A stretch of DNA of 64,000 bases from Bradyrhizobium sp. CCBAU 53338 (GTDB lineage Bacteria; Pseudomonadota; Alphaproteobacteria; Rhizobiales; Xanthobacteraceae): assembly GCF_015291665.1 (NCBI RefSeq), contig NZ_CP030048.1:4154001-4218000 (forward strand). Direction: 5' to 3'. The translations under genes were made by a program, and so were the position numbers. This document shows, piece by piece, positions 1-64,000 of the stretch; the stretch's first letter is position 1, and the number at the start of each line of letters is the position of its first letter. Below the pieces are notes generated by a model. It searched no databases. It was not told the DNA's origin and worked only from the letters and a program-made list of their open reading frames with translations.

Positions 1-1
1 C

Positions 2-220
2 GTCGACGCCATGCTCAACTCGCTCAAGCTGTTCGGCATGGGCTTTTCCTGGGGCGGCTTCGAGAGCCTTGCGATTCCCTTCGACTGTGACGCCTATCGC
101 ACCGCGACCAAGTGGGCGCCGGGCGGCCCGACGCTGCGGCTCCATATCGGGCTCGAGAGCGTCGACGACCTCAAGGCCGACCTCGATCGCGGTTTCGCTG
201 CCCTCAAAGCGGCACTGTGA
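2..220 (+). CDS. metC: Cystathionine beta-lyase, C-terminal end (partial)
   Basis: The reading frame is already open at the window edge and ends in TGA at 218-220, so only about 72 C-terminal residues are present. The visible part matches the end of the Cys/Met-metabolism PLP-dependent enzymes: a 'GFSWGGFESL' segment, a conserved 'RLHIGLES' arginine-containing substrate-carboxylate region, then 'VDDLKADLDRGFAAL', the usual last helix. Cystathionine beta-lyase (methionine synthesis or transsulfuration) is the best fit because the 'GMGFSWGG' form is typical of it. Cystathionine gamma-synthase or another paralogue cannot be excluded, since the active-site lysine lies outside the window. Confidence 0.8.
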   Translation, partial: VDAMLNSLKLFGMGFSWGGFESLAIPFDCDAYRTATKWAPGGPTLRLHIGLESVDDLKADLDRGFAALKAAL

Positions 221-247
221 GCCTGCTCACGGGGCAATGCGCCTGCG

Positions 248-295
248 GACGCGCCAATGCACCCCGCGGCGGACGTGCCGATGCACCCCGCGGCG
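248..295. repeat. Two-unit 24-bp tandem repeat
   Basis: Units at 248-271 and 272-295 agree at 22 of 24 positions and share the core ATGCACCCCGCGGCG. They lie in the 183-bp gap between the metC-like gene and the Na/Pi cotransporter. No promoter or protein function is visible for them. Confidence 0.75.
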
Positions 296-403
296 GGAAC
301 GAGCACGGCGCGCGGACGTTAACGCCGATGCGCCAAGAAATGGTTTGAACCTCAAGCATTTGGCGCTAGCCTCACCAATCGACTCTCGATCCGGACACGG
401 AGC

Positions 404-2092
404 ATGGGAACGTTGGTTCTGCTCGACCTGATGGGCGGCGTAGCGCTGCTGCTGTGGGGCCTGCACATGGTCCAGAGCGGCATCCTGCGCGCCTTTGGCC
501 CCGATTTGCGACGCCTGCTCGGCAAGGCGCTCGGCAACCGCTTCAGCGCGTTCGCCGCGGGCCTCGGCCTTACCGCACTGCTTCAGAGCAGCACGGCGAC
601 CGCGCTCCTCACCAGCTCCTTTGCCGCCGAGGGCCTGCTCAGCCTCGTCGCCGCGCTCGCCATCATGCTGGGGGCCAATGTCGGCACGACGCTGATCGTG
701 CAGGCGCTGTCGTTCAACATCGCAGCCGTCGCGCCCGTGCTGTTCGTGCTCGGCCTCGTCGCCTTCCGCTCCGGCCCGCGCTCGCGGATCAAGGATATCG
801 GCCGGCTCTTCATCGGCCTCGGACTGATGCTGCTGTCGCTGCACATCCTGCTCGACACGCTGGCGCCGGCGGAGAACGCGCCGGGCGTGCGCGTGGTGAT
901 GTCGGCCATCACCGGCGACCCCATCCTGTGCATCATCGTCGCCGCTCTCCTGACCTGGATCGTGCATTCCAGCGTCGCCAGCGTGCTGCTGATCATGTCG
1001 CTGGCCTATTCGCAGTTCATCACCTCAGATGCGGCGCTGGCGCTCGTGCTCGGGGCCAATCTCGGCAGTGCCGTCAACCCCGTGTTCGAAGGGGCAAGGC
1101 GCGACGATCCCGCGAGCTATCGCCTGCCGGTCGGCAATCTCGTCAATCGTGTCATCGGCATCGCGCTGGTCCTGCCGTTCCTGGGCACGATCGCTGTTCA
1201 CATGCATGCCTGGCAGCCCGATCTCGCCAAGATGATCGCGGCGTTCCACATCGCTTTCAACGTCGGAACGGCCCTCCTCTTCATCGGCCTGCTCGACACC
1301 ATGTCGCGCCTGCTGACCCGCTTCCTGCCCGATCGCGTTCAGGAAACCGATCCCGCCCGGCCGCGCTATCTCGACGAGACCGCGCTGGAGACGCCCTCGC
1401 TTGCGCTTGCCGATGCAGCACGCGAGACGCTGCGCATGGGCGATCTGGTCGAAACCATGCTGCGCAAGGTGATGGCCGCGATGATGACCGGCGACCGCTC
1501 CCTGGTCGACCAGGTCTCGAAGACCGACAATGTCGTTGACAGCCTGGACGAAGCCATCAAGCTCTACGTCACAAAACTGACCCGCGGCAGTCTCGACGAG
1601 AGCGAGGGCCGGCGCGCGATGGAGATCATCTCCTTCGCGATCAACCTCGAGCATATCGGCGACATCATCGATAAGAATTTGAGCGAGCTCGCCACCAAGA
1701 AGATCAAGCGGCGCTTCCAGTTCTCGGCCGAGGGCGCCGAGGAGCTCGCAGCCTTCCACAAGCGCACGATGGATTCGCTGCGGATCGCCTTCGGCGTCTT
1801 CATGTCGGGCGACGCCAACGAGGCCCGCAAGCTGCTGGTGGAAAAAACCGCGCTGAAGAACACCGAGCTTGCCGCCGTGGAGCGCCATCTCGACCGGCTG
1901 CGCGAGGGCCGCCCCGAGACCATCGAGACGACGTCGCTGCATCTGGACGTGCTGCGCGATCTGCGGCGCATCCATTCGCATATCTGCTCGGTCGCCTATC
2001 CCGTGCTGGACGCGGCGGGCGAGCCCTATCGCCGACCCGAGGCGGAGACATCAGCCCTGCCCGCCGCCGGTGCCACGGCGCTGCCCCGCTAG
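404..2092 (+). CDS. Na/Pi cotransporter family protein with C-terminal PhoU-like domain
   Basis: This 562-residue inner-membrane protein has two inverted Na/Pi-cotransporter repeats. The first carries 'QSSTAT' (from about residue 61) followed by 'GANVGTT'. The second carries 'VHSSVAS' followed by 'GANLGSAVNP'. These QSS and GAN motifs are the substrate and sodium signatures of the family. After about residue 340 the membrane part gives way to a soluble helical region typical of PhoU-like domains, as in E. coli YjbB. The likely role is sodium-coupled phosphate movement, with YjbB-like proteins favouring export. It is transcribed alone and faces the minus-strand envelope cluster tail to tail. 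Confidence 0.9.
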   Translation: MGTLVLLDLMGGVALLLWGLHMVQSGILRAFGPDLRRLLGKALGNRFSAFAAGLGLTALLQSSTATALLTSSFAAEGLLSLVAALAIMLGANVGTTLIVQALSFNIAAVAPVLFVLGLVAFRSGPRSRIKDIGRLFIGLGLMLLSLHILLDTLAPAENAPGVRVVMSAITGDPILCIIVAALLTWIVHSSVASVLLIMSLAYSQFITSDAALALVLGANLGSAVNPVFEGARRDDPASYRLPVGNLVNRVIGIALVLPFLGTIAVHMHAWQPDLAKMIAAFHIAFNVGTALLFIGLLDTMSRLLTRFLPDRVQETDPARPRYLDETALETPSLALADAARETLRMGDLVETMLRKVMAAMMTGDRSLVDQVSKTDNVVDSLDEAIKLYVTKLTRGSLDESEGRRAMEIISFAINLEHIGDIIDKNLSELATKKIKRRFQFSAEGAEELAAFHKRTMDSLRIAFGVFMSGDANEARKLLVEKTALKNTELAAVERHLDRLREGRPETIETTSLHLDVLRDLRRIHSHICSVAYPVLDAAGEPYRRPEAETSALPAAGATALPR

Positions 2093-2106
2093 ATCAGGGC
2101 CAGGGA

Positions 2107-2445
2107 TCAGCGATCCAGCGTCTTCGATGCGCGGCCGCGGTTCTTGATGATCAGCATGATGTTGCGGACATAGATTACGGTCGCCAGCGCCTGACCGAGA
2201 ATGATGACCGGTTCGCGTTTCACGACGCCGTAGACCAGCGTCATCATGCCGCCGCCCATCGAGCAGAACCAGAACGCGATCGGCACCACGCTGTTGCCGG
2301 CGCGCTCGCTCGCGATCCATTGCACCAGGAAGCGCGCGGTGAAGAACAGCTGCGCGACGAGGCCGAAGGCGAGCCAGAAATCGAACTTGGCGACGAAGAC
2401 GTCGTAGAGATAGTTGCTCAACGCCTGGCCGTATTGGATGATCAT
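2107..2445 (-). CDS. Lipid A biosynthesis N-terminal domain (LAB_N) membrane protein
   Basis: This 112-residue protein has three or four hydrophobic segments and reads as a LAB_N-domain protein: 'FDFWLAFGLVAQLFFTARFLVQW' region, then 'IPIAFWFCSMGG'-like and 'LGQALATVIYVRNI' segments. The start at 2445 was chosen over an upstream in-frame codon because it gives an ATGA overlap with the stop of the preceding glycosyltransferase gene, implying translational coupling. The family accompanies GT2/GT39 pairs that decorate lipid A. It probably acts at the cytoplasmic membrane, but its biochemical role is not established. Confidence 0.85.
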   Translation of the reverse strand: MIIQYGQALSNYLYDVFVAKFDFWLAFGLVAQLFFTARFLVQWIASERAGNSVVPIAFWFCSMGGGMMTLVYGVVKREPVIILGQALATVIYVRNIMLIIKNRGRASKTLDR

Positions 2446-3176
2446 GCCCTCACCTCGGTCACTTCTGGCGTCGGCTTCTTGCGGCGGATCAGCCACCACA
2501 CGCCGGCGAGATCCATGATGCCGATCCACAGGCGGTCGAAGAAACCATAGTTTGAAACGCCCGAATGGCGCGGCCGGTCGATCACATCGACATAGGCGAT
2601 CTCGTAGCCCTCGCGGCGCACCAAAGCGGGCAGGAAGCGGTGCAATCCGTCGAAATAGGGCATCATCAGGAACACATCGCGCCGGAATGCCTTTAGCCCG
2701 CAGCCGGTATCGCGGGTACCGTCGTTCAGGATGGAGCCGCGCACGCCGTTGGCGATGCGCGACTGAAGCTTCTTGAAGCCGGTGTCCTTGCGCCCGACGC
2801 GCTGTCCGGCGGCAAGCCCGACATTGACGCCCTTCTCGACCGCCGCGATCAGGTCCGGCAGGAAGGCCGGATTGTTCTGGCCGTCGCCATCGAGCGTTGC
2901 CACGATCGTGCCGTGGGCCGCGCGCACGCCGCTGCGCACCGCCGCCGACTGGCCGGTCGATTTGGCGTGAAGCAACTGCCGCAGATTGTCCCGCTGCGCC
3001 ATGATGGCCGCGAGCCGCTCGCCGGTCGCATCGGTCGAGCCGTCGTTGACATAGATGATCTCATAGACCCAGCGGCCATCGAGCGCGGCCGCGATCTCCT
3101 CGATCAGGGGCGCAATGTTGTCGGCTTCGTTGCGCACGGGGACGACGATGGAAACCGAAGGCTGGGACGACGACAA
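2442..3176 (-). CDS. Glycosyltransferase family 2, polyprenyl-phosphate sugar synthase type
   Basis: This 244-residue GT-A fold enzyme resembles dolichol/undecaprenyl-phosphate mannose synthases. It shows 'VSIVVPVRNEADNI' at the N-terminus, 'NDGSTDA' (44-50) and the metal-binding 'DGDGQ' (96-100). The inferred reaction is transfer of a sugar from a nucleotide donor to undecaprenyl phosphate, making the lipid-linked donor used by the GT39 enzyme encoded upstream. It lacks the two C-terminal membrane helices of ArnC. Its stop overlaps the LAB_N start by four bases. Bradyrhizobium lipid A is known to carry mannose and galacturonic acid, so either donor is plausible; the sequence does not decide. 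Confidence 0.88.
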   Translation of the reverse strand: MSSSQPSVSIVVPVRNEADNIAPLIEEIAAALDGRWVYEIIYVNDGSTDATGERLAAIMAQRDNLRQLLHAKSTGQSAAVRSGVRAAHGTIVATLDGDGQNNPAFLPDLIAAVEKGVNVGLAAGQRVGRKDTGFKKLQSRIANGVRGSILNDGTRDTGCGLKAFRRDVFLMMPYFDGLHRFLPALVRREGYEIAYVDVIDRPRHSGVSNYGFFDRLWIGIMDLAGVWWLIRRKKPTPEVTEVRA

Positions 3177-3241
3177 ATCGAAGCTCGTGGTTGGAATTGG
3201 CCTGCCTCCGGGGAACCGGCAGACCCGGGAAGCAGCCGCTT

Positions 3242-4075
3242 TTATGGGGCAGATGCCCCGCGGGCAACCCTTTTGACGCGGCCCGGAAGCGGCACGATGG
3301 TGCCGTCGGCCCGGATGGCAAAAGCGAGCCGGCGCGCCGCAAACCAGTAGCGGACCGCCATGGCGCCGACCATGCCGACCAGGGCACCAGCCGTGACGTC
3401 ACTCGGATGATGCGCCAGCAGCACCAGGCGCGTCAGCAGGATCACGATCGCGTAAGTAAACATGAACACGCGCAGGCGTGGCCAGAGCGCGGAGACCGCA
3501 AAGGCCAGGGCGAATGCCGTCACCGCGTGACCCGACGGCAGGCTGGCATAAGCCCCCGTGCCTTCGAGCGGGATGAAGTTGAACGGATCGGCCTTGCCGC
3601 CGACGAAAGGACGTCCGCGGCCGATGAGATATTTCAGGATCTCGGTGACGAACACCGACAGGGCAACGGACAGAAACAGATATTGCAGCCTCGTGCCGAA
3701 GCCGAGCAGCAGCGCGCGGCGGGTACCATGCATCCCGCCGGCAAAGAGCGCCACGATCACCAGGGCCACGCCCAGCACCGAGAGCACATTCTCGTCCCTG
3801 CCGAAATCGGTGAGGATGCGGATCGGCCAGAGCGCCGGCGTGCCGCGCGCCGGCATCAGCTGGATCTCGGTCCGATCGAACGCGAGCATCAGCACGATGA
3901 CCAGGGCGGCGCCGGCCGCGCTGAGCCAGAGCGAATGCCGCGCGAGCTTTCGCGCTGCCGCGGCACGGCGGGAATGAGAAGGCGTACGCACCAGTTGCGC
4001 CAGCGCATGGCCAGCGACCGTGATCAGCTGCACGGGATAGCTCGCGCGCGGCGCAACGTTGGTGGTATCAGACAT
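3242..4075 (-). CDS. PAP2-family membrane phosphatase
   Basis: This 277-residue polytopic protein has the three phosphatase signatures: 'KYLIGRGRP' (148-156), 'PSGH' (180-183) and an R-x5-H-x3-D-type stretch 'RLVLLAHHPSD' (216-226). In this setting it could be an undecaprenyl-diphosphate phosphatase or a lipid A phosphatase of the LpxE/LpxF kind. It starts two bases from the stop of the GT39 gene, so the two are almost certainly co-transcribed. Which phosphate it removes cannot be read from sequence. Confidence 0.88.
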   Translation of the reverse strand: MSDTTNVAPRASYPVQLITVAGHALAQLVRTPSHSRRAAAARKLARHSLWLSAAGAALVIVLMLAFDRTEIQLMPARGTPALWPIRILTDFGRDENVLSVLGVALVIVALFAGGMHGTRRALLLGFGTRLQYLFLSVALSVFVTEILKYLIGRGRPFVGGKADPFNFIPLEGTGAYASLPSGHAVTAFALAFAVSALWPRLRVFMFTYAIVILLTRLVLLAHHPSDVTAGALVGMVGAMAVRYWFAARRLAFAIRADGTIVPLPGRVKRVARGASAP

Positions 4076-4076
4076 C

Positions 4077-5819
4077 CTATTCGGTGCCCTCGGAGCGGAA
4101 GATCGAGATCGAGATCGCGCGTCCTTGCGAGAAGTTATAGCCGTCGATGCGCGCGCCGACCTTGTAGCGCAGCCCGATCGCCTCGGCGCGCTGCACGAAG
4201 CTGCGTTCCGAGCGCTGCTCGATCAGTGCAAACCGGCAGCTTCCCTGCCGGAGAAAATCGGCAGCGCCAGAGCCGTCGGTCAGCAGCGTCTGGGTGCCCG
4301 TGAGGAAGACGAGGCTGGGCTCGGCATAGCCGGCCGAGGCCGCCTTGGGCCCGACGCAGGTCACGTTGCGGAGCGCGCGCGCAATCTCGATGCTCGGAAA
4401 CAACGGCGTCAGCGAGGGCAGCACGATGCCGTAGACCACCACCGCCAGCATTAGCGCCGCGACCAGCGCGTTCAGCAGCGAACGCTCGGCGCGGTTGGTG
4501 TCGAACAGCCACCAGGCGAACAGGCCGAAGATCAGCGAGGCCGCGATGAAGGGCCAGGCGACGAAAGCCGGCTGGCGCGTCAGCATGACGGCGCCGACCA
4601 CCGCGATGATCGACGCCCCGGCGGGGATCGCGAACCACCAGGCCGAGCCGCGCGCCAGCCAGGAGCGCGACAACACGTTCCGCTCCAGCGCACCGGCGGT
4701 GAGGATCGCGATCGCCGGATAGAGTGGCAGCACGTAATGCGGCAGCTTGGTCAGCACCGCCTCGAACACGATCCAGGACGGGATCAGCCAGGCCAGCAGG
4801 AATTGCGCCCCGGGCTCGCGACGCGCCCGCCACACCGCAGGCATCGCCATCGCCGCCAGCGGCGCGCCCGGCCAGAAGGTGATCCAGAACAGCACCAGGT
4901 AGAGACCGGGCGGCGCACCATGGGATTCCTGCGCGCTGAGCTTGCTCAGCATGTCGCCGCCGACGGAGTCGGCGAAGAATGCATCGCCTGCGCGCCAGAA
5001 GATCGCCACGAACCAGGGCAACACCAGCACCAGCATCCACATCAGGCCCCAGACGGGACGCAAGCGCCACAGCCAGGAGGAATCGCGGTCCTGGATCGCG
5101 AGTGCGATGATAGTGAGCCCCGCGAACATCAGGATCAGCGGCCCCTTGATCAGGATGCCGACGGCGAGCGCGGTCCAGAAGATCGCGGGCCAGCTCCAGG
5201 GCGGATGGGTCTCGTCCTCGGCGCGCTGCCACGACAGATAGGCCCGCGCCATCGCCCCCATCGCGGCGACCACCGAGAACAGCAGCACGGCGTCGGTCTT
5301 GGCGAGACGCGCCTCGACCCCCAGCAGCACGGAGGCGGACATCAGGAGCGCAGCAAGCACTGCGGCGCGTCGCGTCACGAAGCCGAGCGCCGCCCAATAG
5401 GTCGTCAGCACCGCGCCGATGGCACCGAACAGCGAGGGCAGCCGATAGACCCAGATCCGCAGTTCGGCCTTCGGCAGCTTCAGCGCGGTGGCCGCTTCGA
5501 CCGCCGCGGATTGCAACCAGTAGATGCCGACCGGTTTCTTGTAGCGCACATCCTCCTGGAAGCGGATGTCGACATAGTCGCCGCTCTCGACCATCTGCTT
5601 GGTGGCCTGCGCAAAGCGCGCCTCGTCACGGTCGACCGGCGGGATGGTGAAGAAGCCGGGCAGGAACAGCAGCAGCGCGCACAGCACCAGAAAGCTCACG
5701 GCACGCGCGTGGCTGGCGGTGACGAAGTCGAGCATCAGCACGAGCCGGCTGCCCGGATTTGCGGGCTGTTTCGGCTCTCGGGGCGCTCCAAAACGGGGGG
5801 TTGGGTAGGTCTCGGCCAT
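4077..5819 (-). CDS. ArnT/GT39-type membrane glycosyltransferase
   Basis: This 580-residue GT-C enzyme has about a dozen predicted membrane helices. The periplasmic catalytic 'DE' pair lies in 'PVDRDEARFAQ' (65-66), followed by 'RYKKPVGIYW' (from 92), the hallmark of ArnT and rhizobial RgtA-D-like transferases. It should move a sugar from an undecaprenyl-phosphate donor onto lipid A or the LPS core at the periplasmic face. It is the first gene of a minus-strand run GT39-PAP2-GT2-LAB_N, a coherent set of donor synthesis, transfer and phosphate handling. The acceptor and sugar are unknown. Confidence 0.9.
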   Translation of the reverse strand: MAETYPTPRFGAPREPKQPANPGSRLVLMLDFVTASHARAVSFLVLCALLLFLPGFFTIPPVDRDEARFAQATKQMVESGDYVDIRFQEDVRYKKPVGIYWLQSAAVEAATALKLPKAELRIWVYRLPSLFGAIGAVLTTYWAALGFVTRRAAVLAALLMSASVLLGVEARLAKTDAVLLFSVVAAMGAMARAYLSWQRAEDETHPPWSWPAIFWTALAVGILIKGPLILMFAGLTIIALAIQDRDSSWLWRLRPVWGLMWMLVLVLPWFVAIFWRAGDAFFADSVGGDMLSKLSAQESHGAPPGLYLVLFWITFWPGAPLAAMAMPAVWRARREPGAQFLLAWLIPSWIVFEAVLTKLPHYVLPLYPAIAILTAGALERNVLSRSWLARGSAWWFAIPAGASIIAVVGAVMLTRQPAFVAWPFIAASLIFGLFAWWLFDTNRAERSLLNALVAALMLAVVVYGIVLPSLTPLFPSIEIARALRNVTCVGPKAASAGYAEPSLVFLTGTQTLLTDGSGAADFLRQGSCRFALIEQRSERSFVQRAEAIGLRYKVGARIDGYNFSQGRAISISIFRSEGTE

Positions 5820-5869
5820 TGGTTCCGCTTACGCTGAAACCGCCATCGCCACAACCGCTTGAGCCAACG

Positions 5870-7930
5870 TCATTGAATTCGAATGACAACTGTGTCCGCG
5901 GCGCCCGTGGCGTCTATCACGGTCAGCCGTGCAAACCCCAGGCCGGGCGGATCGATCAGGCGCTGGCGCCGTCCGTCGATCTCACCGAGTGACCTACCGT
6001 TAACCATGACCGTCATCGGCAACACCCCGCCGGCGACCTTGACGGGCATTGCGGCGGCCTCGGCTCCGCCTGAGCGATCCACGTCGATCCGGGAGCCGTT
6101 AAGTGGGAACTGGATATGGAGTGCCTGCTCGCCGCCGGTGCGCACGAGTTCCCCAACGGGGCGGAACCGCTTCAACGGCAGCGGCAACTTCGCGTTGCTG
6201 GCGACCAGGGTTCCCTTGGGTGGATTGGGCAGCGGGGCCAGCGTCTTGCCGGTCCGCGCAAAGGCGTCGAACAGGATGGGCGCCGCGGCGACGCGCCCGA
6301 TCAGGCCGGGAACCGGCGCCCCGTCGGGCCGGCCGACCCAGACGCCGATGGTCATCCGGCCATCGAACCCGACCGACCAGGCATCGCGATAGCCGTAGGA
6401 CGTGCCGGTCTTGAAGGCGATGCGGTTGTGGACCGCGTTCTCCGGCGGCGGGGTTCCCAGCAGCACGTTGCCGACCTGCCAGGCCGCGACCGGGTCCAGC
6501 AGCCGCAGCGACTCGCGGTCGTCCTTGGCCGTCACGATCTCGCGCAGAGGCTTGGTGATCCCGAGCCGGGGAAAGCCTGCATAGAGCTGTACGAGGTCCT
6601 GAAGGCTCACGCCGACGCCGCCGAGGCCCATCGCGAGCCCCGGTGCCTCGTCCTTGGGCAGAACGAGGTTGCCGCCGGCCTGCCGCAGCCGCGACGCCAG
6701 CCGGCTCGAGCCGACGCGGTCGAGCAGCACGATCGCCGGCACGTTCAGCGACAGCTGCAGCGCCTTCTTCACCGGCACCGTGCCCTGGAACGTCATGTCG
6801 AAATTTTCCGGGGCGTACGAGCCGAAGCGCACCGGACGATCGTCGATCAGGCTATCAGGGTGAACGAAGCCGTCTTCGAAGGCGAGGCCGTAGATGAACG
6901 GCTTCAGCGTCGAGCCTGGCGAGCGAATGGCGCGGGTCATGTCGACCTGCCCTGCCCGGCTGTCGTCGAAATAACCGGCAGAGCCGACGCGGGCGAGCAC
7001 GTCGCCGCTCTCGACGTCGACGACGATGATGCCGACCGAGATGTTCGGTCCCAGCGCAATTGCGCGGTCACGTGCCAGGGGCTCCAGCACCTTTTGAAGA
7101 TTGGAATCCAGCGTCAGCTTGATCACCGGCGCGTCCTTGACGGTCGCCAGCGCGCTGTCGGAGGCATGCGGCGCCAGGATCGGCATGGGCTTGCGCAGTT
7201 TCGGCACAGGCACGGCCTTGGCCTGCTTCGCGTCCTCAGCGCTGACGACATGCTCCTCGACCATGCGATCGAGCACGCGATCGCGGGCGATGCGCGCGGC
7301 TTCCGGATGACGGTCGAGCCGGCGCGTTTCCGGCGATTGCGGCAGCGCCACCAGCAGGGCGGCTTCCGCCAGCGACAGCCGCTTCGGCTCCTTGCCGAGA
7401 TAGGCGATCGAAGCGGCGCGGATGCCCTCGAGATTGCCGCCATAGGGCGCGAGCGCGAGGTAGAGGTTGAGGATCTCGTCCTTGCTCAAACTGCGCTCCA
7501 GCTCGATCGCGCGGACGATCTGGTGCAGTTTCGCGTAGAGCGAGCGCTGCCGCCGCGGCTCCATCAGCCGGGCGAGCTGCATCGAGATGGTCGAGCCGCC
7601 GGATACGATGTGCCCGCGCGTTCCGAGCTGCAACGCCGCGCGGCCCAGCGCCAGCGGATCGATGCCGTCATGGACATAGAAACGCTGGTCTTCATAGGCG
7701 AACAGCAACTTGAGATAAGTCGGATCGACGTTTGTCCTGGCATCGACCGGCAGCCGCCAGCGCCCATCGGCCATGGCAAAGGCGCGCAACAGCTTTCCGT
7801 TGCGGTCGACCACGGAGGTCGAAACGCGGCGCGCCTCGTCGAGCGGCAGCGGGCCGAGGGAATAGACCCAGCCGACGAAGCCGATGATGGCGAGGATCAG
7901 CGTGAAAGCGAGGGCGGAGAGGATGCGCAT
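5870..7930 (-). CDS. pbpC: Penicillin-binding protein 1C, bifunctional transglycosylase/transpeptidase
   Basis: This 686-residue class A PBP builds and crosslinks peptidoglycan in the periplasm. An N-terminal membrane anchor (residues 3-24) is followed by the GT51 domain with catalytic 'EDQRFYVHDG' (E80) and 'GGSTISMQLA' (111-120). The transpeptidase domain has 'STLK' (340-343), 'SLN' (394-396) and 'KTG' (507-509), then a C-terminal BiPBP_C-like domain. The start at 7930 was preferred to one 141 bp upstream because it opens straight into the anchor and leaves the repeat at 7954-8035 outside the gene. It lies downstream of the alpha-2-macroglobulin gene, the conserved pairing also seen in E. 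coli. Confidence 0.93.
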   Translation of the reverse strand: MRILSALAFTLILAIIGFVGWVYSLGPLPLDEARRVSTSVVDRNGKLLRAFAMADGRWRLPVDARTNVDPTYLKLLFAYEDQRFYVHDGIDPLALGRAALQLGTRGHIVSGGSTISMQLARLMEPRRQRSLYAKLHQIVRAIELERSLSKDEILNLYLALAPYGGNLEGIRAASIAYLGKEPKRLSLAEAALLVALPQSPETRRLDRHPEAARIARDRVLDRMVEEHVVSAEDAKQAKAVPVPKLRKPMPILAPHASDSALATVKDAPVIKLTLDSNLQKVLEPLARDRAIALGPNISVGIIVVDVESGDVLARVGSAGYFDDSRAGQVDMTRAIRSPGSTLKPFIYGLAFEDGFVHPDSLIDDRPVRFGSYAPENFDMTFQGTVPVKKALQLSLNVPAIVLLDRVGSSRLASRLRQAGGNLVLPKDEAPGLAMGLGGVGVSLQDLVQLYAGFPRLGITKPLREIVTAKDDRESLRLLDPVAAWQVGNVLLGTPPPENAVHNRIAFKTGTSYGYRDAWSVGFDGRMTIGVWVGRPDGAPVPGLIGRVAAAPILFDAFARTGKTLAPLPNPPKGTLVASNAKLPLPLKRFRPVGELVRTGGEQALHIQFPLNGSRIDVDRSGGAEAAAMPVKVAGGVLPMTVMVNGRSLGEIDGRRQRLIDPPGLGFARLTVIDATGAADTVVIRIQ

Positions 7931-7953
7931 GGTTGTGCGTCCTCCTCTGCTGC

Positions 7954-8036
7954 CGTCGTTCCGGGATGGTCCGAAGGACCAGATCCGGAACCTCGAGATT
8001 CCGGGTTCGGCTCTCCGAGCCGACCCGGAATGACGA
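7954..8036. repeat. REP-like intergenic palindromic element
   Basis: The element opens with GTCGTTCCGGG and closes with CCCGGAATGACGA, which are nearly inverted. Inside are two hairpins: GGTCC-GAA-GGACC at 7968-7980 and CCGGGTTCGGCTC / GAGCCGACCCGG around a 3-nt loop at 8001-8028. From memory, this pattern is dispersed in many copies through Bradyrhizobium and Rhodopseudomonas intergenic regions. Only this copy is evident here. It sits in the short gap between the alpha-2-macroglobulin and pbpC genes. Confidence 0.75.
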
Positions 8037-8067
8037 GATACTTGATTGGCTTCGTTCATCTCGCCAC

Positions 8068-11000
8068 TCACTTCGCTGCCCGCACCTCGACCGTCCCCGT
8101 GCCGGTGCGGCCGTAGCGCGAGGGATTGTACATGTCCTCGACATAGGCCTGCGGCAGCACGTATTTGCCGGGCGAGACGACGCGCACGACGTAGGCGACG
8201 GTGAACACCGCCTTGGAGTCCGAGGCACGATCCACGGCTGCGGTGAAACGGTCGTCACGGAACTCGGTATCCGCGGGCTCCGCACCGTCCTCGATCCAGT
8301 CCAGCGTGCCGCTGTCGCCCGACGACACCAGCTTCGGATTGTCGATCTCGAGGCCCGCCGGCAGATAGTCGGACACCATGATGTGGCCGTACTCGGGCTT
8401 GGCTTCCGTAATCTTCAACACCACGGCGTAGCGATCGTTCTGCCTGACCTTGCTGATATCGGCCGGCTTGCCGTCGAGCGTAAAATAGTTCCGCTCGATC
8501 TTGAAGCCGTTCGACGCCGCCGGCTCCGGCGTGACCGGCGAGCCCGACACCGAGATCACCGCCTGCACCGGCGCATCGCCGGTGTTGGTGATCTTCAGCG
8601 GCTTGCCGCTCAGCGCGTCAGCCTTGTAGCTGCGGTAGAGCGCGGTCTTGACCGGCTGGCCGTCGACATCGATCGACAGGTTCTCCTTGGCAAGCGCCCG
8701 CGCCGCCAGCACCAACCACGCATTCTCCTGCGTGGAGGTGTAGGGCGTGAGCCCGCGCGCGGTTTCGACCCGCGCCACGGCCTGCGTCAGCGTTGCCTTC
8801 GGCGCGTTGCCTTCGCTCGCGAGGGAAACGAGCGCTGCGGCGTCTCGAAGCTGCGAGCCGTAGTCGCTGCGGCCGAACTCCAGCACCGGCTTTGGCGCGA
8901 GGCTGTCGAGCGCTGCACCATAGACCCGCTCGGCGCGGTTGCGGTCGCCGACCAGGGCGAGCGCGGCCGCAAGCTGAGACTTGGCGATCGGCGTCGCCAG
9001 ATTGCTCAGCTTGGTGTCGGCGAGATAGCGGAGGTCGCCGATCGGCGCAGCACCGTTGCGGGCGAGCACGTAGAGGCCGTATGCGAGATCGCGGCCGCCG
9101 TCCTTCTCCGGCTCGTTGCCGTTGACGACGGAGTTGCGGATACGATCCAGCGCGTTCTTGAATAGGACGTCAGGCACCACAAAGCCCTTTTCACGAGCGC
9201 GGGTGAGGAAATCAGTCACGTATGCATCGAGCCACGCATCGTCACCGCCCGCCGACCACAGGCCGAACGAGCCGTTCGAGCCCTGGCGCGCCAAGAGCCG
9301 CTCGATCGCATCGCGGATGCGCTGGTCGACCTCGGTGTCCATGGCCAGATGCGCCCCGGCCGCGAGATCGTTGACGTAGAGCAGCGGCATCGCGCGGCTG
9401 GTGATCTGCTCCGAGCAGCCATAGGGATAGCGGTCGAGCGCTTTGAGGATCGTCGCCGCATCGAGCGCGGTCGACAGGCTCGCCGAGACCGAGACGCTGC
9501 CGGTGCCCGGCACGAGGTCGGAGAACATGTCCGAGGTCAGCGTCAGGCTCTCACCCTTCGCCAGCGTGCGGATCGAACGCCGCGCCAGGACTTGCGTCGC
9601 CGCCTTGACGTCGAGCGCATAGTGGCGCGCGAGGGCCAGTCCATTCGGCCCCCTGATGTCGACGTCGAGCGTCGCCGGACCCGCCGCGGTCGCATCGAGC
9701 GCCAATGCAAACGAATTGCGCTGCTTGGCGGCGAGCTTGACGGTGGTGGCAGCATTGCCTGACGTCTTCACCGGGCCGCCGGTCTTGACGCTGATGACGT
9801 AGTCGCCAGCCTGGCCCTCGACATTGTCGACCTCGAGATTGACCGTGCCGTGGTCGCCATTGAGCAGGAAGCGCGGCAGCGTCGTGGTCAGCACGACGGG
9901 ATCGCGGATCACGACGTCGGTGTTGGCGCGGCCGAGCTTTGTCGCCGTCCAAGCCACCGCCATCACGCGCGCGGTGCCGGCGAAATCAGGAATGTCGAAG
10001 CTGACTTCGGCCGTGCCGTCGGCGCCAACCGTGACGATGCCGGAATAGAGCGCCAGCGGTTTCTGCGCGGGCGGCGACCCCTGCAGCTCGGCAGCCCCTG
10101 CGTCGCCACCGGATTTGATCTGGCCGCGCGTCCCCGACATGCCGTCGATCAGTTGCCCATAGAGATCGCGGATCTCGGCGCTCAACTGGCGCTGGCCGAG
10201 ATAATAATCATCCGGCGCCGGCGGCTTGTAATTGGTGAGGTTGAGGATGCCGACATCGACCGCAGCGATCACCACCTTGGCGTGCTCGCCGGGATTGAGC
10301 CCGTCGAGCTTGACCGGGATCTTCAGCATCGAATTCGGCCGGATCAGATCCGGCGGCGTCAGCTTGACGGAAAGCGTGCGGGCCTGCTTGTCGATGCCGA
10401 ACCATTTCAAGCCGATCGCACGGCCCGGCATGCGCTGGGCCGCCGCATCGAGTGGACGGCGCAGCGTCGCCACCACATAGGCACCGGTGCCCCAGTCTCG
10501 GCCGACCGGGATCTTCACCTGCGCAGTGCCTTCCTTGACGTCGATGGTTTGTGTGGTCAGCAGGCGGTCACCGACGACGTTGACGGTGAGCTTGCCGGCG
10601 GTGCGCGCATTGACCGACACAGTCATCGTGTCGCCGGAGGCATATTGCGGCTTGTCGATCGATGTCTCCAGCAGGTCCGGCGTGTCGGCACTGCCGTCCG
10701 AATACCAGCCGACGTCGAACTGCACCGAGGTCACCGGGCCATCCGCATCGTTCGACTTCACGTCCAGCCGGTAGCGGCCAGGGCGCGGCGCCAGCGAGAT
10801 GCGGGACGGCTTGTCGGCGGCGATCGTGACGTCACCGTCGGCGACGCGCGACGTCGACTTGACCGGCTCGTACTCCCAGTAATTGTTCTGGCGATACCAC
10901 TGGTAACGCGACTCCATCTTCAGGAGTTCGTAGCGCAGCCCGTCGCGGGCAAGCGTCTTGCCCTCGGGGGAGACGAAAACGACATCGAACTCGGCCTTGT

Positions 11001-13272
11001 CGCCTTCCGCGACGTTCTTGTCGCCGAACAGCGGCTTGATGCCGATCAGCGCGGTCGCGGGCGCGACCGGCAGCACCAGCTTGCGCTCGACGGCGCGCCC
11101 ACCCGTCTCGACCATGCGGATGAAGATCTGCGCCTCCTGCGGACGCGTCGAGGCCGGCTGCTTCTCCAGCGTCACCGGGAAGGTCGCAACGCCGTTGGCG
11201 TCGGCGTCCGGCAAATTCTCCAGCGGCGTGCGCTCATTCGAGGTGGTCTCTTCGTCGGCGACACCGAACTGGTAGCCGGCAAAGCCCGGCCGTTCGGCCG
11301 CCGGTGCGATCAGCATGTCGCCTTCGAGGCTGAGGCCCGACGCCGGCGCGCCATAGAGGAAATGACCGTCGGCCTTGAGCTCCACAGGAGCGTTAGCTTT
11401 GATCAGCTTGTCCTTGGCGGACAAGTCGAATTCGATCCGGTCAGGAACGTAATCCTCGACCATGAACGTGGTCTCGCCGACCGAAGAGCCCTTCGGATCG
11501 GTGAACGCGCGTACCCGCCAGGTCCCGGTCGGAACGGCCGAGTTGAGCGGCACGGCCAGCGTGCGGCCGCCGGCGCCTTGGTCAGCGAGCATGGCGCGGC
11601 GAAACTCGACGCCATCCGGGCGCTCGATCACCAGGGTCAGCGGCCCGCCATTGACGGCATTGCCCTGCCCGTCGCGCAGCAGCGCGGTGAGGTAGACGGT
11701 CTCGCTGGAGCGATAGACGCCGCGCTCGGCATAGACGAAGGCATCGGCGCCCGCAGGCACCGCGCGGCCCGCGACGCCGCGGTCGGACAGGTCGAAGGCC
11801 GAGGTCTTCAGGCTGAGGAAGGCATAGTCGGCCTTCTCGCCGGTGACCGTCAGCATTGCCGGCGACAGGCCGCCCTCGCCGCGCGCCAGGCCCGCCTCGA
11901 ACAGCACATGGCCTGCATCGTCGGTCTTGCGCGTCGCCAGGATCTCGTTGTTGCGCGCGACCAGCCGCACCTCGGCTTTGCCGACCGGATCGGTCGAGGC
12001 CAGCGAATTGACGAAGACGTGGATGCCGTCATTGCCGGAATAGGCCGTGACGCCGAGATCGGACACGATGAACCATTGGGTGGCGAGCTGATAGTCATCG
12101 TCACTGCCCGGCCCCTTGGCCGCCGCCGTCATCACGTAGACGCCGGGCTGGAGCTCGCCCAGCGCCTGGTCGACCGGAAAAGCGGTGATGACGTCCTGGT
12201 TCAGATTCATCGCGGTCGCGAGCTCGCCGGACCAGACCTTTACGCCACGCTCGTCCCCGAGATCCGAGAGCTGATATTTCGACAGCGTCTTCTGGAAGTC
12301 GCTGTCCACCACCGTGTTGATCAGATTGCGATCGCCGATGCGGAACACGTTGATGTTCACCGCGGTCGTGTTGACGCTGACCACGGGAATGCCGCGCTGG
12401 CCGGTACGCGGCAGCACATAGGCGCGGCTGGTGAAGCGCACGAACGGCTTGCGGTCGCGCACATAGATGTTGAACTCGGCCGATTTCGGCAGGCCTTCCT
12501 TGACGGTCGACGGCAGACCTGCGCGCAGATTGACGTTGTAGCGCTCGCCGTGCTTCAGCCCGTCGACGCAGAGCTGCTTGCCCTCGGCCGACAGCGCCGG
12601 CTTGTCTGTGCCTGCCAGCGCCAGAAACGGCGCGAAATCTGTGCGCTTGGCGAGTTCTTCCGAGAACTGGAAGCAGGCGCGCGGGCTCGCCGAATCCGAG
12701 TCCACGGTATAGTCGAGCAGCCGGAAGCCGTGCTCGTCGCGCAGCTTCTCATACTGACCACGGACATCCGCGACCTCGCGCATATCCAGCGACAGCCGCA
12801 ATGCGTCCAACGCCGGCCGGAACAGATGCCGTTCGGCGAGCGATTTGCCGAGCACGGCGAGCGCATCGGCTTCCTCGCCCGCATTGCCCGCACGCATGTA
12901 AGCGATGTAGGCGGCAGCCGAAGCGCGCTCCCAGAGGAATGTCTGCTCGCTCGAGCTCTTCGGCGTGATCTGGAAGATGACTTTTGCGAGCCGCAGCCAG
13001 TTGCCGGCGTCCTCTGGCGTGGTCGCGGCGATCTGGCCGAGCACCGAGAGGCCGGTACGGTAGTCGTTGCGCTTGAAGGCGGCGTCGGCGTCCGTCTTCA
13101 GCGTCGCATTGGTCTTGCCGACCGGCCCCGCCTCGCTCTTGATCTGCGCCTCCAGCTTGATCGCGGAATCGGCGAGATCGTCGCGCCTGAACGCCTTGTC
13201 TGCGGCATGGGCCGCTCCCAGGCCAAACGCCAGCACGGCGCAGAATGTGACGGCGCGAACCAGACCGATCAT
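8068..13272 (-). CDS. yfhM: Bacterial alpha-2-macroglobulin (YfhM-like) with thioester motif
   Basis: This is a 1734-residue exported protease-trap protein. The start at 13272 gives a clear signal peptide (MIGLVRAVTF..., cleavage near 'AHA-AD'). The protein then has the long macroglobulin-domain array, with 'VPAGADAFVYAERGVYRSSE' as the conserved MG core, and the thioester 'YGCSEQ' near residue 1285, followed by an alpha-helical thioester domain and a C-terminal receptor-like domain. The family covalently traps attacking proteases in the periplasm, and pairing with PBP1C suggests it guards cell-wall repair. Unlike E. coli YfhM there is no lipobox cysteine at the signal cleavage site, so it may be soluble. 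Confidence 0.93.
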   Translation of the reverse strand: MIGLVRAVTFCAVLAFGLGAAHAADKAFRRDDLADSAIKLEAQIKSEAGPVGKTNATLKTDADAAFKRNDYRTGLSVLGQIAATTPEDAGNWLRLAKVIFQITPKSSSEQTFLWERASAAAYIAYMRAGNAGEEADALAVLGKSLAERHLFRPALDALRLSLDMREVADVRGQYEKLRDEHGFRLLDYTVDSDSASPRACFQFSEELAKRTDFAPFLALAGTDKPALSAEGKQLCVDGLKHGERYNVNLRAGLPSTVKEGLPKSAEFNIYVRDRKPFVRFTSRAYVLPRTGQRGIPVVSVNTTAVNINVFRIGDRNLINTVVDSDFQKTLSKYQLSDLGDERGVKVWSGELATAMNLNQDVITAFPVDQALGELQPGVYVMTAAAKGPGSDDDYQLATQWFIVSDLGVTAYSGNDGIHVFVNSLASTDPVGKAEVRLVARNNEILATRKTDDAGHVLFEAGLARGEGGLSPAMLTVTGEKADYAFLSLKTSAFDLSDRGVAGRAVPAGADAFVYAERGVYRSSETVYLTALLRDGQGNAVNGGPLTLVIERPDGVEFRRAMLADQGAGGRTLAVPLNSAVPTGTWRVRAFTDPKGSSVGETTFMVEDYVPDRIEFDLSAKDKLIKANAPVELKADGHFLYGAPASGLSLEGDMLIAPAAERPGFAGYQFGVADEETTSNERTPLENLPDADANGVATFPVTLEKQPASTRPQEAQIFIRMVETGGRAVERKLVLPVAPATALIGIKPLFGDKNVAEGDKAEFDVVFVSPEGKTLARDGLRYELLKMESRYQWYRQNNYWEYEPVKSTSRVADGDVTIAADKPSRISLAPRPGRYRLDVKSNDADGPVTSVQFDVGWYSDGSADTPDLLETSIDKPQYASGDTMTVSVNARTAGKLTVNVVGDRLLTTQTIDVKEGTAQVKIPVGRDWGTGAYVVATLRRPLDAAAQRMPGRAIGLKWFGIDKQARTLSVKLTPPDLIRPNSMLKIPVKLDGLNPGEHAKVVIAAVDVGILNLTNYKPPAPDDYYLGQRQLSAEIRDLYGQLIDGMSGTRGQIKSGGDAGAAELQGSPPAQKPLALYSGIVTVGADGTAEVSFDIPDFAGTARVMAVAWTATKLGRANTDVVIRDPVVLTTTLPRFLLNGDHGTVNLEVDNVEGQAGDYVISVKTGGPVKTSGNAATTVKLAAKQRNSFALALDATAAGPATLDVDIRGPNGLALARHYALDVKAATQVLARRSIRTLAKGESLTLTSDMFSDLVPGTGSVSVSASLSTALDAATILKALDRYPYGCSEQITSRAMPLLYVNDLAAGAHLAMDTEVDQRIRDAIERLLARQGSNGSFGLWSAGGDDAWLDAYVTDFLTRAREKGFVVPDVLFKNALDRIRNSVVNGNEPEKDGGRDLAYGLYVLARNGAAPIGDLRYLADTKLSNLATPIAKSQLAAALALVGDRNRAERVYGAALDSLAPKPVLEFGRSDYGSQLRDAAALVSLASEGNAPKATLTQAVARVETARGLTPYTSTQENAWLVLAARALAKENLSIDVDGQPVKTALYRSYKADALSGKPLKITNTGDAPVQAVISVSGSPVTPEPAASNGFKIERNYFTLDGKPADISKVRQNDRYAVVLKITEAKPEYGHIMVSDYLPAGLEIDNPKLVSSGDSGTLDWIEDGAEPADTEFRDDRFTAAVDRASDSKAVFTVAYVVRVVSPGKYVLPQAYVEDMYNPSRYGRTGTGTVEVRAAK

Positions 13273-13677
13273 GAAGGCACTCCCGGAAATCGCGGACGAA
13301 CGCCGCGGCGGCGCTAAACTGCGCGGAAAGGGTGACAGACTCAAGGCGGGGGAACCGAAGGTGCAAAACGTCGCATTCGCCATGGCAAGGCACGCCCAGA
13401 GGAGACCGATTTAGATATCGCCGCGCACGCCGTCCTGAGGCGCAGGCAATACCTGAAACAGTCGACCGGCGACCGTGTCCCGGAAGCTGGCCAACGTTGC
13501 CGGCGACGTGATCCGTCGTCCAGTCCGCTGCCGCTCAACCCGGCACCCTGACACTCCACCGTTCCGCTTTGTCGCGCCAGTGAGGAAAACGGTTCGGTTC
13601 AGACTTGGCGAAAGACCGGATTTTTCATATTGGCATGCTATATGAACAGCCGGCCCCCAATCGGGACGGCCCAGGAC
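13273..13677. other. 405-bp intergenic region, no gene seen
   Basis: This stretch between the alpha-2-macroglobulin start and tRNA-Arg holds only overlapping open frames without a ribosome-binding site or coding character. It should contain the divergent promoters of the two neighbours, but I cannot point to convincing -35/-10 boxes. Confidence 0.5.
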
Positions 13678-13754
13678 GGTCCCGTAGCTCAACTGGATAG
13701 AGCATCAGATTTCTACTCTGAGGGTTGCAGGTTCGATTCCTGCCGGGATCGCCA
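13678..13754 (+). tRNA. tRNA-Arg (anticodon TCT)
   Basis: A full cloverleaf can be folded: acceptor GGTCCCG with CGGGATC, D-arm GCTC/GAGC, anticodon stem TCAGA/TCTGA around loop TTTCTAC giving anticodon TCT (reads AGA), and T-arm GCAGG-TTCGATT-CCTGC. Discriminator G and an encoded CCA follow (13752-13754). The length is 77 nt. Confidence 0.96.
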
Positions 13755-13926
13755 AGCCTCGGTCTTGTCGAAGTGCGCCAGCGTTCATCCTAACACGCCA
13801 CCCGTCGCTCGCTTGCCGATCTGCCGTCTTTCACGAACGCGTGGGTTGGCTCGTCCGGGCTTTGAACCGGGCGGAGGCGCCCTATCTATCGGCGGCGAGC
13901 GAAGTGCGCTCGATTTAGGACTGCTG

Positions 13927-14172
13927 ATGCCGCGCGCCGAATTGACGAGAATGGGAATCGCCTTCGTGGTGGCGATCGTTGCGATGTCGTTTCTGGCGCT
14001 CGATGCGATCGTGGACGTCAACTCAAGCGCAATCGCAGGGCGCATCGAGGCGGCGCGCGCGTCCATTGCGGATGCCGCCATGGCTCAGCACCAACCCGCC
14101 TTCATCGTTCAGGCCTGGACACGCCACGGCCAGGAGGAGCCGGCCTTGGAGCATTGCCTCGCGATCGAGTGA
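13927..14172 (+). CDS. Small hypothetical protein with one membrane segment
   Basis: The 81-residue frame begins 'MPRAELTRMG' and has one clear hydrophobic stretch (about residues 9-28), followed by an alanine-rich helical region and a polar tail. This looks like an N-terminally anchored or exported miniprotein. The longer open frame that runs through the tRNA cannot be real, so this internal ATG is the most sensible start. No strong ribosome-binding site is visible and I recognise no family. Confidence 0.45.
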   Translation: MPRAELTRMGIAFVVAIVAMSFLALDAIVDVNSSAIAGRIEAARASIADAAMAQHQPAFIVQAWTRHGQEEPALEHCLAIE

Positions 14173-14568
14173 TTCAAGCACGCCAGCAAGTCAGCCCGCC
14201 ATCCTGACAACTCGGCCGGTTTGCTTGTTCACGGTCCGATTCCGCTCCGTTCGCGGCGCACGAATCACAATCGGAAAAACCCTCACGGCGTATGTCCTAA
14301 CGCCGCGTTTCGTCCAACCAGTCCGTCGACACATTCGCAGTGCGAGCACACGCCGAATCCGGCGCGGATCGTTTGCGGCATCCGACAAAATGCGCATTGG
14401 CGTGGAACGAGATCACGACCCGCAGGTTGGATGTGACGAAACAGAGTGGTGCCGACCTACCACCCCCCGGTCGGCTTTGAAGGACCCCGTGCTTGTCCCC
14501 CCGAGCACGGGGCTTTCTCATGACTGGTGACGAGACTGAACCGGACGCACTTTCCTGTCAGACAACGA
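14173..14568. other. 396-bp region without a confident gene
   Basis: The open frames here are short and arginine/proline-rich, without a start signal. The right half has two consecutive hairpins: a CCGACC/GGTCGG stem at about 14452-14476 and the terminator-like stem at 14485-14512. That would fit the 3' end of a small RNA, but no promoter stands out. Confidence 0.4.
14485..14517 (+). terminator. Rho-independent terminator-like hairpin
   Basis: CCCCGTGCT (14485-14493) pairs with AGCACGGGG (14504-14512) around a 10-nt loop and is followed by CTTTCTC. No confident protein gene ends just upstream, so it may terminate a small RNA or the transcript of the 81-residue ORF. Confidence 0.55.
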
Positions 14569-14715
14569 TCAGCTTCTCCGCTCGTCGTCGCGACGATCGC
14601 GGGCGAGCTGATGCCAGGCAAGGGCCAGTTCGATGAGTCGTTGCCGGTCCGGGCCTTCGGACGCCGCTGCGCGCTTCATCGCCGCCTCGGCTTCGTGCTG
14701 TGGGTCGTACGTCAT
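14569..14715 (-). CDS. Small hypothetical protein, charged helical
   Basis: This is a 48-residue protein beginning 'MTYDPQHEAEAAMKRA' and rich in Ala, Arg, Glu and Asp. It is predicted to be two soluble helices ('QRLIELALAWHQLARDRR'). It resembles short cytosolic hypothetical proteins common in Bradyrhizobium. A start six bases upstream (MCMTYDP) is equally possible. No function can be assigned. Confidence 0.6.
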   Translation of the reverse strand: MTYDPQHEAEAAMKRAAASEGPDRQRLIELALAWHQLARDRRDDERRS

Positions 14716-15088
14716 ACACATGAAGCCAAGTCTAGCCGGCCGATATGAACAAATACGTGGCAATTTCGTCCGTATGATTGCGGAGGAAAAAGTCGCATCG
14801 GCGCGCAGTTTCCTCACGATATTACCGCGATCCATTGGCGGGCGGCTGCGTGCGGCGCAAACTCACCTTTGTGCAGTAGCAACCCCCGCCGAAACGCAAA
14901 GACGTCAGTGACAACGCCAACGGCGCCGGCATTCGTATTTTCATAAACTGAGGCCGACTGCCCCCGAGGCCGGATGTCATTCCGCTGCATCTGTGAATTG
15001 CATCACAGCCAAGTTTCCGCCCGTTCGCTAAACACCACGCTACGCAAGACAAGAACACGCGACCCGGGACGGAGCGGCTGATCTTCTC
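14716..15088. other. 373-bp intergenic region, nothing recognised
   Basis: This lies between divergent small genes. Frames are short and lack coding character; I see no hairpin-plus-T-run and no tRNA. It presumably holds the promoters for both neighbours. Confidence 0.4.
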
Positions 15089-15250
15089 ATGGCTCACAAG
15101 GCAGAAGCGGCGGCACAGGCTGGCACATCATCCCGCAAGACCGACCTGTTCGGTCTCGCCCTTCTCGCCACCGTCGTCCTGGTGATGACGGCTTGGATCG
15201 GCGGCCTGGTGTGGGCTGCGATGGCGTTCATGACCTGGCTCGTCGGCTAA
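15089..15250 (+). CDS. 53-residue membrane miniprotein
   Basis: The frame codes 53 residues: a polar Ala/Ser/Lys-rich N-terminus ending 'SRKTDLF', then a hydrophobic C-terminal two thirds with 'VMTAWIGGLVW' and 'MTWLVG'. This suggests one long or two short membrane helices with the C-terminus at the membrane. It is followed by a strong terminator, supporting a monocistronic gene. The design matches the 53-residue protein encoded at 32014-32175 (13 of the last 36 positions identical, no gaps). Function unknown. Confidence 0.75.
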   Translation: MAHKAEAAAQAGTSSRKTDLFGLALLATVVLVMTAWIGGLVWAAMAFMTWLVG

Positions 15251-15280
15251 CGCTCAACGCCGTCGCGCGCGCAAACGCAA

Positions 15281-15310
15281 AAGAGGCGGGCACTGGGCCC
15301 GCCTCTTCTC
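15281..15310. terminator. Bidirectional terminator hairpin
   Basis: AGAGGCGGGC (15282-15291) pairs with GCCCGCCTCT (15297-15306), flanked by A-rich and T-containing sequence. It lies between the convergent 53-residue gene and the glycine-zipper protein gene and can serve both. Confidence 0.8.
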
Positions 15311-15332
15311 AGTCAGATTTCGCTCGAGAGCA

Positions 15333-16124
15333 TCAGTAGCAGGCGCGCGGGTCGGCCTGCACGTACTGGCCGCTTGGATAGCGGTAGTAGCAATTGCCCT
15401 GGGCAAAATAATAACCGGGTCGCGACGCGGCGGTCGCGCCGGCGATGGCACCGGTCGCACCGCCGATCACGGCGCCTGCGGCTGCACCCGTGGCGTTGCC
15501 CGAAAGCAGACCACCGAGCACACCGCCGACGAGGGCCCCGCCGAGCGCACTCGCGCCGGGATCGGCGGGCGGCGGTGGAGGCGGCGGCGGTTCATAGGCG
15601 ACCGGCGGACCGGGCGGCGCGTAGGCCACCGGCGCATCGTCGATATAGTCCTCGGAGATGTAGGCGGGCGGGCCATCCATCCGCTGCGGATAATAGTACC
15701 AGACGCCGCCGACATCCCACCACCAGCCGGCCCGGCCGTTGTGGACCTCGTGGCGCCAGCGTCCGCCGTCCCAGGCCAGATTGCCGCGGTAGGCATGCCC
15801 GCCCCAGTCGCGCATCGGTACTGGCCCGCGTGCCATGTGGCGACCGGGACCGGGAGGCGGGCCTCCGGCATGACGTTGGCCGGGACCTGCTCCTGGACCC
15901 GCATGGGCCTGCCCGCCCGGCGGAGGCGCCGGGTGCGTCGCCTGCTGCGGCGGAGGCCCCTTGCGCATGTTCTGATTGGCCGGGGGCGGAGCACCGGCGC
16001 CCTGCCCCGGCGGCTGTCCGCCGCCCTTGGGCGGACCCGCGTCCTGCGCTTGCGCCGACAACGCCAGCAGGGACATGGCCGAAACCATGGGAATGATGAT
16101 CTTCATGCGGCTGGACGCACTCAT
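15333..16124 (-). CDS. Exported Pro/Gly-rich protein with glycine-zipper segment
   Basis: This 263-residue protein has a signal peptide ('MSLLALSAQAQ', cleavage near residue 27) and a long Pro/Gly/Gln-rich linker. A region around 'DWGGHAYRGNLAWDGGRWRHE' resembles cell-surface domains, followed by a Pro run, a glycine-zipper block 'GGALVGGVLGGLLSG' and a Tyr/Cys C-terminus ending 'ACY'. Glycine zippers insert in or lie against membranes, so an outer-membrane or surface location is likely. A start 18 bp downstream (MKIIIP) would also give a signal peptide. Function unknown. Confidence 0.8.
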   Translation of the reverse strand: MSASSRMKIIIPMVSAMSLLALSAQAQDAGPPKGGGQPPGQGAGAPPPANQNMRKGPPPQQATHPAPPPGGQAHAGPGAGPGQRHAGGPPPGPGRHMARGPVPMRDWGGHAYRGNLAWDGGRWRHEVHNGRAGWWWDVGGVWYYYPQRMDGPPAYISEDYIDDAPVAYAPPGPPVAYEPPPPPPPPADPGASALGGALVGGVLGGLLSGNATGAAAGAVIGGATGAIAGATAASRPGYYFAQGNCYYRYPSGQYVQADPRACY

Positions 16125-16296
16125 TCGTGCCTACCCCTCAACTTCCAGAAAATGCCGTGGTTAAGGCGCGACAGACGATTCGGAGCGCGCCTGACTGATG
16201 CCGGCTGACATAACTGACCTGCCAAAGCCGGCCGTGTCCCGTTACAAATGTTTAAGATCACGGCAATTTTTCGGCCCGGGGGGCCGCGAGACTGCT

Positions 16297-16533
16297 CTAG
16301 CGCGCCGGCTCGATCACATTGCAATTGGTGCGCCCCGACATCAGGCAGTCCTGCATCTTGCTGGCCGCGGTGAGATCGCGGGCGAGCCACAAGCCGATAC
16401 CGAGGATGACGGCGGCAATGATCAGCCCGGCGATCGCGCCCCGGCGATTGTCGCCGGATTGGGGCTTTGCCGGTGCACCGGGTTTTTTGGCGGGGCCAGG
16501 CTTGGATTCGGGCTTGGACTCAAAATTGGACAT
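16297..16533 (-). CDS. Small single-pass membrane protein
   Basis: This 78-residue protein has a Lys/Pro-rich cytosolic N-terminus ('ESKPGPAKKPGAPAKPQS'), one membrane helix ('AIAGLIIAAVILGIGLWLA') and a C-terminal tail with two cysteines ('MQDCLMSGRTNCNVIEPAR') that could form a periplasmic disulfide. This architecture recurs in Rhizobiales hypothetical proteins. It shares orientation with the next gene downstream of it in coordinates. No function is known. Confidence 0.8.
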   Translation of the reverse strand: MSNFESKPESKPGPAKKPGAPAKPQSGDNRRGAIAGLIIAAVILGIGLWLARDLTAASKMQDCLMSGRTNCNVIEPAR

Positions 16534-16609
16534 GGAGACCCTGTCGCTCGGCGAGGCGCTTTATCACCTCTGCAACGTCGCGTCACATCCAGCCCGGTAC
16601 CCTCGGGAC

Positions 16610-16846
16610 TCAGCCCTTGGTCGGCAGTAGCGCTTCCTTGCGCGAGGTCTCGACCGCCGGGATCACCTGTTGCCCGCGCGGCGCGCAGCTCGTCAGGATG
16701 AACGCGGTCTGGGTGCACTCCCAGGCGGCCCCCAGAACGGCGCTCTCGATGGGCTGGGGACGCGCGGCCAACAGCACCGCGCCTGCGACCGCCACTGCGG
16801 CGACCGTGATTGCAAGGGCTTTCAGGCTCAGCCGGAAAAACATCAT
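16610..16846 (-). CDS. Small exported or anchored protein
   Basis: The 78-residue product has an N-terminal hydrophobic segment ('LKALAITVAAVAVAGAVLLA') and a polar tail with two cysteines ('WECTQTAFILTSCAPRG'). Together with the neighbouring 78-residue protein it forms a same-strand pair of cysteine-bearing miniproteins. No family recognised. Confidence 0.75.
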   Translation of the reverse strand: MMFFRLSLKALAITVAAVAVAGAVLLAARPQPIESAVLGAAWECTQTAFILTSCAPRGQQVIPAVETSRKEALLPTKG

Positions 16847-17110
16847 GCCCGTGCTCCGTCTCGTTGGGGCGGACGCTAGGCGCCGCCGCTGGGTGCCCTT
16901 ATGAGGGACATCACAATTCGGCAGTTTTTCCGGGCTACGATGGATCGGCTGGTTCAGCGATTTCGTGGACCTGATCGGCTGCGATTATGGGTGGCTTCGC
17001 GGCGCGCGGCGATGTACACGCTTCTGCGTCGCGTGGCGCCTGCTTGTGCCCAGCCGACGTACCAACACGCAGTGATGTAGGACTGAAAGCGAGGAAGACA
17101 AGGCTCGTCG

Positions 17111-17458
17111 ATGAGTGGATTCAGGGAACCCGGCTTCGCAGACCGGCAAAAGGCGGCGCAGGACGCACGCAAAAATCTTTTGAACAAATTCAAGTCGCAG
17201 CCCGGGCCCGATGACCCAGCGGTTGCGGCGAAGCGTGCCGAGCGCGAAGCGCTCGCGGCCAAGCGCGCCGAGGCAAAAGCTACGCGCGAAGCCGAAAAGG
17301 CCGAGCAGAAGCGTCTCGCGGAAGAGGCTGCAGCGGCCGAGGCCGCGCGGATAGCCCGTGAGGCAGAGGAAGCGATCGCCAGGCAAGCTGAGCTCGAAGC
17401 CGAGCAGAAGGCCAAGCGCGACGCCCGTTACGCCGCCCGCAAGGCCAAGCGGAAGTAA
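17111..17458 (+). CDS. DUF6481-like highly charged coiled-coil protein
   Basis: This 115-residue protein begins 'MSGFREPGFADRQKAAQDAR' and is then almost entirely Ala/Lys/Glu/Arg in an uninterrupted helix, ending 'ARYAARKAKRK'. The N-terminal 'F.EPGFADRQKAA..A' pattern is that of the DUF6481 family found across alphaproteobacteria. It is a soluble basic coiled-coil protein, possibly nucleic-acid associated, of unknown role. A perfect 13-bp stem terminator follows 12 bp downstream. Confidence 0.85.
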   Translation: MSGFREPGFADRQKAAQDARKNLLNKFKSQPGPDDPAVAAKRAEREALAAKRAEAKATREAEKAEQKRLAEEAAAAEAARIAREAEEAIARQAELEAEQKAKRDARYAARKAKRK

Positions 17459-17470
17459 GCTTCAACAGAA

Positions 17471-17502
17471 TTTGACCTGAAGCGCATTTGCTTCAGGTCA
17501 AA
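17471..17502 (+). terminator. Long perfect inverted repeat, probable terminator
   Basis: TTTGACCTGAAGC (17471-17483) is perfectly complementary to GCTTCAGGTCAAA (17490-17502) around a 6-nt loop. The A/T-rich stem base provides T tracts on either strand. It lies 12 bp after the DUF6481-like stop. Confidence 0.75.
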
Positions 17503-17621
17503 TCATGACGGATCAGCCGGGTGCGCGCGAACACGCGACGCGACGACGGAGTCCGGGTCGAAACCGGCTCGAGCGCATGGCCGGCGCGCCTGATCGAGGC
17601 GACCGGGGTGACGGCAGGAGA

Positions 17622-17864
17622 TCAGTTCTTCTTCATCATCCCGTCGTCCTTCTTCATGCCGTCCTTCGACATCGTGTCCTTCTTCATGCCGTCGTCCTTG
17701 GACATGTGATCTTTCTTCATGCTGTCCTTGGACATCGTGTCCTTCTTCATCATGCCGTCGTCCTTGCCCATCTTGTCCTGGGCGAAAGCGGCCGGCGACA
17801 GCGCAAGGCCAAGCGAGAGAGCGGCAGCCGAGACGCCGAGCACGATGCGGGTGCGAATGGTCAT
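17622..17864 (-). CDS. Exported pentapeptide MxKDx-repeat protein
   Basis: This 80-residue protein has a clean signal peptide (cleavage 'AFA-QD', about residue 28). The mature part consists almost wholly of tandem MxKDx units such as 'KDDGMMKKDTMSKDSMKKD', giving a Met/Lys/Asp-rich, probably disordered periplasmic protein. MxKDx proteins are a recognised repeat family; metal (copper) binding through the methionines is a plausible but unproven idea. The DNA repeat makes the region prone to slippage, so repeat number may vary between strains. Confidence 0.88.
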   Translation of the reverse strand: MTIRTRIVLGVSAAALSLGLALSPAAFAQDKMGKDDGMMKKDTMSKDSMKKDHMSKDDGMKKDTMSKDGMKKDDGMMKKN

Positions 17865-18215
17865 GAGAAATCTTCCCTTCGAGGTGATGTTTGTCAGCGA
17901 CGTGTGCCGCTAAACAATCTCGACGGATCGATGCACGTCCTTGTTACGCGAGATCCTAGATTTTTTCGGAGGCCGTGGGGCGCGCCTCGCCCGATCGTCA
18001 CCTGATGTACGGCGTTAACGATCGGAACATCAGGCCGGGCGTGTGCAGCGCAGCAAGACGAACACTTGCCGCGGCATTCCGTCTCGCCCTATCAAATGAG
18101 AGAACTCCGGGTTGAAGACAGGCTAGGATGGCCTCCGCGCCGGTCTCATCTCATCACCCACCCAGATCACGTCCAACAAGAACCGTCCGAAGAACCGCTC
18201 CAGGGGGATACTCCA
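17865..18215. other. 351-bp divergent intergenic region
   Basis: This separates the MxKDx gene (leftward) from the TRAP operon (rightward). An open frame from 18066 runs into dctP but lacks coding character. The true dctP start follows AGGGGG at 18202-18207. No regulator site identified. Confidence 0.5.
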
Positions 18216-19238
18216 ATGCTCACGCGCCGCCATCTGCTCACGACCGCCGTCGTCGCACCCGCCATTCTTCGCTTCGGCATCGGCACCGCGCATGCCGCGA
18301 CCGCGCTGAAGATCTCGCACCAATTCCCCGGCGGCACCATCGACAAGGGCGATTTCCGCGACCGGCTGTGCCGCATGTTCGCAGCCGAAGTCAGCAAGCG
18401 CAGCAACGGCGACATCGCGGCCGAGATCTATCCGAACTCCTCGCTGATCAAGACGAACGCGCAGTTCTCCGCGATGCGCAAGGGCGCGCTCGACATCTCG
18501 CTCTATCCGATGCCGTATGCCGGCGGCGAACTCCCCGAGACCAATATCGGCCTGATGCCCGGCCTCGTCACCACCTACGACCAGGGCATGCGCTGGAAGA
18601 AGGAGCCGGTCGGCAAGGCGCTGACCGACTTCCTCGCCGACAAGGGCATCATCCTGCTCACCTGGGTTTGGCAGGCCGGCGGCGTCGCCAGCCGCTCCAA
18701 GCCGATCGTGGCGCCGGAAGATGCCAAGGGCATGAAGGTGCGCGGCGGCTCGCGCGAGATGGACATGGTGCTCCAGACCGCCGGCGCCTCGGTGCTGTCG
18801 GTGCCCTCCAACGAAATCTACGCGGCGATGCAGACCGGCGCGTGCGACGCCGGTATCACCTCCTCCACCAGCCTGATCTCGTTCCGCCTCGAAGAGGTCG
18901 CGAAGTCGCTGACCTCTGGTGCGGGCGCGTCCTACTGGTTCATGCTCGAGCCGCTGATGATGTCGAAGGCGATCTTCGACAAGCTGCCGAAGAACCAGCA
19001 GGACATCCTGGTCGCCGTCGGTCAGGAGCTCGAGGCCTTCGGCCGAAAGGGCGCGCAGGATGACGACATCGAGGTTGCCAAGGTCTACGAGAAGGCCGGC
19101 GCCAAGGTCTCGGCGCTCGACGCCGCGACCGTCGGCAAGTGGCGCGACATCGCGCGCGACACCGCGTGGAAGGATTACGGCGCCAAGACCGCGACCGCCG
19201 CGAACCTGCTCAAGCTCGCCTCCGACGTCGCTGCATGA
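18216..19238 (+). CDS. dctP: TRAP transporter substrate-binding protein (DctP family)
   Basis: This 340-residue periplasmic solute receptor was assigned a start at 18216, preceded by AGGGGG at a good distance, which opens a Tat-like signal peptide 'MLTRRHLLTTAVVAPAIL'. The mature part shows the DctP fold: 'LKISHQFPGG', 'AEIYPNSSL', and 'GMKVRGGSREMDMVLQTAGA' with the conserved arginine that binds ligand carboxylate. It is the first gene of dctP-dctQ-dctM with ATGA overlaps. Substrates of such systems are usually C4-dicarboxylates or other organic acids; which one cannot be told here. Confidence 0.93.
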   Translation: MLTRRHLLTTAVVAPAILRFGIGTAHAATALKISHQFPGGTIDKGDFRDRLCRMFAAEVSKRSNGDIAAEIYPNSSLIKTNAQFSAMRKGALDISLYPMPYAGGELPETNIGLMPGLVTTYDQGMRWKKEPVGKALTDFLADKGIILLTWVWQAGGVASRSKPIVAPEDAKGMKVRGGSREMDMVLQTAGASVLSVPSNEIYAAMQTGACDAGITSSTSLISFRLEEVAKSLTSGAGASYWFMLEPLMMSKAIFDKLPKNQQDILVAVGQELEAFGRKGAQDDDIEVAKVYEKAGAKVSALDAATVGKWRDIARDTAWKDYGAKTATAANLLKLASDVAA

Positions 19239-19789
19239 GCCACGGTCCGCTGACGGATCGTGACGACACGGCGAACACTGCCGCAGGAACCGGCCTTGCG
19301 GCAGTGCTCGATCGCGGCCTCGCCATCCTCAATCGCGTCATCGTCGTGTTCGCAGCGCTGGCGCTGGTCGCGGCCTGCGCCATCCTGAGCTACAGCGTGC
19401 TGAGCCGCGCGCTGTTCAAGGCCGCCAATTACTGGCAGGACGAGGCGGCCGTGTTCCTGCTGGTCGGCGCGACCTTCATGACGGCAGCCTATGTACAGCA
19501 GAGCCGCGGCCATATCGGCATCGAAGCCTTCGTCGGCCTGCTGTCGCCCCTTGCGAACAAAATCCGGCTCTGGATCGTCGACGTCGCGACATTCCTGTTC
19601 TGCGCCTTCTTCACCTGGAAGTCGTGGACGCTGACCCACGAGGCCTATGTCGACGGCCAGGTCTCGAACTCGATGTGGTCGCCGCCGCTCGCCATTCCCT
19701 ATTCCCTGATGGCGCTCGGCATGAGCCTGCTCTGCGTCCAGATCCTCGTGCAGCTGGCGCTGCCTTTCGCGGGAGCCAGGCGTCCATGA
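19235..19789 (+). CDS. dctQ: TRAP transporter small membrane subunit (DctQ)
   Basis: This 184-residue protein has four membrane helices and the conserved 'SRALFKAANYWQDEAAVFLL' stretch of DctQ. It supports the large DctM subunit in sodium-driven uptake. The start at 19235 overlaps the dctP stop (ATGA), and its own stop overlaps the dctM start in the same way, so the three are translationally coupled. Confidence 0.92.
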   Translation: MSHGPLTDRDDTANTAAGTGLAAVLDRGLAILNRVIVVFAALALVAACAILSYSVLSRALFKAANYWQDEAAVFLLVGATFMTAAYVQQSRGHIGIEAFVGLLSPLANKIRLWIVDVATFLFCAFFTWKSWTLTHEAYVDGQVSNSMWSPPLAIPYSLMALGMSLLCVQILVQLALPFAGARRP

Positions 19790-21144
19790 GCGTTTTCGGC
19801 ATCGGCGTCGCTTATGGGCTCGTGACGCTGCTCGTGATGTTCTCGGGCATGCCGATCGCATTCGCGCTCGGCGCGGTCGCGGTCGCGTTCATGGGCATCT
19901 ACATGCCCGCGGCCTCGCTCGATACGGTGACGCAGAACGTCTATGAGGAGATGGCCTCGATCACGCTGCTGTCGATCCCGCTCTTCATCCTCAAGGGCGC
20001 CGCGATCGGCAAATCGCGCGCCGGCCAGGACCTCTATTCCGCCCTGCATGCCTGGCTGCATCGCGTGCCGGGCGGTCTCGGCGTTGCCAACGTGTTCGCC
20101 TGCGCGCTGTTCGCGGCGATGGCCGGCTCGAGCCCGGCGACCTGCTCGGCGATCGGTTCGGCCGGCATCCCCGAGATGCGCAAGCGCGGCTATTCCGGCG
20201 GTTTCGCGGCCGGCATCATTGCCGCCGGCGGCACGCTCGGCATTTTGCTGCCGCCGTCGATCACCATGATCCTGTTTGCAGTCGCTGCCGAGAAGTCGCT
20301 GGGGCGCCTGTTCCTCGCCGGCATCGGCCCCGGCCTGCTGCTGGTCTCGCTGTTCGGATTCTATGCGGTCTTCCGCTTTCGCCAGGAATATGCCGCGGCC
20401 GAAGCCGCCTACAAGAACGGCGGCCCCGAGGCCGCCATTCTCGCCCGCGACGAGTACACGCTCGCCGAACGCTTCAGCGTGCTGCCGCGCGTGATCCCGT
20501 TCGTGCTGCTCCTGACCGGCGTCATGGCAGCGCTCTATGGCGGCTTCGCCACGCCGTCGGAGACGGCCGGCCTCGGCGGCCTCCTGGCGCTCGGGCTGAT
20601 CGCGGCGATCTACGGCGTGTGGCGGCCCGAAGATCTCGGCCCGATCATGAAGTCGACGATCCGGGAATCCACCATGCTGATGATGATCATCGGCATGTCG
20701 CTGCTCTATTCCTACGTGATGAGCTATCTGCACATCTCGCAATCGGCGGCCGAATCCGTCGTCGCGATGCATCTGCCGCGCTGGGGGCTGTTGTTCGCGA
20801 TCCTCGTCATGGTGGTCGTGCTCGGCTTCTTCCTGCCGCCGGTGTCGATCATCCTGATGACCGCGCCGATCATCCTGCCGCCGCTCCGCGCCGCCAATTT
20901 CGACATCATCTGGTTCGGCGTGGTCATGACCATCGTGATGGAGATGGGACTGATCCATCCACCCGTCGGCCTCAACATCTTCGTCATCCGCAACGTTGCT
21001 CCCGACATTTCGCTGAGCGAAGTGATCTGGGGCACGCTGCCCTTCGTGCTCTTGATGATGGCCGCGGTGCTGCTGCTGTGCCTGGTGCCGGAGATTTCGA
21101 CCTGGCTGCCGGACCTGGTGATGGGGCCGGACGGGAGCAGGTAG
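19786..21144 (+). CDS. dctM: TRAP transporter large permease subunit (DctM)
   Basis: This 452-residue permease has about 12 helices and the DctM elements 'FSGMPIAFALG', 'MAGSSPATCSAIGS' and 'AAGGTLGILLPPSI'. It carries the transport pathway and the sodium coupling. The start at 19786 forms an ATGA overlap with dctQ; an upstream in-frame start 162 bp earlier lies inside dctQ and is not needed. It ends 25 bp from the convergent HMG-CoA lyase gene. Confidence 0.94.
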   Translation: MSVFGIGVAYGLVTLLVMFSGMPIAFALGAVAVAFMGIYMPAASLDTVTQNVYEEMASITLLSIPLFILKGAAIGKSRAGQDLYSALHAWLHRVPGGLGVANVFACALFAAMAGSSPATCSAIGSAGIPEMRKRGYSGGFAAGIIAAGGTLGILLPPSITMILFAVAAEKSLGRLFLAGIGPGLLLVSLFGFYAVFRFRQEYAAAEAAYKNGGPEAAILARDEYTLAERFSVLPRVIPFVLLLTGVMAALYGGFATPSETAGLGGLLALGLIAAIYGVWRPEDLGPIMKSTIRESTMLMMIIGMSLLYSYVMSYLHISQSAAESVVAMHLPRWGLLFAILVMVVVLGFFLPPVSIILMTAPIILPPLRAANFDIIWFGVVMTIVMEMGLIHPPVGLNIFVIRNVAPDISLSEVIWGTLPFVLLMMAAVLLLCLVPEISTWLPDLVMGPDGSR

Positions 21145-21168
21145 CGCCCTCTCCGCCGGAGGACTAGT

Positions 21169-22080
21169 CTAGGAGGCGGCCCGCTTCTTCTTCGCGTTCA
21201 GCGCAGAGGCCACGCGGCTCACGGGCGGCTTGCCCAGCACGACACTCATCGCGTTGGTCGCCGCCAGCAGCTTCTCCATGTCGACGCCGGTCTTCACGCC
21301 CATGCCCTCAAGCATGTAGACGACGTCTTCGGTCGCGACATTGCCGGTCGCGCCGGGCGCATAGGGACAGCCGCCGAGCCCACCGGCGGCGGCATCGATG
21401 ACCCGGACACCCTCCTCCATCCCGGCATAGAGATTGGCGAGCGCCTGACCGTAAGTGTCGTGGAAATGCATCGCGAGTTTTGCCGGCGGGATATTGGCGC
21501 TGACCGCGCGCAGCATCTCCTTCGCCTTGTCGGGCGTGCCGACGCCGATGGTATCGCCGAGCGAGATCTCGTAGCAGCCGAGCTCCCACAGCGTGCTCGC
21601 AAGATCTGCGACCGCCTTCGGCTTGATCTCGCCGTCGAAAGGACAGCCGAGCACGCAGGAGATATAGCCGCGCACCGGGACGCCGTCGGCCTTGGCACGC
21701 GCCAGCACCGGCTTGAACCGCTCGATGGATTCCGCGACGGTGCAATTGATGTTGGCGCGCGAAAAGCCTTCCGAGGCTGCGGCGAACACAGACACCACTT
21801 TCGCGCCCGCGGCGCGGGCGGCGTCATAGCCCTTCTCGTTCGGCACCAGCACGTGGAATTCGGCGTTCTTGATCTGGCTCACGCCGCGCAGCACGGCGTC
21901 CGAGCTTGCCATCTGAGGGATCGCCTTGGGCGAGACGAACGCGCCGACCTCAACCGTATCGAGCCCGGCGGCGACCAGCGCCTCGATGAAGGCGATGCGA
22001 GCCTCGACGCTCACAGGCGTCTTCTCGTTCTGGAGGCCGTCGCGCGGCCCCATCTCGATGATGCGGACGGGTTCGCTCAT
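21169..22080 (-). CDS. mvaB: Hydroxymethylglutaryl-CoA lyase
   Basis: This 303-residue enzyme cleaves HMG-CoA to acetoacetate and acetyl-CoA, the last step of leucine degradation. It has the TIM-barrel signature 'MGPRDGLQNE', the metal-binding 'HFHD' (H205, H207) and the active-site loop 'GGCPYAPGATGN' with catalytic C238. It lies one base downstream of the biotin-carboxylase subunit and is the last gene of the leucine operon (liu-type). The C-terminus is short and lacks a peroxisomal-type extension, as expected for bacteria. Confidence 0.96.
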   Translation of the reverse strand: MSEPVRIIEMGPRDGLQNEKTPVSVEARIAFIEALVAAGLDTVEVGAFVSPKAIPQMASSDAVLRGVSQIKNAEFHVLVPNEKGYDAARAAGAKVVSVFAAASEGFSRANINCTVAESIERFKPVLARAKADGVPVRGYISCVLGCPFDGEIKPKAVADLASTLWELGCYEISLGDTIGVGTPDKAKEMLRAVSANIPPAKLAMHFHDTYGQALANLYAGMEEGVRVIDAAAGGLGGCPYAPGATGNVATEDVVYMLEGMGVKTGVDMEKLLAATNAMSVVLGKPPVSRVASALNAKKKRAAS

Positions 22081-22081
22081 G

Positions 22082-24085
22082 TCACTCCCCGGAAGCCTCG
22101 ACCACAGCGAGCTCGATGCCTTCCTGAACGATATCGCCGACCTTGCACTTGATCGATTTCAGCACACCGGCATAGGGCGCCCGCAGCGTCTGCTCCATTT
22201 TCATCACTTCCAGCGTGAGAATGGGGGCGCCCTTCTCGAGCTCGGCGCCCTCCTCGGCCAGCACGGCGACGACGGTGCCCGGCAGCGGCGCCGCGATCTT
22301 GTCTTCGCCGACATGCTCCTCGCTCTCGCCGCCGAACGGATCGACCCAGTGCAGGTCGAAGCGGCCGTTGCGTGTACGCAAGTAGAGCTCGTGACCGTCG
22401 ATCACGACGGCAACGGAGGACTTGACGCCATCCAGCGTCAGATCGAAGCCGCCATCCTTCGGCGCAACCGTGAACGCCAGCTCACGCTCGCCGATAACGA
22501 GCGTCGACGGGCCGCTGCCATAGTTCAGCGTGATCTTCTGCTCGGACCCATGCCCGACGCGGAACGCAAAATTGCGCTGGCGGCGGCCGACCGGCTGCCA
22601 GCCAAAGATCTGCCAGGGTGACGCCGCCTCACCTAGCGCTACCTGTCGCTCGTCATTGACGATTGCGGCAACCGCGGCACACAGCTCGAGCTCGCCGGGC
22701 GCCGACGGGGCCTGCGTCAGCACCGCCAGCTCGCGCTCGATGAAGCCGGTGTCGATCGCATTCGCCCGCACCTTCGGATGCGTGATCAGCGCCGACAGGA
22801 ACGGGATATTGGTGACGATGCCGCGGACATCGGAATCTTCCAGGCCGCGGTTGAGCCGATCGATCGCGACATCGCGCGTCGGCGCCCATGCGATCATTTT
22901 GGCGAGCATCGCATCGTAATACGGCGAGACGCTATCGCCCTCGCGATAGCCGGCATCGATGCGCAGGCCGCCGGTCTCGGCCGGCAAACGCCATGTCGAG
23001 ATCCTGCCGACCGACGGCATGAAATTCCTCGTCGGATTCTCCGCGTAGACGCGCGCCTCGATGGCATGGCCGTTGAGCTTGATCTCGTCCTGTCTCATGG
23101 GCAGCGCCTCGCCGAAGGCGACACGCAGCTGCCATTCGACGAGGTCGATCCCCGTGATCAATTCGGTCACGGGATGCTCGACCTGGAGGCGTGTGTTCAT
23201 CTCGATGAAGAACACGTCCTTGCCGTCGGAGACGAACTCGATCGTGCCGGCGCCGACATAGCTCACCGCACCCGCCGCCTTCCGCGCGGCGGCACAGACC
23301 GTCTCGCGCTGGGCCGCATTGAGCGTCGGCGACGGCGCCTCCTCGATCACCTTCTGGTGCCGGCGCTGCAAGGTGCATTCGCGCTCGAACAGCGAGAGCA
23401 GATTGCCGTGGCTGTCGCCGATGATCTGCACCTCGATATGGCGGGGATTGTCGACATATTTTTCGATCAGCATGCGGTCGTCGCCGAATGCCGCCTTGGC
23501 CTCGCGCTTGGCGCTGACGATGGCCGGCGCAAGCTCGGCCGCCGAGCGCACGATGCGCATGCCGCGACCGCCGCCGCCGGCGGACGCCTTGACCAGGATC
23601 GGGAATCCGATCTTGTCGGCGGCCTTCGCCAGCGTCGCATCGTCCTGGGCCTCGCCGTGATAGCCGGGCACCAGCGGGACGCCCGCCTTCTCCATCAGTG
23701 CTTTCGAGCCTGACTTCGAGCCCATCGCCGTCATCATCTCGGCGGTCGGGCCGACGAACACGAGGCCGGCATCGAGGCAGGCCTGCGCGAACTCGGCGTT
23801 CTCCGACAGGAAGCCGTAGCCGGGATGCACGGCCTCGGCGCCGGTCTTGCGCGCGGCCTCGATCAGCCGCTCGACATCGAGGTAGCTGTCGCGGGCGCGC
23901 GCAGGCCCGAGCAGCACGGCCTCGTCCGCGAGCGCGACATGCATCGCATCGCGATCGGCTTCGGAATAGACCGCCACCGTGCGCAGACCCATGGCGCGCG
24001 CGGTGCGGATCACGCGGCAGGCGATCTCGCCCCGGTTGGCGATCAGGAGCGTGCGAAAACGGCGGTAGAGCTTTGAGCGGTCCAT
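22082..24085 (-). CDS. mccA: Methylcrotonyl-CoA carboxylase, biotin-containing alpha subunit
   Basis: This 667-residue protein has a biotin carboxylase N-half ('LLIANRGEIACRVIRTARA', glycine-rich ATP loop 'GGGGRGMRIV', 'MNTRLQVEHPVTE') and a C-terminal biotinyl domain with 'LEVMKMEQ', where K is biotinylated. It carboxylates its biotin using ATP and bicarbonate, then passes CO2 to methylcrotonyl-CoA with the beta subunit. The start at 24085 matches family N-termini; the frame is open further up but without homology. The methylcrotonyl assignment, rather than propionyl, follows from the adjacent isovaleryl-CoA dehydrogenase and HMG-CoA lyase genes. Confidence 0.94.
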   Translation of the reverse strand: MDRSKLYRRFRTLLIANRGEIACRVIRTARAMGLRTVAVYSEADRDAMHVALADEAVLLGPARARDSYLDVERLIEAARKTGAEAVHPGYGFLSENAEFAQACLDAGLVFVGPTAEMMTAMGSKSGSKALMEKAGVPLVPGYHGEAQDDATLAKAADKIGFPILVKASAGGGGRGMRIVRSAAELAPAIVSAKREAKAAFGDDRMLIEKYVDNPRHIEVQIIGDSHGNLLSLFERECTLQRRHQKVIEEAPSPTLNAAQRETVCAAARKAAGAVSYVGAGTIEFVSDGKDVFFIEMNTRLQVEHPVTELITGIDLVEWQLRVAFGEALPMRQDEIKLNGHAIEARVYAENPTRNFMPSVGRISTWRLPAETGGLRIDAGYREGDSVSPYYDAMLAKMIAWAPTRDVAIDRLNRGLEDSDVRGIVTNIPFLSALITHPKVRANAIDTGFIERELAVLTQAPSAPGELELCAAVAAIVNDERQVALGEAASPWQIFGWQPVGRRQRNFAFRVGHGSEQKITLNYGSGPSTLVIGERELAFTVAPKDGGFDLTLDGVKSSVAVVIDGHELYLRTRNGRFDLHWVDPFGGESEEHVGEDKIAAPLPGTVVAVLAEEGAELEKGAPILTLEVMKMEQTLRAPYAGVLKSIKCKVGDIVQEGIELAVVEASGE

Positions 24086-24089
24086 CGCA

Positions 24090-25694
24090 TCACATCCTGA
24101 ACAGGCCGAACTTCGTCGGCTCGATCGGCGCATTCGACGCCGCCGAAAGGCCAAGGCCGAGCACGAGGCGAGTGTCGGCCGGGTCGATCACGCCGTCGTC
24201 CCACAGCCGCGCGGTCGCGTAATAGGGATGCCCCTGGCTCTCATATTGGTCGCGGATCGGCTTGCGGAATTTGTCCTCCGCCTCCTTCGACCAGCTATCG
24301 CCCTTGGCCTCGATATTGTCGCGGCGGACCTGACTCAGCACCATCGAGGCCTGCTCGCCGCCCATCACCGAGATGCGTGCGTTCGGCCACATCCACAGAA
24401 AGCGCGGTGAATAAGCACGGCCGCACATGCCGTAATTGCCGGCGCCGTAGGAGCCGCCGATCACCACGGTGAATTTCGGAACCGAGGCGGTCGCGACCGC
24501 CGTCACCAGCTTGGCGCCGTCGCGCGCAATGCCGCCGGCCTCGTATTTCTTGCCGACCATGAAGCCGGTGATGTTCTGCAGGAACACCAGCGGAATGCCG
24601 CGCTGGCAGCACAGCTCGATGAAATGCGCGCCTTTCAGCGAACTTTCGCTGAAGAGGATGCCGTTGTTGGCGATGATGCCGACCGGGTAGCCCCAGATGT
24701 GCGCGAAGCCACACACCAGCGTCGTGCCATAGAGTTTCTTGAACTCGTCGAACTCGGAACCGTCTACTACGCGAGCAATGATATCGCGCACGTCGAACGG
24801 CTTTCTGCCATCCACGGGCACCACGCCGTAGATCTCCTCGGCCGCAAACAGCGGATCGCGCGGCGGATGCATGTTGAGGTTTGGCCGCGCAGACGGCTTC
24901 AGCGTACCGACGATGCGACGCGCGATGCCGATCGCGTGAGCATCGTTCTGGGCATAGTGGTCGGTCACGCCCGATTGTCGCGAATGCACGTCGGCCCCGC
25001 CGAGCTCTTCGGCGCTGACGACCTCGCCGGTCGCAGCCTTCACCAGCGGCGGGCCGCCGAGGAAGATGGTGCCCTGGTTGCGCACGATGATACTCTCGTC
25101 CGACATCGCAGGCACGTAGGCGCCGCCGGCGGTGCAGGAGCCCATCACGATGGCGATCTGCGGGATGCCCTGCGAGGACATCTGGGCCTGGTTGTAGAAG
25201 ATGCGGCCGAAATGGCGCTCGTCCGGAAAGATCTCGTCCTGTAGCGGCAGGAAGGCGCCGCCGGAATCGACCATGTAGACGCAGGGCAGATTGTTCTGCC
25301 GCGCGACGTCCTGCGCACGCAGATGCTTCTTCACCGTCATCGGATAGTAGGTGCCGCCCTTGATGGTGGCATCATTGGCGACGATGACGCACTCGCGCCC
25401 CGAAATGCGCCCGACGCCGGTGACGACGCTCGCCGAATGTACGTCGCCGCCATAGAGGCCATGGGCCGCGAGCGGCGACAGTTCCAGGAACGAGGTGCCG
25501 GGATCGACCAGGAGATCGACGCGCTCGCGCGCCAGCATCTTGCCGCGCGAGGTGTGGCGGTTGCGCGAGGCCTCGCCGCCGCCGCCGGCGACCTGGGCGA
25601 GCTTCTCGCGCAAATCCGCGACGAGCGCCCGCATGGATTCGGAATTGCGCGCGAAATCCTGGGAGGATGGATCGATGCTGGAATGGAGCGGCAT
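24090..25694 (-). CDS. mccB: Methylcrotonyl-CoA carboxylase, carboxyltransferase beta subunit
   Basis: This 534-residue crotonase-fold protein has the two CoA and biotin-binding halves. '[17 protein letters not shown]' and '[16 protein letters not shown]' are the typical MCC beta motifs. It transfers the carboxyl group from biotin to 3-methylcrotonyl-CoA, giving 3-methylglutaconyl-CoA. It is followed after four bases by mccA. No enoyl-CoA hydratase (methylglutaconyl-CoA hydratase) gene lies in the operon, so that step must be encoded elsewhere. Confidence 0.95.
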
Positions 25695-25734
25695 TGAGGT
25701 CCCGCGTTTCTGGTGACGAGGTTGCGTGGAGAAT

Positions 25735-26907
25735 TTAAGCGGTTTCCGACATCAGCTCGCGGCCGATCAGCATGCGCCGCACCTCGGACGTACCCGCCCC
25801 GATCTCGTACAGCTTGGCGTCGCGCCAGAGCCGGCCGACCGGAAACTCGCTGGTGTAGCCGACGCCGCCGAGTGCCTGGATCGCCTCGCCGGCCATCCAG
25901 GTCGCCTTCTCCGCGGAATACAGGATCGCAGCCGCCGCGTCCTTGCGCAGCGTGCGCGCGTGATTGGCGCGATCGCAGGCCTTGCCCACGGCATAGACAT
26001 AGGCGCGCGTGGCCTGCCAGGTCGAATACATGTCGGCGAGCTTGCCCTGCATCAGCTGGAAATCGCCGATCGGCTGGCCGAACTGCTTGCGCTCGTGCAT
26101 GTAGGGCACCACCGCATCCATGCAGGCCGCCATGATGCCGAGCGGGCCGCCAGACAGCACCGCGCGCTCATAGTCGAGACCGGACATCAGCACCTTGACG
26201 CCCTCGCCGACATTGCCGAGCACGTTCTCTGCCGGTACCTCGCACTCGTCGAAGAACAGCGGATAAGTGTTGGAGCCGCGCATGCCCAGCTTGTCGAGAT
26301 GCTGGCCATGCGTAAAACCCTTGAAGCCTTTCTCGATCAGGAAGGCGGTCATGCCGCGCGGGCCGGCCTCGGGATCGGTCTTGGCGTAGACCACCAGCAC
26401 GTCGGCATCGCCGCCATTGGTGATCCACATCTTCGAGCCGTTGAGCACGTAGCGGTCGCCGCGCTTGTCGGCGCGCAGCTTCATCGACACCACGTCGGAG
26501 CCGGCACCCGGCTCGGACATCGCGAGCGCACCGACATATTCGCCGGAGATCAGCTTCGGCAGATAGCGCTGTCGCTGCGCATCATTGCCGTTGCGGCGGA
26601 TCTGGTTGACGCAGAGGTTGGAATGGGCGCCGTAGGACAGCCCGACCGCGGCCGAGCCACGCGAAATCTCCTCCATGGCGACGACATGGGCGAGGTAGCC
26701 CATGTTGGACCCGCCATATTGCTCCGGCGCGGTCATGCCGAGCAGGCCGAGATCGCCGAAGCGCTTCCAGAGATCGGCCGGGAACAGGTTTGCCTTTTCG
26801 ACCTCGGCGGCGCGCGGGGCGACCTCCGCTTCCACGAAGGCGCGCACGGTATCGCGCAGCATGCCGATGTCTTCGCCCAGATCGAAGTCGATGCTCGGGA
26901 TGTTCAC
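25735..26907 (-). CDS. ivd: Isovaleryl-CoA dehydrogenase
   Basis: This 390-residue acyl-CoA dehydrogenase carries out FAD-dependent oxidation of isovaleryl-CoA to 3-methylcrotonyl-CoA. The start is a GTG at 26907 with GGAGG a few bases upstream, giving '[15 protein letters not shown]', the usual family start. Motifs are '[13 protein letters not shown]', '[11 protein letters not shown]' and the C-terminal '[16 protein letters not shown]'. The segment '[13 protein letters not shown]' carries the glutamate placed as in human IVD, which distinguishes it from short-chain dehydrogenases. First gene of ivd-mccB-mccA-mvaB. Confidence 0.95.
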
Positions 26908-27022
26908 GGCGATTCCTCCAATGGTCTTATCGGCCCCGAACCTACCCCCGCCCGGGCGCCGTGGCGGTCGAAAAGGTTGCATTTTCCGCCAAGTTTGGCG
27001 AGGATTTTCCAAGGGATTTTCG

Positions 27023-28051
27023 ATGACCTTTCAGGCCGCAACCGCCACGCCCCGCCGTGCCATGACCCCTGTCGCCTTCGTCCGCGGCGTGGTCGCGGCC
27101 TATCGCCGTTACGGGCGGGATCCGGCCGAGGCGCTAGCCAGGGGACAGGTCCAGCCCGACGTGGAGGGATCGACCGATGGGCGGGTCACGGCGGCCCAGT
27201 TCGAAGCGCTGGCGGGCCACGCCATGCGCGAGCTCGACGACGAGGCGCTCGGCTGGTTTTCGCGCAGGCTGCCGTGGGGCACCTACGGCATGCTGTGCCG
27301 CGCCTCGATCACCGCACCCAATCTCGAAGTGGCGCTCAAGCGCTGGTGCCGGCATCACCGCCTGCTGACCGAGGACGTGCTGTTCGAGCTCGCGGTCAGC
27401 GGCGAGACCGCGACCGTCTCCCTTCGCGAGCAGCGCGATCTCGGACCCTTACGCGAATTCTGCCTCGTCACCCTGCTCCGCTATGTCCTCGGATTCTCCT
27501 GTTGGGCGGTGGATTCCGCGATCGCGCTCAGCGCCGCGGAATTCCCGTATCCAGAGCCCGGCCACGTCTCGGTCTATCCGACCATCTTCTGCAAGCATGT
27601 CCGCTTCGATGCGGACGGTGCCCGCATCGTCTTCGACAAGCATTACCTCTCGCTGCCGCTGACCCGCAGCGCCGCCGACCTCGACAACATGCTCAAGGGC
27701 GCGCTGCGGCTGACCGTGCTGCCCTATCGCCGCGACCGGCTGCTGGTCGAGCGCGTCAGGCGCGTGCTGCGCGAGGCGCGCGGGCGTATCCTGGGCGCGG
27801 AGGATGTCGCCAGCGAGCTCGCGCTCTCCACCCGCACCATGCACCGCCGCCTGCGCGAGGAAGCCACCTCGCTGCGCGAACTCAAGGAAGAGGCAAAACT
27901 CGAGCTCGCCAAGCAGGAGCTGATGCGCGGCCGCACCCCGATCAAGCGGATCGCGGAGATCGCCGGCTTCCGAAACGAAAAGAGCTTTTCGCGGGCCTTC
28001 CGCACCTGGACCGGCGCCAGCCCGCGCGAGTTTCGTGGCCGCTATCGCTGA
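27023..28051 (+). CDS. AraC-family transcriptional regulator of the leucine operon (probable)
   Basis: This 342-residue regulator has an N-terminal arabinose-binding-like sensor region ('Arabinose_bd' type, as in OruR/ArgR-like activators) and a C-terminal AraC DNA-binding domain: '[19 protein letters not shown]' is helix-turn-helix one, and '[25 protein letters not shown]' is the signature second one. It is transcribed away from ivd with a 115-bp gap between the starts, so it probably controls the leucine operon in response to a pathway metabolite. A second methionine 14 residues in is an alternative start. Confidence 0.88.
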
Positions 28052-28081
28052 AGGGCGAAGCCGCCGTCATCTCGCGTGACC

Positions 28082-28573
28082 CTATCCTGCCGCCGCAGCC
28101 GCGAGCTCCTGCACCGGCAGCGGTACGTCCTTGGCGACGCCGAGCACGGGAAAGCTGCGGACGTTCTTGACGTTGGGCATGGCGGCGAAATGCAGAAGCT
28201 GCTGGCGCATGCTCTCGACGCTCGGCGCCACGCATTTGAGGAGATAGTCGGTGTCGCCGGATATCCGCCAGCACTGCTGGATCCGCGGGATCGCGGCTAT
28301 CGAGCCCTCGAACGCCTCGAGCACCGGCTGGGCCTGGCTGCCGAGCTGGATCGAGACGAACGACACCACCTCATAGCCGAGCAGCCGTTCGTCGATGACG
28401 GCACGGACCGCACGGATCACGCCGCGGCCGAACAGCGATTTGAGCCGCCGCAGGCAGTTCGGCGCGGATACGCCGACGCGCAGCGCCAGCTCGTTGTTGC
28501 GAACGCGCCCGTCCTGCTGCAGCTCGGAGAGTATCTTCAGATCGATGCCGTCGAGCTGGTCACGCCCGGCCAT
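28082..28573 (-). CDS. Lrp/AsnC-family transcriptional regulator
   Basis: This 163-residue regulator has an N-terminal HTH ('LDGIDLKILSELQQDGRVRNNELALRVGVS') and a C-terminal RAM/AsnC ligand-binding domain ('ERLLGYEVVSFVSIQL', 'GDTDYLLKCVAPSVES'). The start at 28573 is preceded by GAGGTGGGGG. Members sense amino acids; being next to leucine catabolism suggests a branched-chain amino acid link, but that is only positional. It converges with the AraC regulator. Confidence 0.9.
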   Translation of the reverse strand: MAGRDQLDGIDLKILSELQQDGRVRNNELALRVGVSAPNCLRRLKSLFGRGVIRAVRAVIDERLLGYEVVSFVSIQLGSQAQPVLEAFEGSIAAIPRIQQCWRISGDTDYLLKCVAPSVESMRQQLLHFAAMPNVKNVRSFPVLGVAKDVPLPVQELAAAAAG

Positions 28574-28666
28574 CCCCCACCTCGTCATGGTCCCGTCATG
28601 CGGGCCAGCGAAGCACGCGGTGGAAGAGGTGCCAAGGCTTCTCGCGATCAGGCGGCCGAAGGGCCC

Positions 28667-28972
28667 TCAGTGCGTCCAGGGCTCGCCGCGGCGGAAGGAG
28701 AAATTGTCGGCGTAGGCGACCTGGCGGTGCAGGGATTCCTGGGGCTCGATCACCTGGTAGGCGATGCCCTTGCGCTCGCAATAGGCGACCGCCTCGTCCC
28801 TGGTGTGGAAGCGCAGCGTGATCTGCTGCTTCATGTCGCCGGACGAGGTCCAGCCCATCAGCGGCTCGACCGCGCGCGGCTGCTCCGGCTCGTAGTCGAG
28901 CTGCCATTCCTTGGTCTTGGACCGGCCGGATTGCATCGCGTTCTTGGCGGGCTTGAAAATGCGTGCGGTCAT
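28667..28972 (-). CDS. ETC complex I subunit, NDUFS4-like
   Basis: This 101-residue protein matches the alphaproteobacterial homologue of the mitochondrial 18-kDa complex I subunit NDUFS4: 'ARIFKPAKNAMQSGR', 'WTSSGDMKQQITLRFHTRDEAVAYCERKGI', and the closing 'YADNFSFRRGEPWTH'. It is a supernumerary subunit that stabilises the NADH-oxidising arm of complex I. It sits alone, away from a nuo operon, as is usual for this gene in Rhizobiales. Confidence 0.93.
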   Translation of the reverse strand: MTARIFKPAKNAMQSGRSKTKEWQLDYEPEQPRAVEPLMGWTSSGDMKQQITLRFHTRDEAVAYCERKGIAYQVIEPQESLHRQVAYADNFSFRRGEPWTH

Positions 28973-29257
28973 TGGCGGTCCGGCCTCTTGGTCTTTCGTT
29001 CGATTTTCATGCGTCACGGTAGCGATTGGTGCAAACCGCGGGCATAGTATAGAGACACCCTTCGGGAACTGATCGGTGATTCCGGCCCTCCCGGGTCCTT
29101 CACCGATGGGTATAGTCATTATGCTGCACTGTGACAATTGCGTCCCCGCCTTCCGCCCGGAAATCCCGCCCGGCGGCCAATTCTTGCCAACATCTGCCTC
29201 GCCAACATCCGCCTCGCCGACTTCAGCGTACCCGCCCCATTCGAGAGCTTCCGTCGC

Positions 29258-30451
29258 ATGGCCTTCCTGAACATCAACGCCACGCTCCCCGAAAAGGGCC
29301 GCGACCTCAGGCTCGACCTGTTTCGCGGCATCGCCAACTGGGCGATCTTCCTCGACCACATCCCCGACAACGTCGTGAACTGGATCACGACGCGGAATTA
29401 CGGCTTTTCGGACGCAGCCGACCTGTTCGTCTTCATCTCCGGCTACACCGCCTCCTTCGTCTATGCGCGGATGATGCTGGAGCGCGGCTTCGTGGTCGGC
29501 GCGACGCGCCTGACCAAGCGGGTGTGGCAGCTCTACGTCGCCCACATCATCCTGTTCGTGATCTACATCGCCTCGATCAGCTATCTGGCGCTGCGCTTCG
29601 GCGATTCCGAGATGATCAACGAGTTCAACGTCGCAGGCCTCGTCGACAATGCCACCGAGACGTTGCGCCAGGGCCTGTTCCTGCGCTTCAAACCGCTCAA
29701 TCTCGACGTGCTGCCGCTCTACATCGTGCTGATGGGCCTGTTTCCGCCGGTGCTGTGGTTCATGCTGCGAAAGCCCGATCTGACGATGGCAGTCTCCATC
29801 ATCCTGTGGCTGACCGCGCGCCACTTCGGCCTGAACCTCAACGCCTATCCGGCCGGCCAGTGGTACTTCAACCCCTATTGCTGGCAGGTGCTGTTCGTGT
29901 TCGGCGCCTGGTGTGCGATGGGCGGCGCACGCCGCTCGATGACGCTGATCAACTCGCCGATCACGCTCTGGTTCTGCATTGCCTATCTGCTGTTCGCGCT
30001 GGTCATGACCATGGCCGGCCGCTTCCCCACCTTCGGCGGCATGTTTCCGGAATGGCTGTTCTCGGCGTTCAACCCGAACGACAAGACCAATCTGGCGCCC
30101 TACCGCTTCATCCACTTCGTCGTGATCGTGATCATGGTGATCCGCTTCGTGCCGAAGGAGTGGCCGGGCCTGGAGTGGAAGATCTTCGACCCTGTGATCG
30201 TGTGCGGCCAGCAATCGCTCGCCGTGTTCTGCGTCGGCGTGTTCCTGTCCTTCGTCGGCCATTTCGAGTTGTCGATGAGCTCGGGCTCGCTGTTCGCCCA
30301 GCTGTTCGTCTCCATCGCGGGCATCGCCATCATGACGACGGTCGCCTACTACATCTCCTGGTCGAAGCGACAGGACAAGCCGCTGAAGCCGCCGCCGGCG
30401 AAGCCCGCAGCTCCTCCGGCCGCCACCAAGGCTGCCGAGAAGGCCGCCTGA
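29258..30451 (+). CDS. opgC: OpgC-domain membrane protein
   Basis: This 397-residue protein has about ten membrane helices and belongs to the OpgC acyltransferase-3-like family: 'RDLRLDLFRGIANWAIFLDH', 'DLFVFISGYTASFVY', and 'VCGQQSLAVFCVGVFLSF'. OpgC adds succinyl groups to osmoregulated periplasmic glucans in related bacteria. The C-terminal tail is Lys/Pro/Ala-rich ('KPAAPPAATKAAEKAA'). The start at 29258 gives the normal N-terminus; the upstream 40 codons of open frame contain a small internal duplication and no homology. Substrate specificity is inferred from the family only. Confidence 0.88.
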   Translation: MAFLNINATLPEKGRDLRLDLFRGIANWAIFLDHIPDNVVNWITTRNYGFSDAADLFVFISGYTASFVYARMMLERGFVVGATRLTKRVWQLYVAHIILFVIYIASISYLALRFGDSEMINEFNVAGLVDNATETLRQGLFLRFKPLNLDVLPLYIVLMGLFPPVLWFMLRKPDLTMAVSIILWLTARHFGLNLNAYPAGQWYFNPYCWQVLFVFGAWCAMGGARRSMTLINSPITLWFCIAYLLFALVMTMAGRFPTFGGMFPEWLFSAFNPNDKTNLAPYRFIHFVVIVIMVIRFVPKEWPGLEWKIFDPVIVCGQQSLAVFCVGVFLSFVGHFELSMSSGSLFAQLFVSIAGIAIMTTVAYYISWSKRQDKPLKPPPAKPAAPPAATKAAEKAA

Positions 30452-30470
30452 GACGCGTGGCGGCGTCCGT

Positions 30471-30674
30471 TCAGGCCGCCGCCTCGCCGTCATACTCGGT
30501 GAACTTCTTGTAGATCCAGTCACGACCGTCGTGACGGCGCCAGACCTTGCCGTAGACGAGCTGCCCGTTGATTGAACGGCGCGGCACGATGATGGTCCAG
30601 AGGTGCCAGATCTCGGTCCAGTTCGACCGTTGGCGGAGAGTTTTCGAAGTGAGATCGAAAGCCATGACGGACAA
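30471..30674 (-). CDS. Small conserved hypothetical protein
   Basis: The 67-residue soluble protein contains many aromatic residues ('WTEIWHLWTIIVPRRS', 'VWRRHDGRDWIYKKFTEYDGE') and is predicted to be beta-rich. A start three codons in (MAFDLTSK) is also possible. It is tail to tail with opgC. The composition is that of a folded domain, not a shadow frame, but I cannot name a family. Confidence 0.7.
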   Translation of the reverse strand: MSVMAFDLTSKTLRQRSNWTEIWHLWTIIVPRRSINGQLVYGKVWRRHDGRDWIYKKFTEYDGEAAA

Positions 30675-30973
30675 CTCGCGCGAAACGAAATGCCGCGACG
30701 AATGTGATCTCGTGTGAGCCGCTGATCGGATGTCGTCGCGTGCCGGGACCGGTTTGATAGCAGCCGGCGAAACGGCCGCAACGAGAGCTCGTGCTTAACC
30801 TAACCGATCAACCTTACCTGGCGACAGACAGCAGCCTTGCCGGTTGAATCGCCTGTCTATTTTTTCTAAGATACCTGCACAATTTGAGAATACGCGCGTC
30901 GTTTGCGAAGTGCCTGCCCTCGATTTCGAGCTCAGACTGAATTTTGAAAAGCTGATTGCGCAGGTTGATCATC
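30675..30973. other. 299-bp intergenic region, A/T-richer than its surroundings
   Basis: The stretch around 30785-30900 contains TTAACCTAACC-like and TTTTTTCTAAG sequence. No gene, tRNA or clear terminator is visible. It probably carries the promoter of the 67-residue gene. Confidence 0.4.
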
Positions 30974-31156
30974 ATGAATTTGCAGTGTGCATATTTGCAG
31001 CTGGCGATGTTTTCGCCGACACCCGGGGCCAGACCAGCTCATGAGAAGCCACCTCAAGACGCGCCGCCCCTTGAGGGGTCGCCGAACGCCGCCAACGACA
31101 ACTATCAGGTCTGGCCGCTGATCCCGTTTCCGGCGGGCTGGCACGCATCGAGCTGA
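30974..31156 (+). CDS. Small hypothetical protein ending in NDN-WPLIPFP motif
   Basis: This 60-residue product has an N-terminus 'MNLQCAYLQLAMF', a Pro-rich middle and a C-terminus 'NAANDNYQVWPLIPFPAGW'. From memory, that last motif recurs at the end of small Bradyrhizobium proteins. The ribosome-binding site is weak and a start six codons upstream is open, so the boundaries are uncertain. Confidence 0.5.
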   Translation: MNLQCAYLQLAMFSPTPGARPAHEKPPQDAPPLEGSPNAANDNYQVWPLIPFPAGWHASS

Positions 31157-31298
31157 GCTGCAAGAAGCGCAACGCCGCGCAAGCGGAATATCATCGCTTG
31201 GCGGCGTCCGTTAGGCATTGGGCGCTGAAATCCCCAACACCGATATGTCTATGGCGACGCCCAAAGGTTCGATGAAGTCCAGGTGATTCCGCGCCGGT

Positions 31299-31682
31299 TC
31301 AGACGCCGCTGGCCGCGGCCGACGCGGCGTTGGTGCTCAGCGCGCCCTGCGCGTTGTAGGTCTGTCCCGCCTGGCTGTTGCCCTGGCTGGCCTGGGAGCT
31401 GGCGGCCGATGTCTCCACCTCGGTGGTTCCGTCTGAATAGGTGATCGTCGTCGTCGTGATCCCGTTGATGGTGGTCGAGACCTCGCTGACGATGGTCTTG
31501 GACGAGCTGCCGCCGCCCGATCCCGAACTGCCGCTCGCCGATTGCGACGACGATGTCGCTGACGAGGTGGTCGACGTGGACGAGGTCGACGACGTGGACG
31601 AATTTGTCGAGGACGATTTCGCGGCGCTCGACGGGGTCGCCGTCATCGCGGCGGTGGATGACGCAATCGCACTGATCGACAT
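31299..31682 (-). CDS. Ser/Thr/Ala-rich low-complexity protein
   Basis: This 127-residue protein begins 'MSISAIASSTAAMTATPSS' and is dominated by Ser and Thr. A short ordered-looking island, 'TIVSEVSTTINGITTTTITY', is followed by 'SDGTTEVETS'. There is no classical signal peptide. The N-terminal pattern 'MSIS.IASSTA' and Ser/Thr composition resemble substrates of type I or flagellar/type III export, but that is conjecture. The opposite strand shows an artefactual Asp/Val-rich frame. Confidence 0.7.
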   Translation of the reverse strand: MSISAIASSTAAMTATPSSAAKSSSTNSSTSSTSSTSTTSSATSSSQSASGSSGSGGGSSSKTIVSEVSTTINGITTTTITYSDGTTEVETSAASSQASQGNSQAGQTYNAQGALSTNAASAAASGV

Positions 31683-32013
31683 GAGAACCTCGCCTGAAGG
31701 GACCTCGAGGGCACGGCGTCGTTTGCGCCCTGTTCATCCCTTCAACGCCGGGACTGCGCGAATCAGGCGCTTCGCACGCATTAAAAACCTCGGCCCCATC
31801 GGTCTCGTCGTCCCGGCGAGCAACCAATCGCCCCGCGCCGAGTTGCAGGTTTTTCCCATCTGTTCACCGGGCCGGCGAGCAGTTCGCTGTCGGCTCCCGC
31901 TTGCCCGTGATGGACAGTCACCCCGTCTCACGTCCGTGTGAGTTGGAGCGCGGCCGGTGAATTTTCGTGAACCTACAGAGACCAACGAACAGGCCGCCGG
32001 CCAAGGGGATGTT

Positions 32014-32175
32014 GTGAGTCAAATCGATACGACCGAGAAACTGTCCGAGGTAGTGGCGCCCCGGACATCGCTGTTTGCACTGTTCTGGCTGGGGGTCGCG
32101 GCAATCGCGATGATGGGGTGGATTTGCGCGCTGGGCTGGCTCGCCTGGCATCTGGTCGACTGGCTGTTATCCTGA
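32014..32175 (+). CDS. 53-residue membrane miniprotein
   Basis: A GTG start at 32014 with AGGGG about seven bases upstream gives 53 residues: a polar N-terminus ('MSQIDTTEKLSEVVAPRT') and a hydrophobic C-terminal part ('SLFALFWLGVAAIAMMGW', 'LAWHLVDWLLS'). A longer version from GTG at 31957 (72 residues) is possible but has a poorer start. Length and the T-x-LF-x-L ... M..WI..L.W.A.....WL pattern match the protein at 15089-15250. Role unknown. Confidence 0.7.
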   Translation: MSQIDTTEKLSEVVAPRTSLFALFWLGVAAIAMMGWICALGWLAWHLVDWLLS

Positions 32176-32296
32176 CGGCGGAACTGGCCGGCCGCGCCCG
32201 AACCGATCAGCAGGGCGATTCAGTTCACGTCGATCGTCGCGGCATGGGAAGCACGTGATCGAGGTCGGCCACCGTGCGCATCACCGAATTATGCGG

Positions 32297-32557
32297 CTAT
32301 CGACGGTGCATGCACGATTGCACGTACTCCTTGATGGCGGGATCTCCCGCGCTCTTGGTGAGCCCCATCGATCGGGCCTCGTCTTTGCACCTTTCCAGCC
32401 TGGCCTCGAATCCCGGATGGTTCGCGGCCGCACACTGGCGGCGAAGCGGACCCGGAGACATTTGCGCGCAGTTTTGCGCGTGAACGCTCGAGCTGCCGAG
32501 CACCAGTGAGACGGCAATCAGCTTTCGGAGGATGCCTGAATGAATGGTCTGCGCCAT
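32297..32557 (-). CDS. Small exported cysteine-containing protein, PsiF-like
   Basis: This 86-residue protein has a signal peptide ('LIAVSLVLGSSSVHAQ') and a mature part with four cysteines, the last region reading 'RLERCKDEARSMGLTKSAGDPAIKEYVQSCMHRR'. The C-x-x-EA ... G ... C spacing is reminiscent of PsiF repeats, but weakly. It is expected to be periplasmic. The start at 32557 directly precedes the signal peptide. Confidence 0.7.
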   Translation of the reverse strand: MAQTIHSGILRKLIAVSLVLGSSSVHAQNCAQMSPGPLRRQCAAANHPGFEARLERCKDEARSMGLTKSAGDPAIKEYVQSCMHRR

Positions 32558-32739
32558 GTCATTTCTCCTCGCTCGGCCCCTATGAAGGAAATGCTCCAAC
32601 AACCGCACAGCGCGCGCAAGCGAGAACATCCCAAGGCTCGCGACTTCAGCCGCAAGATGTCCGCGGGACCGGGCCCCCTCCAACTCAAATTTTCCGGGAG
32701 GCTGGACGACTCTCTTCTGGTGTAAGCCGTTGAAAATGC

Positions 32740-32816
32740 TGGTCGGGGCAGCTGGATTCGAACCAACGACCTGCAGTACCCAAAACTGCCGCGCTACCAG
32801 GCTGCGCTATACCCCG
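32740..32816 (-). tRNA. tRNA-Pro (anticodon TGG)
   Basis: On the minus strand the cloverleaf reads: acceptor CGGGGTA with TGCCCCG, D-arm GCGC/GCGC, anticodon stem GCAGT/ACTGC with loop TTTGGGT giving TGG, T-arm GTTGG-TTCGAAT-CCAGC, discriminator A and encoded CCA at 32742-32740. Length 77 nt. Confidence 0.96.
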
Positions 32817-32907
32817 AATGTCCGGCGAGCCCCGTCGATACACGCTTCCAGAAGGCCCAGCAAGCGTCCCGCCACCGGCCAGAGCGACCAGGCGACATCC
32901 TCAGAGC

Positions 32908-33393
32908 CTATTTGCTGCCGAACAGGGGATGACCGACCCGATCGCCGGGGCGGATGCCGTATTTCTGCGCTGTTCCCGCCACCACCTCCAGCACCGCGCG
33001 GGCGGGCCCTTTTGACGAGATGATCCTGGTCGAGAGCGGCTCGGTGTTTTCCGCGATGCGCAGGATGCGGCCGTCGGCGCGAATGAAGATCATGTCGAGC
33101 GAGACATAGGTGTTCTTCATCCACATCGATACTTCCTGCTCGGGATTGAAGTCGAACAGCATGCCTTTGCCGTCCGCCAATTCCTTGCGGTACATCAGCC
33201 CGGTCTGCTTCTCCTCCTCCGTGGTCGCCATCTCCACCGAGAACACCTGGACGCCGTTCCTGGTGACGATCTCGAGCGGCTGGAAGCTGGCGGCGCGGAC
33301 GGGCGCGCCTGAAACGGCGAACCCGACAATGACGAGAGCGGCGGCAAGCCAGCACCCGGCAACGGACCAGGCGGTCTTTCGATCAAAGCTCAT
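32908..33393 (-). CDS. DUF192 family exported protein
   Basis: This 161-residue protein has an N-terminal membrane anchor or signal ('AGCWLAAALVIVGFAVSGAP') and a DUF192 domain: 'EKQTGLMYRKELADGKGMLF', 'SMWMKNTYVSLDMIFI' and 'VLEVVAGTAQKYGIRPGDRV'. DUF192 is a small beta-barrel of unknown biochemical function, common in alphaproteobacterial periplasm. The start at 33393 fits the signal; the frame is open 141 bp further up without homology. Confidence 0.9.
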   Translation of the reverse strand: MSFDRKTAWSVAGCWLAAALVIVGFAVSGAPVRAASFQPLEIVTRNGVQVFSVEMATTEEEKQTGLMYRKELADGKGMLFDFNPEQEVSMWMKNTYVSLDMIFIRADGRILRIAENTEPLSTRIISSKGPARAVLEVVAGTAQKYGIRPGDRVGHPLFGSK

Positions 33394-33555
33394 GGCGGGA
33401 AACTCGGCAGGACACTGGGCAGGAAACTCGAAAGGGCAATGACTGGCCCAACGGTGTGGAATTGCGACATCCTTACGCGGCCACCGTCCCAAAAGCCAGA
33501 AGCGCGCCAGCCGGGGCCGCGCGCTTCTGCTCACGAATGCGGGAATTTGAAGCCG

Positions 33556-34188
33556 CTAATGCGACTGGAGGCCCGGCGATCCAGTCTCGGGATGAATCTC
33601 GGCCGCCATCATGCCCTTGGAGCCCGGCCCGAAGCGGACCAGCACGTACTGGCCCGGCCGCAGCTCGGTCATGCCGAAGCGACGCAGGGTCTCCATGTGA
33701 ACGAAGATGTCGGGGGTGCCCTCCCCGCAAGTCAGGAAGCCGAAGCCGCGCAGACGATTGAACCATTTGACCTGGGCCCGCTCGAGGCCGCTGGTCGCGG
33801 TCACCGTGACGTGGGTGCGCGGCGGCAGCATCTGCGCGGGATGGATCGCGGTCGACTCGTCCATCGAGACCACGCGGAAGGCCTGGTAGCCCTTGGCGCG
33901 CTGGATGCACTCGACGACGATGCGGGCGCCCTCGTAGGCGGTCTGGAAGCCGTCGCGCCTAAGCACGGTAACGTGCAGGAGCACGTCGGCCCAGCCATTG
34001 TCGGGAACGATGAAACCGTAGCCCTTTGAGGCGTCGAACCATTTGATGACGCCATGAACCTCGACGAGGTTGGCGCTGCCCTCACCTAACCCGGTGAAGG
34101 GACTGAGTGCGCTGTCGCGACCGGCGCCGTGCTCGGCTGACGCCGGAACTCCCAGCTTCTTGGACTCAAATCCGTCCGACGACCCCAT
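33556..34188 (-). CDS. Protein with two cold-shock domains
   Basis: This 210-residue protein has two CspA-type OB-fold domains. The first holds 'GVIKWFDASKGYGFIVPDN' with 'DVLLHVTVLRR'. The second holds 'AQVKWFNRLRGFGFLTCGEG' with 'DIFVHMETLRRFG'. Both keep the RNP1/RNP2-like aromatic RNA-binding residues. It likely acts as an RNA chaperone. Two-domain Csp proteins of this kind are typical of Bradyrhizobium and relatives. The start is uncertain: ATG at 34188 (preceded by GGGG) was chosen, with in-frame ATGs up to 34224. Confidence 0.88.
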   Translation of the reverse strand: MGSSDGFESKKLGVPASAEHGAGRDSALSPFTGLGEGSANLVEVHGVIKWFDASKGYGFIVPDNGWADVLLHVTVLRRDGFQTAYEGARIVVECIQRAKGYQAFRVVSMDESTAIHPAQMLPPRTHVTVTATSGLERAQVKWFNRLRGFGFLTCGEGTPDIFVHMETLRRFGMTELRPGQYVLVRFGPGSKGMMAAEIHPETGSPGLQSH

Positions 34189-34387
34189 AACCCCGGACCC
34201 CACACATTTCATGCAACCCGCCACATTGGCGGCGCTCGAATCACGCGTCTTAAGAGAATCTTCTCACTTCGACGCGACGCGAATCTTTCGACTCAAAAGA
34301 TAACACTCCCGGTTGCGAGGCATAGACAAAAAAGAGATTCGCCGGAACCTATGAACAGCTTGCACAGCCGCGAATCAAAATAACGCC

Positions 34388-35149
34388 TCAATTGCCGACG
34401 AACGGCCCGAGCGTTTCGCCGATGTCGTGGTGGATGACGAGGTCGGCGATGTCGTCCTGTTCGGTCGGCTCGCGATTGATGATCACCAAACGTGCACCGG
34501 CGTTCTTCGCCATCATCGGAAAGCCCGCCGCCGGCCACACCACCAGCGAGGAACCGATGGCGATGAAGAGATCGCAGGCCTGCGACAGCTCGGTCGCACG
34601 TTGCATTTCGTCCTCGGGCATCGCCTGACCGAATGAGATCGTTGCGGTTTTCACCGGCTCGTCGCATACGGTGCAGTTGGGCGCGGCGCCGTCGGCGTCG
34701 AAACGGCGCTTCACCCAGTCGAGCTGATAGGCCTGCCCACATCCGATGCAGCGCGCGTAAGTGGTATTGCCGTGAAGTTCAATCACGCGATCGGCGGCGA
34801 AGCCCGAGGCCTGGTGCAGATTGTCGATGTTCTGGGTGATGACCGCGGGGATCTTGCCGGCACGATGAAGCGAGGCGAGCGCGCGATGGCCGCGTCCGGG
34901 CCTGGCTGCAGCGAACACCTCCTCCATCGCAAAACGCCGCCGCCAGGATTCGTCGCGCGCCGACTGGCTCGCGACGAACTCGTCGAACTGGATCGGGCGG
35001 TTGCGAGTCCAAATTCCGCCCGGCGAGCGGAAGTCGGGAATGCCGCATTCGGTCGAGATGCCGGCGCCGGTGAACGGCACGATAATTTTCGCGCGCGCGA
35101 TCATGTCGCCGAGCCGTTCGACACCGCTCTGAAGGTCTACTGCAATCAC
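34388..35149 (-). CDS. cobB: NAD-dependent protein deacylase (sirtuin)
   Basis: This 253-residue Sir2-family enzyme removes acyl groups from lysines with NAD. The NAD loop is 'GAGISTECGIPDFRSPGGIW' (from residue 28). Further motifs are 'TQNID' (105-109), the catalytic histidine in 'ELHGN' (H126), zinc cysteines C134/C137 and C159/C162, and 'AIGSSLVVWPAAGFP'. The Tyr/Arg pair marking desuccinylases is not evident after the NAD loop, so deacetylation is the default guess. It stands alone; a short AU-rich gap separates it from the cold-shock gene. Confidence 0.95.
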   Translation of the reverse strand: MIAVDLQSGVERLGDMIARAKIIVPFTGAGISTECGIPDFRSPGGIWTRNRPIQFDEFVASQSARDESWRRRFAMEEVFAAARPGRGHRALASLHRAGKIPAVITQNIDNLHQASGFAADRVIELHGNTTYARCIGCGQAYQLDWVKRRFDADGAAPNCTVCDEPVKTATISFGQAMPEDEMQRATELSQACDLFIAIGSSLVVWPAAGFPMMAKNAGARLVIINREPTEQDDIADLVIHHDIGETLGPFVGN

Positions 35150-35418
35150 GCGCCGCCTCCCGATTCAATCTCGCGCTAGCTGCATCATGTCCAAGCGACA
35201 AGATTGTTGACGCTCTTATCCACCGCCGCGCAAGTCGTCGACGACATCAGCGCGGCAATTTTTTCCGACCATCGCTTATCACAATCCTGCAATGCCGCCT
35301 CCCCATTGACGCCCCAATCAGAAGCGCCAATGCATGTGTTGACGCGACTCAACGTGATTGCGGCGGCAGTGCTTGAGTTCAGAAGTGCACACATACTCAA
35401 GTGGAGTGGGGATTTGAC

Positions 35419-35583
35419 ATGACCGAAGACGAACAACGCAAGATCCGCGAACGCGAAGAGATCGCCGCCCGTGTCGCCGCCTTCCGTGCCACGCAGGAAA
35501 AATTCAAGCGCGAGCGCGAAGAGTATTTTGTCTCGACGCTCGAGAACGCCCGCAAGGTTGAACGGCCCTCACTGTGGCCTTGA
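35419..35583 (+). CDS. Small charged helical protein
   Basis: This 54-residue protein is almost fully helical and charged ('MTEDEQRKIREREEIAARVA', then 'FKREREEYFVSTLENARK'). A bidirectional terminator follows 30 bp downstream, which supports it as a real transcription unit. No family known. Confidence 0.7.
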   Translation: MTEDEQRKIREREEIAARVAAFRATQEKFKREREEYFVSTLENARKVERPSLWP

Positions 35584-35610
35584 GAGATCGCGCAGCAATG
35601 TGCGCAAACG

Positions 35611-35645
35611 AAAAAAGCCCGGAGCATCGCTCCGGGCTTTTCGAT
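35611..35645. terminator. Bidirectional Rho-independent terminator
   Basis: AAAGCCCGGAGC pairs with GCTCCGGGCTTT around ATC, with AAAAAA on the left and TTTTTC on the right. It serves the convergent 54-residue gene and the Gly/Tyr-rich protein gene. Confidence 0.9.
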
Positions 35646-35655
35646 TCCTCAACCG

Positions 35656-35940
35656 TTACCAGTGACGGTAGTAACGGTGATGTCGATAATACGGCCTGCC
35701 GTAATAGGCATACGGGCCGGGACCGTAATAAGCAGGTCCGCCATAATAGGCGTAGCCCGGGCCGTAATAGCCATAGCCGTACGGATGGGACGCCGCGACC
35801 GCGCCAGCGGTGATCGCGCCAGCGGCCAGACCGAACGCCAGACCCGGGCCGATGCCGCGCGCCTGCGCAGGCGCCGGTGCCGCAACCGCGGTCACGCCGA
35901 CGGCGGCGACGGTCGCAAGAACAGCGAGTGTCTTCTTCAT
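35656..35940 (-). CDS. Exported Gly/Tyr-rich protein
   Basis: This 94-residue protein has a signal peptide ('MKKTLAVLATVAAVGVTAVA', cleavage after 'AQA'). A short Gly/Ala zipper ('GLAFGLAAGAITAGAVAA') is followed by a tail of YYGPG-like units ('YGYYGPGYAYYGGPAYYG') ending in His/Arg/Tyr. The ribosome-binding site GGAGGAG precedes the ATG. This composition is common for small rhizobial surface proteins; no function is assigned. Confidence 0.82.
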   Translation of the reverse strand: MKKTLAVLATVAAVGVTAVAAPAPAQARGIGPGLAFGLAAGAITAGAVAASHPYGYGYYGPGYAYYGGPAYYGPGPYAYYGRPYYRHHRYYRHW

Positions 35941-36220
35941 GATCTCCTCCTTCGCATCTCGGCATGACAACGCCGATCGGGCGCGATGGTTCGCGTCTGT
36001 CGGAACCGAGCGGCGCAGAAAAAATCTCGCCGCGCAGGGAACAATGTCCGCAAGCGCGGATTGAACCTGCAAGTGCGGGAGCCTTCGCCATCCGGGTTGA
36101 GGCGACAGCACGAAGACCCCGTCAGCATCTCCGCGGTGCTGGCGGGGTTTTCAGTTTCAAACGAGAAAATGGCAGCAGGGATCAATTGCTGCCAACGGGG
36201 CGGAGGTCGAGGAGGAGAGA

Positions 36221-36451
36221 TTGCCGATATCCGCTCTGCTGGCCCGCATTCGAAGGCTCGTTCCCAACACCAACGCACGGCACTATGACGAGATCGTCCG
36301 CAATTTCGGTGTCGGCGCGCTGCGTCCGCCGCCGACGCCGATGAGCGATGGCGAGCTCGCCCGCGCCATCGCCGAGTTCCTCAAGGATGCGCCCACGACG
36401 GAATCGGTCGCGGCGCTGGGCCGGCGGCTCGATCCCACCTCGCCGCTCTGA
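36221..36451 (+). CDS. Small hypothetical protein with TTG start
   Basis: The 76-residue product begins at TTG 36221, five bases after GGAGG, and reads 'MPISALLARIRRLVPNTNAR' then 'YDEIVRNFGVGALRPPPTPM', ending 'GRRLDPTSPL'. It is soluble and helical, with no recognisable domain. The strong Shine-Dalgarno makes the unusual start codon credible. Confidence 0.7.
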   Translation: MPISALLARIRRLVPNTNARHYDEIVRNFGVGALRPPPTPMSDGELARAIAEFLKDAPTTESVAALGRRLDPTSPL

Positions 36452-36529
36452 GGCGGCGTTTGCTTTGCAAGCCCGGAACAAGCGGCTCCCGCGCACGTTG
36501 AGGTGATCTTCCGCACGAGGAGGCTCGCC

Positions 36530-36655
36530 ATGCCCGCCTGGCTCGAGATATTGCTCAATCTGTCCGGTTATGCCGGCTTCGTCGCGCTTGCGAGCAGCGG
36601 CGTCGCGTGCCGGCAGGACTCCGCCGACGACGAGGTCTATCGCGGCAAGCGCTAG
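36530..36655 (+). CDS. 41-residue membrane miniprotein
   Basis: ATG at 36530 follows GAGGAGG (36516-36522). The product, 'MPAWLEILLNLSGYAGFVAL' and a polar tail ending 'DDEVYRGKR', has one short membrane helix. It lies 78 bp after the TTG-started gene and overlaps the end of the convergent gene by four bases. Function unknown. Confidence 0.65.
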   Translation: MPAWLEILLNLSGYAGFVALASSGVACRQDSADDEVYRGKR

Positions 36656-36849
36656 TTGGCGTGCAGCGGCTGGCCCGCGGTGCGCACGAGCCGGTCGGCC
36701 TTGACCGCGACGCGCGAGTCCCCGAGCTGCGGCCGCAGCGAAACGCTGATGGTCACAAAGGCGAGACAGAACAGCGTGCCGACGACGGCGACGCGGCGAT
36801 AGGTCTGGCGATCGCCCTGATAAAATGACGGCTCTGAAAACGGGGTCAT
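36652..36849 (-). CDS. Small single-pass membrane protein
   Basis: This 65-residue protein has an N-terminal polar part with Tyr/Arg ('MTPFSEPSFYQGDRQTYRR'), one membrane helix ('VAVVGTLFCLAFVTISVSL') and a short C-terminal periplasmic-type tail. It is a typical Bradyrhizobium small inner-membrane protein. No known role. Confidence 0.75.
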   Translation of the reverse strand: MTPFSEPSFYQGDRQTYRRVAVVGTLFCLAFVTISVSLRPQLGDSRVAVKADRLVRTAGQPLHAN

Positions 36850-36988
36850 GGCAATAGTCGGTTTTCTTGTTGTCTTTGCCAGACACCTATCCCAACCCGC
36901 GGCAAGCGCAACGCGATTGGACTCTTAACCTAACCGAATAGGGTTATCGCGCTTCCCGCAAGTTTTCGTTAGGAGATTGCGACGCGCC

Positions 36989-37339
36989 TCAGATCTCGGC
37001 GAGCCACTTCAGCGTCGCTTGAAAACCGAGGCTGCGATGACCGGCGACCAGCACGGTGCCGTAGACCTGGGCCCCCTCCTCGCTGAACGTGCCGGAAAAA
37101 CCGCTGGTCGCCTCGCTGCCTGCGAACAGCGGCCTCACGAGCGGATCGGCGAACGGTGAATGCTGGTTGGTGGCGAGCTCGCCCTTCCAGGTGCCGTTGC
37201 CGAACGTGTAGGTGCCGCGCGACCAGAAGTAGGGTCCGCCGCCGAGCAGCACGCCATCGCGCAGGATCAACACGCCGCTGTCGCGGCCCTTCACGCCGTC
37301 GAGCATGTGGATGTGGATCGAGTAGAGCCCGTTCTTCAT
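36989..37339 (-). CDS. GrlR-like small regulatory protein
   Basis: This 116-residue protein has repeated beta hairpins: 'GLYSIHIHMLDGVKGRDSGV', 'GGGPYFWSRGTYTFGNGTWKG', 'GFSGTFSEEG' and 'GHRSLGFQATLKWL'. This is the pattern of the GrlR domain, first known as the repressor partner of GrlA in type III secretion of enteropathogenic E. coli. Stand-alone GrlR-like proteins occur in rhizobia without the LEE system, so its partner is unknown. There are no other type III genes nearby. Confidence 0.75.
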   Translation of the reverse strand: MKNGLYSIHIHMLDGVKGRDSGVLILRDGVLLGGGPYFWSRGTYTFGNGTWKGELATNQHSPFADPLVRPLFAGSEATSGFSGTFSEEGAQVYGTVLVAGHRSLGFQATLKWLAEI

Positions 37340-37426
37340 GGATGCGCCCGCCGTCCCCTGGTGACGATAGCGCGGGGCATGGGAAGCGTCGAGGCAGCAA
37401 CCAGCTTTGTTCCGGCTTCGCTACCA

Positions 37427-37489
37427 TTTCGTTCTCGGAGAACGAATCGGAATCGACGAAATCGGCGCGACGCAATTCTTAAACATTCG
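37427..37489 (+). repeat. Hairpin-containing repeat, copy A
   Basis: It begins TTTCGTTC-TCGGA-GAACGAATCGG, an inverted pair (GTTC/GAAC). The stretch ATCGGCGCGACGCAATTCTT follows. Copy B at 37666 has the same order of words: the TTTCGTTC hairpin, ACGAATCGGA, TCG, AAATC, GCGCGAC and ATTC.TAA. Confidence 0.7.
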
Positions 37490-37665
37490 TTTGCACGCAA
37501 ACGAGCGACGCTCCACGGCAAGCGAAAGATCGCACCATCACGTTGCACATCGTCCGCGGCGGCCGCAACGATGACACGGTGATTCAAGGCATCGCGCCGA
37601 CCCGTTTCGATACAGGTCGCAAGCACGACTGCGAACACGCGCGACTTGTTCTGCAAACGACTCCA

Positions 37666-37728
37666 TTTCGTTCCTGAGGAACGAATCGGAGTCGCGCAAA
37701 TCAGCGCGACACGATTCCTAACGATCGA
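37666..37728 (+). repeat. Hairpin-containing repeat, copy B
   Basis: Diverged direct copy of 37427-37489 with its own hairpin (TTCGTTCC-TGA-GGAACGAA). The loops differ but the stems are preserved by matching changes, suggesting the RNA or DNA hairpin matters. Confidence 0.7.
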
Positions 37729-37772
37729 TGAAGCGACGCGCCGTCACCTCGCGCGCGCGTCCGCGACGCCGC

Positions 37773-37913
37773 TCAGGCCGCCGCGCGCCTGGCGTTGCCC
37801 TTCTCCGAGAAGCATTCCAGGATCTGGATGCGGAGCTCTTCCGCGGCCGGGCCCTCGACCTTCCTGAGCTGGTTCCAGAGCCGGATCACTTCGCGCTGCT
37901 TCTCTGGCGTCAT
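37773..37913 (-). CDS. 46-residue soluble helical miniprotein
   Basis: On the minus strand ATG at 37913 opens 46 residues beginning 'MTPEKQREVIRLWNQLRKVE' and continuing 'GPAAEELRIQILECFSEKGN', ending 'ARRAAA'. The regular amphipathic helices and absence of Arg/Pro artefact character make this a real gene, although it is short. The overlapping longer frames on both strands look non-coding. Function unknown. Confidence 0.7.
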   Translation of the reverse strand: MTPEKQREVIRLWNQLRKVEGPAAEELRIQILECFSEKGNARRAAA

Positions 37914-38062
37914 GAGTCATCTCCAAAGCTGATGACTCAACTAGAACAAAGGAAGAACACAAAGTCCAGCCCTTGCCCCAGATTTCTGTGCAAGCCGCGT
38001 TGAACCTTTTCGCCGCCCCGTAGACGTACGGATGCTGGGGATTTCAGCGCCCAGTTAACATG

Positions 38063-38113
38063 ACAGCGCCGCGATGGACGAATATATTCCGTCACCGCGG
38101 CGCTGTTGCTTTT
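38063..38113 (+). terminator. Long terminator-like hairpin
   Basis: ACAGCGCCGCG (38063-38073) pairs perfectly with CGCGGCGCTGT (38096-38106). An inner GACG/CGTC pairing lies inside, and TGCTTTTT follows. Confidence 0.75.
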
Positions 38114-38186
38114 TGGATTTTCAACCTTAAGTTAAAGGCACTGCTGGCGGCCAGGCGCTGAAATCCCAACGCCGTCAGCAAGAGAG

Positions 38187-38217
38187 CCCCGTGCGCAAGC
38201 GCGGGGTTTTTCTTTTT
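38187..38217 (+). terminator. Strong Rho-independent terminator
   Basis: CCCCGTGC (38187-38194) pairs with GCGCGGGG (38199-38206) around the stable tetraloop GCAA, followed by TTTTTCTTTTT. Confidence 0.88.
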
Positions 38218-38313
38218 GCGAATGCGGCTGACGCCTTGCGCGTCCTGCGCTGAACTTTTTCAGCGCTCGCGCGTCTAATTCAATGAAGCTTCCCCCAGGC
38301 TTCACCCCATCAG

Positions 38314-38354
38314 AAAACCCCGCTCCCCCCAAGCGGGGTTTTCCCCTTTTTGCT
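38314..38354 (+). terminator. Strong Rho-independent terminator
   Basis: AAAACCCCGCT (38314-38324) pairs with AGCGGGGTTTT (38332-38342), followed by CCCCTTTTTG. The A-run also makes it work on the minus strand, after the HU gene. Confidence 0.88.
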
Positions 38355-38405
38355 GCACACATTGCCTGCGCGCCCTTCGGACCACGCCGCGATGCGGTGG
38401 CCAGA

Positions 38406-38702
38406 TCAGACGGCGTCCTTGGCGACCTTCAGCGGCGAGGCCTTGACCGACTTGCTCGCCGGCTTCGCCGCGAACTGCATCGGCTCCTTGGTGAAGGGAT
38501 TGACGCCCATGCGGGCTTCGGTCGCGGGCTTGTTGACGACGGACATCTTCACGAAACCGGGAATAACGAACTCGCCGGCCTCGTTGAGCTCCTTGTAGCC
38601 GACCGTCGCCATGTACTCGATGACCGACTTCACGTCGTTCTTCGCGAGCTGCGTGCCCTCGGCAATCGCATCGATCAATTGAGTCTTGGTCATCTTCGCC
38701 AT
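38406..38702 (-). CDS. HU-family DNA-binding protein
   Basis: This 98-residue histone-like protein begins 'MAKMTKTQLIDAIAEGTQLA' with the HU dimerisation helices, then the beta-arm region 'GEFVIPGFVKMSVVNKPATEARMGVNPFT', and a Lys/Ala tail ('KPASKSVKASPLKVAKDAV'). The 'ARMGVNPFT' arm is characteristic of the proteobacterial HU/IHF fold. It compacts DNA and affects transcription. Start 38702 follows GAGGAAT. The tail is longer than in E. coli HU. Confidence 0.93.
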   Translation of the reverse strand: MAKMTKTQLIDAIAEGTQLAKNDVKSVIEYMATVGYKELNEAGEFVIPGFVKMSVVNKPATEARMGVNPFTKEPMQFAAKPASKSVKASPLKVAKDAV

Positions 38703-38855
38703 GTCTGGATTCCTCTGAATTGGGTGCGCGCAAGCTGCGATGGTGCTATGTCCGGGAAGCGGTAAAACTGCGCGGGCGGCGCGTCTGCTCATGCCTGTCG
38801 GCCACGAAGCAGCCGGGCTTAGAACCTATCGAGGCCGAAAACGCAAGCAGCAGTT

Positions 38856-39680
38856 CTACGTGAGTTCCGTGATGTTTCCGTCGGGCAATGGCGCCCGGGC
38901 AACACCGGCGAGATATTTCGCAGGCGGCTTGCCCAACGCCTTTCTGAACATCGTGATGAAGGCCGTGACGGATTCATAGCCGAGGTCCGCCGAAACCTGC
39001 TGCACGCTCGCGCCCGCGGCGAGCTCGCGGATCGCGACGATCAGATGCAGTTGCTGACGCCAGCGCCCGAACGTCAGCCCCGTCTGCTTCACAACGAGAC
39101 GCGCAAGACTGCTCTGGCTGAGTGCGACGTGATCGGCCCATTCCGCCAGGGTGCGGCGGTCGGCGGGATTGTCCGCCAGGCTTGCGGCGATGCGCTTCAA
39201 CCGCGGCTCGGTCGAGAGCGGCAGATGCAATTGCTGCACGGGCATGCGCGGCAACTCGCCGAGCAGCACGCCGATCAGGCGCTCCCGCCGCGCCTCGTCG
39301 TGCTGCGCGCCGTCGGACAGCTCGACGATCAGTTCGCGCAGCAAGGGCGAGATCGAAATGGTGCAGCAGCGATCCGGAAGGTCGACCAGCTCGGCCTCGA
39401 TGTAGACGAAGAACAATCGCGCATTGGCGGTGGCGCGATTGCTGTGCGCCATGCGGCTCGGAATCCAGACCGCACAATGCGGCGGCACCATCCACAGGCC
39501 GTCAGGCACACGACAGGTGACGCCGCCGCCGAGCGACACCACGAGCTGTCCCTTGCGATGGCGGTGGTCGGGCACCTCGCCCCTGGTCCCGTCGGCATCG
39601 ACGCGCACGGCAATGACGGGCGCGGACCGGTCGTCCACATCCAGGTCGAGCCAGGGATAGCTGAGTTTTTGCCTAACCAT
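38856..39680 (-). CDS. AraC-family transcriptional regulator with cupin sensor
   Basis: This 274-residue regulator has an N-terminal cupin-like sensor ('HRHRKGQLVVSLGGGVTCRV', 'PPHCAVWIPSRMAHS') and a C-terminal AraC HTH pair ('WADHVALSQSSLARLVVKQTG', 'VQQVSADLGYESVTAFITMFRKALGKPPAKY'). It is divergent from the carboxylesterase gene, with a 95-bp AT-rich gap, so that gene is the likely target. Confidence 0.9.
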   Translation of the reverse strand: MVRQKLSYPWLDLDVDDRSAPVIAVRVDADGTRGEVPDHRHRKGQLVVSLGGGVTCRVPDGLWMVPPHCAVWIPSRMAHSNRATANARLFFVYIEAELVDLPDRCCTISISPLLRELIVELSDGAQHDEARRERLIGVLLGELPRMPVQQLHLPLSTEPRLKRIAASLADNPADRRTLAEWADHVALSQSSLARLVVKQTGLTFGRWRQQLHLIVAIRELAAGASVQQVSADLGYESVTAFITMFRKALGKPPAKYLAGVARAPLPDGNITELT

Positions 39681-39775
39681 TGACGATTTTTAGCGACTGG
39701 TTGGAATTATATATAAATTCATCCAGCCGCAAAGCCGTTAGTTCTGAGGTCGCCCCGAATTGAGGAGAAGCGACC

Positions 39776-41326
39776 GTGCATGGCGCGATGATCACGAAAT
39801 CCACCCCACCGGGCCGAACCGTTCGCACGCGAGCCGGCCAGGTGCGCGGCGCGCCACGCGACGCAAACGGCGTGCTCGCGTTCAAGGGCATCCCCTACGC
39901 AGCGCCTCCCGTCGGATCGCTACGGTGGCGCTCGCCGGAGCCGCCGACGCCATGGAGCGGCGTGCGCGATGCGCAGGCCTTCGGCGCGGCGTCTCTCTCG
40001 TCACTCGTAGACGATCCGCGGCCCGGGCCGCGCAATGAGGATTGCCTCACGCTCAATGTCTGGACCGCCGCGCAAGAGGCGGACGAGAAGCGGCCGGTGA
40101 TGGCATGGATCCACGGCGGCGGCTTTCAGTTCGGCTCCTCCGCCAATCCCGCCACCGATGGTGCGCTGCTGGCGGCGAAGGGGGTCGTCGTCGTCAGCTT
40201 CAACTATCGCCTTGGCGTCCTCGGCTTCCTCGCCCATCCCGAGCTCGACGCGGAAGCCCCGTCTGGCAATTACGGCCTGCTGGATCAGCTCGCAGCGCTC
40301 CGCTGGGTGAAGGCCAACATCGCAGCCTTCGGCGGCGACGGCGACAACGTCACCCTGTTCGGCGAATCCGCCGGCGCGATGGCCGTCGGCATCCTGATGG
40401 CGTCGCCGCTCGCGCACGGGCTGTTTCACAAAGCCATTTGCGAAAGCGGCGCCTTCTGGGACGGCCGGCACGGGCCGCTGCAAGGTTTCGACGAAGCCCG
40501 CGCGCGAGGCACAGCGTTCGTCCGCAACTACGGCAGCGGATCGATCGCGGCCTTGCGCGCGGTGCCGGCCGAACAGTTGAACGCAGCCGCGCCGTGGAGT
40601 TTTGCGCAAGATCACGTCACGCAGGCGTTCTCGCCGAGCATCGATCGTCATGTGGTGCCGGATGTGCCCGCGCGGCGCTTCCAGCGCGGCGAGCAGATGC
40701 ACATTCCCCTGCTGTCGGGGTGGAACAGCGCGGAGGAATTCCCCTTCATGCGGCTAGCGCTTCCCCATCACCAGCCGCAGGCCTTTCGCACGGCCACGGA
40801 GGCGATGTTCGGCAAGCACCGGGTCGCCGATGTCCGGACACTGTACCCCGCCGACACCGACGCACAGGCCAAGGCCTCCGCCGCGGCGCTCACGGGCGAC
40901 ATGGTGGTCGGCGAGCAGTGCTGGCAGGCGCTTCGCTTGCATCGCAGCAGCACGCGCGCGCCCGTCTATGGCTACCACTTCGTCTACACCTCGCCGTACA
41001 CGCCGATCGCCTCGCACGTCACCGAGATCCCCTTCGTGTTCGGCACCCTGACGCCGCAGCGGGTGATCGGCAGCACGGCGCCGCCCGCCGAAGCCGACCG
41101 TGCGCTGTCGCTGACCATGATGAGCTATTGGGTCAACTTCGCGACATCAGGCGATCCCAACGGGCCGGGCCTGCCCGACTGGCCGGCCTATGACGAGACC
41201 GACATCGTGCAGATCCTGGGCGCCCCGATCGAAGCCCGCCCCAATCCGCACGCGAAGCGCTTCCGCTTCCTCGGCGGCTTCAGGGAGGACGGGGCTCTTC
41301 CGATGCGCTGGCGCGACATCGCCTAG
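39776..41326 (+). CDS. Type B carboxylesterase/lipase family protein
   Basis: This 516-residue alpha/beta hydrolase is of the para-nitrobenzyl esterase kind. The oxyanion loop is 'WIHGGGFQFGS', the nucleophile elbow 'FGESAGA' has S198, and 'FKGIPYAAPPVG' and 'NEDCLTLNVW' are the family N-terminal signatures. The start is GTG at 39776 after GAGGAG; an ATG four codons later is an alternative. No signal peptide, so it is cytoplasmic. The substrate is unknown; divergent AraC control suggests a catabolic or detoxification inducer. Confidence 0.92.
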   Translation: MHGAMITKSTPPGRTVRTRAGQVRGAPRDANGVLAFKGIPYAAPPVGSLRWRSPEPPTPWSGVRDAQAFGAASLSSLVDDPRPGPRNEDCLTLNVWTAAQEADEKRPVMAWIHGGGFQFGSSANPATDGALLAAKGVVVVSFNYRLGVLGFLAHPELDAEAPSGNYGLLDQLAALRWVKANIAAFGGDGDNVTLFGESAGAMAVGILMASPLAHGLFHKAICESGAFWDGRHGPLQGFDEARARGTAFVRNYGSGSIAALRAVPAEQLNAAAPWSFAQDHVTQAFSPSIDRHVVPDVPARRFQRGEQMHIPLLSGWNSAEEFPFMRLALPHHQPQAFRTATEAMFGKHRVADVRTLYPADTDAQAKASAAALTGDMVVGEQCWQALRLHRSSTRAPVYGYHFVYTSPYTPIASHVTEIPFVFGTLTPQRVIGSTAPPAEADRALSLTMMSYWVNFATSGDPNGPGLPDWPAYDETDIVQILGAPIEARPNPHAKRFRFLGGFREDGALPMRWRDIA

Positions 41327-41485
41327 CGACCGCAGCGCAGGGAAAGCTCCGCTTGCCCCCGGCGGAGTTGTCCACACCATGCGTCACCTCGTCGTGAAAC
41401 TTTCGATACGAACGAAGTTGTTCAGACTCTGGTAACCCAACGCCGCCACTCTCAATCCCAGTCTTGTTGCGTTGGAGTACCTACA

Positions 41486-41788
41486 GTGCTGAATTTTGAT
41501 GAGCTGCGTGAACTCGCAGCCGATGTCCGCGTGTTTGTCGATGTCGCCGAAGACAAGGCCGCGGCGCTCAGATCCGTCATCGACGCCTACGACGTCGTGC
41601 TGGCGATCTTCCCGTCCGGAGACGGCATGGGCCTCCATGTGATCAAGGGCAAGGCGATCCTGGACCAGATCGCGACGTCCCGCTCGCACGCGGCCTACAG
41701 CCACACGGCCATCGCGGTTCCCGATCTCGAGCATGCCGAAGTGCTGAAATACCTGACCGCGCCGACCGACCAGCGGATTGCGGCATAA
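41486..41788 (+). CDS. Hypothetical protein, 100 residues
   Basis: The GTG at 41486 follows GGAG at nine bases and gives 'MLNFDELRELAADVRVFVDV', ending 'LEHAEVLKYLTAPTDQRIAA'. It is soluble, alternating alpha and beta, with codon use like its neighbours. No family recognised. Confidence 0.65.
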   Translation: MLNFDELRELAADVRVFVDVAEDKAAALRSVIDAYDVVLAIFPSGDGMGLHVIKGKAILDQIATSRSHAAYSHTAIAVPDLEHAEVLKYLTAPTDQRIAA

Positions 41789-42158
41789 GCGGATCATCGA
41801 CAGGCCTCGTGCGGACGGAACTCCCGGCTCTGCCGCGTTTGGAGCCCAGCCCCGTTGAACCGGCTGAGCCCGATGGCGTTGTCCAAAGCACTGCCGGGTG
41901 ACAACCGGACGCAATGGGGATGTCGGACGCGGAGCATTTTTCCGGTTTCTGCCCGCGACATCAACGTATCTGTACGCGCTGACGACTGACCTGTTCCCGG
42001 CAGCTGCACCTTCTTGGTTGCGACGTCGCAAATGACGGCGCCACTGCACGGTATCACTATGATTCCGATGGCGCCGTGCCGATCGGCATGATCTGCATCA
42101 AAGACCTGCAACCAACGCGCGCATATATTGCGAAGCACGTGAGCCTCCTTCGCGGGAC
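41789..42158. other. 370-bp region without a confident gene
   Basis: Open frames exist on both strands but are Arg/Cys-rich, lack ribosome-binding sites and overlap each other. It could be a decayed gene; no protein family can be read from it. Confidence 0.4.
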
Positions 42159-42353
42159 ATGCACATGCTTCCTGACCCTGCCTGCCGGTACTCCGTGTGT
42201 GTTCATGCGACCGGGCTCTTCGTCATCGAGGAGACCCACGCCGACGGAACGTCGGAGCAGCTGGTCGGGAGCTTCCACAGCCGACGTGCTGCGGAATCCT
42301 GGATTGCAAGGCAATCCCAGCATCCAGGCAGCCAATCAGCCAGATGTTACTAG
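42159..42353 (+). CDS. Small hypothetical protein
   Basis: The 64-residue frame reads 'MHMLPDPACRYSVCVHATGL', then 'FVIEETHADGTSEQLVGSFH', then a Trp-containing helix. The beta-hairpin pattern followed by 'SRRAAESWIARQ' looks like a folded domain, but the start signal is weak. No homology recognised. Confidence 0.5.
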   Translation: MHMLPDPACRYSVCVHATGLFVIEETHADGTSEQLVGSFHSRRAAESWIARQSQHPGSQSARCY

Positions 42354-42706
42354 CAACGGCGCGGACGCACCGAACGATTTGACGATGGCGGTCTCGACCG
42401 CGCCGAGGATCACGTCGAAGACAGGGCAGAGCAAGGCATCAAGCATCGCCGCTCATCCTGCCTCGCGATGCTTCATGCCGCTTGCCGGCTCTGCCGGTCC
42501 TGACGGTTGAATGCAGCGGCGCGCCAACGCACGAGGCGCGACTTGATGTCGACCACGAACGCGCCGGGCACCACCGCCATTCGCTGTGTGACGACGATCA
42601 CGGCGGCCCGGACGCGCCTCGCGTACTCCTGACATCACAGGTGCAAGGGGAACACTCCCCGTCGACGGCGGAATGGTCCGCCGTCCGATCTCAACAGGAG
42701 CAGACC
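42354..42706. other. 353-bp region upstream of the double-glycine peptide gene
   Basis: Frames run open into the peptide gene but have no coding look. No immunity protein, transporter or regulator fragment was recognised. The segment should hold the peptide's promoter. Confidence 0.4.
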
Positions 42707-42934
42707 ATGCAGAGCAGTGAACACAAGAACTCGGGAATGATCGAGCTGACGGATGCGGAGCTCGATTCGATCGTCGGCGGCAACTGGCTGGGCGACGCCT
42801 TCCGCGCCATCGGCAGCGCCATCGTCCACGCCGTCGAGTGGGTCGGCGGTGTCATCGCCGGCGCCTTGCAGGGCCCGGGCAATCTGCGCGGCCCGTTCGG
42901 GCCGGGGGGTGGACCGGGCCAGCCTCCCTTCTGA
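42707..42934 (+). CDS. Bacteriocin-like peptide with double-glycine leader
   Basis: The ATG at 42707, six bases after CAGGAG, encodes 75 residues. The first 25 form a canonical class II bacteriocin/Nif11-style leader, 'MIELTDAELDSIVGG' (residues 11-25), ending in the GG cleavage site. The predicted core is about 50 residues: an amphipathic, glycine-spaced helix ('NWLGDAFRAIGSAIVHAVEW', 'VGGVIAGALQG') and a Pro/Gly tail ending 'GPGQPPF'. The core has no cysteine. A terminator follows directly. No peptidase-ABC exporter or immunity gene is visible nearby, so maturation would depend on a distant transporter. Activity is unproven. Confidence 0.75.
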   Translation: MQSSEHKNSGMIELTDAELDSIVGGNWLGDAFRAIGSAIVHAVEWVGGVIAGALQGPGNLRGPFGPGGGPGQPPF

Positions 42935-42966
42935 TATCGTCTTCCCGGACGTCATCGCGAAATCCG

Positions 42967-42994
42967 GAGGCCGCCTCGGTTGGCGGCCTCTTCG
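42967..42994 (+). terminator. Rho-independent terminator after the double-glycine peptide
   Basis: GAGGCCGCC (42967-42975) pairs with GGCGGCCTC (42982-42990), followed by TTCG. It lies 32 bp after the peptide's stop. Confidence 0.75.
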
Positions 42995-43075
42995 ATTCAT
43001 GAACCGTTTGTCCAGATGCTTGCACCGTCGCAAGACCGGAAGATCGCGCATCCGCCGGCAGCGGCTTGCCTCCCG

Positions 43076-43339
43076 CTACCAATCATCTGCGGCGTCCCTG
43101 GTCGCGAAGTGGCATCCAAAGGCCACCATGGCGAGCGTGAACGTCGCGCCAAGCAGAATTCGCAGGGTCAATCCCATGTCCTCGCTGACGTAACGGATGT
43201 CGTGCCGTTGGGCGTAGCGTTCAGGATGGTTCGCATCAGGCTCTCGAGGAGAGATCGTCGTGAGCGCAAGCCACGCGAAGGTCCCGCAAAGCGCGGCAAC
43301 CCGCGCAATCTTTCCAAGGCTTCGTACCCAGCGCTTCAT
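43076..43339 (-). CDS. Small membrane protein with two helices
   Basis: This 87-residue protein has a first hydrophobic segment 'VAALCGTFAWLALTTI', a polar loop rich in His/Arg/Asp ('NHPERYAQRHDIRYV'), and a second segment 'LRILLGATFTLAMVAFGC'. It ends in a charged tail. It is an inner-membrane protein of unknown role, pointing at the double-glycine peptide gene from the opposite strand. Confidence 0.65.
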   Translation of the reverse strand: MKRWVRSLGKIARVAALCGTFAWLALTTISPREPDANHPERYAQRHDIRYVSEDMGLTLRILLGATFTLAMVAFGCHFATRDAADDW

Positions 43340-43712
43340 GCCGCTCTCGCCATGAAGACCGAGGAGACCAGAAACCTAGCGGCCAGCACGGTCACGAAAT
43401 CCGTCTTCAAGCTCCGAACCATGCAGCTTAGTCGCGCGGCCTCTCCGCCGGTTCAGGTGCCTCAGCTCCGCAGCCAGGAAGGCCTCTCAGATGCGATAGC
43501 CCCGGCAGGTGCTGCCGATAAACTGGATTTACTGACGGTAAACGCGAATTTAATGGCGGTAGAAACACGGAGGTTCCCTGGCTTTGAGGGAACAAACTAC
43601 CGCTGGGAACCAGGAAATACCGCACTGCAGCGCGACCGTTAAGCAACAATCTAACGTCGCCTTTACCGGAGCCAGCCTAGCAGTAAAGCTGACGCTGAGG
43701 CTGGAGGAACGC
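43340..43712. other. 373-bp intergenic region with alternative hairpins
   Basis: GGTTCCC (43572-43578) can pair either with GGGAAC (43588-43593) or with GGGAACC (43605-43611), upstream of the 60-residue gene at 43713. No gene is visible in the remainder. Confidence 0.45.
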
Positions 43713-43895
43713 ATGTCCATTGATCGCACGAGTGCTCGAGCACTGGTTGAAGCCGGCTATATGCCGCTTTCGGAGTACGTCAGACTTTTCGGCGAGACCG
43801 ACACCGCACCGGACATCGTCCCGTCGGTCGACGCCGGCGCGCGCGAAGGCTCGAGCCAGGAAGCCGACGCCGCTGCGCTCAAGCCTGAAGTTTGA
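43713..43895 (+). CDS. Small hypothetical soluble protein
   Basis: The 60-residue product begins 'MSIDRTSARALVEAGYMPLS' and continues 'EYVRLFGETDTAPDIVPSVD', with an acidic Ala/Ser tail. GGAGG lies seven bases before the ATG. The N-terminus 'SARALVEAGYMPLSEYV' resembles short conserved proteins of Bradyrhizobium. No function assigned. Confidence 0.7.
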   Translation: MSIDRTSARALVEAGYMPLSEYVRLFGETDTAPDIVPSVDAGAREGSSQEADAAALKPEV

Positions 43896-44240
43896 TGCGC
43901 ATTCCCTGAGAGCGGACGGCCCGCCAAGAAGCGGTGGATGGATTGACGTACGTTGACTGTGCATTGAATTCATTCACCGGCAATTGCCGCCGGCAATCTT
44001 GCGACCATGCGGCTTCAGTCCATGCTTGGGGACGGAGCGAATGCTCTTTCAACTTGGTTGTTTTTGTCTTCTGCTGAGCTGAAGCAGCGCGCCCTGGACC
44101 AGACAATCACCCACTCAGGAAAGCGCGGGACGATCTCCGGCCGAAACGGGGGAACGGAGCGGTCGTTCGCTCACCTGCTCCTCTGAGATGAGAAAAAGGC
44201 CTCGGCTTTCACCGAGGCCCTGCGCTCGTCCGGTCTTGCT
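43896..44240. other. 345-bp region, no gene seen
   Basis: It contains a short palindrome (CCGGCAATTGCCG at about 43978) and at its right end the terminator of the gene on the opposite strand. No coding frame with a start signal. Confidence 0.45.
44191..44220 (-). terminator. Rho-independent terminator on minus strand
   Basis: Read on the minus strand, GGCCTCGGT and GCCGAGGCC form the stem around GAAA, followed by TTTTTCTC. It ends the transcript of the cysteine-rich exported protein. Confidence 0.88.
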
Positions 44241-44531
44241 TCACCGACCCATGCACTTGTCCCAAGCCCTGCGCTGAGCCTTGGTGGTTTGTCCGGCCTG
44301 CCATTGCGCGAACGTGAACCCGGCCTGCCGTTGACACTCGCTTGCGGTCTTGCCGCTGGCGCCAGCGTCGGGCCTGGTGCCGCCGGCCGCACGGGCGGCT
44401 TCGCAATTGCCTGCATTGCGCAAACTCTGGCAGGTCGAATTGTGGTTGCACACCATCCCGCCACAGCCCGCGGCGAAGGCTTCAGATGCGAGAACACAGA
44501 TTGCCAGTACCGCACATAATGTCGACTTCAT
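44241..44531 (-). CDS. Exported cysteine-rich small protein
   Basis: This 96-residue protein has a signal peptide ('MKSTLCAVLAICVLASEAFA') and a mature domain with six cysteines arranged as 'GCGGMVCNHNSTCQSLRNAGNC' region and 'ECQRQAG...WDKCMGR', suggesting three disulfides in the periplasm. The start at 44531 is preceded by GGGAGAG. It has no recognised family. It has its own terminator and so is monocistronic. Confidence 0.8.
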   Translation of the reverse strand: MKSTLCAVLAICVLASEAFAAGCGGMVCNHNSTCQSLRNAGNCEAARAAGGTRPDAGASGKTASECQRQAGFTFAQWQAGQTTKAQRRAWDKCMGR

Positions 44532-44664
44532 AACTCTCCCCCAGGTTGCAATGAGGTACAATACCCACCCGACAAAATTGGACAAGGCCGGTTGGAGTGA
44601 GCATCAAGAATGAAATAAAGAGGGGAGCTACGAATTACGTAACGGGTCATGCCCGCTCGTCGCC

Positions 44665-45093
44665 TCACTGCGGCTTTGCCGCGCTCCGCAACCCGAGCAA
44701 GAGCAATACGGCGGCCAGGATGATGGCCATTCCGATGAATACGAATGCGCCTGTAATCATTGCCTCCTTCCAGGGCGCCGCTTCATGCTCCGCCGCCGTG
44801 ATCGGCGAGAGCGCGGCTGTCCCAAGCACGGCGGCCGACGTCGTGACGACCCAATTGCCGTATGTTCCGATCAGCAGCGCCCAATAGGCCACGGCTTTGG
44901 TTCGCGCCGACAATCTGACCTCGTTCCAGATGGCGCCGACCGCCAGCAGGAACGTGCCGTTCATCACGCCCTCCAAGTGGGCGGCCAATCCCATCCTCAC
45001 ATTGGTGAAATGCTGCTCGACCAGCCCCGTCAGCAATCCTATCAAGAACAAGGTCGCGCCATGCCATAGGAGCCTTCGCTTCTCATCCGCCAT
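44665..45093 (-). CDS. Four-helix membrane protein, styrene-oxide-isomerase-like
   Basis: This 142-residue protein has four membrane helices. The segment 'MGLAAHLEGVMNGTFLLAVG' has the His/Asn arrangement, and 'GTYGNW' the later Tyr/Asn, that recall the small heme-dependent styrene oxide isomerases (StyC) and their uncharacterised relatives. That resemblance is from memory and partial. No styrene catabolic genes are nearby, so a related but different isomerase or an unrelated membrane protein is also possible. Confidence 0.6.
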   Translation of the reverse strand: MADEKRRLLWHGATLFLIGLLTGLVEQHFTNVRMGLAAHLEGVMNGTFLLAVGAIWNEVRLSARTKAVAYWALLIGTYGNWVVTTSAAVLGTAALSPITAAEHEAAPWKEAMITGAFVFIGMAIILAAVLLLLGLRSAAKPQ

Positions 45094-45352
45094 AAGCTTG
45101 CCCTCCAGGTGCCGCGCGTTGAATCGCCGTACTCTATGTCAAGCCGTAGCAAACGGCACCCCGTCCGGTCGTTCGAACCTTAGAGCTGCAATTGCAGTGA
45201 CGGTGCAGGCCAGTGCACCAATTCCATTTCCCGGTCGCTCTCCGCTGGCTTCAGTCCTGCTCGGGGACTGCGTCCATTGAGTGCACCGTCACCGTACTTC
45301 CGACGAACGGCCCAGAGCAGATATTACCCAGGGCCGGAGTCTGGATCCGAAT

Positions 45353-45721
45353 TCAACAGTTCACATGGCCCTTGGGAGGCTCGACCACGTTGACGCGGTT
45401 GCCCTCAGCGTCAAATATCTGAGCCACGGCTCCAAACTTGCCTTCCATCTTGTTGACGAGTTGCAAGCCGAGGCTCGCCAGCCGTGCGTTCTCAACTTCG
45501 AGCACGGGAGTGACGATCGTCACGATCCCCCTGCCGGCGCGTTCGTCATCCTTCCAGACCTGCAGGCCGGCCGCGCCCATGTTGCGCCACTGGGCCATGC
45601 CCGGCATCGGCTGGTCGTCGGCCGGACGCCCCATGAGCTTTTCATACCAGACGAGAGCTTCGTCGAAGTTGGAAACGGTAGCGCAAGCGTAAATGCCTTG
45701 TACGGTCATCCTGGTCGTCAT
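45353..45721 (-). CDS. VOC (glyoxalase-fold) family protein
   Basis: This 122-residue protein has the VOC beta-alpha-beta-beta-beta fold: 'YACATVSNFDEALVWYEKLMG', 'LQVWKDDERAGRGIVTIVT' and 'AQIFDAEGNRVNVVEP'. It follows the sigma factor gene by 78 bp on the same strand, making a three-gene unit with it and the DGPF protein. Two in-frame ATGs (45721, 45709) are possible. The role is unknown; VOC partners recur with ECF42-type sigma factors. Confidence 0.88.
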   Translation of the reverse strand: MTTRMTVQGIYACATVSNFDEALVWYEKLMGRPADDQPMPGMAQWRNMGAAGLQVWKDDERAGRGIVTIVTPVLEVENARLASLGLQLVNKMEGKFGAVAQIFDAEGNRVNVVEPPKGHVNC

Positions 45722-45799
45722 GATCGTTCTCCTGGGTTGGACAGATGGATGTCGTCCAGGAGGTCTCGATTTCGACAGGCGGCGAGAAAACATTCGCGA

Positions 45800-47038
45800 T
45801 TAGCTCAACATTCTTGAGCGCCGTTCTTCGAGATAGCGTCGCTCCCCCTCCGACCAGCACAATCCGACGGCTATGGTGAAAGCTTCCACCGCCTCCGCCC
45901 GCTTGCCGAGATCGGCACAAATCTGCGCACGGGCCGCCCAATAGGGCAAATAGTCGGCCATCCTGATATCGCCGGCAAGGGCGTCGATGTCGGCAAGAGC
46001 CGCGTCCGTGTGCCCCATCCGTGCAAGAGCCACGGAGCGGTTGAGCGTCACGACCGGCGATGGAGCGATCCTTTCCAGCACATCATAGAGGGAAACCACA
46101 GCCTGCCAGTTCGACACGCCGCTCAAACAGCGCGCGACATGGGCGGACTGGATCGCTGCTTCGATCTGATAACGACCAGTGGGACCGTTTGCGTTGGCCT
46201 CACGCAACAGCCCCTCCGCCATTTGCAATTGCGCGCGATCCCAAAGTCCGACGTCTTGCTCGTCCAGTGGCACGAATCCCCCGTCGGGGTCCCGGCGAGA
46301 TGAACGTCGCGCTTCTGCATAAAGCATCAGCGCAAGCAAGCCTTTCGCCTCCGGTTCTTGCGGAAGCAGGGATACGACCACGCGTGCAAGCCAGATTGCC
46401 TCGTGTCCAAGGGCTTTCGCCCCATCAATCTCCATCCACCCGTTCGTGTAGGCGGCATAGATGGAAGCCAGCACTGGCGGCAGGCGCGTCGGCAGTTCTT
46501 CCCTTTCAGGCACGAGGAATGGAATTTTTTCGTCCCTGATCCTCGCCTTGGCTCTCGCGAGCCTCTGGCCCATGGTCTTTGGGGAAACGAGAAATCGTGC
46601 GCTGATATCCATCGCCGTCAGGCCGAGCACGGTTTGGAGCATCAGGGGCGTTCGCGCCGCCGCATCGATGCTGGGATGCGCACAAGCAAACATGAGTGCC
46701 AGTCGTCGATCTGGAATCCCTTCATCCAGATCCGTTGCCGCAGAGAACTCGTCGGCAACGAGATCGAGATGATCTGCACTCTTTTTCCTGACCTTCTCCT
46801 TGCGCCAGTCGTCGAGCCTGCGCCTTCGCGCGATGGTCAGCAGCCAGGCATCGGGGTTATCAGGCACGCCGGTATCAGGCCATTTCTCGAGTGCCGCCAG
46901 GAATGCTTCCGCAAGTGCATCCTCCGCAGATGCCAGATCACCTGAGCGCCCGCCAAGATAAGCGACCAGGCGACCATAGCTCTCGCGCGCGACCTTCTCC
47001 GCAACGGATCGCGCGAGGGCGGACTGCGAAACCATCAT
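45800..47038 (-). CDS. ECF42-type sigma factor with C-terminal TPR-like extension
   Basis: This 412-residue protein has a short sigma-70 region 2 ('AEDALAEAFLAALEKWPD', 'NPDAWLLTIARRRRLDDWR'), a region 4 HTH ('TVLGLTAMDISARFLVSPKTMGQRLARAKARI') and a long helical C-terminal domain of the DUF6596/TPR type ('VALARMGHTDAALADIDALAGD'). The size and the extension mark the ECF42 group, which lacks an anti-sigma factor and is associated with DGPF proteins. That is what lies directly upstream, with an ATGA overlap. The inducing signal is unknown. Confidence 0.92.
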   Translation of the reverse strand: MMVSQSALARSVAEKVARESYGRLVAYLGGRSGDLASAEDALAEAFLAALEKWPDTGVPDNPDAWLLTIARRRRLDDWRKEKVRKKSADHLDLVADEFSAATDLDEGIPDRRLALMFACAHPSIDAAARTPLMLQTVLGLTAMDISARFLVSPKTMGQRLARAKARIRDEKIPFLVPEREELPTRLPPVLASIYAAYTNGWMEIDGAKALGHEAIWLARVVVSLLPQEPEAKGLLALMLYAEARRSSRRDPDGGFVPLDEQDVGLWDRAQLQMAEGLLREANANGPTGRYQIEAAIQSAHVARCLSGVSNWQAVVSLYDVLERIAPSPVVTLNRSVALARMGHTDAALADIDALAGDIRMADYLPYWAARAQICADLGKRAEAVEAFTIAVGLCWSEGERRYLEERRSRMLS

Positions 47039-47397
47039 CCCGCATATTCCGATCGATCCCTGATGCGGCGTACCTCGACCGAGCCCCATGTCGCGGCGGG
47101 ACAGCGTGCCGCCCATTTGTTGGCTTCGTCGATATCGGCAACGTCTATGATGAAATAGCCGCCCAACTGTTCGCGAGCATCGGCATAGGGGCCGTCCAGG
47201 ACACTGATTTCACCGTCCTTGACGCGCACGATGCTTGCCTCTGAGGAGCTGACCAGGGCGTCCGTTGAAATGAATACCGCGGCCTTCTCCAGAGCCTGTT
47301 GATAGGCGTACATTTGGCCCATGAAACGCGCCATATCCTGCGGCGCTACAGCTCTTCCTGCAGCTTCGTCAGCGTGGAGCATGAGCATGTAACGCAT
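47035..47397 (-). CDS. DGPF/YCII-domain protein, partner of the sigma factor
   Basis: This 120-residue dimeric-barrel-type protein contains the name-giving motif 'DGPYADAREQLGGYF' and starts 'MRYMLMLHADEAAGR'. DGPF proteins are the conserved partners, and often targets, of ECF42 sigma factors. Its stop overlaps the sigma gene start (ATGA), so the two are translationally coupled. Confidence 0.92.
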   Translation of the reverse strand: MRYMLMLHADEAAGRAVAPQDMARFMGQMYAYQQALEKAAVFISTDALVSSSEASIVRVKDGEISVLDGPYADAREQLGGYFIIDVADIDEANKWAARCPAATWGSVEVRRIRDRSEYAG

Positions 47398-47633
47398 GTA
47401 ATCCCGTCCTCGATGAAAGCCTGCAGCATTTAAGGTGACAGCGCAACAAACTCGACCATCGTTGCCTGGCAGATTCCGTCAACGCCTCAGGTCGGCAGTT
47501 GAGTGCATCATCATCGTAATTCCAATCACCGCAATTCCGGGCAACAAGAAAAATTGCGCCAAGATGTCGGGAGCGGCTGGGGTCGTTCGTCCTCTGGCCG
47601 CCTAGCCTCCTCTTCCCGTCCCCGGAGCCTTCC

Positions 47634-48284
47634 ATGCCCCCGACCATCACCGCCTTCGCAAACGCGCCGGACCGCGGCCGCGGACTGGCCCGCGACATGG
47701 GGGTGCGATGGGCGCTCGAGGAGGTTGGACAGCCCTACGATGTCCGTCTGCTCTCGTTCAGCGAGATGAAGCAGGCTTCGCATCGCGCGCTGCATCCCTT
47801 CGGACAGATCCCGACCTATGAGGACGGCGGCCTCGTGCTGTTCGAGTCCGGCGCGATCGTGCTCCACATCGCCGAGCGCCATGCCGGATTGTTGCCGGAC
47901 GAACCCGAAGGCCGGGCGCGCGCGATCGCGTGGATGTTCGCCGCGCTCAGCTCCTTGGAGCCACCGGTCCTCGACCTGACAATCGCAGTGATCGTGGAGC
48001 GCAATGAGGCCTGGTACGAGCAGCGACTGCCGCGCGTGAAGGACCGCATCCGGGAGCGCTTGCGGGATTTGTCCGTCCGTCTCGGCAATGCGGATTGGCT
48101 CGATGGCGCCTTCAGCGCCGGCGACCTCATGATGATCACGGTGCTGCGGCGGTTGAAGGCATCCGGCCTGCTGGACGAATATCCAAACCTCCCGGCTTAT
48201 GTAGCCCGCGGCGAAACGCGGCCGGCGTTCCGGCGCGCCTTCGATGCGCAAATGGCGGTGTTCGCCGCGGCGTCGCGCAACTGA
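47634..48284 (+). CDS. Glutathione S-transferase family protein
   Basis: This 216-residue protein has a GST N-terminal thioredoxin fold ('VGQPYDVRLLSF' region, 'HPFGQIPTYEDGGLVLFESGAIVLHIAE' with the ES that binds the gamma-glutamyl group) and an all-helical C-terminal domain ('DGAFSAGDLMMITVLRRL'). It is a soluble enzyme of unknown substrate, on the opposite strand to the sigma factor operon, and might take part in the same stress response. Confidence 0.9.
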   Translation: MPPTITAFANAPDRGRGLARDMGVRWALEEVGQPYDVRLLSFSEMKQASHRALHPFGQIPTYEDGGLVLFESGAIVLHIAERHAGLLPDEPEGRARAIAWMFAALSSLEPPVLDLTIAVIVERNEAWYEQRLPRVKDRIRERLRDLSVRLGNADWLDGAFSAGDLMMITVLRRLKASGLLDEYPNLPAYVARGETRPAFRRAFDAQMAVFAAASRN

Positions 48285-48388
48285 ACGCGCGCCGATCGCG
48301 CGCTCCAGAAACGTCAGTGGCTATTGCTGTTACTGAGCTGTCATTATCCGATGCTAGCGCTGCGCCTCGTTTCAAAAGGAGCCCGCTG

Positions 48389-49690
48389 ATGCGCCTCATG
48401 CTTCCCGTCGTCGCCGCTGCCGTGCTGGCGACCTCCGCCCCGGCTTTGGCCGTCGACCAGACCGTGCCTGGTGCCGGCAACGCCGCGGCGGGCGAGCTCG
48501 CCGCCCGTTCGCCGCTGGTGAAATCTGCGCTGGCGCGCATCGAGCAGGTCATCGCCAGCATCGACGACGCCCGGCTGAAGGCCGCCACCCACGACGCCCT
48601 GTTCAACCCGAACACCTGTGTCGCCCATCGCGCCAACCTCACCGCTTCGGACAAGGCCAAGATCGTCGCCGAGCTCGTCAGCCTCGGCCTGATCAACGAA
48701 GCCGACGGCAAGGGTTTTCCGGGCGGCGCGGTGACAGGCGTGTTTCCGCCGCTGCGCGACGACGGCACTGCCTGCCCGCACCTGCCGATGGCCTGGGGTG
48801 CCGCGCCCGGCAGCGGATTCACCGGCCACCACTCCTATCCCGGCGGCCTGCCGGTGCATGAATCGTTCAACCTGTCGAGCGCCATCAGCTTCAGCGAGAA
48901 CTACCGCCTCAACGTCGGTCTGACCGGCGAGGACGGTCTGCCGCGGGTGGCGCCCCTGCCGCCGAACGGTTCGCGCGAGGCGGTCAGCCACTCCGATCTC
49001 GTCATCAACAACGACGCAATCATCGCAGCCCCGATGTGGCACGACTGGGCCAAGCCGATCGTGTTCCAGTGGAATGCCGACGGCAGCGAGTTCGCCGAGT
49101 TCAACTTCGGCGGCAACGGCGAGACCGATGCTGATGGAGCCAAGGGTGACAGCCGCACCGGCGGCCATCACATTCTCGGCGTCGCCGAATCCATGGCGCG
49201 CGACCTGCCCGCGCCGTTCATCGTGATCCAGGCCTCGGCCCACAGCGCGCCGACGCTCGGCCACGAGTACATGGTGGTAAACTGGCTGCGCGCCGCGGCG
49301 ATCATCGCCCATGTCGCCCCGATCGCGCGCGGCTATCTGGTGAAGGATGCGAGCGGCCACTTCCGCCTGCCGCCGGCGCGCACCACCGACAACATCGACT
49401 TCCTCGCTGCCAAGCTCGGCAACCTCTCGGCCGAGACCGTGATCCACAATCTGTCGGATGCTGACTACATCTTCGCCGGCCCGGCGGTGACGGCGGCGGT
49501 GGCGATCCTCGCCAAGCTCGCGCCCGACTACGGCTTCGACCCTGCGGATGCGGCGAAGTTCAACAACGGCTTCCGCAACCCGGCGCTGTCATATCTCAGC
49601 GCCGAGCGGATTCTGATCCGCTACAACCACGACGGTCTTGCCGGCGTGCGGCACGACCTCGATGCGCTGAAGAAAGCAAAGGCGATCTGA
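48389..49690 (+). CDS. Exported HD-domain-like protein of unknown function
   Basis: This 433-residue protein has a signal peptide ('MRLMLPVVAAAVLATSAPAL') after an AAAGGA Shine-Dalgarno. The mature part places histidines in an HD-phosphohydrolase-like order: 'GHHSYPGGLPVHE' (H147, H148, H157), 'MWHDWAKP' (H218-D219), 'GGHHILGVAES' (H260, H261), then H285 and H292. HD proteins are normally cytoplasmic metal-dependent hydrolases of nucleotides or phosphates, so an exported one is unusual. The assignment is by motif spacing, not confirmed homology. It follows the GST gene by 104 bp. Confidence 0.72.
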   Translation: MRLMLPVVAAAVLATSAPALAVDQTVPGAGNAAAGELAARSPLVKSALARIEQVIASIDDARLKAATHDALFNPNTCVAHRANLTASDKAKIVAELVSLGLINEADGKGFPGGAVTGVFPPLRDDGTACPHLPMAWGAAPGSGFTGHHSYPGGLPVHESFNLSSAISFSENYRLNVGLTGEDGLPRVAPLPPNGSREAVSHSDLVINNDAIIAAPMWHDWAKPIVFQWNADGSEFAEFNFGGNGETDADGAKGDSRTGGHHILGVAESMARDLPAPFIVIQASAHSAPTLGHEYMVVNWLRAAAIIAHVAPIARGYLVKDASGHFRLPPARTTDNIDFLAAKLGNLSAETVIHNLSDADYIFAGPAVTAAVAILAKLAPDYGFDPADAAKFNNGFRNPALSYLSAERILIRYNHDGLAGVRHDLDALKKAKAI

Positions 49691-49802
49691 GGCAGGCCAT
49701 CGCACGAAATGGCGTGGTGCGCGCTTTCCTTGCGGCCAATGCAGGGGCCTGCCGCCGTAATTCGGCGGCGCCATCCACGGGAATTCACGAAGCTGGCACC
49801 AT

Positions 49803-50438
49803 TCACCGCTGCTCTGTGGCGATGCGCAAACCCAGAGCAATCAGGACAACTCCCGTCACGCCCTCCACGAGGCGACGCACGGTAGGCCGTTGAAGAGCAT
49901 TCCGCACCTTGTGGATAGCCGCGGCATAAAATGCGAGCCAGAGGAAGGTCATGCCTGCAAAGACAATTCCAAGAGCGAGCAGTGTCGCAAAGGTCGATCC
50001 GCCTGTCGGCACGAACTGAGGAAGCAGGCTCGTGAAGAAAACAGCCATCTTGGGATTGCCGAGATCGCTGATGAGCCCCTGCCTGAAAGCGATCCAAGGG
50101 CTTAAGCGACCATGCGCGTAGTTCTCCACCGCGATCCCCGAACCCTGCTCCGGCGACCGAAGGGCTTCGTATAACGCGAGGACGCCCAGATAGATAAGGT
50201 AAGCGGCGCCCAGATACTTGATGGCAAGAAACAGCGGCGCCGAGGCCACCAGGAGAGCAGCAAGGCCGACGCTGGTCGCCAGGGCCCAGACTGTCTGACC
50301 AACCGCTATGCCAGCCGCCGTGCAGATCCCGCCCGTCCGCCCGGCCAAAAGGGTGCTGCGGATGGTCGTGGCCGTGTCAGGCCCCGGCGTGACAATCACA
50401 ACAATCGATGTCCCGATGAATGCAAGGAAGAATAACAT
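49803..50438 (-). CDS. LysE/RhtB-family amino acid exporter
   Basis: This 211-residue inner-membrane protein with six helices has the family start 'FIGTSIVVIVTPGPDTATTI' and 'GLISDLGNPKMAVFFTSLLPQFV'. It exports amino acids or related metabolites; the substrate cannot be told. Start at 50438 follows GGAGGAG. The frame open further upstream has no homology. Confidence 0.92.
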   Translation of the reverse strand: MLFFLAFIGTSIVVIVTPGPDTATTIRSTLLAGRTGGICTAAGIAVGQTVWALATSVGLAALLVASAPLFLAIKYLGAAYLIYLGVLALYEALRSPEQGSGIAVENYAHGRLSPWIAFRQGLISDLGNPKMAVFFTSLLPQFVPTGGSTFATLLALGIVFAGMTFLWLAFYAAAIHKVRNALQRPTVRRLVEGVTGVVLIALGLRIATEQR

Positions 50439-50733
50439 ATTCCGCTGCTCCTCCACGTTCCCGTCGATACACTGCCGAGGTCTTGGCTCGGCCCGGTGCA
50501 CCCCGATGGAGATCATAAAATACGGTGACAGTGATTGCGGTCATTGTGCACTCCACTCGCTCACGTGTCGCTGGACTTAAGTGCATCGTCACTATGCTTG
50601 ATTGATGTAGCCATTGGCCTTCATTTCACGCACACGTTTCCCCCGCCCCCTGCCCCTCCCGCCACTTTCCTGCTATCTCTCCCCCGCCGTTCCGGCCCAA
50701 ACCAAAACCCCACCGTCCAAGGGAGCAACAACC

Positions 50734-51186
50734 ATGCGTTATCTCCACACCATGCTGCGCGTGCGCAATCTCGATGTCGCGCTGAAGTTCTACCAGGATG
50801 CGCTCGGGCTCAAGGAGGTGCGGCGGATCGAGAACGACAAGGGGCGCTTCACGCTGGTGTTCCTGTGCTCGGCTGACGATCTCGAAGCGCTGAAGAAGCA
50901 GCCGCAGACGCGCGGTGCGCCGCTGGTCGAGCTTACCTACAACTGGGACGAGGAGAAGTACGGCGAGGACCGCTTCTTCGGCCACCTCGCCTACGAGGTC
51001 GACGACATCTACGCCACCTGCGAGAAGCTGATGAAGGCCGGCGTCACCATCAACCGTCCCCCGCGCGACGGCAACATGGCCTTCGTCCGCTCGCCCGATT
51101 TGCACTCGATCGAGCTGCTGCAGAAGGGCGAGCCGAAGGCGCCGGCCGAGCCGTGGGCGTCGATGCCGAATACCGGCCATTGGTAG
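50734..51186 (+). CDS. gloA: Lactoylglutathione lyase / VOC family protein
   Basis: This 150-residue VOC enzyme begins 'MRYLHTMLRVRNLDVALKFY' and contains 'ELTYNWDEEKYGEDRFFGHL' and 'GVTINRPPRDGNMAFVRSPD', typical of glyoxalase I with metal-binding His, Glu and His. The likely reaction is conversion of the methylglyoxal-glutathione hemithioacetal to S-lactoylglutathione in the cytoplasm. The presence of two GST-type genes within 3 kb is in keeping with a glutathione-linked function. Confidence 0.9.
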   Translation: MRYLHTMLRVRNLDVALKFYQDALGLKEVRRIENDKGRFTLVFLCSADDLEALKKQPQTRGAPLVELTYNWDEEKYGEDRFFGHLAYEVDDIYATCEKLMKAGVTINRPPRDGNMAFVRSPDLHSIELLQKGEPKAPAEPWASMPNTGHW

Positions 51187-51231
51187 GCGCTATCTGCAGG
51201 AACCACCGCCGCTCCCCCGCGTTCACTCCAA

Positions 51232-51257
51232 GACAATGCGATTGGACAATGCGATTG
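51232..51257. repeat. Perfect 13-bp tandem duplication
   Basis: GACAATGCGATTG occurs at 51232-51244 and again at 51245-51257, immediately before the ribosome-binding site of the 26-residue gene. It may be a recent slippage event that altered the leader of that gene. Confidence 0.85.
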
Positions 51258-51269
51258 GAGGAGGACGCG

Positions 51270-51350
51270 ATGGGACGCGGAATTTTGCTGTGGCTGCTGG
51301 GCGTGCCGATCCCGGTGATCATTCTGTTGTGGCTGTTCTTCGGCCATTGA
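51270..51350 (+). CDS. 26-residue single-helix membrane miniprotein
   Basis: ATG at 51270 follows GGAGGA and opens 26 codons. Residues 1-20 are 'MGRGILLWLLGVPIPVIILL', then 'WLFFGH'. The whole peptide is one membrane helix with a Pro-x-Pro kink. A clear terminator follows about 50 bp later. From memory, similar very short peptides are widespread in Rhizobiales. Because of its size it is usually not annotated. Role unknown. Confidence 0.7.
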   Translation: MGRGILLWLLGVPIPVIILLWLFFGH

Positions 51351-51400
51351 TATCAGCGCAAACGCATCTTGCGTTTGTCGCGACCGGTTGCTCTGCAATG

Positions 51401-51429
51401 AAAGCTCCGCTCCCAGAGCGGAGCTTTTT
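51401..51429 (+). terminator. Strong Rho-independent terminator
   Basis: AAAGCTCCGCT (51401-51411) pairs with AGCGGAGCTTT (51416-51426) around CCCA, followed by TTG. It ends the miniprotein transcript. Confidence 0.88.
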
Positions 51430-51516
51430 GCATGAGTGGCTGGCGGCAATCGGCATCGCTGCTTGCGCGAAATTCCGCTATCACGCGCGGGAAATGAACG
51501 CCGCGGGAGACGCTCG

Positions 51517-52155
51517 ATGCCTGACACACAGCTGACGATCTGGGGCCGCGCCAATTCGGTCAACGTGCAGAAGGTGCTGTGGTGCCTCACCGAGCTTGCG
51601 CTGCCCTATCAGCGCATCGACGCCGGCATGCAATACGGCAAGACCCGCGAGGCCGATTATCTCGCGATGAACCCGAATGCGCGGATTCCGACGCTGGTCG
51701 AGGGCGACTACGTGCTGTGGGAGTCCAATTCGATCATGCGCTATCTCTGCATGGCGCATGGGCGCGGCACGCCGATCTATCCGGAGGCGCCGAAGCGCAG
51801 AGCCAGTGTCGACCGCTGGCTCGACTGGACGCTGGCGATGGTGCAGCCGGTCGACCGCCCGGTGTTCTGGGGCATCGTGCGCACGCCACCCGCCGAGCGC
51901 GACATGATCAAGGTGCAGCAGGATGCCGATGCCGCCGCCGAAGTCTGGGCGATCGCCGACCGCCTGCTCGCGACGCGGCCGTTCATGGAGGGAGACGCGT
52001 TCACGCTCGCCGATATCGCCATCGGCGCCTATGCGCGGCGCTGGCTCGGCGTCGAGGGGATCACCCGGCCGGCGCAGCCGCACCTGACGAGGTGGCTCGC
52101 CGAGCTCGGCCGGCGGCCCGGATTTGCCCAGCACGTGGCCCCGCCGATGTCCTGA
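51517..52155 (+). CDS. Glutathione S-transferase family protein
   Basis: This 212-residue GST has an N-terminal fold 'LTIWGRANSVNVQKVLWCLT', with Ser in the catalytic position, and 'MNPNARIPTLVEGDYVLWES'. The C-terminal helical domain has 'FTLADIAIGAYARRWLGVEG'. This is the theta/beta-like type typical of soil bacteria. Substrate unknown. The start at 51517 gives the family N-terminus. Confidence 0.92.
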   Translation: MPDTQLTIWGRANSVNVQKVLWCLTELALPYQRIDAGMQYGKTREADYLAMNPNARIPTLVEGDYVLWESNSIMRYLCMAHGRGTPIYPEAPKRRASVDRWLDWTLAMVQPVDRPVFWGIVRTPPAERDMIKVQQDADAAAEVWAIADRLLATRPFMEGDAFTLADIAIGAYARRWLGVEGITRPAQPHLTRWLAELGRRPGFAQHVAPPMS

Positions 52156-52317
52156 GCCGCTGAAGCGGCTCAAGGTGTGGTGCGGACGTGATGAATCGCG
52201 CTTGCCGCGCAAACGCGCCGCGCGCGCCGGCTACTGTGCATGGGGTTGTTTTCGCGTTTCGTCGTGGCGGGCTGGTGCCGGCGAGGCTCGACCAGCGCGA
52301 CGACGATCGGCGTCAGC

Positions 52318-52551
52318 TCAGCGGCCGGTCACGGCGTCGATCCGGACCGAGCCGCCGATCTTCACGCAGGTGCCCTCGACCATCGCAAAACCCCGGCCAT
52401 AGGAGGCGCAGCCATTGGGCCTGGCGGCGGAGCCCTTCAGCGGCAGCGTCTTGCCGGACTGCGGCTGCTCGGCCGGCGGCAGGCGCAGGGTTTCGGCCCC
52501 GGCTGCGGCGGTCAGTGCGAATGAGGCGAGAACGAGAACGGCGGCGCGCAT
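52318..52551 (-). CDS. Exported miniprotein resembling the N-terminus of Porin_2 proteins
   Basis: This 77-residue protein has a signal peptide ('MRAAVLVLASFALTAAAGAE') and a mature part ending 'CASYGRGFAMVEGTCVKIGG' and 'SVRIDAVTGR'. That closely follows the beginning of alphaproteobacterial porins (pattern C..YG.GF..I.GT..C.KIGG.VR), but stops where the barrel would begin. The two cysteines would form the same disulfide. It could be a decayed porin remnant or a stand-alone periplasmic/outer-membrane peptide. Confidence 0.72.
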   Translation of the reverse strand: MRAAVLVLASFALTAAAGAETLRLPPAEQPQSGKTLPLKGSAARPNGCASYGRGFAMVEGTCVKIGGSVRIDAVTGR

Positions 52552-52604
52552 GGGCCGCCTTGTAGCCCGGACCGGCGGCAGGCGCCATCCGGGCCGGCTT
52601 GGGC

Positions 52605-52859
52605 TCAGAGGAACCGGACCCCGGCCGACTTGCCGCGGCGCCAGACCACCTGACAGCTCCGCCCGGTCCGGGCGTCGCGTGCGAAGGCCATGCGGATCAC
52701 GCCCGGCAGCTGGCTCGCATCCTCGTCCATGGTGATCCTGGCGCCCGAGGCCGAAATATCCTGGACCAGGCAATGCCGTGCCGCGAATCCGCCCTCAAGC
52801 GTGATCCAGGCATGCTGCGACAGCAGTTTGCGGGCTGCGCGCTTCTTGGGCTGTGGCAT
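52605..52859 (-). CDS. PilZ-domain protein
   Basis: This 84-residue single-domain protein has an N-terminal basic 'KKRAARKLLSQ' and 'LVQDISASGARITMDEDASQ', which corresponds to the [DN]-x-S-x-x-G motif, then 'VVWRRGKSAGVRF'. PilZ domains bind c-di-GMP, but the N-terminal RxxxR is only approximate (R7..R10), so binding is not certain. Soluble. Confidence 0.85.
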   Translation of the reverse strand: MPQPKKRAARKLLSQHAWITLEGGFAARHCLVQDISASGARITMDEDASQLPGVIRMAFARDARTGRSCQVVWRRGKSAGVRFL

Positions 52860-53086
52860 CGGCGAAAAATCTCCCGCCCCAGCGCTAGCCCAGGGAACCC
52901 TAAAAAACCGTTGAAATCGCAGCCCTGATGATCCCGGGCCGGGCTATCCACCGGGCCCAAAAGAGCGTTCCGGAACGGCTTGCCCACCGGCGCAAAGGCC
53001 ACTATACGTTCGCCCGCTGCAAGCCGCCGGGCACGACTCGGACCGGCCAGCGGGCCCGTCGCCACATGCTGTCAGGCCCTGCGTTT

Positions 53087-53161
53087 GCTCCCTTCGTCTA
53101 TCGGTTAGGACGCCACCCTTTCACGGTGGAGAGAGCGGTTCGATTCCGCTAGGGAGCGCCA
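53087..53161 (+). tRNA. tRNA-Glu (anticodon TTC)
   Basis: Acceptor GCTCCCT pairs with AGGGAGC. The anticodon stem is CCACC/GGTGG with loop CTTTCAC giving TTC, and the T-arm is GCGG-TTCGATT-CCGC. Discriminator G and an encoded CCA end at 53161. Length 75 nt. Confidence 0.96.
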
Positions 53162-53177
53162 CCCCAACCACGTCCCC

Positions 53178-54821
53178 TCATCGCTCGCCCAGGAAGCTGC
53201 CCTGCACCTTCGCGCAGGCGAGGTTGACGGTATAGACGTGGACCCCCGCGATCTCGCAATGGTCCGGATCGAGCGCCAGCAGCCCGATCGCATTCTCGGC
53301 GTCGAGCGCCACCGCCGAACGGACGACGATGCAGGGATAGTCCACCGCAAGCTTCGCATAGCTGGTGGGGCGAAAGTCGTTCTTGAGGACGTGCGTATAG
53401 GTGTTGTGGTCCAGCAGCGGCACCGTGAAGACGCTGGCATAGGCCCTGGAAAATCTCTCGCGCATGGCCTGGTCGCCCCAGAGCTGCAACGTCATGTCCC
53501 AGCCGTGGTTCATGTCGTTCTCCGGCGCGCGCACGAACATGCCAGAGACGTTGGCGCAGGCGGGACCGGCCGCGACCACCGCCTTCGAAAGCCGCGCCCC
53601 AACCGCGTTCAGCGCCGACGATTGCAGGGCCGCGGCGCGGGCGTCGATCAACGTCACCGCACCCGTTACGATGCACAGGCTGCCCGCCAGCAGGCTCAGC
53701 GCAGCCGACGGGACGGCCGGGACCAGGCGCCTGAGCAGCACCAGAACCAGGACCAGGACGCCCCCGGTCTGGACCCACGGCGCCAGCATGTAGTGAAGCG
53801 CAAAATGCTTCGACGTCGCCACCAGATGCGCGGCAAAGACCAGGACGGCGGCGCCGAGCGTCAGGCTGACCGGATCGCGCCAGCTCCGGCTCTTGGCGCA
53901 CCAGGCCAGCACCGTGCCCGCGGCTGCGACGTAGACGCCGAGCACGAGCGGTGCCGATGCAACGATCCCGCGCATGTTGGACCAGAACGTGCCGAAGTCG
54001 ATGAACCCCGCCTCGCCCTCGCCGTATTGTCCCTTGTGGGTGGCGATCTGCACGAGCCATCCGAACCCGCGCGTGATCGTTCCGGGATTGAAGATCAGAC
54101 TGAAGCCGACGAAGCCGATCGCGCCGGTGACCATGGCGGCGACGAACGCTCGCCTGTTTCTGAGCAGGCACACGCCGAACACCGCCTGCGGCAGATAGAG
54201 ATATTTGGTCGAGAACCCGAGCGCGAAAATCACCCCGGACATGACACCGAGGCTGGTTTCCGGCGGATGGGCGTCGAGCGCAGCCTTGACCACGATCGCC
54301 ATGCCGAACAGCGCGAACGCGGCCATGAGGCCTTCCGGCGCAAGCACCGTCTGGAAGTGAAACGCGTCGGGATGCACGAACGCGCCGGCCTGAAACAGCA
54401 TCGCGGCGATGGCACTCTGCGTCGTCCGTCCGACGATGAGCCCGCCCGCCAGCAGCGCGCCCGTCAGCACCACCGCCTCGCCGGTTCGCGCCGCGTATGT
54501 GATCGCATCGTAGTGCTTGAGCCCGAACGCGACGATATCCTCGGCGCGGGCGACCAGGGCCCAGCCCCTGACGATCAGTTCGACAAGCAGCGTCGTCGTC
54601 GTTCCCGGGTGGTCGAACTTCAGCGAGCCGTAACCAGCCGCCGCCACCAGCCCGTTCATGGTGTAGGCCGATTCCGGATCGACCTGGACGCCCCATACCG
54701 CCTGCCAGGCCGAATAGAGCAGCGTTGCCGCCAGATACAGCGACGGCACGATGAGGACCAGCAGCGTCCTGATCCTTCCGCTCACCCGCGCGTCGGGAAA
54801 ACAGCAATCGCCAGACATCAT
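53178..54821 (-). CDS. Polytopic membrane protein, GT-C glycosyltransferase-like
   Basis: This 547-residue protein has about ten membrane helices, an early loop 'VDPESAYTMNGLVAAAGYGS' and a C-terminal soluble periplasmic domain of about 170 residues ('NMNHGWDMTLQLWGD'-type region). The layout is that of GT-C enzymes (PMT/ArnT group), though the diagnostic 'DE' pair is not unmistakable. It lies directly downstream of the methyltransferase-GT2 fusion on the same strand, which could supply a lipid-linked sugar donor. A second methionine at residue 2 is an alternative start. Substrate unknown. Confidence 0.65.
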   Translation of the reverse strand: MMSGDCCFPDARVSGRIRTLLVLIVPSLYLAATLLYSAWQAVWGVQVDPESAYTMNGLVAAAGYGSLKFDHPGTTTTLLVELIVRGWALVARAEDIVAFGLKHYDAITYAARTGEAVVLTGALLAGGLIVGRTTQSAIAAMLFQAGAFVHPDAFHFQTVLAPEGLMAAFALFGMAIVVKAALDAHPPETSLGVMSGVIFALGFSTKYLYLPQAVFGVCLLRNRRAFVAAMVTGAIGFVGFSLIFNPGTITRGFGWLVQIATHKGQYGEGEAGFIDFGTFWSNMRGIVASAPLVLGVYVAAAGTVLAWCAKSRSWRDPVSLTLGAAVLVFAAHLVATSKHFALHYMLAPWVQTGGVLVLVLVLLRRLVPAVPSAALSLLAGSLCIVTGAVTLIDARAAALQSSALNAVGARLSKAVVAAGPACANVSGMFVRAPENDMNHGWDMTLQLWGDQAMRERFSRAYASVFTVPLLDHNTYTHVLKNDFRPTSYAKLAVDYPCIVVRSAVALDAENAIGLLALDPDHCEIAGVHVYTVNLACAKVQGSFLGER

Positions 54822-54847
54822 CGTCGTCGAACCGCGGCTTCCACGGG

Positions 54848-56299
54848 CTAAATCGCCTTGATCTTAAGGAAGGCGAACGCCACCATCTTCAGCAGCATCC
54901 AGCCATGGCGAAACCTCGAGATCTGGGTCTCGCCATAAGTGCGCGCGGCGTAGCGGATCGGAAGATCCACGGATTTCAGATTAAGTTTCGATGCGCCGAA
55001 GATCAGGTCGAAATCGCCGAATGGATCGAAATCACCGAAATAGGCCTTGCCGGCCTTCAGGCGCAGATAGTCGCTGCGGCGCAGGACTTTGGTGCCGCAC
55101 AGCGTATCCGTATAGCGCTGGTTGAGCAGCCAGGAGAACAGATAGGAAAAGATCTTGTTGGCAATCAAGTTGAGGAAACGCATGGCGCCGTCGTCCATGG
55201 GATAGACCAGACGCGATCCATTGACGAACTCGCCCTTGCCCGACAGCAGTGCTTCGGAAAATTTCGGAAGCTGCTCCGGCGGCATGGTCAGGTCGGCGTC
55301 GAGAATGATCAGCACGTCACCGCGCGCCGCATCGAAGGCGGTGAAGACGGCGTCGGCCTTGCCCTTGCCGGGCTGGCGCATCACCTTGATGTCCTTGGAT
55401 GGATACGCCTGCTTGACCCGCTCCATCTCCTCGAAGGTGCCGTCCTGGCTGTGGCCTTCGATGAAGATGATCTCGATGTCGCTGCAAAAATCGGGAATGC
55501 GCTGGACCGCGGGCTCGATATTGCCGCGCTCGTTGCGCGCCGGCACGACGACGGTGGCGGATGCGAATTCTTCCCTCGCTTTGCGGCTCGAGCGTGCCAC
55601 CAGATAGTGGCGGAGCGCCAGCTGGCGTATCCCCGGCAGCACGCTGACGAAACGATTGAGAAAACGCCCAAGCCCGAACATTCGCACCGGCGAGAGCACG
55701 CGTTGCTCCGACTTCACCGGGTCGAAATCCGCAAGCCTGGCAAGGCCGCGCAAGTCCGACGGCGACAGCACGTTCTGCTCCGGCTGCGGCATCCTCAGGC
55801 CGACGAACTCGGCGAATTTCAGCACGGGGTACCAGAGATGCGAGAAGTAACCGATCACCAGCCGCGTATCCCGCGTGCAAAACGGATGCAGCAGGGCGAT
55901 GAACTTCTGGCAATCCTCGAGCGAACCGATCGTATCGAGGACGAGGATGAAGTCGAACGGACCTTGCAGCCCATCGAGCGTCGCGGGGTCTTCGGCATCA
56001 CCCTCGACGAAAGTGAGATCGGGGTGACGCTGCCGCGCGATCCCGATTTGCTTGTGACAGAAATCGACCCCGACGCCATATGATGGCGCGAGGCTCGCGA
56101 GTGTATCGCCAACGCCGCAGCCGATGTCGAGGACGCGACTTCCGGGCGGAATTAGAAACCGGAGATAGCGTTCATCCTCGTCGTGAAAGAAGCTGTTCTT
56201 TTCACGCCAAGCCAGACGATCCGTGGCGATACGGTCGGCATGATCGAGAATACCTGCTTTCCGCGGCGACAGGCAGCCGGACATCACTGTCATGTCCAT
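54848..56299 (-). CDS. Fused SAM methyltransferase and GT2 glycosyltransferase
   Basis: This 483-residue two-domain protein has at its N-terminus a class I methyltransferase, with the SAM loop 'VLDIGCGVGDTLASL' (58-64) and 'VEGDAEDPATLDG' as the acidic motif. From about residue 248 there is a GT2 domain: 'TVVVPARNERGNIEPAV', 'IEGHSQDGT' and 'ILDADLTMPPEQLP' (DAD 334-336), ending in an amphipathic C-terminus. This resembles dolichyl-phosphate glucose/mannose synthases joined to a methyltransferase. Start uncertain (56299, 56293 or 56284); the long upstream open frame lacks homology. It probably feeds the membrane protein gene that follows. Confidence 0.85.
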   Translation of the reverse strand: MDMTVMSGCLSPRKAGILDHADRIATDRLAWREKNSFFHDEDERYLRFLIPPGSRVLDIGCGVGDTLASLAPSYGVGVDFCHKQIGIARQRHPDLTFVEGDAEDPATLDGLQGPFDFILVLDTIGSLEDCQKFIALLHPFCTRDTRLVIGYFSHLWYPVLKFAEFVGLRMPQPEQNVLSPSDLRGLARLADFDPVKSEQRVLSPVRMFGLGRFLNRFVSVLPGIRQLALRHYLVARSSRKAREEFASATVVVPARNERGNIEPAVQRIPDFCSDIEIIFIEGHSQDGTFEEMERVKQAYPSKDIKVMRQPGKGKADAVFTAFDAARGDVLIILDADLTMPPEQLPKFSEALLSGKGEFVNGSRLVYPMDDGAMRFLNLIANKIFSYLFSWLLNQRYTDTLCGTKVLRRSDYLRLKAGKAYFGDFDPFGDFDLIFGASKLNLKSVDLPIRYAARTYGETQISRFRHGWMLLKMVAFAFLKIKAI

Positions 56300-56927
56300 T
56301 GCGAGACACAGGCCCGGTTGGGCCTGCTCGAATTGAAACGAACTGTAAAACCGGACGCGGCTGCGCAAGACGCAGCCTTGAAAATAGCCATCAAAATGGT
56401 CCCCCAGACCTCTCGTTACACAAGCGCAACTGGGGGGCGAGATCAACAGGAAGATTGTCGAGGACGCATCCGGCGAAATCAGTTCATGTTCCTGACAAGC
56501 GGCGAGCGCATCGAGGAAGCGCGCTCGCAATTGTGCAAGTTCACTAATTCGCTAATCGCCGGCGCGTCAGGACGGCATCGACTACCGGCAGACGCCGCGG
56601 CGCGAGCGGCATCACTATCGGCGCGAGGCGATCATCACCCTGCTCGGCAACTGGACTCTCGATGAGATCCGCCAGGTCGACGGCATCATCGACAAATGCC
56701 GGAACGGCTGAAGCGGCGACAGCGTTGACCTGCTGCCGCAGATGCCATGACGTGGTTGTGAACGTGCCCACGCGACAACCGGGACGTTTTGCCGCCATCC
56801 TCGGCACATCTTCGCCCAGCCCGTTTACCGGAAATTTACCCCTGCTCACGAGCGACGGTATCATTTGCTTAGAAATTGATCGCTACCGTGGAATTACGGA
56901 AACAATCAGAAACACCATTTGGCGCCC
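56300..56927. other. Long intergenic region (about 630 bp) with a possible gene remnant
   Basis: This lies between the divergent methyltransferase-GT2 fusion and PilZ genes. The only coding-like segment is an open reading frame without a start at 56556-56711. The remainder shows weak frames on both strands and no tRNA or repeat. Two divergent promoters must lie here. Confidence 0.5.
56556..56711 (+). pseudogene. Possible C-terminal remnant of a lost gene
   Basis: Between a TAA at 56553 and a TGA at 56709 the frame reads 'DGIDYRQTPRRERHHYRREA' then 'IITLLGNWTLDEIRQVDGII', ending 'DKCRNG'. This has normal helical protein character, unlike the frames around it, but no ATG or GTG follows the upstream stop with a Shine-Dalgarno. 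That would fit a gene cut at its 5' end, or a short gene with a rare start. I recognise no family. Confidence 0.35.
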
Positions 56928-57554
56928 ATGTCCGTCGCAGAGTTCCTCAGGCAGCGAGCAGTGGAAGTGAGCGTGAGCGGCAGCTATTCGCTGCATCGCT
57001 GGTACGATTGTGAGGGCAAGCTGCGCAACTTCGCCTGCCGCACCAAACGCGTCTCTCCCTTCCGCATGATCGTCGACGTGCCTGTCGTCGGCAAGATCGG
57101 CGAGCGCGTGACCTCCTACTTCCAGGACTTCGGCGAATTCCAATGCACGATCAGCGCGACGCTGAAGTCGGGCTTTCTGATGGAGCTCGACATGACGCGG
57201 GCACGTCGCGCCTGGATGTCGGAAAAGTTGACCTGGCTCGAAAAGAAGCAGAAGGACGACAGCATCGAGGAACTGCGACGCGACGCGCGCTTCGTTCCCC
57301 AGGCCTCACACACTGTTCTGGCGCTCGCTGACGGCAGCACTCACCCCTGCTTCATCATCGACGTCTCCACCGCCGGCGTTGCGATCTCCTGCGAATACGA
57401 CCCGCCAGTCGGAACCCCGCTTGCCGTCGGCGCCTGCGTCGGGCGCGTCATCCGCAAGTTCGACAATGGCTTCGCCGTCAAGTTCGCCGAGAGGCAGCAG
57501 CGGGACGATCTCGTGCGCCTCCTCGTGCGCCAACCCTTGTTGCAGTCCGCCTGA
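56928..57554 (+). CDS. PilZ-domain protein with N-terminal extension
   Basis: This 208-residue protein has an N-terminal half ('MSVAEFLRQRAVEVSVSGSY', 'LHRWYDCEGKLRNFACR') that looks like a degenerate PilZ/YcgR-N barrel, then a C-terminal PilZ domain with 'RRDARF' and 'CFIIDVSTAGVAISCEYD', ending 'GFAVKFAERQQRDDLVRLL'. RxxR plus D-x-S-x-x-G suits c-di-GMP binding. A TTG three codons upstream is an alternative start. Possible roles are motility or polysaccharide control; it is divergent to the glycosyltransferase pair. Confidence 0.88.
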   Translation: MSVAEFLRQRAVEVSVSGSYSLHRWYDCEGKLRNFACRTKRVSPFRMIVDVPVVGKIGERVTSYFQDFGEFQCTISATLKSGFLMELDMTRARRAWMSEKLTWLEKKQKDDSIEELRRDARFVPQASHTVLALADGSTHPCFIIDVSTAGVAISCEYDPPVGTPLAVGACVGRVIRKFDNGFAVKFAERQQRDDLVRLLVRQPLLQSA

Positions 57555-57669
57555 ACCCGGCCGGTCAATCCGTTTCGCTGCCCTATCGCGGCCCCATTGC
57601 GGGATCAGCTTTGGAGCGTCTGAGCCTCGTGCCCGGACGTCATTTGCGGACTTGCGATCGGGGGACCGG

Positions 57670-57912
57670 ATGGCAGTCAACAAAATCACCTGGGACAGGG
57701 TGGGCCGGGTCACCGAGCCCGGGCGCTACATGTACACGTTCGGCTGGCTCACCATCACGGCCGGCGACCTCGATATCTGGAAGCAATATCCGCAGGCCGC
57801 ATTCACGCTGCTGACGCAGCACTCCGAGCCAGACGAGACCATCGGCGAAGAATTTCACCTTGGCGCCTTCGACATTGCACCCGAAGCACCGCCGCCCTTC
57901 ACCACACATTGA
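57670..57912 (+). CDS. Small conserved hypothetical protein
   Basis: This 80-residue soluble protein reads 'MAVNKITWDRVGRVTEPGRY' then 'MYTFGWLTITAGDLDIWKQY', with a Pro-rich end. The aromatic-rich beta pattern is that of a folded domain, and similar 80-residue proteins recur in Bradyrhizobium. No function is assigned. Confidence 0.78.
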   Translation: MAVNKITWDRVGRVTEPGRYMYTFGWLTITAGDLDIWKQYPQAAFTLLTQHSEPDETIGEEFHLGAFDIAPEAPPPFTTH

Positions 57913-58051
57913 GGACCGAAAGCACGGTCCTTGAGCGACCGCGGGAGCCAGCGATTCGAATTGGAGCAGGTGGCGCTTCGCCTGAGACGCCCTGCGTGGC
58001 CCGGAAGCCTTTTTGGGGAACGCATGGCACGCGGGTTGCTTATTCAACGGC

Positions 58052-58207
58052 ATGACCCAGATCCCACCCACCGACCAGGCCTTCCTGTTGTTGCTCATCG
58101 TCTTCTGCCTTGGCACGTGTCTCATACGCGCCCTTTGGGAGTTGGAGCAGGTGCGAGCCCGCCGGATTGCGTCGCGCCCCCGTGGACGCCCGACGAAACG
58201 TGATTAG
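58052..58207 (+). CDS. 51-residue single-pass membrane miniprotein
   Basis: The 51-residue frame has a short N-terminus, one helix ('AFLLLLIVFCLGTCLIRALW') and a basic cytosolic tail ('RARRIASRPRGRPTKRD'). Positive-inside orientation puts the C-terminus in the cytoplasm. The ribosome-binding site is weak. Confidence 0.6.
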   Translation: MTQIPPTDQAFLLLLIVFCLGTCLIRALWELEQVRARRIASRPRGRPTKRD

Positions 58208-58530
58208 GCAATCCGGCTGATGGGTGAGGTCCGAACGAGGCTCATTCCGCCTCTGGACTCGCCGCCTTCGCGCGTGCATCGTGAATCGAAGAAACCTGCA
58301 TATTGCCTTGATCTGACTTATCAATCGCAATCCGGTAACGCGCCAGCCGCCGTTGCCGTCGATGACGAGGCCGTCCTGTCATGCAATTGATTGCGCTCGC
58401 ATTCTACGCCTTGCAGCCCCGATGAACGCCAGCTGTCGCGCTTGTTAAGCGACGGGACAGGGAGCACATGACAGATGGTCGCATCGGCAGACGTAGATAA
58501 GCGGACCAAGGGAACCTAGTTTCGGCGCCG
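58208..58530. other. 323-bp region, nothing recognised
   Basis: No frame with a start signal and no hairpin-T-run. It is presumably the promoter region of the PrsW-like gene. Confidence 0.45.
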
Positions 58531-59571
58531 ATGTATCTGATTGAAGCGTTACCCACTGTCATCGGAACGGCCGCCATCGCCCCGGCGCTGCTGATGCTGT
58601 GGCTTGTCATTGCCGCCGAAGAACGACCTGGCCCCCCGGCCCAGGTTTGGACCGCCTTCCTGTTGGGGGCGGCCAGCATCTCGCTGCTGGGTCTCGCCCG
58701 GGCCCCCTTCGCCAAGATGGTTGCGGCGCCCGACAATCCCTGGACGGCGCTCGTCATGCATTCGGTGTTCGGCGTCGCCGTGCCCGAGGAGGCGGTGAAG
58801 GTGATCGCAATCGTGCTGGTGTCATCGACCAAGCGGCGGACCTTCTCAAACCCGATGGACACCGTGGTTTATGGCGCAGCCGTCGGCCTCGGCTTCGCGG
58901 CTTACGAAAACCTCGCTTATCTGGTCCAGCATGCCGAGATGTGGCGGTCGCTGGCAGCCCTGCGCAGCGTGCTCACCGTGCCGTTTCATGGCGCCCTCGG
59001 CATCATCGCAGGCGCCTATCTGACCATCGCGCGGGCCGGCACGGCGCTGGGCGCGAACCGCCATCACCGCGACTGGGCCCGCCTCTCCAGCCGCCTGCTG
59101 ATCTTCGCCGGACCACTGGCGCTGCATACGGCCTTCGACCTTCCGCTCCTTACGCTCCAGCGTATGCCGGACCTCGATCCGACTTTGCGGATGTGGCTTG
59201 GCGCCGCGAGCCTGCTGATCGGCTTCAGCTCGATCGCCTTTGCCATACGCCTGGTCCGCCGCGTCGCGCGCCATCATGCACCCCGAACCGATATCGCGCG
59301 GGAACGGCTCAGCCAGTTGCGGCGAATGTGGGCGCTGCTGCTCGCCGGCGGCGGCGTCGGCTTCCTCGGCCTCGCCTTCGTGCTCACCTCGATCCACCAT
59401 TGGCTCATCAACCCCGAGCGCAATCTGACTCTGGCGTTGATCCCGATCGGCTTCGTCTCGATCCTGCTCGGCCTCGCGCTCCTGATCGTCACGACCGCGA
59501 TCTACGTCCTCGGCCGCAACCGCATCCGCACCAGCGGCGAAGGTTTTTCGTCAGCGCACGGCGGCGGCTGA
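58531..59571 (+). CDS. PrsW-family intramembrane metalloprotease
   Basis: This 346-residue protein has nine or so helices and the four PrsW motifs: 'PEEAVK' (E86, E87, K90), 'GLGFAAYENLAY', 'FHGALGIIAGAY' and 'HTAFDL'. PrsW-type enzymes cleave membrane proteins such as anti-sigma factors or lantibiotic leaders (the latter in the related Abi/CPBP clans). The target here is unknown; no anti-sigma gene is adjacent. It is transcribed before the HdeD gene with a 69-bp gap. Confidence 0.9.
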   Translation: MYLIEALPTVIGTAAIAPALLMLWLVIAAEERPGPPAQVWTAFLLGAASISLLGLARAPFAKMVAAPDNPWTALVMHSVFGVAVPEEAVKVIAIVLVSSTKRRTFSNPMDTVVYGAAVGLGFAAYENLAYLVQHAEMWRSLAALRSVLTVPFHGALGIIAGAYLTIARAGTALGANRHHRDWARLSSRLLIFAGPLALHTAFDLPLLTLQRMPDLDPTLRMWLGAASLLIGFSSIAFAIRLVRRVARHHAPRTDIARERLSQLRRMWALLLAGGGVGFLGLAFVLTSIHHWLINPERNLTLALIPIGFVSILLGLALLIVTTAIYVLGRNRIRTSGEGFSSAHGGG

Positions 59572-59640
59572 CCTGCGGGATGGCCAGCCTGGCGTGCGCA
59601 TACTAGATTGTGGGCTCGTCTTTCGATCTGGAGCTTGCCA

Positions 59641-60219
59641 ATGACATCGCCTGAAGACTTTTCACGGCTGCAATCCGCGATGAGCCGGGCGGTGAAGGCA
59701 CATTGGAAGGCCTTTCTGTTCGAAGGCATTTTGCTCGCCGTCCTCGGCATCGCGGCGCTGATCCTGCCGCCGCTCGCAAGCCTTGCCATCACGATCTTCC
59801 TCGGCTGGATGTTCCTGATCAGCGGCATCGGCGGATTGATCGCAACCTATTGGGCGCGCGCCACACCTGGTTTCTGGTGGTCATTGATCTCGGCAGCCCT
59901 CGCCGTGTTCGCTGGCATGCTGCTACTGGCCCGTCCGATGCAGGCCGTGCTGACGCTGACCATCGTGCTCGGCGCCTATTTCCTCGCCGAAGGCGTCACC
60001 ACCATCATGTACGCGCTGGAGCACCGCCGCGAGCTGAGCGGCCGCTGGTCGTGGCTCCTGATCTCGGGCCTCGTCGATATCGCGATTGCGTTCATGGTGA
60101 TCACGGGACTGCCGAGCACGGCGGAATGGGCCATCGGCGTGCTCGTCGGCATCAACCTTTTGTTCGGCGGTGCCACCCTGATCGGCATGGCCCTGGCGGC
60201 ACGCAAAAGCAACAGTTGA
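59641..60219 (+). CDS. HdeD-family acid-resistance membrane protein
   Basis: This 192-residue protein of six helices has the DUF308/HdeD repeat pattern: 'FEGILLAVLGIAALILPPLA', 'ITIFLGWMFLISGIGGLIAT', and 'GMLLLARPMQAVLTLTIVLG'. It is an inner-membrane protein linked to acid tolerance in E. coli. The start at 59641 was chosen for the normal N-terminus; an in-frame start 33 bp upstream exists. Confidence 0.9.
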   Translation: MTSPEDFSRLQSAMSRAVKAHWKAFLFEGILLAVLGIAALILPPLASLAITIFLGWMFLISGIGGLIATYWARATPGFWWSLISAALAVFAGMLLLARPMQAVLTLTIVLGAYFLAEGVTTIMYALEHRRELSGRWSWLLISGLVDIAIAFMVITGLPSTAEWAIGVLVGINLLFGGATLIGMALAARKSNS

Positions 60220-60251
60220 GGCGTTTCGAAGCCCCGCGCGCCGATTGGGGG

Positions 60252-60279
60252 GTGACAAGGCGCCAATGGCGCGCTATAT
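60252..60279 (+). promoter_or_regulatory. Predicted promoter of the aromatic leader/DAHP synthase transcript
   Basis: GTGACA (60252-60257) and CTATAT (60274-60279), 16 bp apart, fit an alphaproteobacterial housekeeping promoter. Transcription would start about 60286-60288, that is at or next to the A of the leader peptide's ATG. Confidence 0.55.
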
Positions 60280-60287
60280 GGCCGTCC

Positions 60288-60368
60288 ATGATCACCGTCG
60301 CCACCAGCTATTTTTGGTACTTTAGCTACGACAGCTTGCTGGCGGCAGGAGGATCGCGCTCAATCTAG
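60288..60368 (+). CDS. Aromatic-rich leader peptide of the DAHP synthase attenuator
   Basis: A 26-residue peptide starts 'MITVATS' and runs straight into 'YFWYFSY', six aromatic residues in seven covering Phe, Tyr and Trp. It ends 25 bp before the terminator stem. Its ATG lies about nine bases after the -10 box, with no room for a Shine-Dalgarno, as in the leaderless rhizobial trpL. Its role would be to stall ribosomes when charged aromatic tRNAs are scarce. Confidence 0.8.
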   Translation: MITVATSYFWYFSYDSLLAAGGSRSI

Positions 60369-60417
60369 AATATTGAAGCAAACGTCCGAACAGCCGCCAG
60401 ACCTGGCGGCTTTTTTA
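60300..60417 (+). promoter_or_regulatory. Transcription attenuator of DAHP synthase
   Basis: Four segments can form exclusive stems. They are 1: GCCACCAGC (60300-60308); 2: GCTGGCGGC (60338-60346); 3: GCCGCCAG (60393-60400); and 4: CTGGCGGC (60403-60410), followed by TTTTTTATT. Pairing 3:4 is a Rho-independent terminator, 2:3 an antiterminator and 1:2 an anti-antiterminator. The aromatic codons (60309-60329) lie between 1 and 2, so a stalled ribosome would mask 1 and free 2 to pair with 3, letting transcription go on. This is the classical trp-type logic. Confidence 0.82.
60393..60417 (+). terminator. Attenuator terminator hairpin
   Basis: GCCGCCA pairs with TGGCGGC around GACC, followed by TTTTTTATT. 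It lies 37 bp ahead of the DAHP synthase start. Confidence 0.88.
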
Positions 60418-60453
60418 TTGGCCGGCAGGTTCTGAAACAAACAGGAGCCCGCC

Positions 60454-61539
60454 GTGCTGAGCACGACCGACGATCTTCGTATCCGCGAACTGAAAGAGCT
60501 GAGCACGCCCGAGGACGTGATGCGGGAGGTCCCGCGCACGCTCACGGCAACCCGTGTGGTGATGGCGGCGCGCAACGCCATCCACGCCATCCTAAACGGC
60601 CAGGACGACCGGCTTCTGGTCGTGGTCGGTCCGTGCTCGGTGCATGATCCCAAGGCCGCGATCGAGTATGCCGAACACCTCGCCAAGCTGCGCGAGGACC
60701 TCGCCGACCAGCTCGAGATCGTGATGCGGGTCTATTTCGAGAAGCCGCGCACCACGGTCGGCTGGAAAGGCCTGATCAACGATCCTGATCTCGACGGCAG
60801 CTTCGACATCAACAAGGGCCTGCGGCTTGCGCGCAACGTGCTCTCGGCGGTGAACAATCTCGGCCTGCCCGCCGGCACCGAATTCCTCGACATGACCACG
60901 CCGCAATACATCGCCGACCTCGTCTCCTGGGCTGCGATCGGCGCGCGCACGACCGAGAGCCAGATCCACCGCGAGCTGGCCTCGGGGCTCTCCTGCCCCG
61001 TCGGCTTCAAGAACGGCACGGACGGCAATGTGCGGATCGCAGCGGATGCCGTGAAGTCGGCCTCGCATCCGCATCACTTCATGGCGGTGACGAAGCTCGG
61101 CCGTTCGGCGATCGCCTCGACTGCGGGAAACGAAGACTGCCACATCATCTTGCGCGGCGGCAGCAAGCCGAACTTCGACTCGGCAAGCATCGCGGCGGCC
61201 TGCAACGATCTGGCGAAATCCGGCGTTGCACCGCTGGTGATGGTGGATGCGAGCCACGCCAATTCGAGCAAGAAGCCGGAGAACCAGCCGCTGGTGATGG
61301 CCGACATTGCCGGGCAGATCTCGGGCGGCGAGAACCGCATCATGGGTGTGATGATCGAGAGCAATCTCGTCGCCGGACGTCAGGACGTGGTGCCGGGCAA
61401 GCCGCTGACTTACGGCCAGAGCATCACCGACGGATGCATTGATTGGGCGACCACTGCCAAGGTGCTCGAGCAGCTCGCTGATGCGGTCGAGATCCGCCGC
61501 AACACCGCGCGCGCCGGACTGCACGAGCGTTCTGCGTAA
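60454..61539 (+). CDS. aroG: 3-deoxy-7-phosphoheptulonate synthase, class I (AroFGH type)
   Basis: This 361-residue enzyme condenses PEP and erythrose 4-phosphate, the first step of aromatic amino acid synthesis. Motifs are 'VVGPCSVHDPKAAIEYA', 'MRVYFEKPRTTVGWKGLIND', 'GCTGSI'-equivalent 'AIGARTTESQIHRELASGLS', and 'MVDASHANSSKKPENQP'. Length and the N-terminal 'TTDDLRIRELKELSTPEDV' match the AroF/G/H group, usually also inhibited by one aromatic amino acid. Its GTG start at 60454 follows AGGAG. Control by the upstream attenuator is inferred from sequence. Confidence 0.95.
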   Translation: MLSTTDDLRIRELKELSTPEDVMREVPRTLTATRVVMAARNAIHAILNGQDDRLLVVVGPCSVHDPKAAIEYAEHLAKLREDLADQLEIVMRVYFEKPRTTVGWKGLINDPDLDGSFDINKGLRLARNVLSAVNNLGLPAGTEFLDMTTPQYIADLVSWAAIGARTTESQIHRELASGLSCPVGFKNGTDGNVRIAADAVKSASHPHHFMAVTKLGRSAIASTAGNEDCHIILRGGSKPNFDSASIAAACNDLAKSGVAPLVMVDASHANSSKKPENQPLVMADIAGQISGGENRIMGVMIESNLVAGRQDVVPGKPLTYGQSITDGCIDWATTAKVLEQLADAVEIRRNTARAGLHERSA

Positions 61540-61593
61540 GCAGGGCCCAAGGCGGGCGGGGCGATGGTGTTCGCGCCCTGCCCGTTGTTGTCA

Positions 61594-61845
61594 TCAGCAG
61601 CCGCGGCAGATGCTCTTGATCTTCTTGTCGAGCAGAGCGTCTTCCTTGTTCACGGGATTGTTCGGATCGTTCAGGCTCTTCTCGCTCGGCACGTCGCCGG
61701 CGCGCGGCTGGCGGTGACCGACGGGCGCCTGCGGCAGCGTGCCTGACGTGGCGCCGCCCGACGTCGCGCCCTTGGTCCCGGTCTGCGCGACCGCCGCACC
61801 GCCAAGCAAGACCACGAGCGATGCTGCCACCATGAACTTCTTCAT
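61594..61845 (-). CDS. Small exported protein
   Basis: The 83-residue product has a signal peptide ('MKKFMVAASLVVLLGGAAVA'), a Gly/Ser/Thr-rich linker ('TKGATSGGATSGTLPQAPVG') and a C-terminal domain ending 'DKKIKSICRGC' with two cysteines. It is periplasmic and convergent with the DAHP synthase gene. The tail resembles small 'NPVNKEDALLDKKIKSICRGC'-type proteins of Bradyrhizobium; no function is known. Confidence 0.8.
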   Translation of the reverse strand: MKKFMVAASLVVLLGGAAVAQTGTKGATSGGATSGTLPQAPVGHRQPRAGDVPSEKSLNDPNNPVNKEDALLDKKIKSICRGC

Positions 61846-61885
61846 GTCCGATCCTCCGTTCCTCAAACCAGCGTTCTCTCACCGC

Positions 61886-62980
61886 TCAAGCTTCGGGCGG
61901 ATAGAGATGAACGTCGCCGCAATAGTCCACGATACGATAGCGCGTTTCCGTCACCGCATCACCCGCGTTGGCTGCGGTATTTTGCGCCGCCAACACATAA
62001 TTCGGCCCGACCGGCGACTTGCCGGCGCCGCCGGGGATATCGATCACGTATTCCGGCTGACACAGCCCTGACACCCGCCCTCGCAACTGCCGCATCAAGT
62101 CCTGGCCTTGCGCCAGCGTCGTGCGCAGATGCGCCGTCCCCGGCGCGAGATCGCCGTGATGAAGATAGTACGGCTTGATCCGGCACTCGACGAAGGCCCG
62201 CATCAAATCCGACAGGGCGACGACATTGTCATTGACGCCGCGCAAAAGCACCGACTGGCTCACCATGGGAATGCCGGCGTCGACCAGCCGCGCGCAGGCG
62301 GCGCGGGCCATGTTTGTCAGCTCCCGCGCATGGTTTGCATGAAGTGCAACCCAGGTGGTGGCACCCTCGACTTTCAGCGCAGCGACCATCTCGTCGGTGA
62401 TACGCGCGGGCTCGGCCACGGGCACGCGGGTGTGAAGACGGATGATCTTGACGTGATCGATCGCAGCAAGATCGGCCATGATCTCGCTCATCCGACGCGG
62501 CGACAGCATCAAGGGATCGCCGCCGGTCAAGATCACCTCCCAGATCTCGCTATGGGCGCGGATGTAGTCGATCGCGGCGCGGTAGGCGCTGTCCGACAGC
62601 GCATTCTCCTTGCCGGGACCCACCATCTCGCGGCGGAAGCAGAAGCGACAATAGACCGCGCAGACGTGAACGAGCTTGAACAGGACACGATCGGGATAGC
62701 GGTGCACGATCCCGGGAACCGGCGAATGCGGATTGTCGCCGATCGGATCGGCGCTCTCGCCGGGCTGCGTCTCCAGCTCCGCGGCGGTCGGAACGAACTG
62801 CCGCGCGATGGGGTCGTCGGGATCCGAGGTGTCGATCAGTTCAACCAGCGCCGGCGTGATCGCGACGGCATAACGCGCCGCAACGCGTTCCAGCGCAGGC
62901 AGCGCCGTGGCCGGCGCCAGGTCCGCGGCCACGAGATCGGCCGGCTCGCGCAATGTTCGCAAAGGACTGGTCTTCGTCAT
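61886..62980 (-). CDS. epmB: EF-P beta-lysylation protein, lysine 2,3-aminomutase family
   Basis: This 364-residue radical-SAM enzyme has the [4Fe-4S] motif 'CAVYCRFC' (C107, C111, C114) and a PLP-binding lysine in 'GGAGKSPVGPNYVL'. The length is that of EpmB rather than clostridial KamA. EpmB turns (S)-alpha-lysine into (R)-beta-lysine, which EpmA attaches to a conserved lysine of elongation factor P so that it can rescue ribosomes stalled at polyproline. Its start overlaps the epmA stop (ATGA), so the two are coupled. Confidence 0.94.
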   Translation of the reverse strand: MTKTSPLRTLREPADLVAADLAPATALPALERVAARYAVAITPALVELIDTSDPDDPIARQFVPTAAELETQPGESADPIGDNPHSPVPGIVHRYPDRVLFKLVHVCAVYCRFCFRREMVGPGKENALSDSAYRAAIDYIRAHSEIWEVILTGGDPLMLSPRRMSEIMADLAAIDHVKIIRLHTRVPVAEPARITDEMVAALKVEGATTWVALHANHARELTNMARAACARLVDAGIPMVSQSVLLRGVNDNVVALSDLMRAFVECRIKPYYLHHGDLAPGTAHLRTTLAQGQDLMRQLRGRVSGLCQPEYVIDIPGGAGKSPVGPNYVLAAQNTAANAGDAVTETRYRIVDYCGDVHLYPPEA

Positions 62981-64000
62981 CTCTCATCCGCAGGCGGTGT
63001 CCACACCACCTGATCAATCCGTGTTGCACCGCTTGCCAGCATCACCAGCCGATCAAAGCCGAGCGCGACACCGCTCGCCTCCGGCATCGCGGCGACGGCG
63101 GCCAGAAAGTCGTCATCGAGCGGATAGGCCTCACCGTAACGGCGCTGCTTCTCAACCATGGCCTCCGTGAAACGCTTGCGCTGTTCCGCGGCGTCGGTGA
63201 GCTCGCCAAAGCCGTTGGCGAGTTCGACACCGCAGGCATAGACCTCGAACCGCTCCGCAACCCGTGGGTCGTCCGTCTTCACCCGTGCCAGCGCCGCCTC
63301 TGGAGATGGGTATTCGAACAGAATGGTCAAACGCCCCTGCCCCAGATGCGGCTCGACATGCTCGACCAGGACCTTGCTGAAGATGTCCGACCAGGTGTCG
63401 TCCTCGGCCACGCGAACCCTGCCGGCGGCCGCCTGGGCGAGCGCGGCACGGTTACCCTCGTTGCCAGAGATTGTCGACAGCAGGTCGATCCCGGCGAACC
63501 GCTCAAAGGCGCCGGCAACCGTCAGCAGCTCCGGCTCGGCGAAGGGGTCGGCGGTCCGGCTCCGGAAGGCAAAGGTCCCGATTCCCGTCGCCTGTGCCGC
63601 GCTGGCGATGACGACCACCGTGTCGGCCATGATGGCGTCGTAGGGCGCGCCCGCCCGGTACCATTCCAGCATGGTGAATTCGGGCAGGTGCAGGTCGCCG
63701 CGTTCGCGGTCGCGGAACACCCGGGCGAACTCGAAAATCCGCTCCTCGCCGGCCGCCAGCAGCTTCTTGCAGGCGAATTCAGGCGAAGTCCGCATGTATC
63801 GGCTGGCCCGGCTGCCATCGGGCCGGACGATCTCGGTCCGGGGGGCGTGCAGATGGGTCTCATTGCCCGGGGAGACCTGGAGGATCGAGGTTTCGACCTC
63901 GACGAAGCCCTGCTCGGCGAAAAAGTCCCTGAGAGCCCCGGTGATGGCCCCCCTGGCCTGGAGGAATGGCCGCCGGTCGAGATGCCGCGATGGGCTCCAG
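62977..64000 (-). CDS. epmA: EF-P lysine ligase (GenX/PoxA), 5' end outside the window
   Basis: This is a truncated class II lysyl-tRNA-synthetase paralogue. The frame is open to the window edge and shows motif 1-like 'FFAEQGFVEVETSILQVSPG', motif 2 'EFARVFRDRERGDLHLPEFT' and motif 3 'GVALGFDRLVMLASGA', but no anticodon-binding domain, which is the mark of EpmA. It ligates beta-lysine to EF-P. Only a few N-terminal residues are missing. Internal ATGs (for instance at 63795) are not the start. It is upstream of epmB with a four-base overlap. Confidence 0.93.
   Translation of the reverse strand, partial: WSPSRHLDRRPFLQARGAITGALRDFFAEQGFVEVETSILQVSPGNETHLHAPRTEIVRPDGSRASRYMRTSPEFACKKLLAAGEERIFEFARVFRDRERGDLHLPEFTMLEWYRAGAPYDAIMADTVVVIASAAQATGIGTFAFRSRTADPFAEPELLTVAGAFERFAGIDLLSTISGNEGNRAALAQAAAGRVRVAEDDTWSDIFSKVLVEHVEPHLGQGRLTILFEYPSPEAALARVKTDDPRVAERFEVYACGVELANGFGELTDAAEQRKRFTEAMVEKQRRYGEAYPLDDDFLAAVAAMPEASGVALGFDRLVMLASGATRIDQVVWTPPADER

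Follow-up and report, generated by a model that had tools for sequence, protein, structure and literature searches.

In the trp and pheA attenuators of Escherichia coli, the position of the ribosome selects between a terminator and an antiterminator. In trpL of Sinorhizobium meliloti the leader peptide ORF begins at the 5' end of the RNA, and homologues of its peptide, peTrpL, have been reported in Agrobacterium and Bradyrhizobium (PMC7298713, PMC10117765). Attenuation has also been proposed upstream of DAHP synthase genes, namely aroF of Acholeplasma, which is preceded by the upstream ORF uORFC-13-1 (PMC8632094), and the DAHP-synthase > tyrA operons of two Vibrio species, which appear with putative attenuators in the Merino list in PMC1173090, whose main text names no leader peptide.

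The locus analysed here lies in a stretch of 64,000 nucleotides from Bradyrhizobium sp. CCBAU 53338, referred to as the window, in which a short ORF with a run of aromatic codons and a predicted terminator precede aroG, the gene for a type-I DAHP synthase. Judging from the sequence and a folding model, we put at about 0.9 the probability that this leader controls aroG by transcription attenuation, with ribosome stalling as the means of sensing aromatic aminoacyl-tRNAs. It shares with S. meliloti trpL the presence of control codons, a terminator and an amino acid biosynthesis gene downstream, whereas trpL precedes trpE and its codons are for Trp, and the reported Bradyrhizobium peptide Bja-peTrpL (MSTAVAPARLWWRTS) bears no likeness by eye to the aroG leader peptide. 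An upstream ORF with one or more Phe codons, a terminator and a DAHP synthase gene downstream are common to uORFC-13-1 and the aroG leader. However, the 24 representatives described for uORFC-13-1 all come from Acholeplasma or environmental sequences, and the motif includes a ribosome-binding site and a minimum of one Phe codon (PMC8632094). In a comparison made by description only, the aroG leader differs in its occurrence in three proteobacterial classes, in its runs of Phe and Tyr codons, often joined by Trp codons, and in having no Shine-Dalgarno sequence. With the Vibrio operons the aroG leader has in common that attenuation is proposed before a type-I DAHP synthase gene; the vibrio-type loci in our sample (L073, L078, and L079) had no aromatic leader, and these might represent a different paralogue.

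No aromatic leader before aroG in these bacteria was described in the titles and opening lines of abstracts that searches of a library of open papers listed; because subscription papers and supplements lie outside this scope, priority is not established. The main texts of a study of B. japonicum start sites (PMC4842269), a paper with a figure of 65 families (PMC2965389), and a study of B. japonicum small ORFs (PMC5082802) do not contain, respectively, 'aroG' or 'attenuat'; aroG or DAHP; and 'aroG', 'DAHP', or 'leader'.

Anatomy of the leader and the enzyme encoded downstream

All of the features that an earlier, sequence-only reading had named are present in the window where that reading placed them, including the boxes GTGACA-N16-CTATAT and, after them, an ORF of 26 codons that contains the run YFWYFSY (Table 1). 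The proposed pairing of segment 3 with segment 4 (3:4) does form the predicted terminator stem, but this is one pair shorter at the loop than the 8-mers in that reading imply, because the pair 60400-60403 would leave a two-base loop and is absent from the predicted fold. Segments 1 and 2 are complementary at 8 of their 9 positions, the exception being an A-C mismatch.

TABLE 1 Features of the aroG leader region, in window coordinates
Feature	Position	Strand	Comment
DUF308 membrane-protein gene	59608-60219		Upstream of leader
-35 box GTGACA	60252-60257	+	Position conserved (nGACA) in alphaproteobacterial leaders
-10 box CTATAT	60274-60279	+	16-base spacer to -35 box; 8 bases separate CTATAT from leader ATG
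Leader ORF, 26 codons, MITVATSYFWYFSYDSLLAAGGSRSI	60288-60368	+	Probably leaderless, with ATG at or within ~2 bases of the putative transcription start
Segment 1	60300-60308	+	Able to pair with segment 2; pairing not kept across lineages
Aromatic control codons Y F W Y F S Y	60309-60329	+	Within leader ORF
Segment 2, antiterminator 5' arm, GCTGGCGGC	60338-60346	+	Repeat of segment 4
GGA, antiterminator inner extension	60351-60353	+	Pairs with 60385-60387
TCC	60385-60387	+	Pairing partner of GGA at 60351-60353
Segment 3	60392-60400	+	Terminator 5' arm and antiterminator 3' arm; GCCGCCAG = 60393-60400
Terminator stem	60392-60411	+	Predicted; 8 pairs, loop GACC
Segment 4 (terminator 3' arm) and T6 tract	60403-60416	+	CTGGCGGC = 60403-60410; T6 = 60411-60416
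AGGAG, likely aroG ribosome-binding site	60443-60447	+	Most aroG starts have strong anti-Shine-Dalgarno pairing, leader starts do not
aroG, type-I (AroFGH) DAHP synthase, 361 aa	60454-61539	+	PF00793, TIGR00034, E. coli Phe-regulated AroG chains

The product of aroG belongs to the AroFGH family, with a TIGR00034 score above the cut-off, and can be aligned over most of its length with structures of the Phe-regulated AroG of E. coli. It has GRSAI where those structures have GHSAI, a motif whose serine we take to decide between inhibition by Phe and by Tyr. The description of this protein as "the key aromatic enzyme" was too strong, because the genome also encodes a class II DAHP synthase (L092, G000:C1:4737429-4738742), and no aromatic leader was found in the region upstream of that gene; aroG is thus one of two DAHP synthase genes. 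The two entry enzymes may be under different control.

On the minus strand, at 61886-63795, a gene similar to lysine-2,3-aminomutase (TIGR03822; under the EpmB cut-off) stands beside an EpmA/genX gene (TIGR00462). These are perhaps an EF-P lysylation pair adjoining aroG.

Distribution of the leader across aroG loci

The survey covered 90 loci, comprising the best 80 of at least 591 in a genome collection and 10 from a family sample besides the window's own locus, and an aromatic ORF was called when at least four aromatic residues fell within eight. A short ORF of this kind preceded the type-I DAHP synthase gene at 75 of the 90 loci, and a script found a terminator between the two in 72 of the 75. 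The same search of control windows, which were drawn from these loci and were mostly coding, returned an aromatic ORF in 85 of 2302 and an ORF with a terminator in 8 of 2302. Among the three leaders for which the script found no terminator (L057, L059, and L065), L065 has one by eye, with an 11-base loop, and the ORF of L057, which has a TTG start and no terminator, is probably a chance call.

The leader was found in alpha-, beta-, and gammaproteobacteria, its carriers including Bradyrhizobium, Mesorhizobium, Devosia, Methylosinus, Leisingera, Phenylobacterium, Bordetella, Burkholderia and its relatives, Massilia, Xanthomonas, Dyella, and Rhodanobacter. In the family sample, type-I AroG was encoded in 11 of 119 genomes, and all 11 had the leader. 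The 15 loci without it belonged to two Enterovibrio, Photobacterium, Pantoea, three Methylotenera, Thauera, Azoarcus, Chitinimonas, an Ectothiorhodospiraceae bin, two Ferrovum (one of them, L035, with just 49 bases of upstream sequence), a betaproteobacterial bin, and a bin labelled Melainabacteria. In Vibrionales aroG is reported to be controlled by TyrR, and in Pasteurellales by TrpR (PMC5343134); replacement of the leader by repressors in these orders would fit such control.

A branch of alphaproteobacterial AroG (L050, L058, and L099/L107) has leaders with few aromatic residues, depleted and of an RFY type, in which the terminator is retained; these are possibly weakened attenuators. Two further loci, L030 and L059, come from bins with the labels Melainabacteria and Anaerolineae but encode a type-I AroG close to that of proteobacteria, which may reflect a binning error or transfer.

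Linkage of the leader to aroG

A covariance search across relatives was run with a model (R1) built from 34 leaders (alignment A1, the window and 33 hand-chosen relatives), and the strong matches were all upstream of aroG. Among 289 alphaproteobacterial genomes, scanned with strict filters under which weak matches are lost, R1 scored at least 70 bits in exactly 8, the same 8 that encode AroG, and the next-best match (33 bits) covered the terminator end only. The match adjoins AroG on one contig in seven of the eight; in the other genome (G305) the two are on different contigs, the match at the end of one and AroG 161 bases from the start of the other, after half of the terminator. Matches of about 20 to 33 bits in this class were set aside; among those listed, none was at an AroG, most covered the terminator end only, and some covered the full model. 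Although AroG has a patchy distribution in the class (8 of 289 genomes), the leader was present wherever AroG was seen there, which suggests that the two travel together.

Across 398 genomes of the phylum, R1 had matches at E ≤ 1e-6 in 42 and AroG was detected at E ≤ 1e-60 in 225. All 42 matches were directly upstream of AroG (40 at a listed AroG, plus G626 and G758). R1 undercounts the family, as was apparent when the upstream regions of 17 hand-chosen AroG genes without a match were inspected. In family f181, seven genomes have AroG and no match, and all five examined have an aromatic leader. Upstream of 12 genes from other families there was no convincing leader, and one of them (L188) had a doubtful ORF with four aromatics.

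On a quick tree of 98 of 159 AroG sequences (near copies, repeats of one locus, and short rows omitted; method without mixture; root undefined), the presence of the leader requires four changes, gains and losses counted alike, and 12 of the 15 rows without a leader fall in one branch with 84% support. L099 was scored as leader-positive on this tree even though the script had made no call there.

The terminator sits between the DUF308 gene, which ends at 60219, and aroG, so that the hairpin might be a mere terminator of the upstream gene and the aromatic ORF a product of chance. This reading has next to no probability. Aromatic ORF, segment 2, and terminator recur jointly before aroG in three classes; the strong R1 matches all precede aroG, and such conservation largely refutes this alternative; and the promoter-like boxes lie between the DUF308 gene and the hairpin, at a conserved distance from the leader ATG.

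At the gathering score, no family of Rfam (release 15), whose amino acid leaders were among those compared, matches at the leader in the window or in 15 relatives from three classes. With E values up to 1, a single snoRNA-like match inside aroG was rejected as chance. Elsewhere in the window, at 41889-42001, Rfam matches the Rhizobiales sRNA Atu_At1 with 77 bits.

Conservation of the pairing segments

Conservation in relatives had been set beforehand as a point on which the reading would stand or fall, and the aromatic run, the complementarity of 2:3 and 3:4, and the promoter position were all kept. In the 34-row alignment the terminator (3:4) was paired in 97.7% of cells, versus 19 to 60% in slid controls, and the antiterminator (2:3, including the GGA/TCC extension) in 86.4%, versus 23 to 47%. 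The covariation score of each was reached by none of 500 shuffles. Changes on both sides of a pair were seen in 2 of 9 pairs of 3:4 (matched by 37 of 500 shuffles) and in 4 of 11 pairs of 2:3 (matched by 59 of 500). The number of pair types in 2:3 showed no excess over shuffles in this alignment, and 17 of the 34 leaders have a mismatch at one particular 2:3 pair.

Single-sequence tests were made on 72 of the 75 leaders (L057, L059, and L065 omitted). The signal for 2:3 was weak in alphaproteobacteria (mean z of -1.6 in 29 leaders, P < 0.05 in 9), and the mean z was -2.4 in the 43 others (P < 0.05 in 31). The repeat of segment 4 by segment 2 offers weak support for the antiterminator through covariation, with relatedness still contained in the figures: the summed match length of leaders to their own terminators was 457 (shuffled mean, 432; maximum of 2000 shuffles, 449), and for the 15 non-consensus terminators it was 83 (shuffled mean, 77; maximum, 87).

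The pairing scheme proposed from the window therefore stands for the terminator and antiterminator, both of which are conserved, but the third pairing, 1:2, depends on lineage. In the 34 leaders 1:2 was paired in 57.4% of cells, compared with 58.1% for a partner slid by +3, and its covariation equalled the shuffled mean. Over the 72 leaders the single-sequence signal was moderate and uneven in the three spans tried. It was strongest from the ATG to six bases past the run (mean z of -1.4 in alphaproteobacteria, P < 0.05 in 13 of 29; -0.9 in the others, 12 of 43), with values of -1.1 (9) and -0.7 (2) from the ATG to the run and of -0.8 (2) and -0.6 (7) from 15 bases upstream. Pairing 1:2 may be active in some lineages, such as the Bradyrhizobium, Mesorhizobium, and Burkholderia types, and would not define the family.

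By sequence, the leader has a run of end-product codons, a predicted terminator, an alternative antiterminator that shares the 5' arm of the terminator, and a pathway gene downstream. The 1:2 pause or anti-antiterminator element of the E. coli trp type is possible in the window, unconserved in the 34 leaders, and heterogeneous in the 72. The aroG leader differs from the E. coli trp and pheA attenuators in its unconserved 1:2, its target, the up to three amino acids in its run, and its apparently leaderless or Shine-Dalgarno-free start. A role mainly in translation of aroG, rather than in transcription, is hardly probable in view of the strong predicted terminator with its T tract and the position of the likely aroG ribosome-binding site (60443-60447) outside the pairing segments.

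Promoter position and a probable leaderless start

Of 30 alphaproteobacterial leaders, 28 have the motif nGACA 34 to 37 bases 5' of their ATG (26 unless the starts of L006 and L085 are shifted to the first of two ATGs), and the remaining two have TGACT nearby; of the other ATGs at these loci, 79 of 5851 have the motif so placed. CTATAT ends 7 or 8 bases before the ATG in 14 of these 30 leaders, which are not independent cases because they are related. A simple sigma-70 consensus scan found no promoter at the leader in the window because CTATAT fails the second-position rule of the scan; the conserved position supports the putative promoter instead.

Pairing with the anti-Shine-Dalgarno sequence at ≤ -5 kcal/mol was predicted at few leader starts (5 of 30 in alphaproteobacteria, 0 of 8 in gammaproteobacteria, and 1 of 37 in the others) versus 26 of 30, 5 of 8, and 32 of 37 aroG starts and 22% of random windows. 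The absence of a Shine-Dalgarno sequence and the placement of the -35 box support a putative leaderless start for the leader in the window. Leaderless messages are established in B. japonicum, for which 320 transcription start sites 0 to 10 nt upstream of start codons have been reported (PMC4842269). Eight xanthomonad-type leaders have, by eye, TTATCA or CTATCA 8 or 9 bases before the ATG and are perhaps leaderless too, and many burkholderial leaders have, again by eye, TATAAA or TATAGT about 25 to 40 bases upstream and no Shine-Dalgarno sequence. Leaderless translation and sensing of all three charged tRNAs, both proposed in the sequence-only reading, would fit the sequence.

The apparently leaderless layout resembles that of rnTrpL, a reported dual-function small mRNA, and raises the question of whether, besides attenuation in cis, the terminated leader RNA (~130 nt) or the peptide acts in trans like rnTrpL or peTrpL. 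We consider such an additional role unlikely.

Codon choice and phasing of the aromatic run

Trp is present in the most aromatic-rich eight residues of 29 of 30 alphaproteobacterial and 8 of 8 gammaproteobacterial leaders, but of only 15 of the 37 others. The Phe codons of the leaders are inverted relative to those of the aroG genes that they precede. The TTT:TTC counts were 53:11 in alphaproteobacterial leaders versus 7:157 in aroG, 18:3 versus 5:39 in gammaproteobacteria, and 120:42 versus 56:188 in the others, and in paired comparisons TTT was favored in 29 of 30, 8 of 8, and 34 of 37 leaders, respectively. The 47 long non-overlapping ORFs of the window have 121 TTT and 433 TTC. For Tyr (TAT:TAC) there was no shift in alphaproteobacteria (41:38 in leaders versus 73:83 in aroG), no clear shift in gammaproteobacteria (9:16 versus 6:35; P = 0.07), and a shift in the others (42:40 versus 82:168; P = 0.004); these P values overstate the significance because the rows are related. 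Inverted Phe codon use could reflect slower wobble decoding of UUU or a cause at the level of the RNA.

In order to model phasing, the RNA was ended at segment 3 and folded at equilibrium while a ribosome footprint, assumed to extend 13 bases behind and 16 ahead of the first base of the P-site codon, was masked codon by codon in the same 72 leaders. With stalls within the aromatic run, the modeled probability of the antiterminator had a median of 0.77 and was below 0.3 in only 3 of 72 leaders. For 59 of the 72 leaders, the drop below half of the maximum came 0 to +2 codons from the last aromatic codon; for the other 13 it came at -7 to -1 or +3 codons. When no ribosome was present the median was 0.72, and 28 of 72 leaders were below 0.3. 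A ribosome at the last modeled position (the stop codon in 71 of 72) left the antiterminator below 0.3 in only 36 of 72. In the model these last two results depart from the textbook trp scheme. An untranslated leader may read through, given the median of 0.72, and termination would then require segment 2 to be occupied by the ribosome at the moment when the polymerase synthesizes the terminator, a question of timing that lies beyond an equilibrium model.

The start codon and aromatic residues are conserved, as would also be the case if the ORF encoded a small protein that acts as a protein rather than through stalling, and a trans role has been described for the Sinorhizobium trp leader peptide peTrpL (PMC7298713). 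This explanation is very improbable for the aroG leader. In Devosia-type leaders (L010-L012), L091, and L020, the frame is shifted after the run, so that the tail of the peptide differs, whereas segment 2 is kept and the aromatic codons remain in frame with the start, as control by stalling predicts. In addition, the run is phased to segment 2 in the model, and the family is tied to aroG.

Proposed mechanism and implications

The analysis shows the anatomy, its conservation, the linkage to aroG, and, in the folding model, a run that is phased to segment 2; we infer the start site, translation, stalling, termination, and amino acid response of the attenuator as follows. Transcription would start at or next to the leader ATG, and a ribosome would load on the 5' end without a Shine-Dalgarno sequence and trail RNA polymerase. 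When Phe, Tyr, or Trp is scarce, the ribosome would stall at 60309-60329, leaving segment 2 free to pair with segment 3, so that the terminator would be blocked and aroG transcribed. When all three are abundant, the ribosome would advance until its front edge lay over segment 2; with segment 2 covered, segment 3 would pair with segment 4, and transcription would stop at the T tract.

A broader proposal, which we hold only tentatively and regard as doubtful in its entirety, is that the leaders form an ancient family of pan-aromatic attenuators, locked to one gene, which control entry into the shikimate pathway in bacteria where repressors of the enteric type have no such role. The family would be leaderless in alphaproteobacteria and apparently in xanthomonads, would have no conserved 1:2, so that an untranslated leader would often read through, and would have its sensitivity to each amino acid tuned by codons (for Phe, UUU in the leaders versus UUC in the genes); the short terminated RNA, or the peptide, may in addition act in trans.

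An attenuator of this kind would add a control for an aromatic entry enzyme in rhizobia, xanthomonads, and burkholderiales, none having been found described in our searches of open papers. A single leader would read up to three amino acids at once, and it would provide a natural test of leaderless translation coupled with transcription. The inverted Phe codons pose the question of whether attenuators pick synonymous codons for decoding speed.
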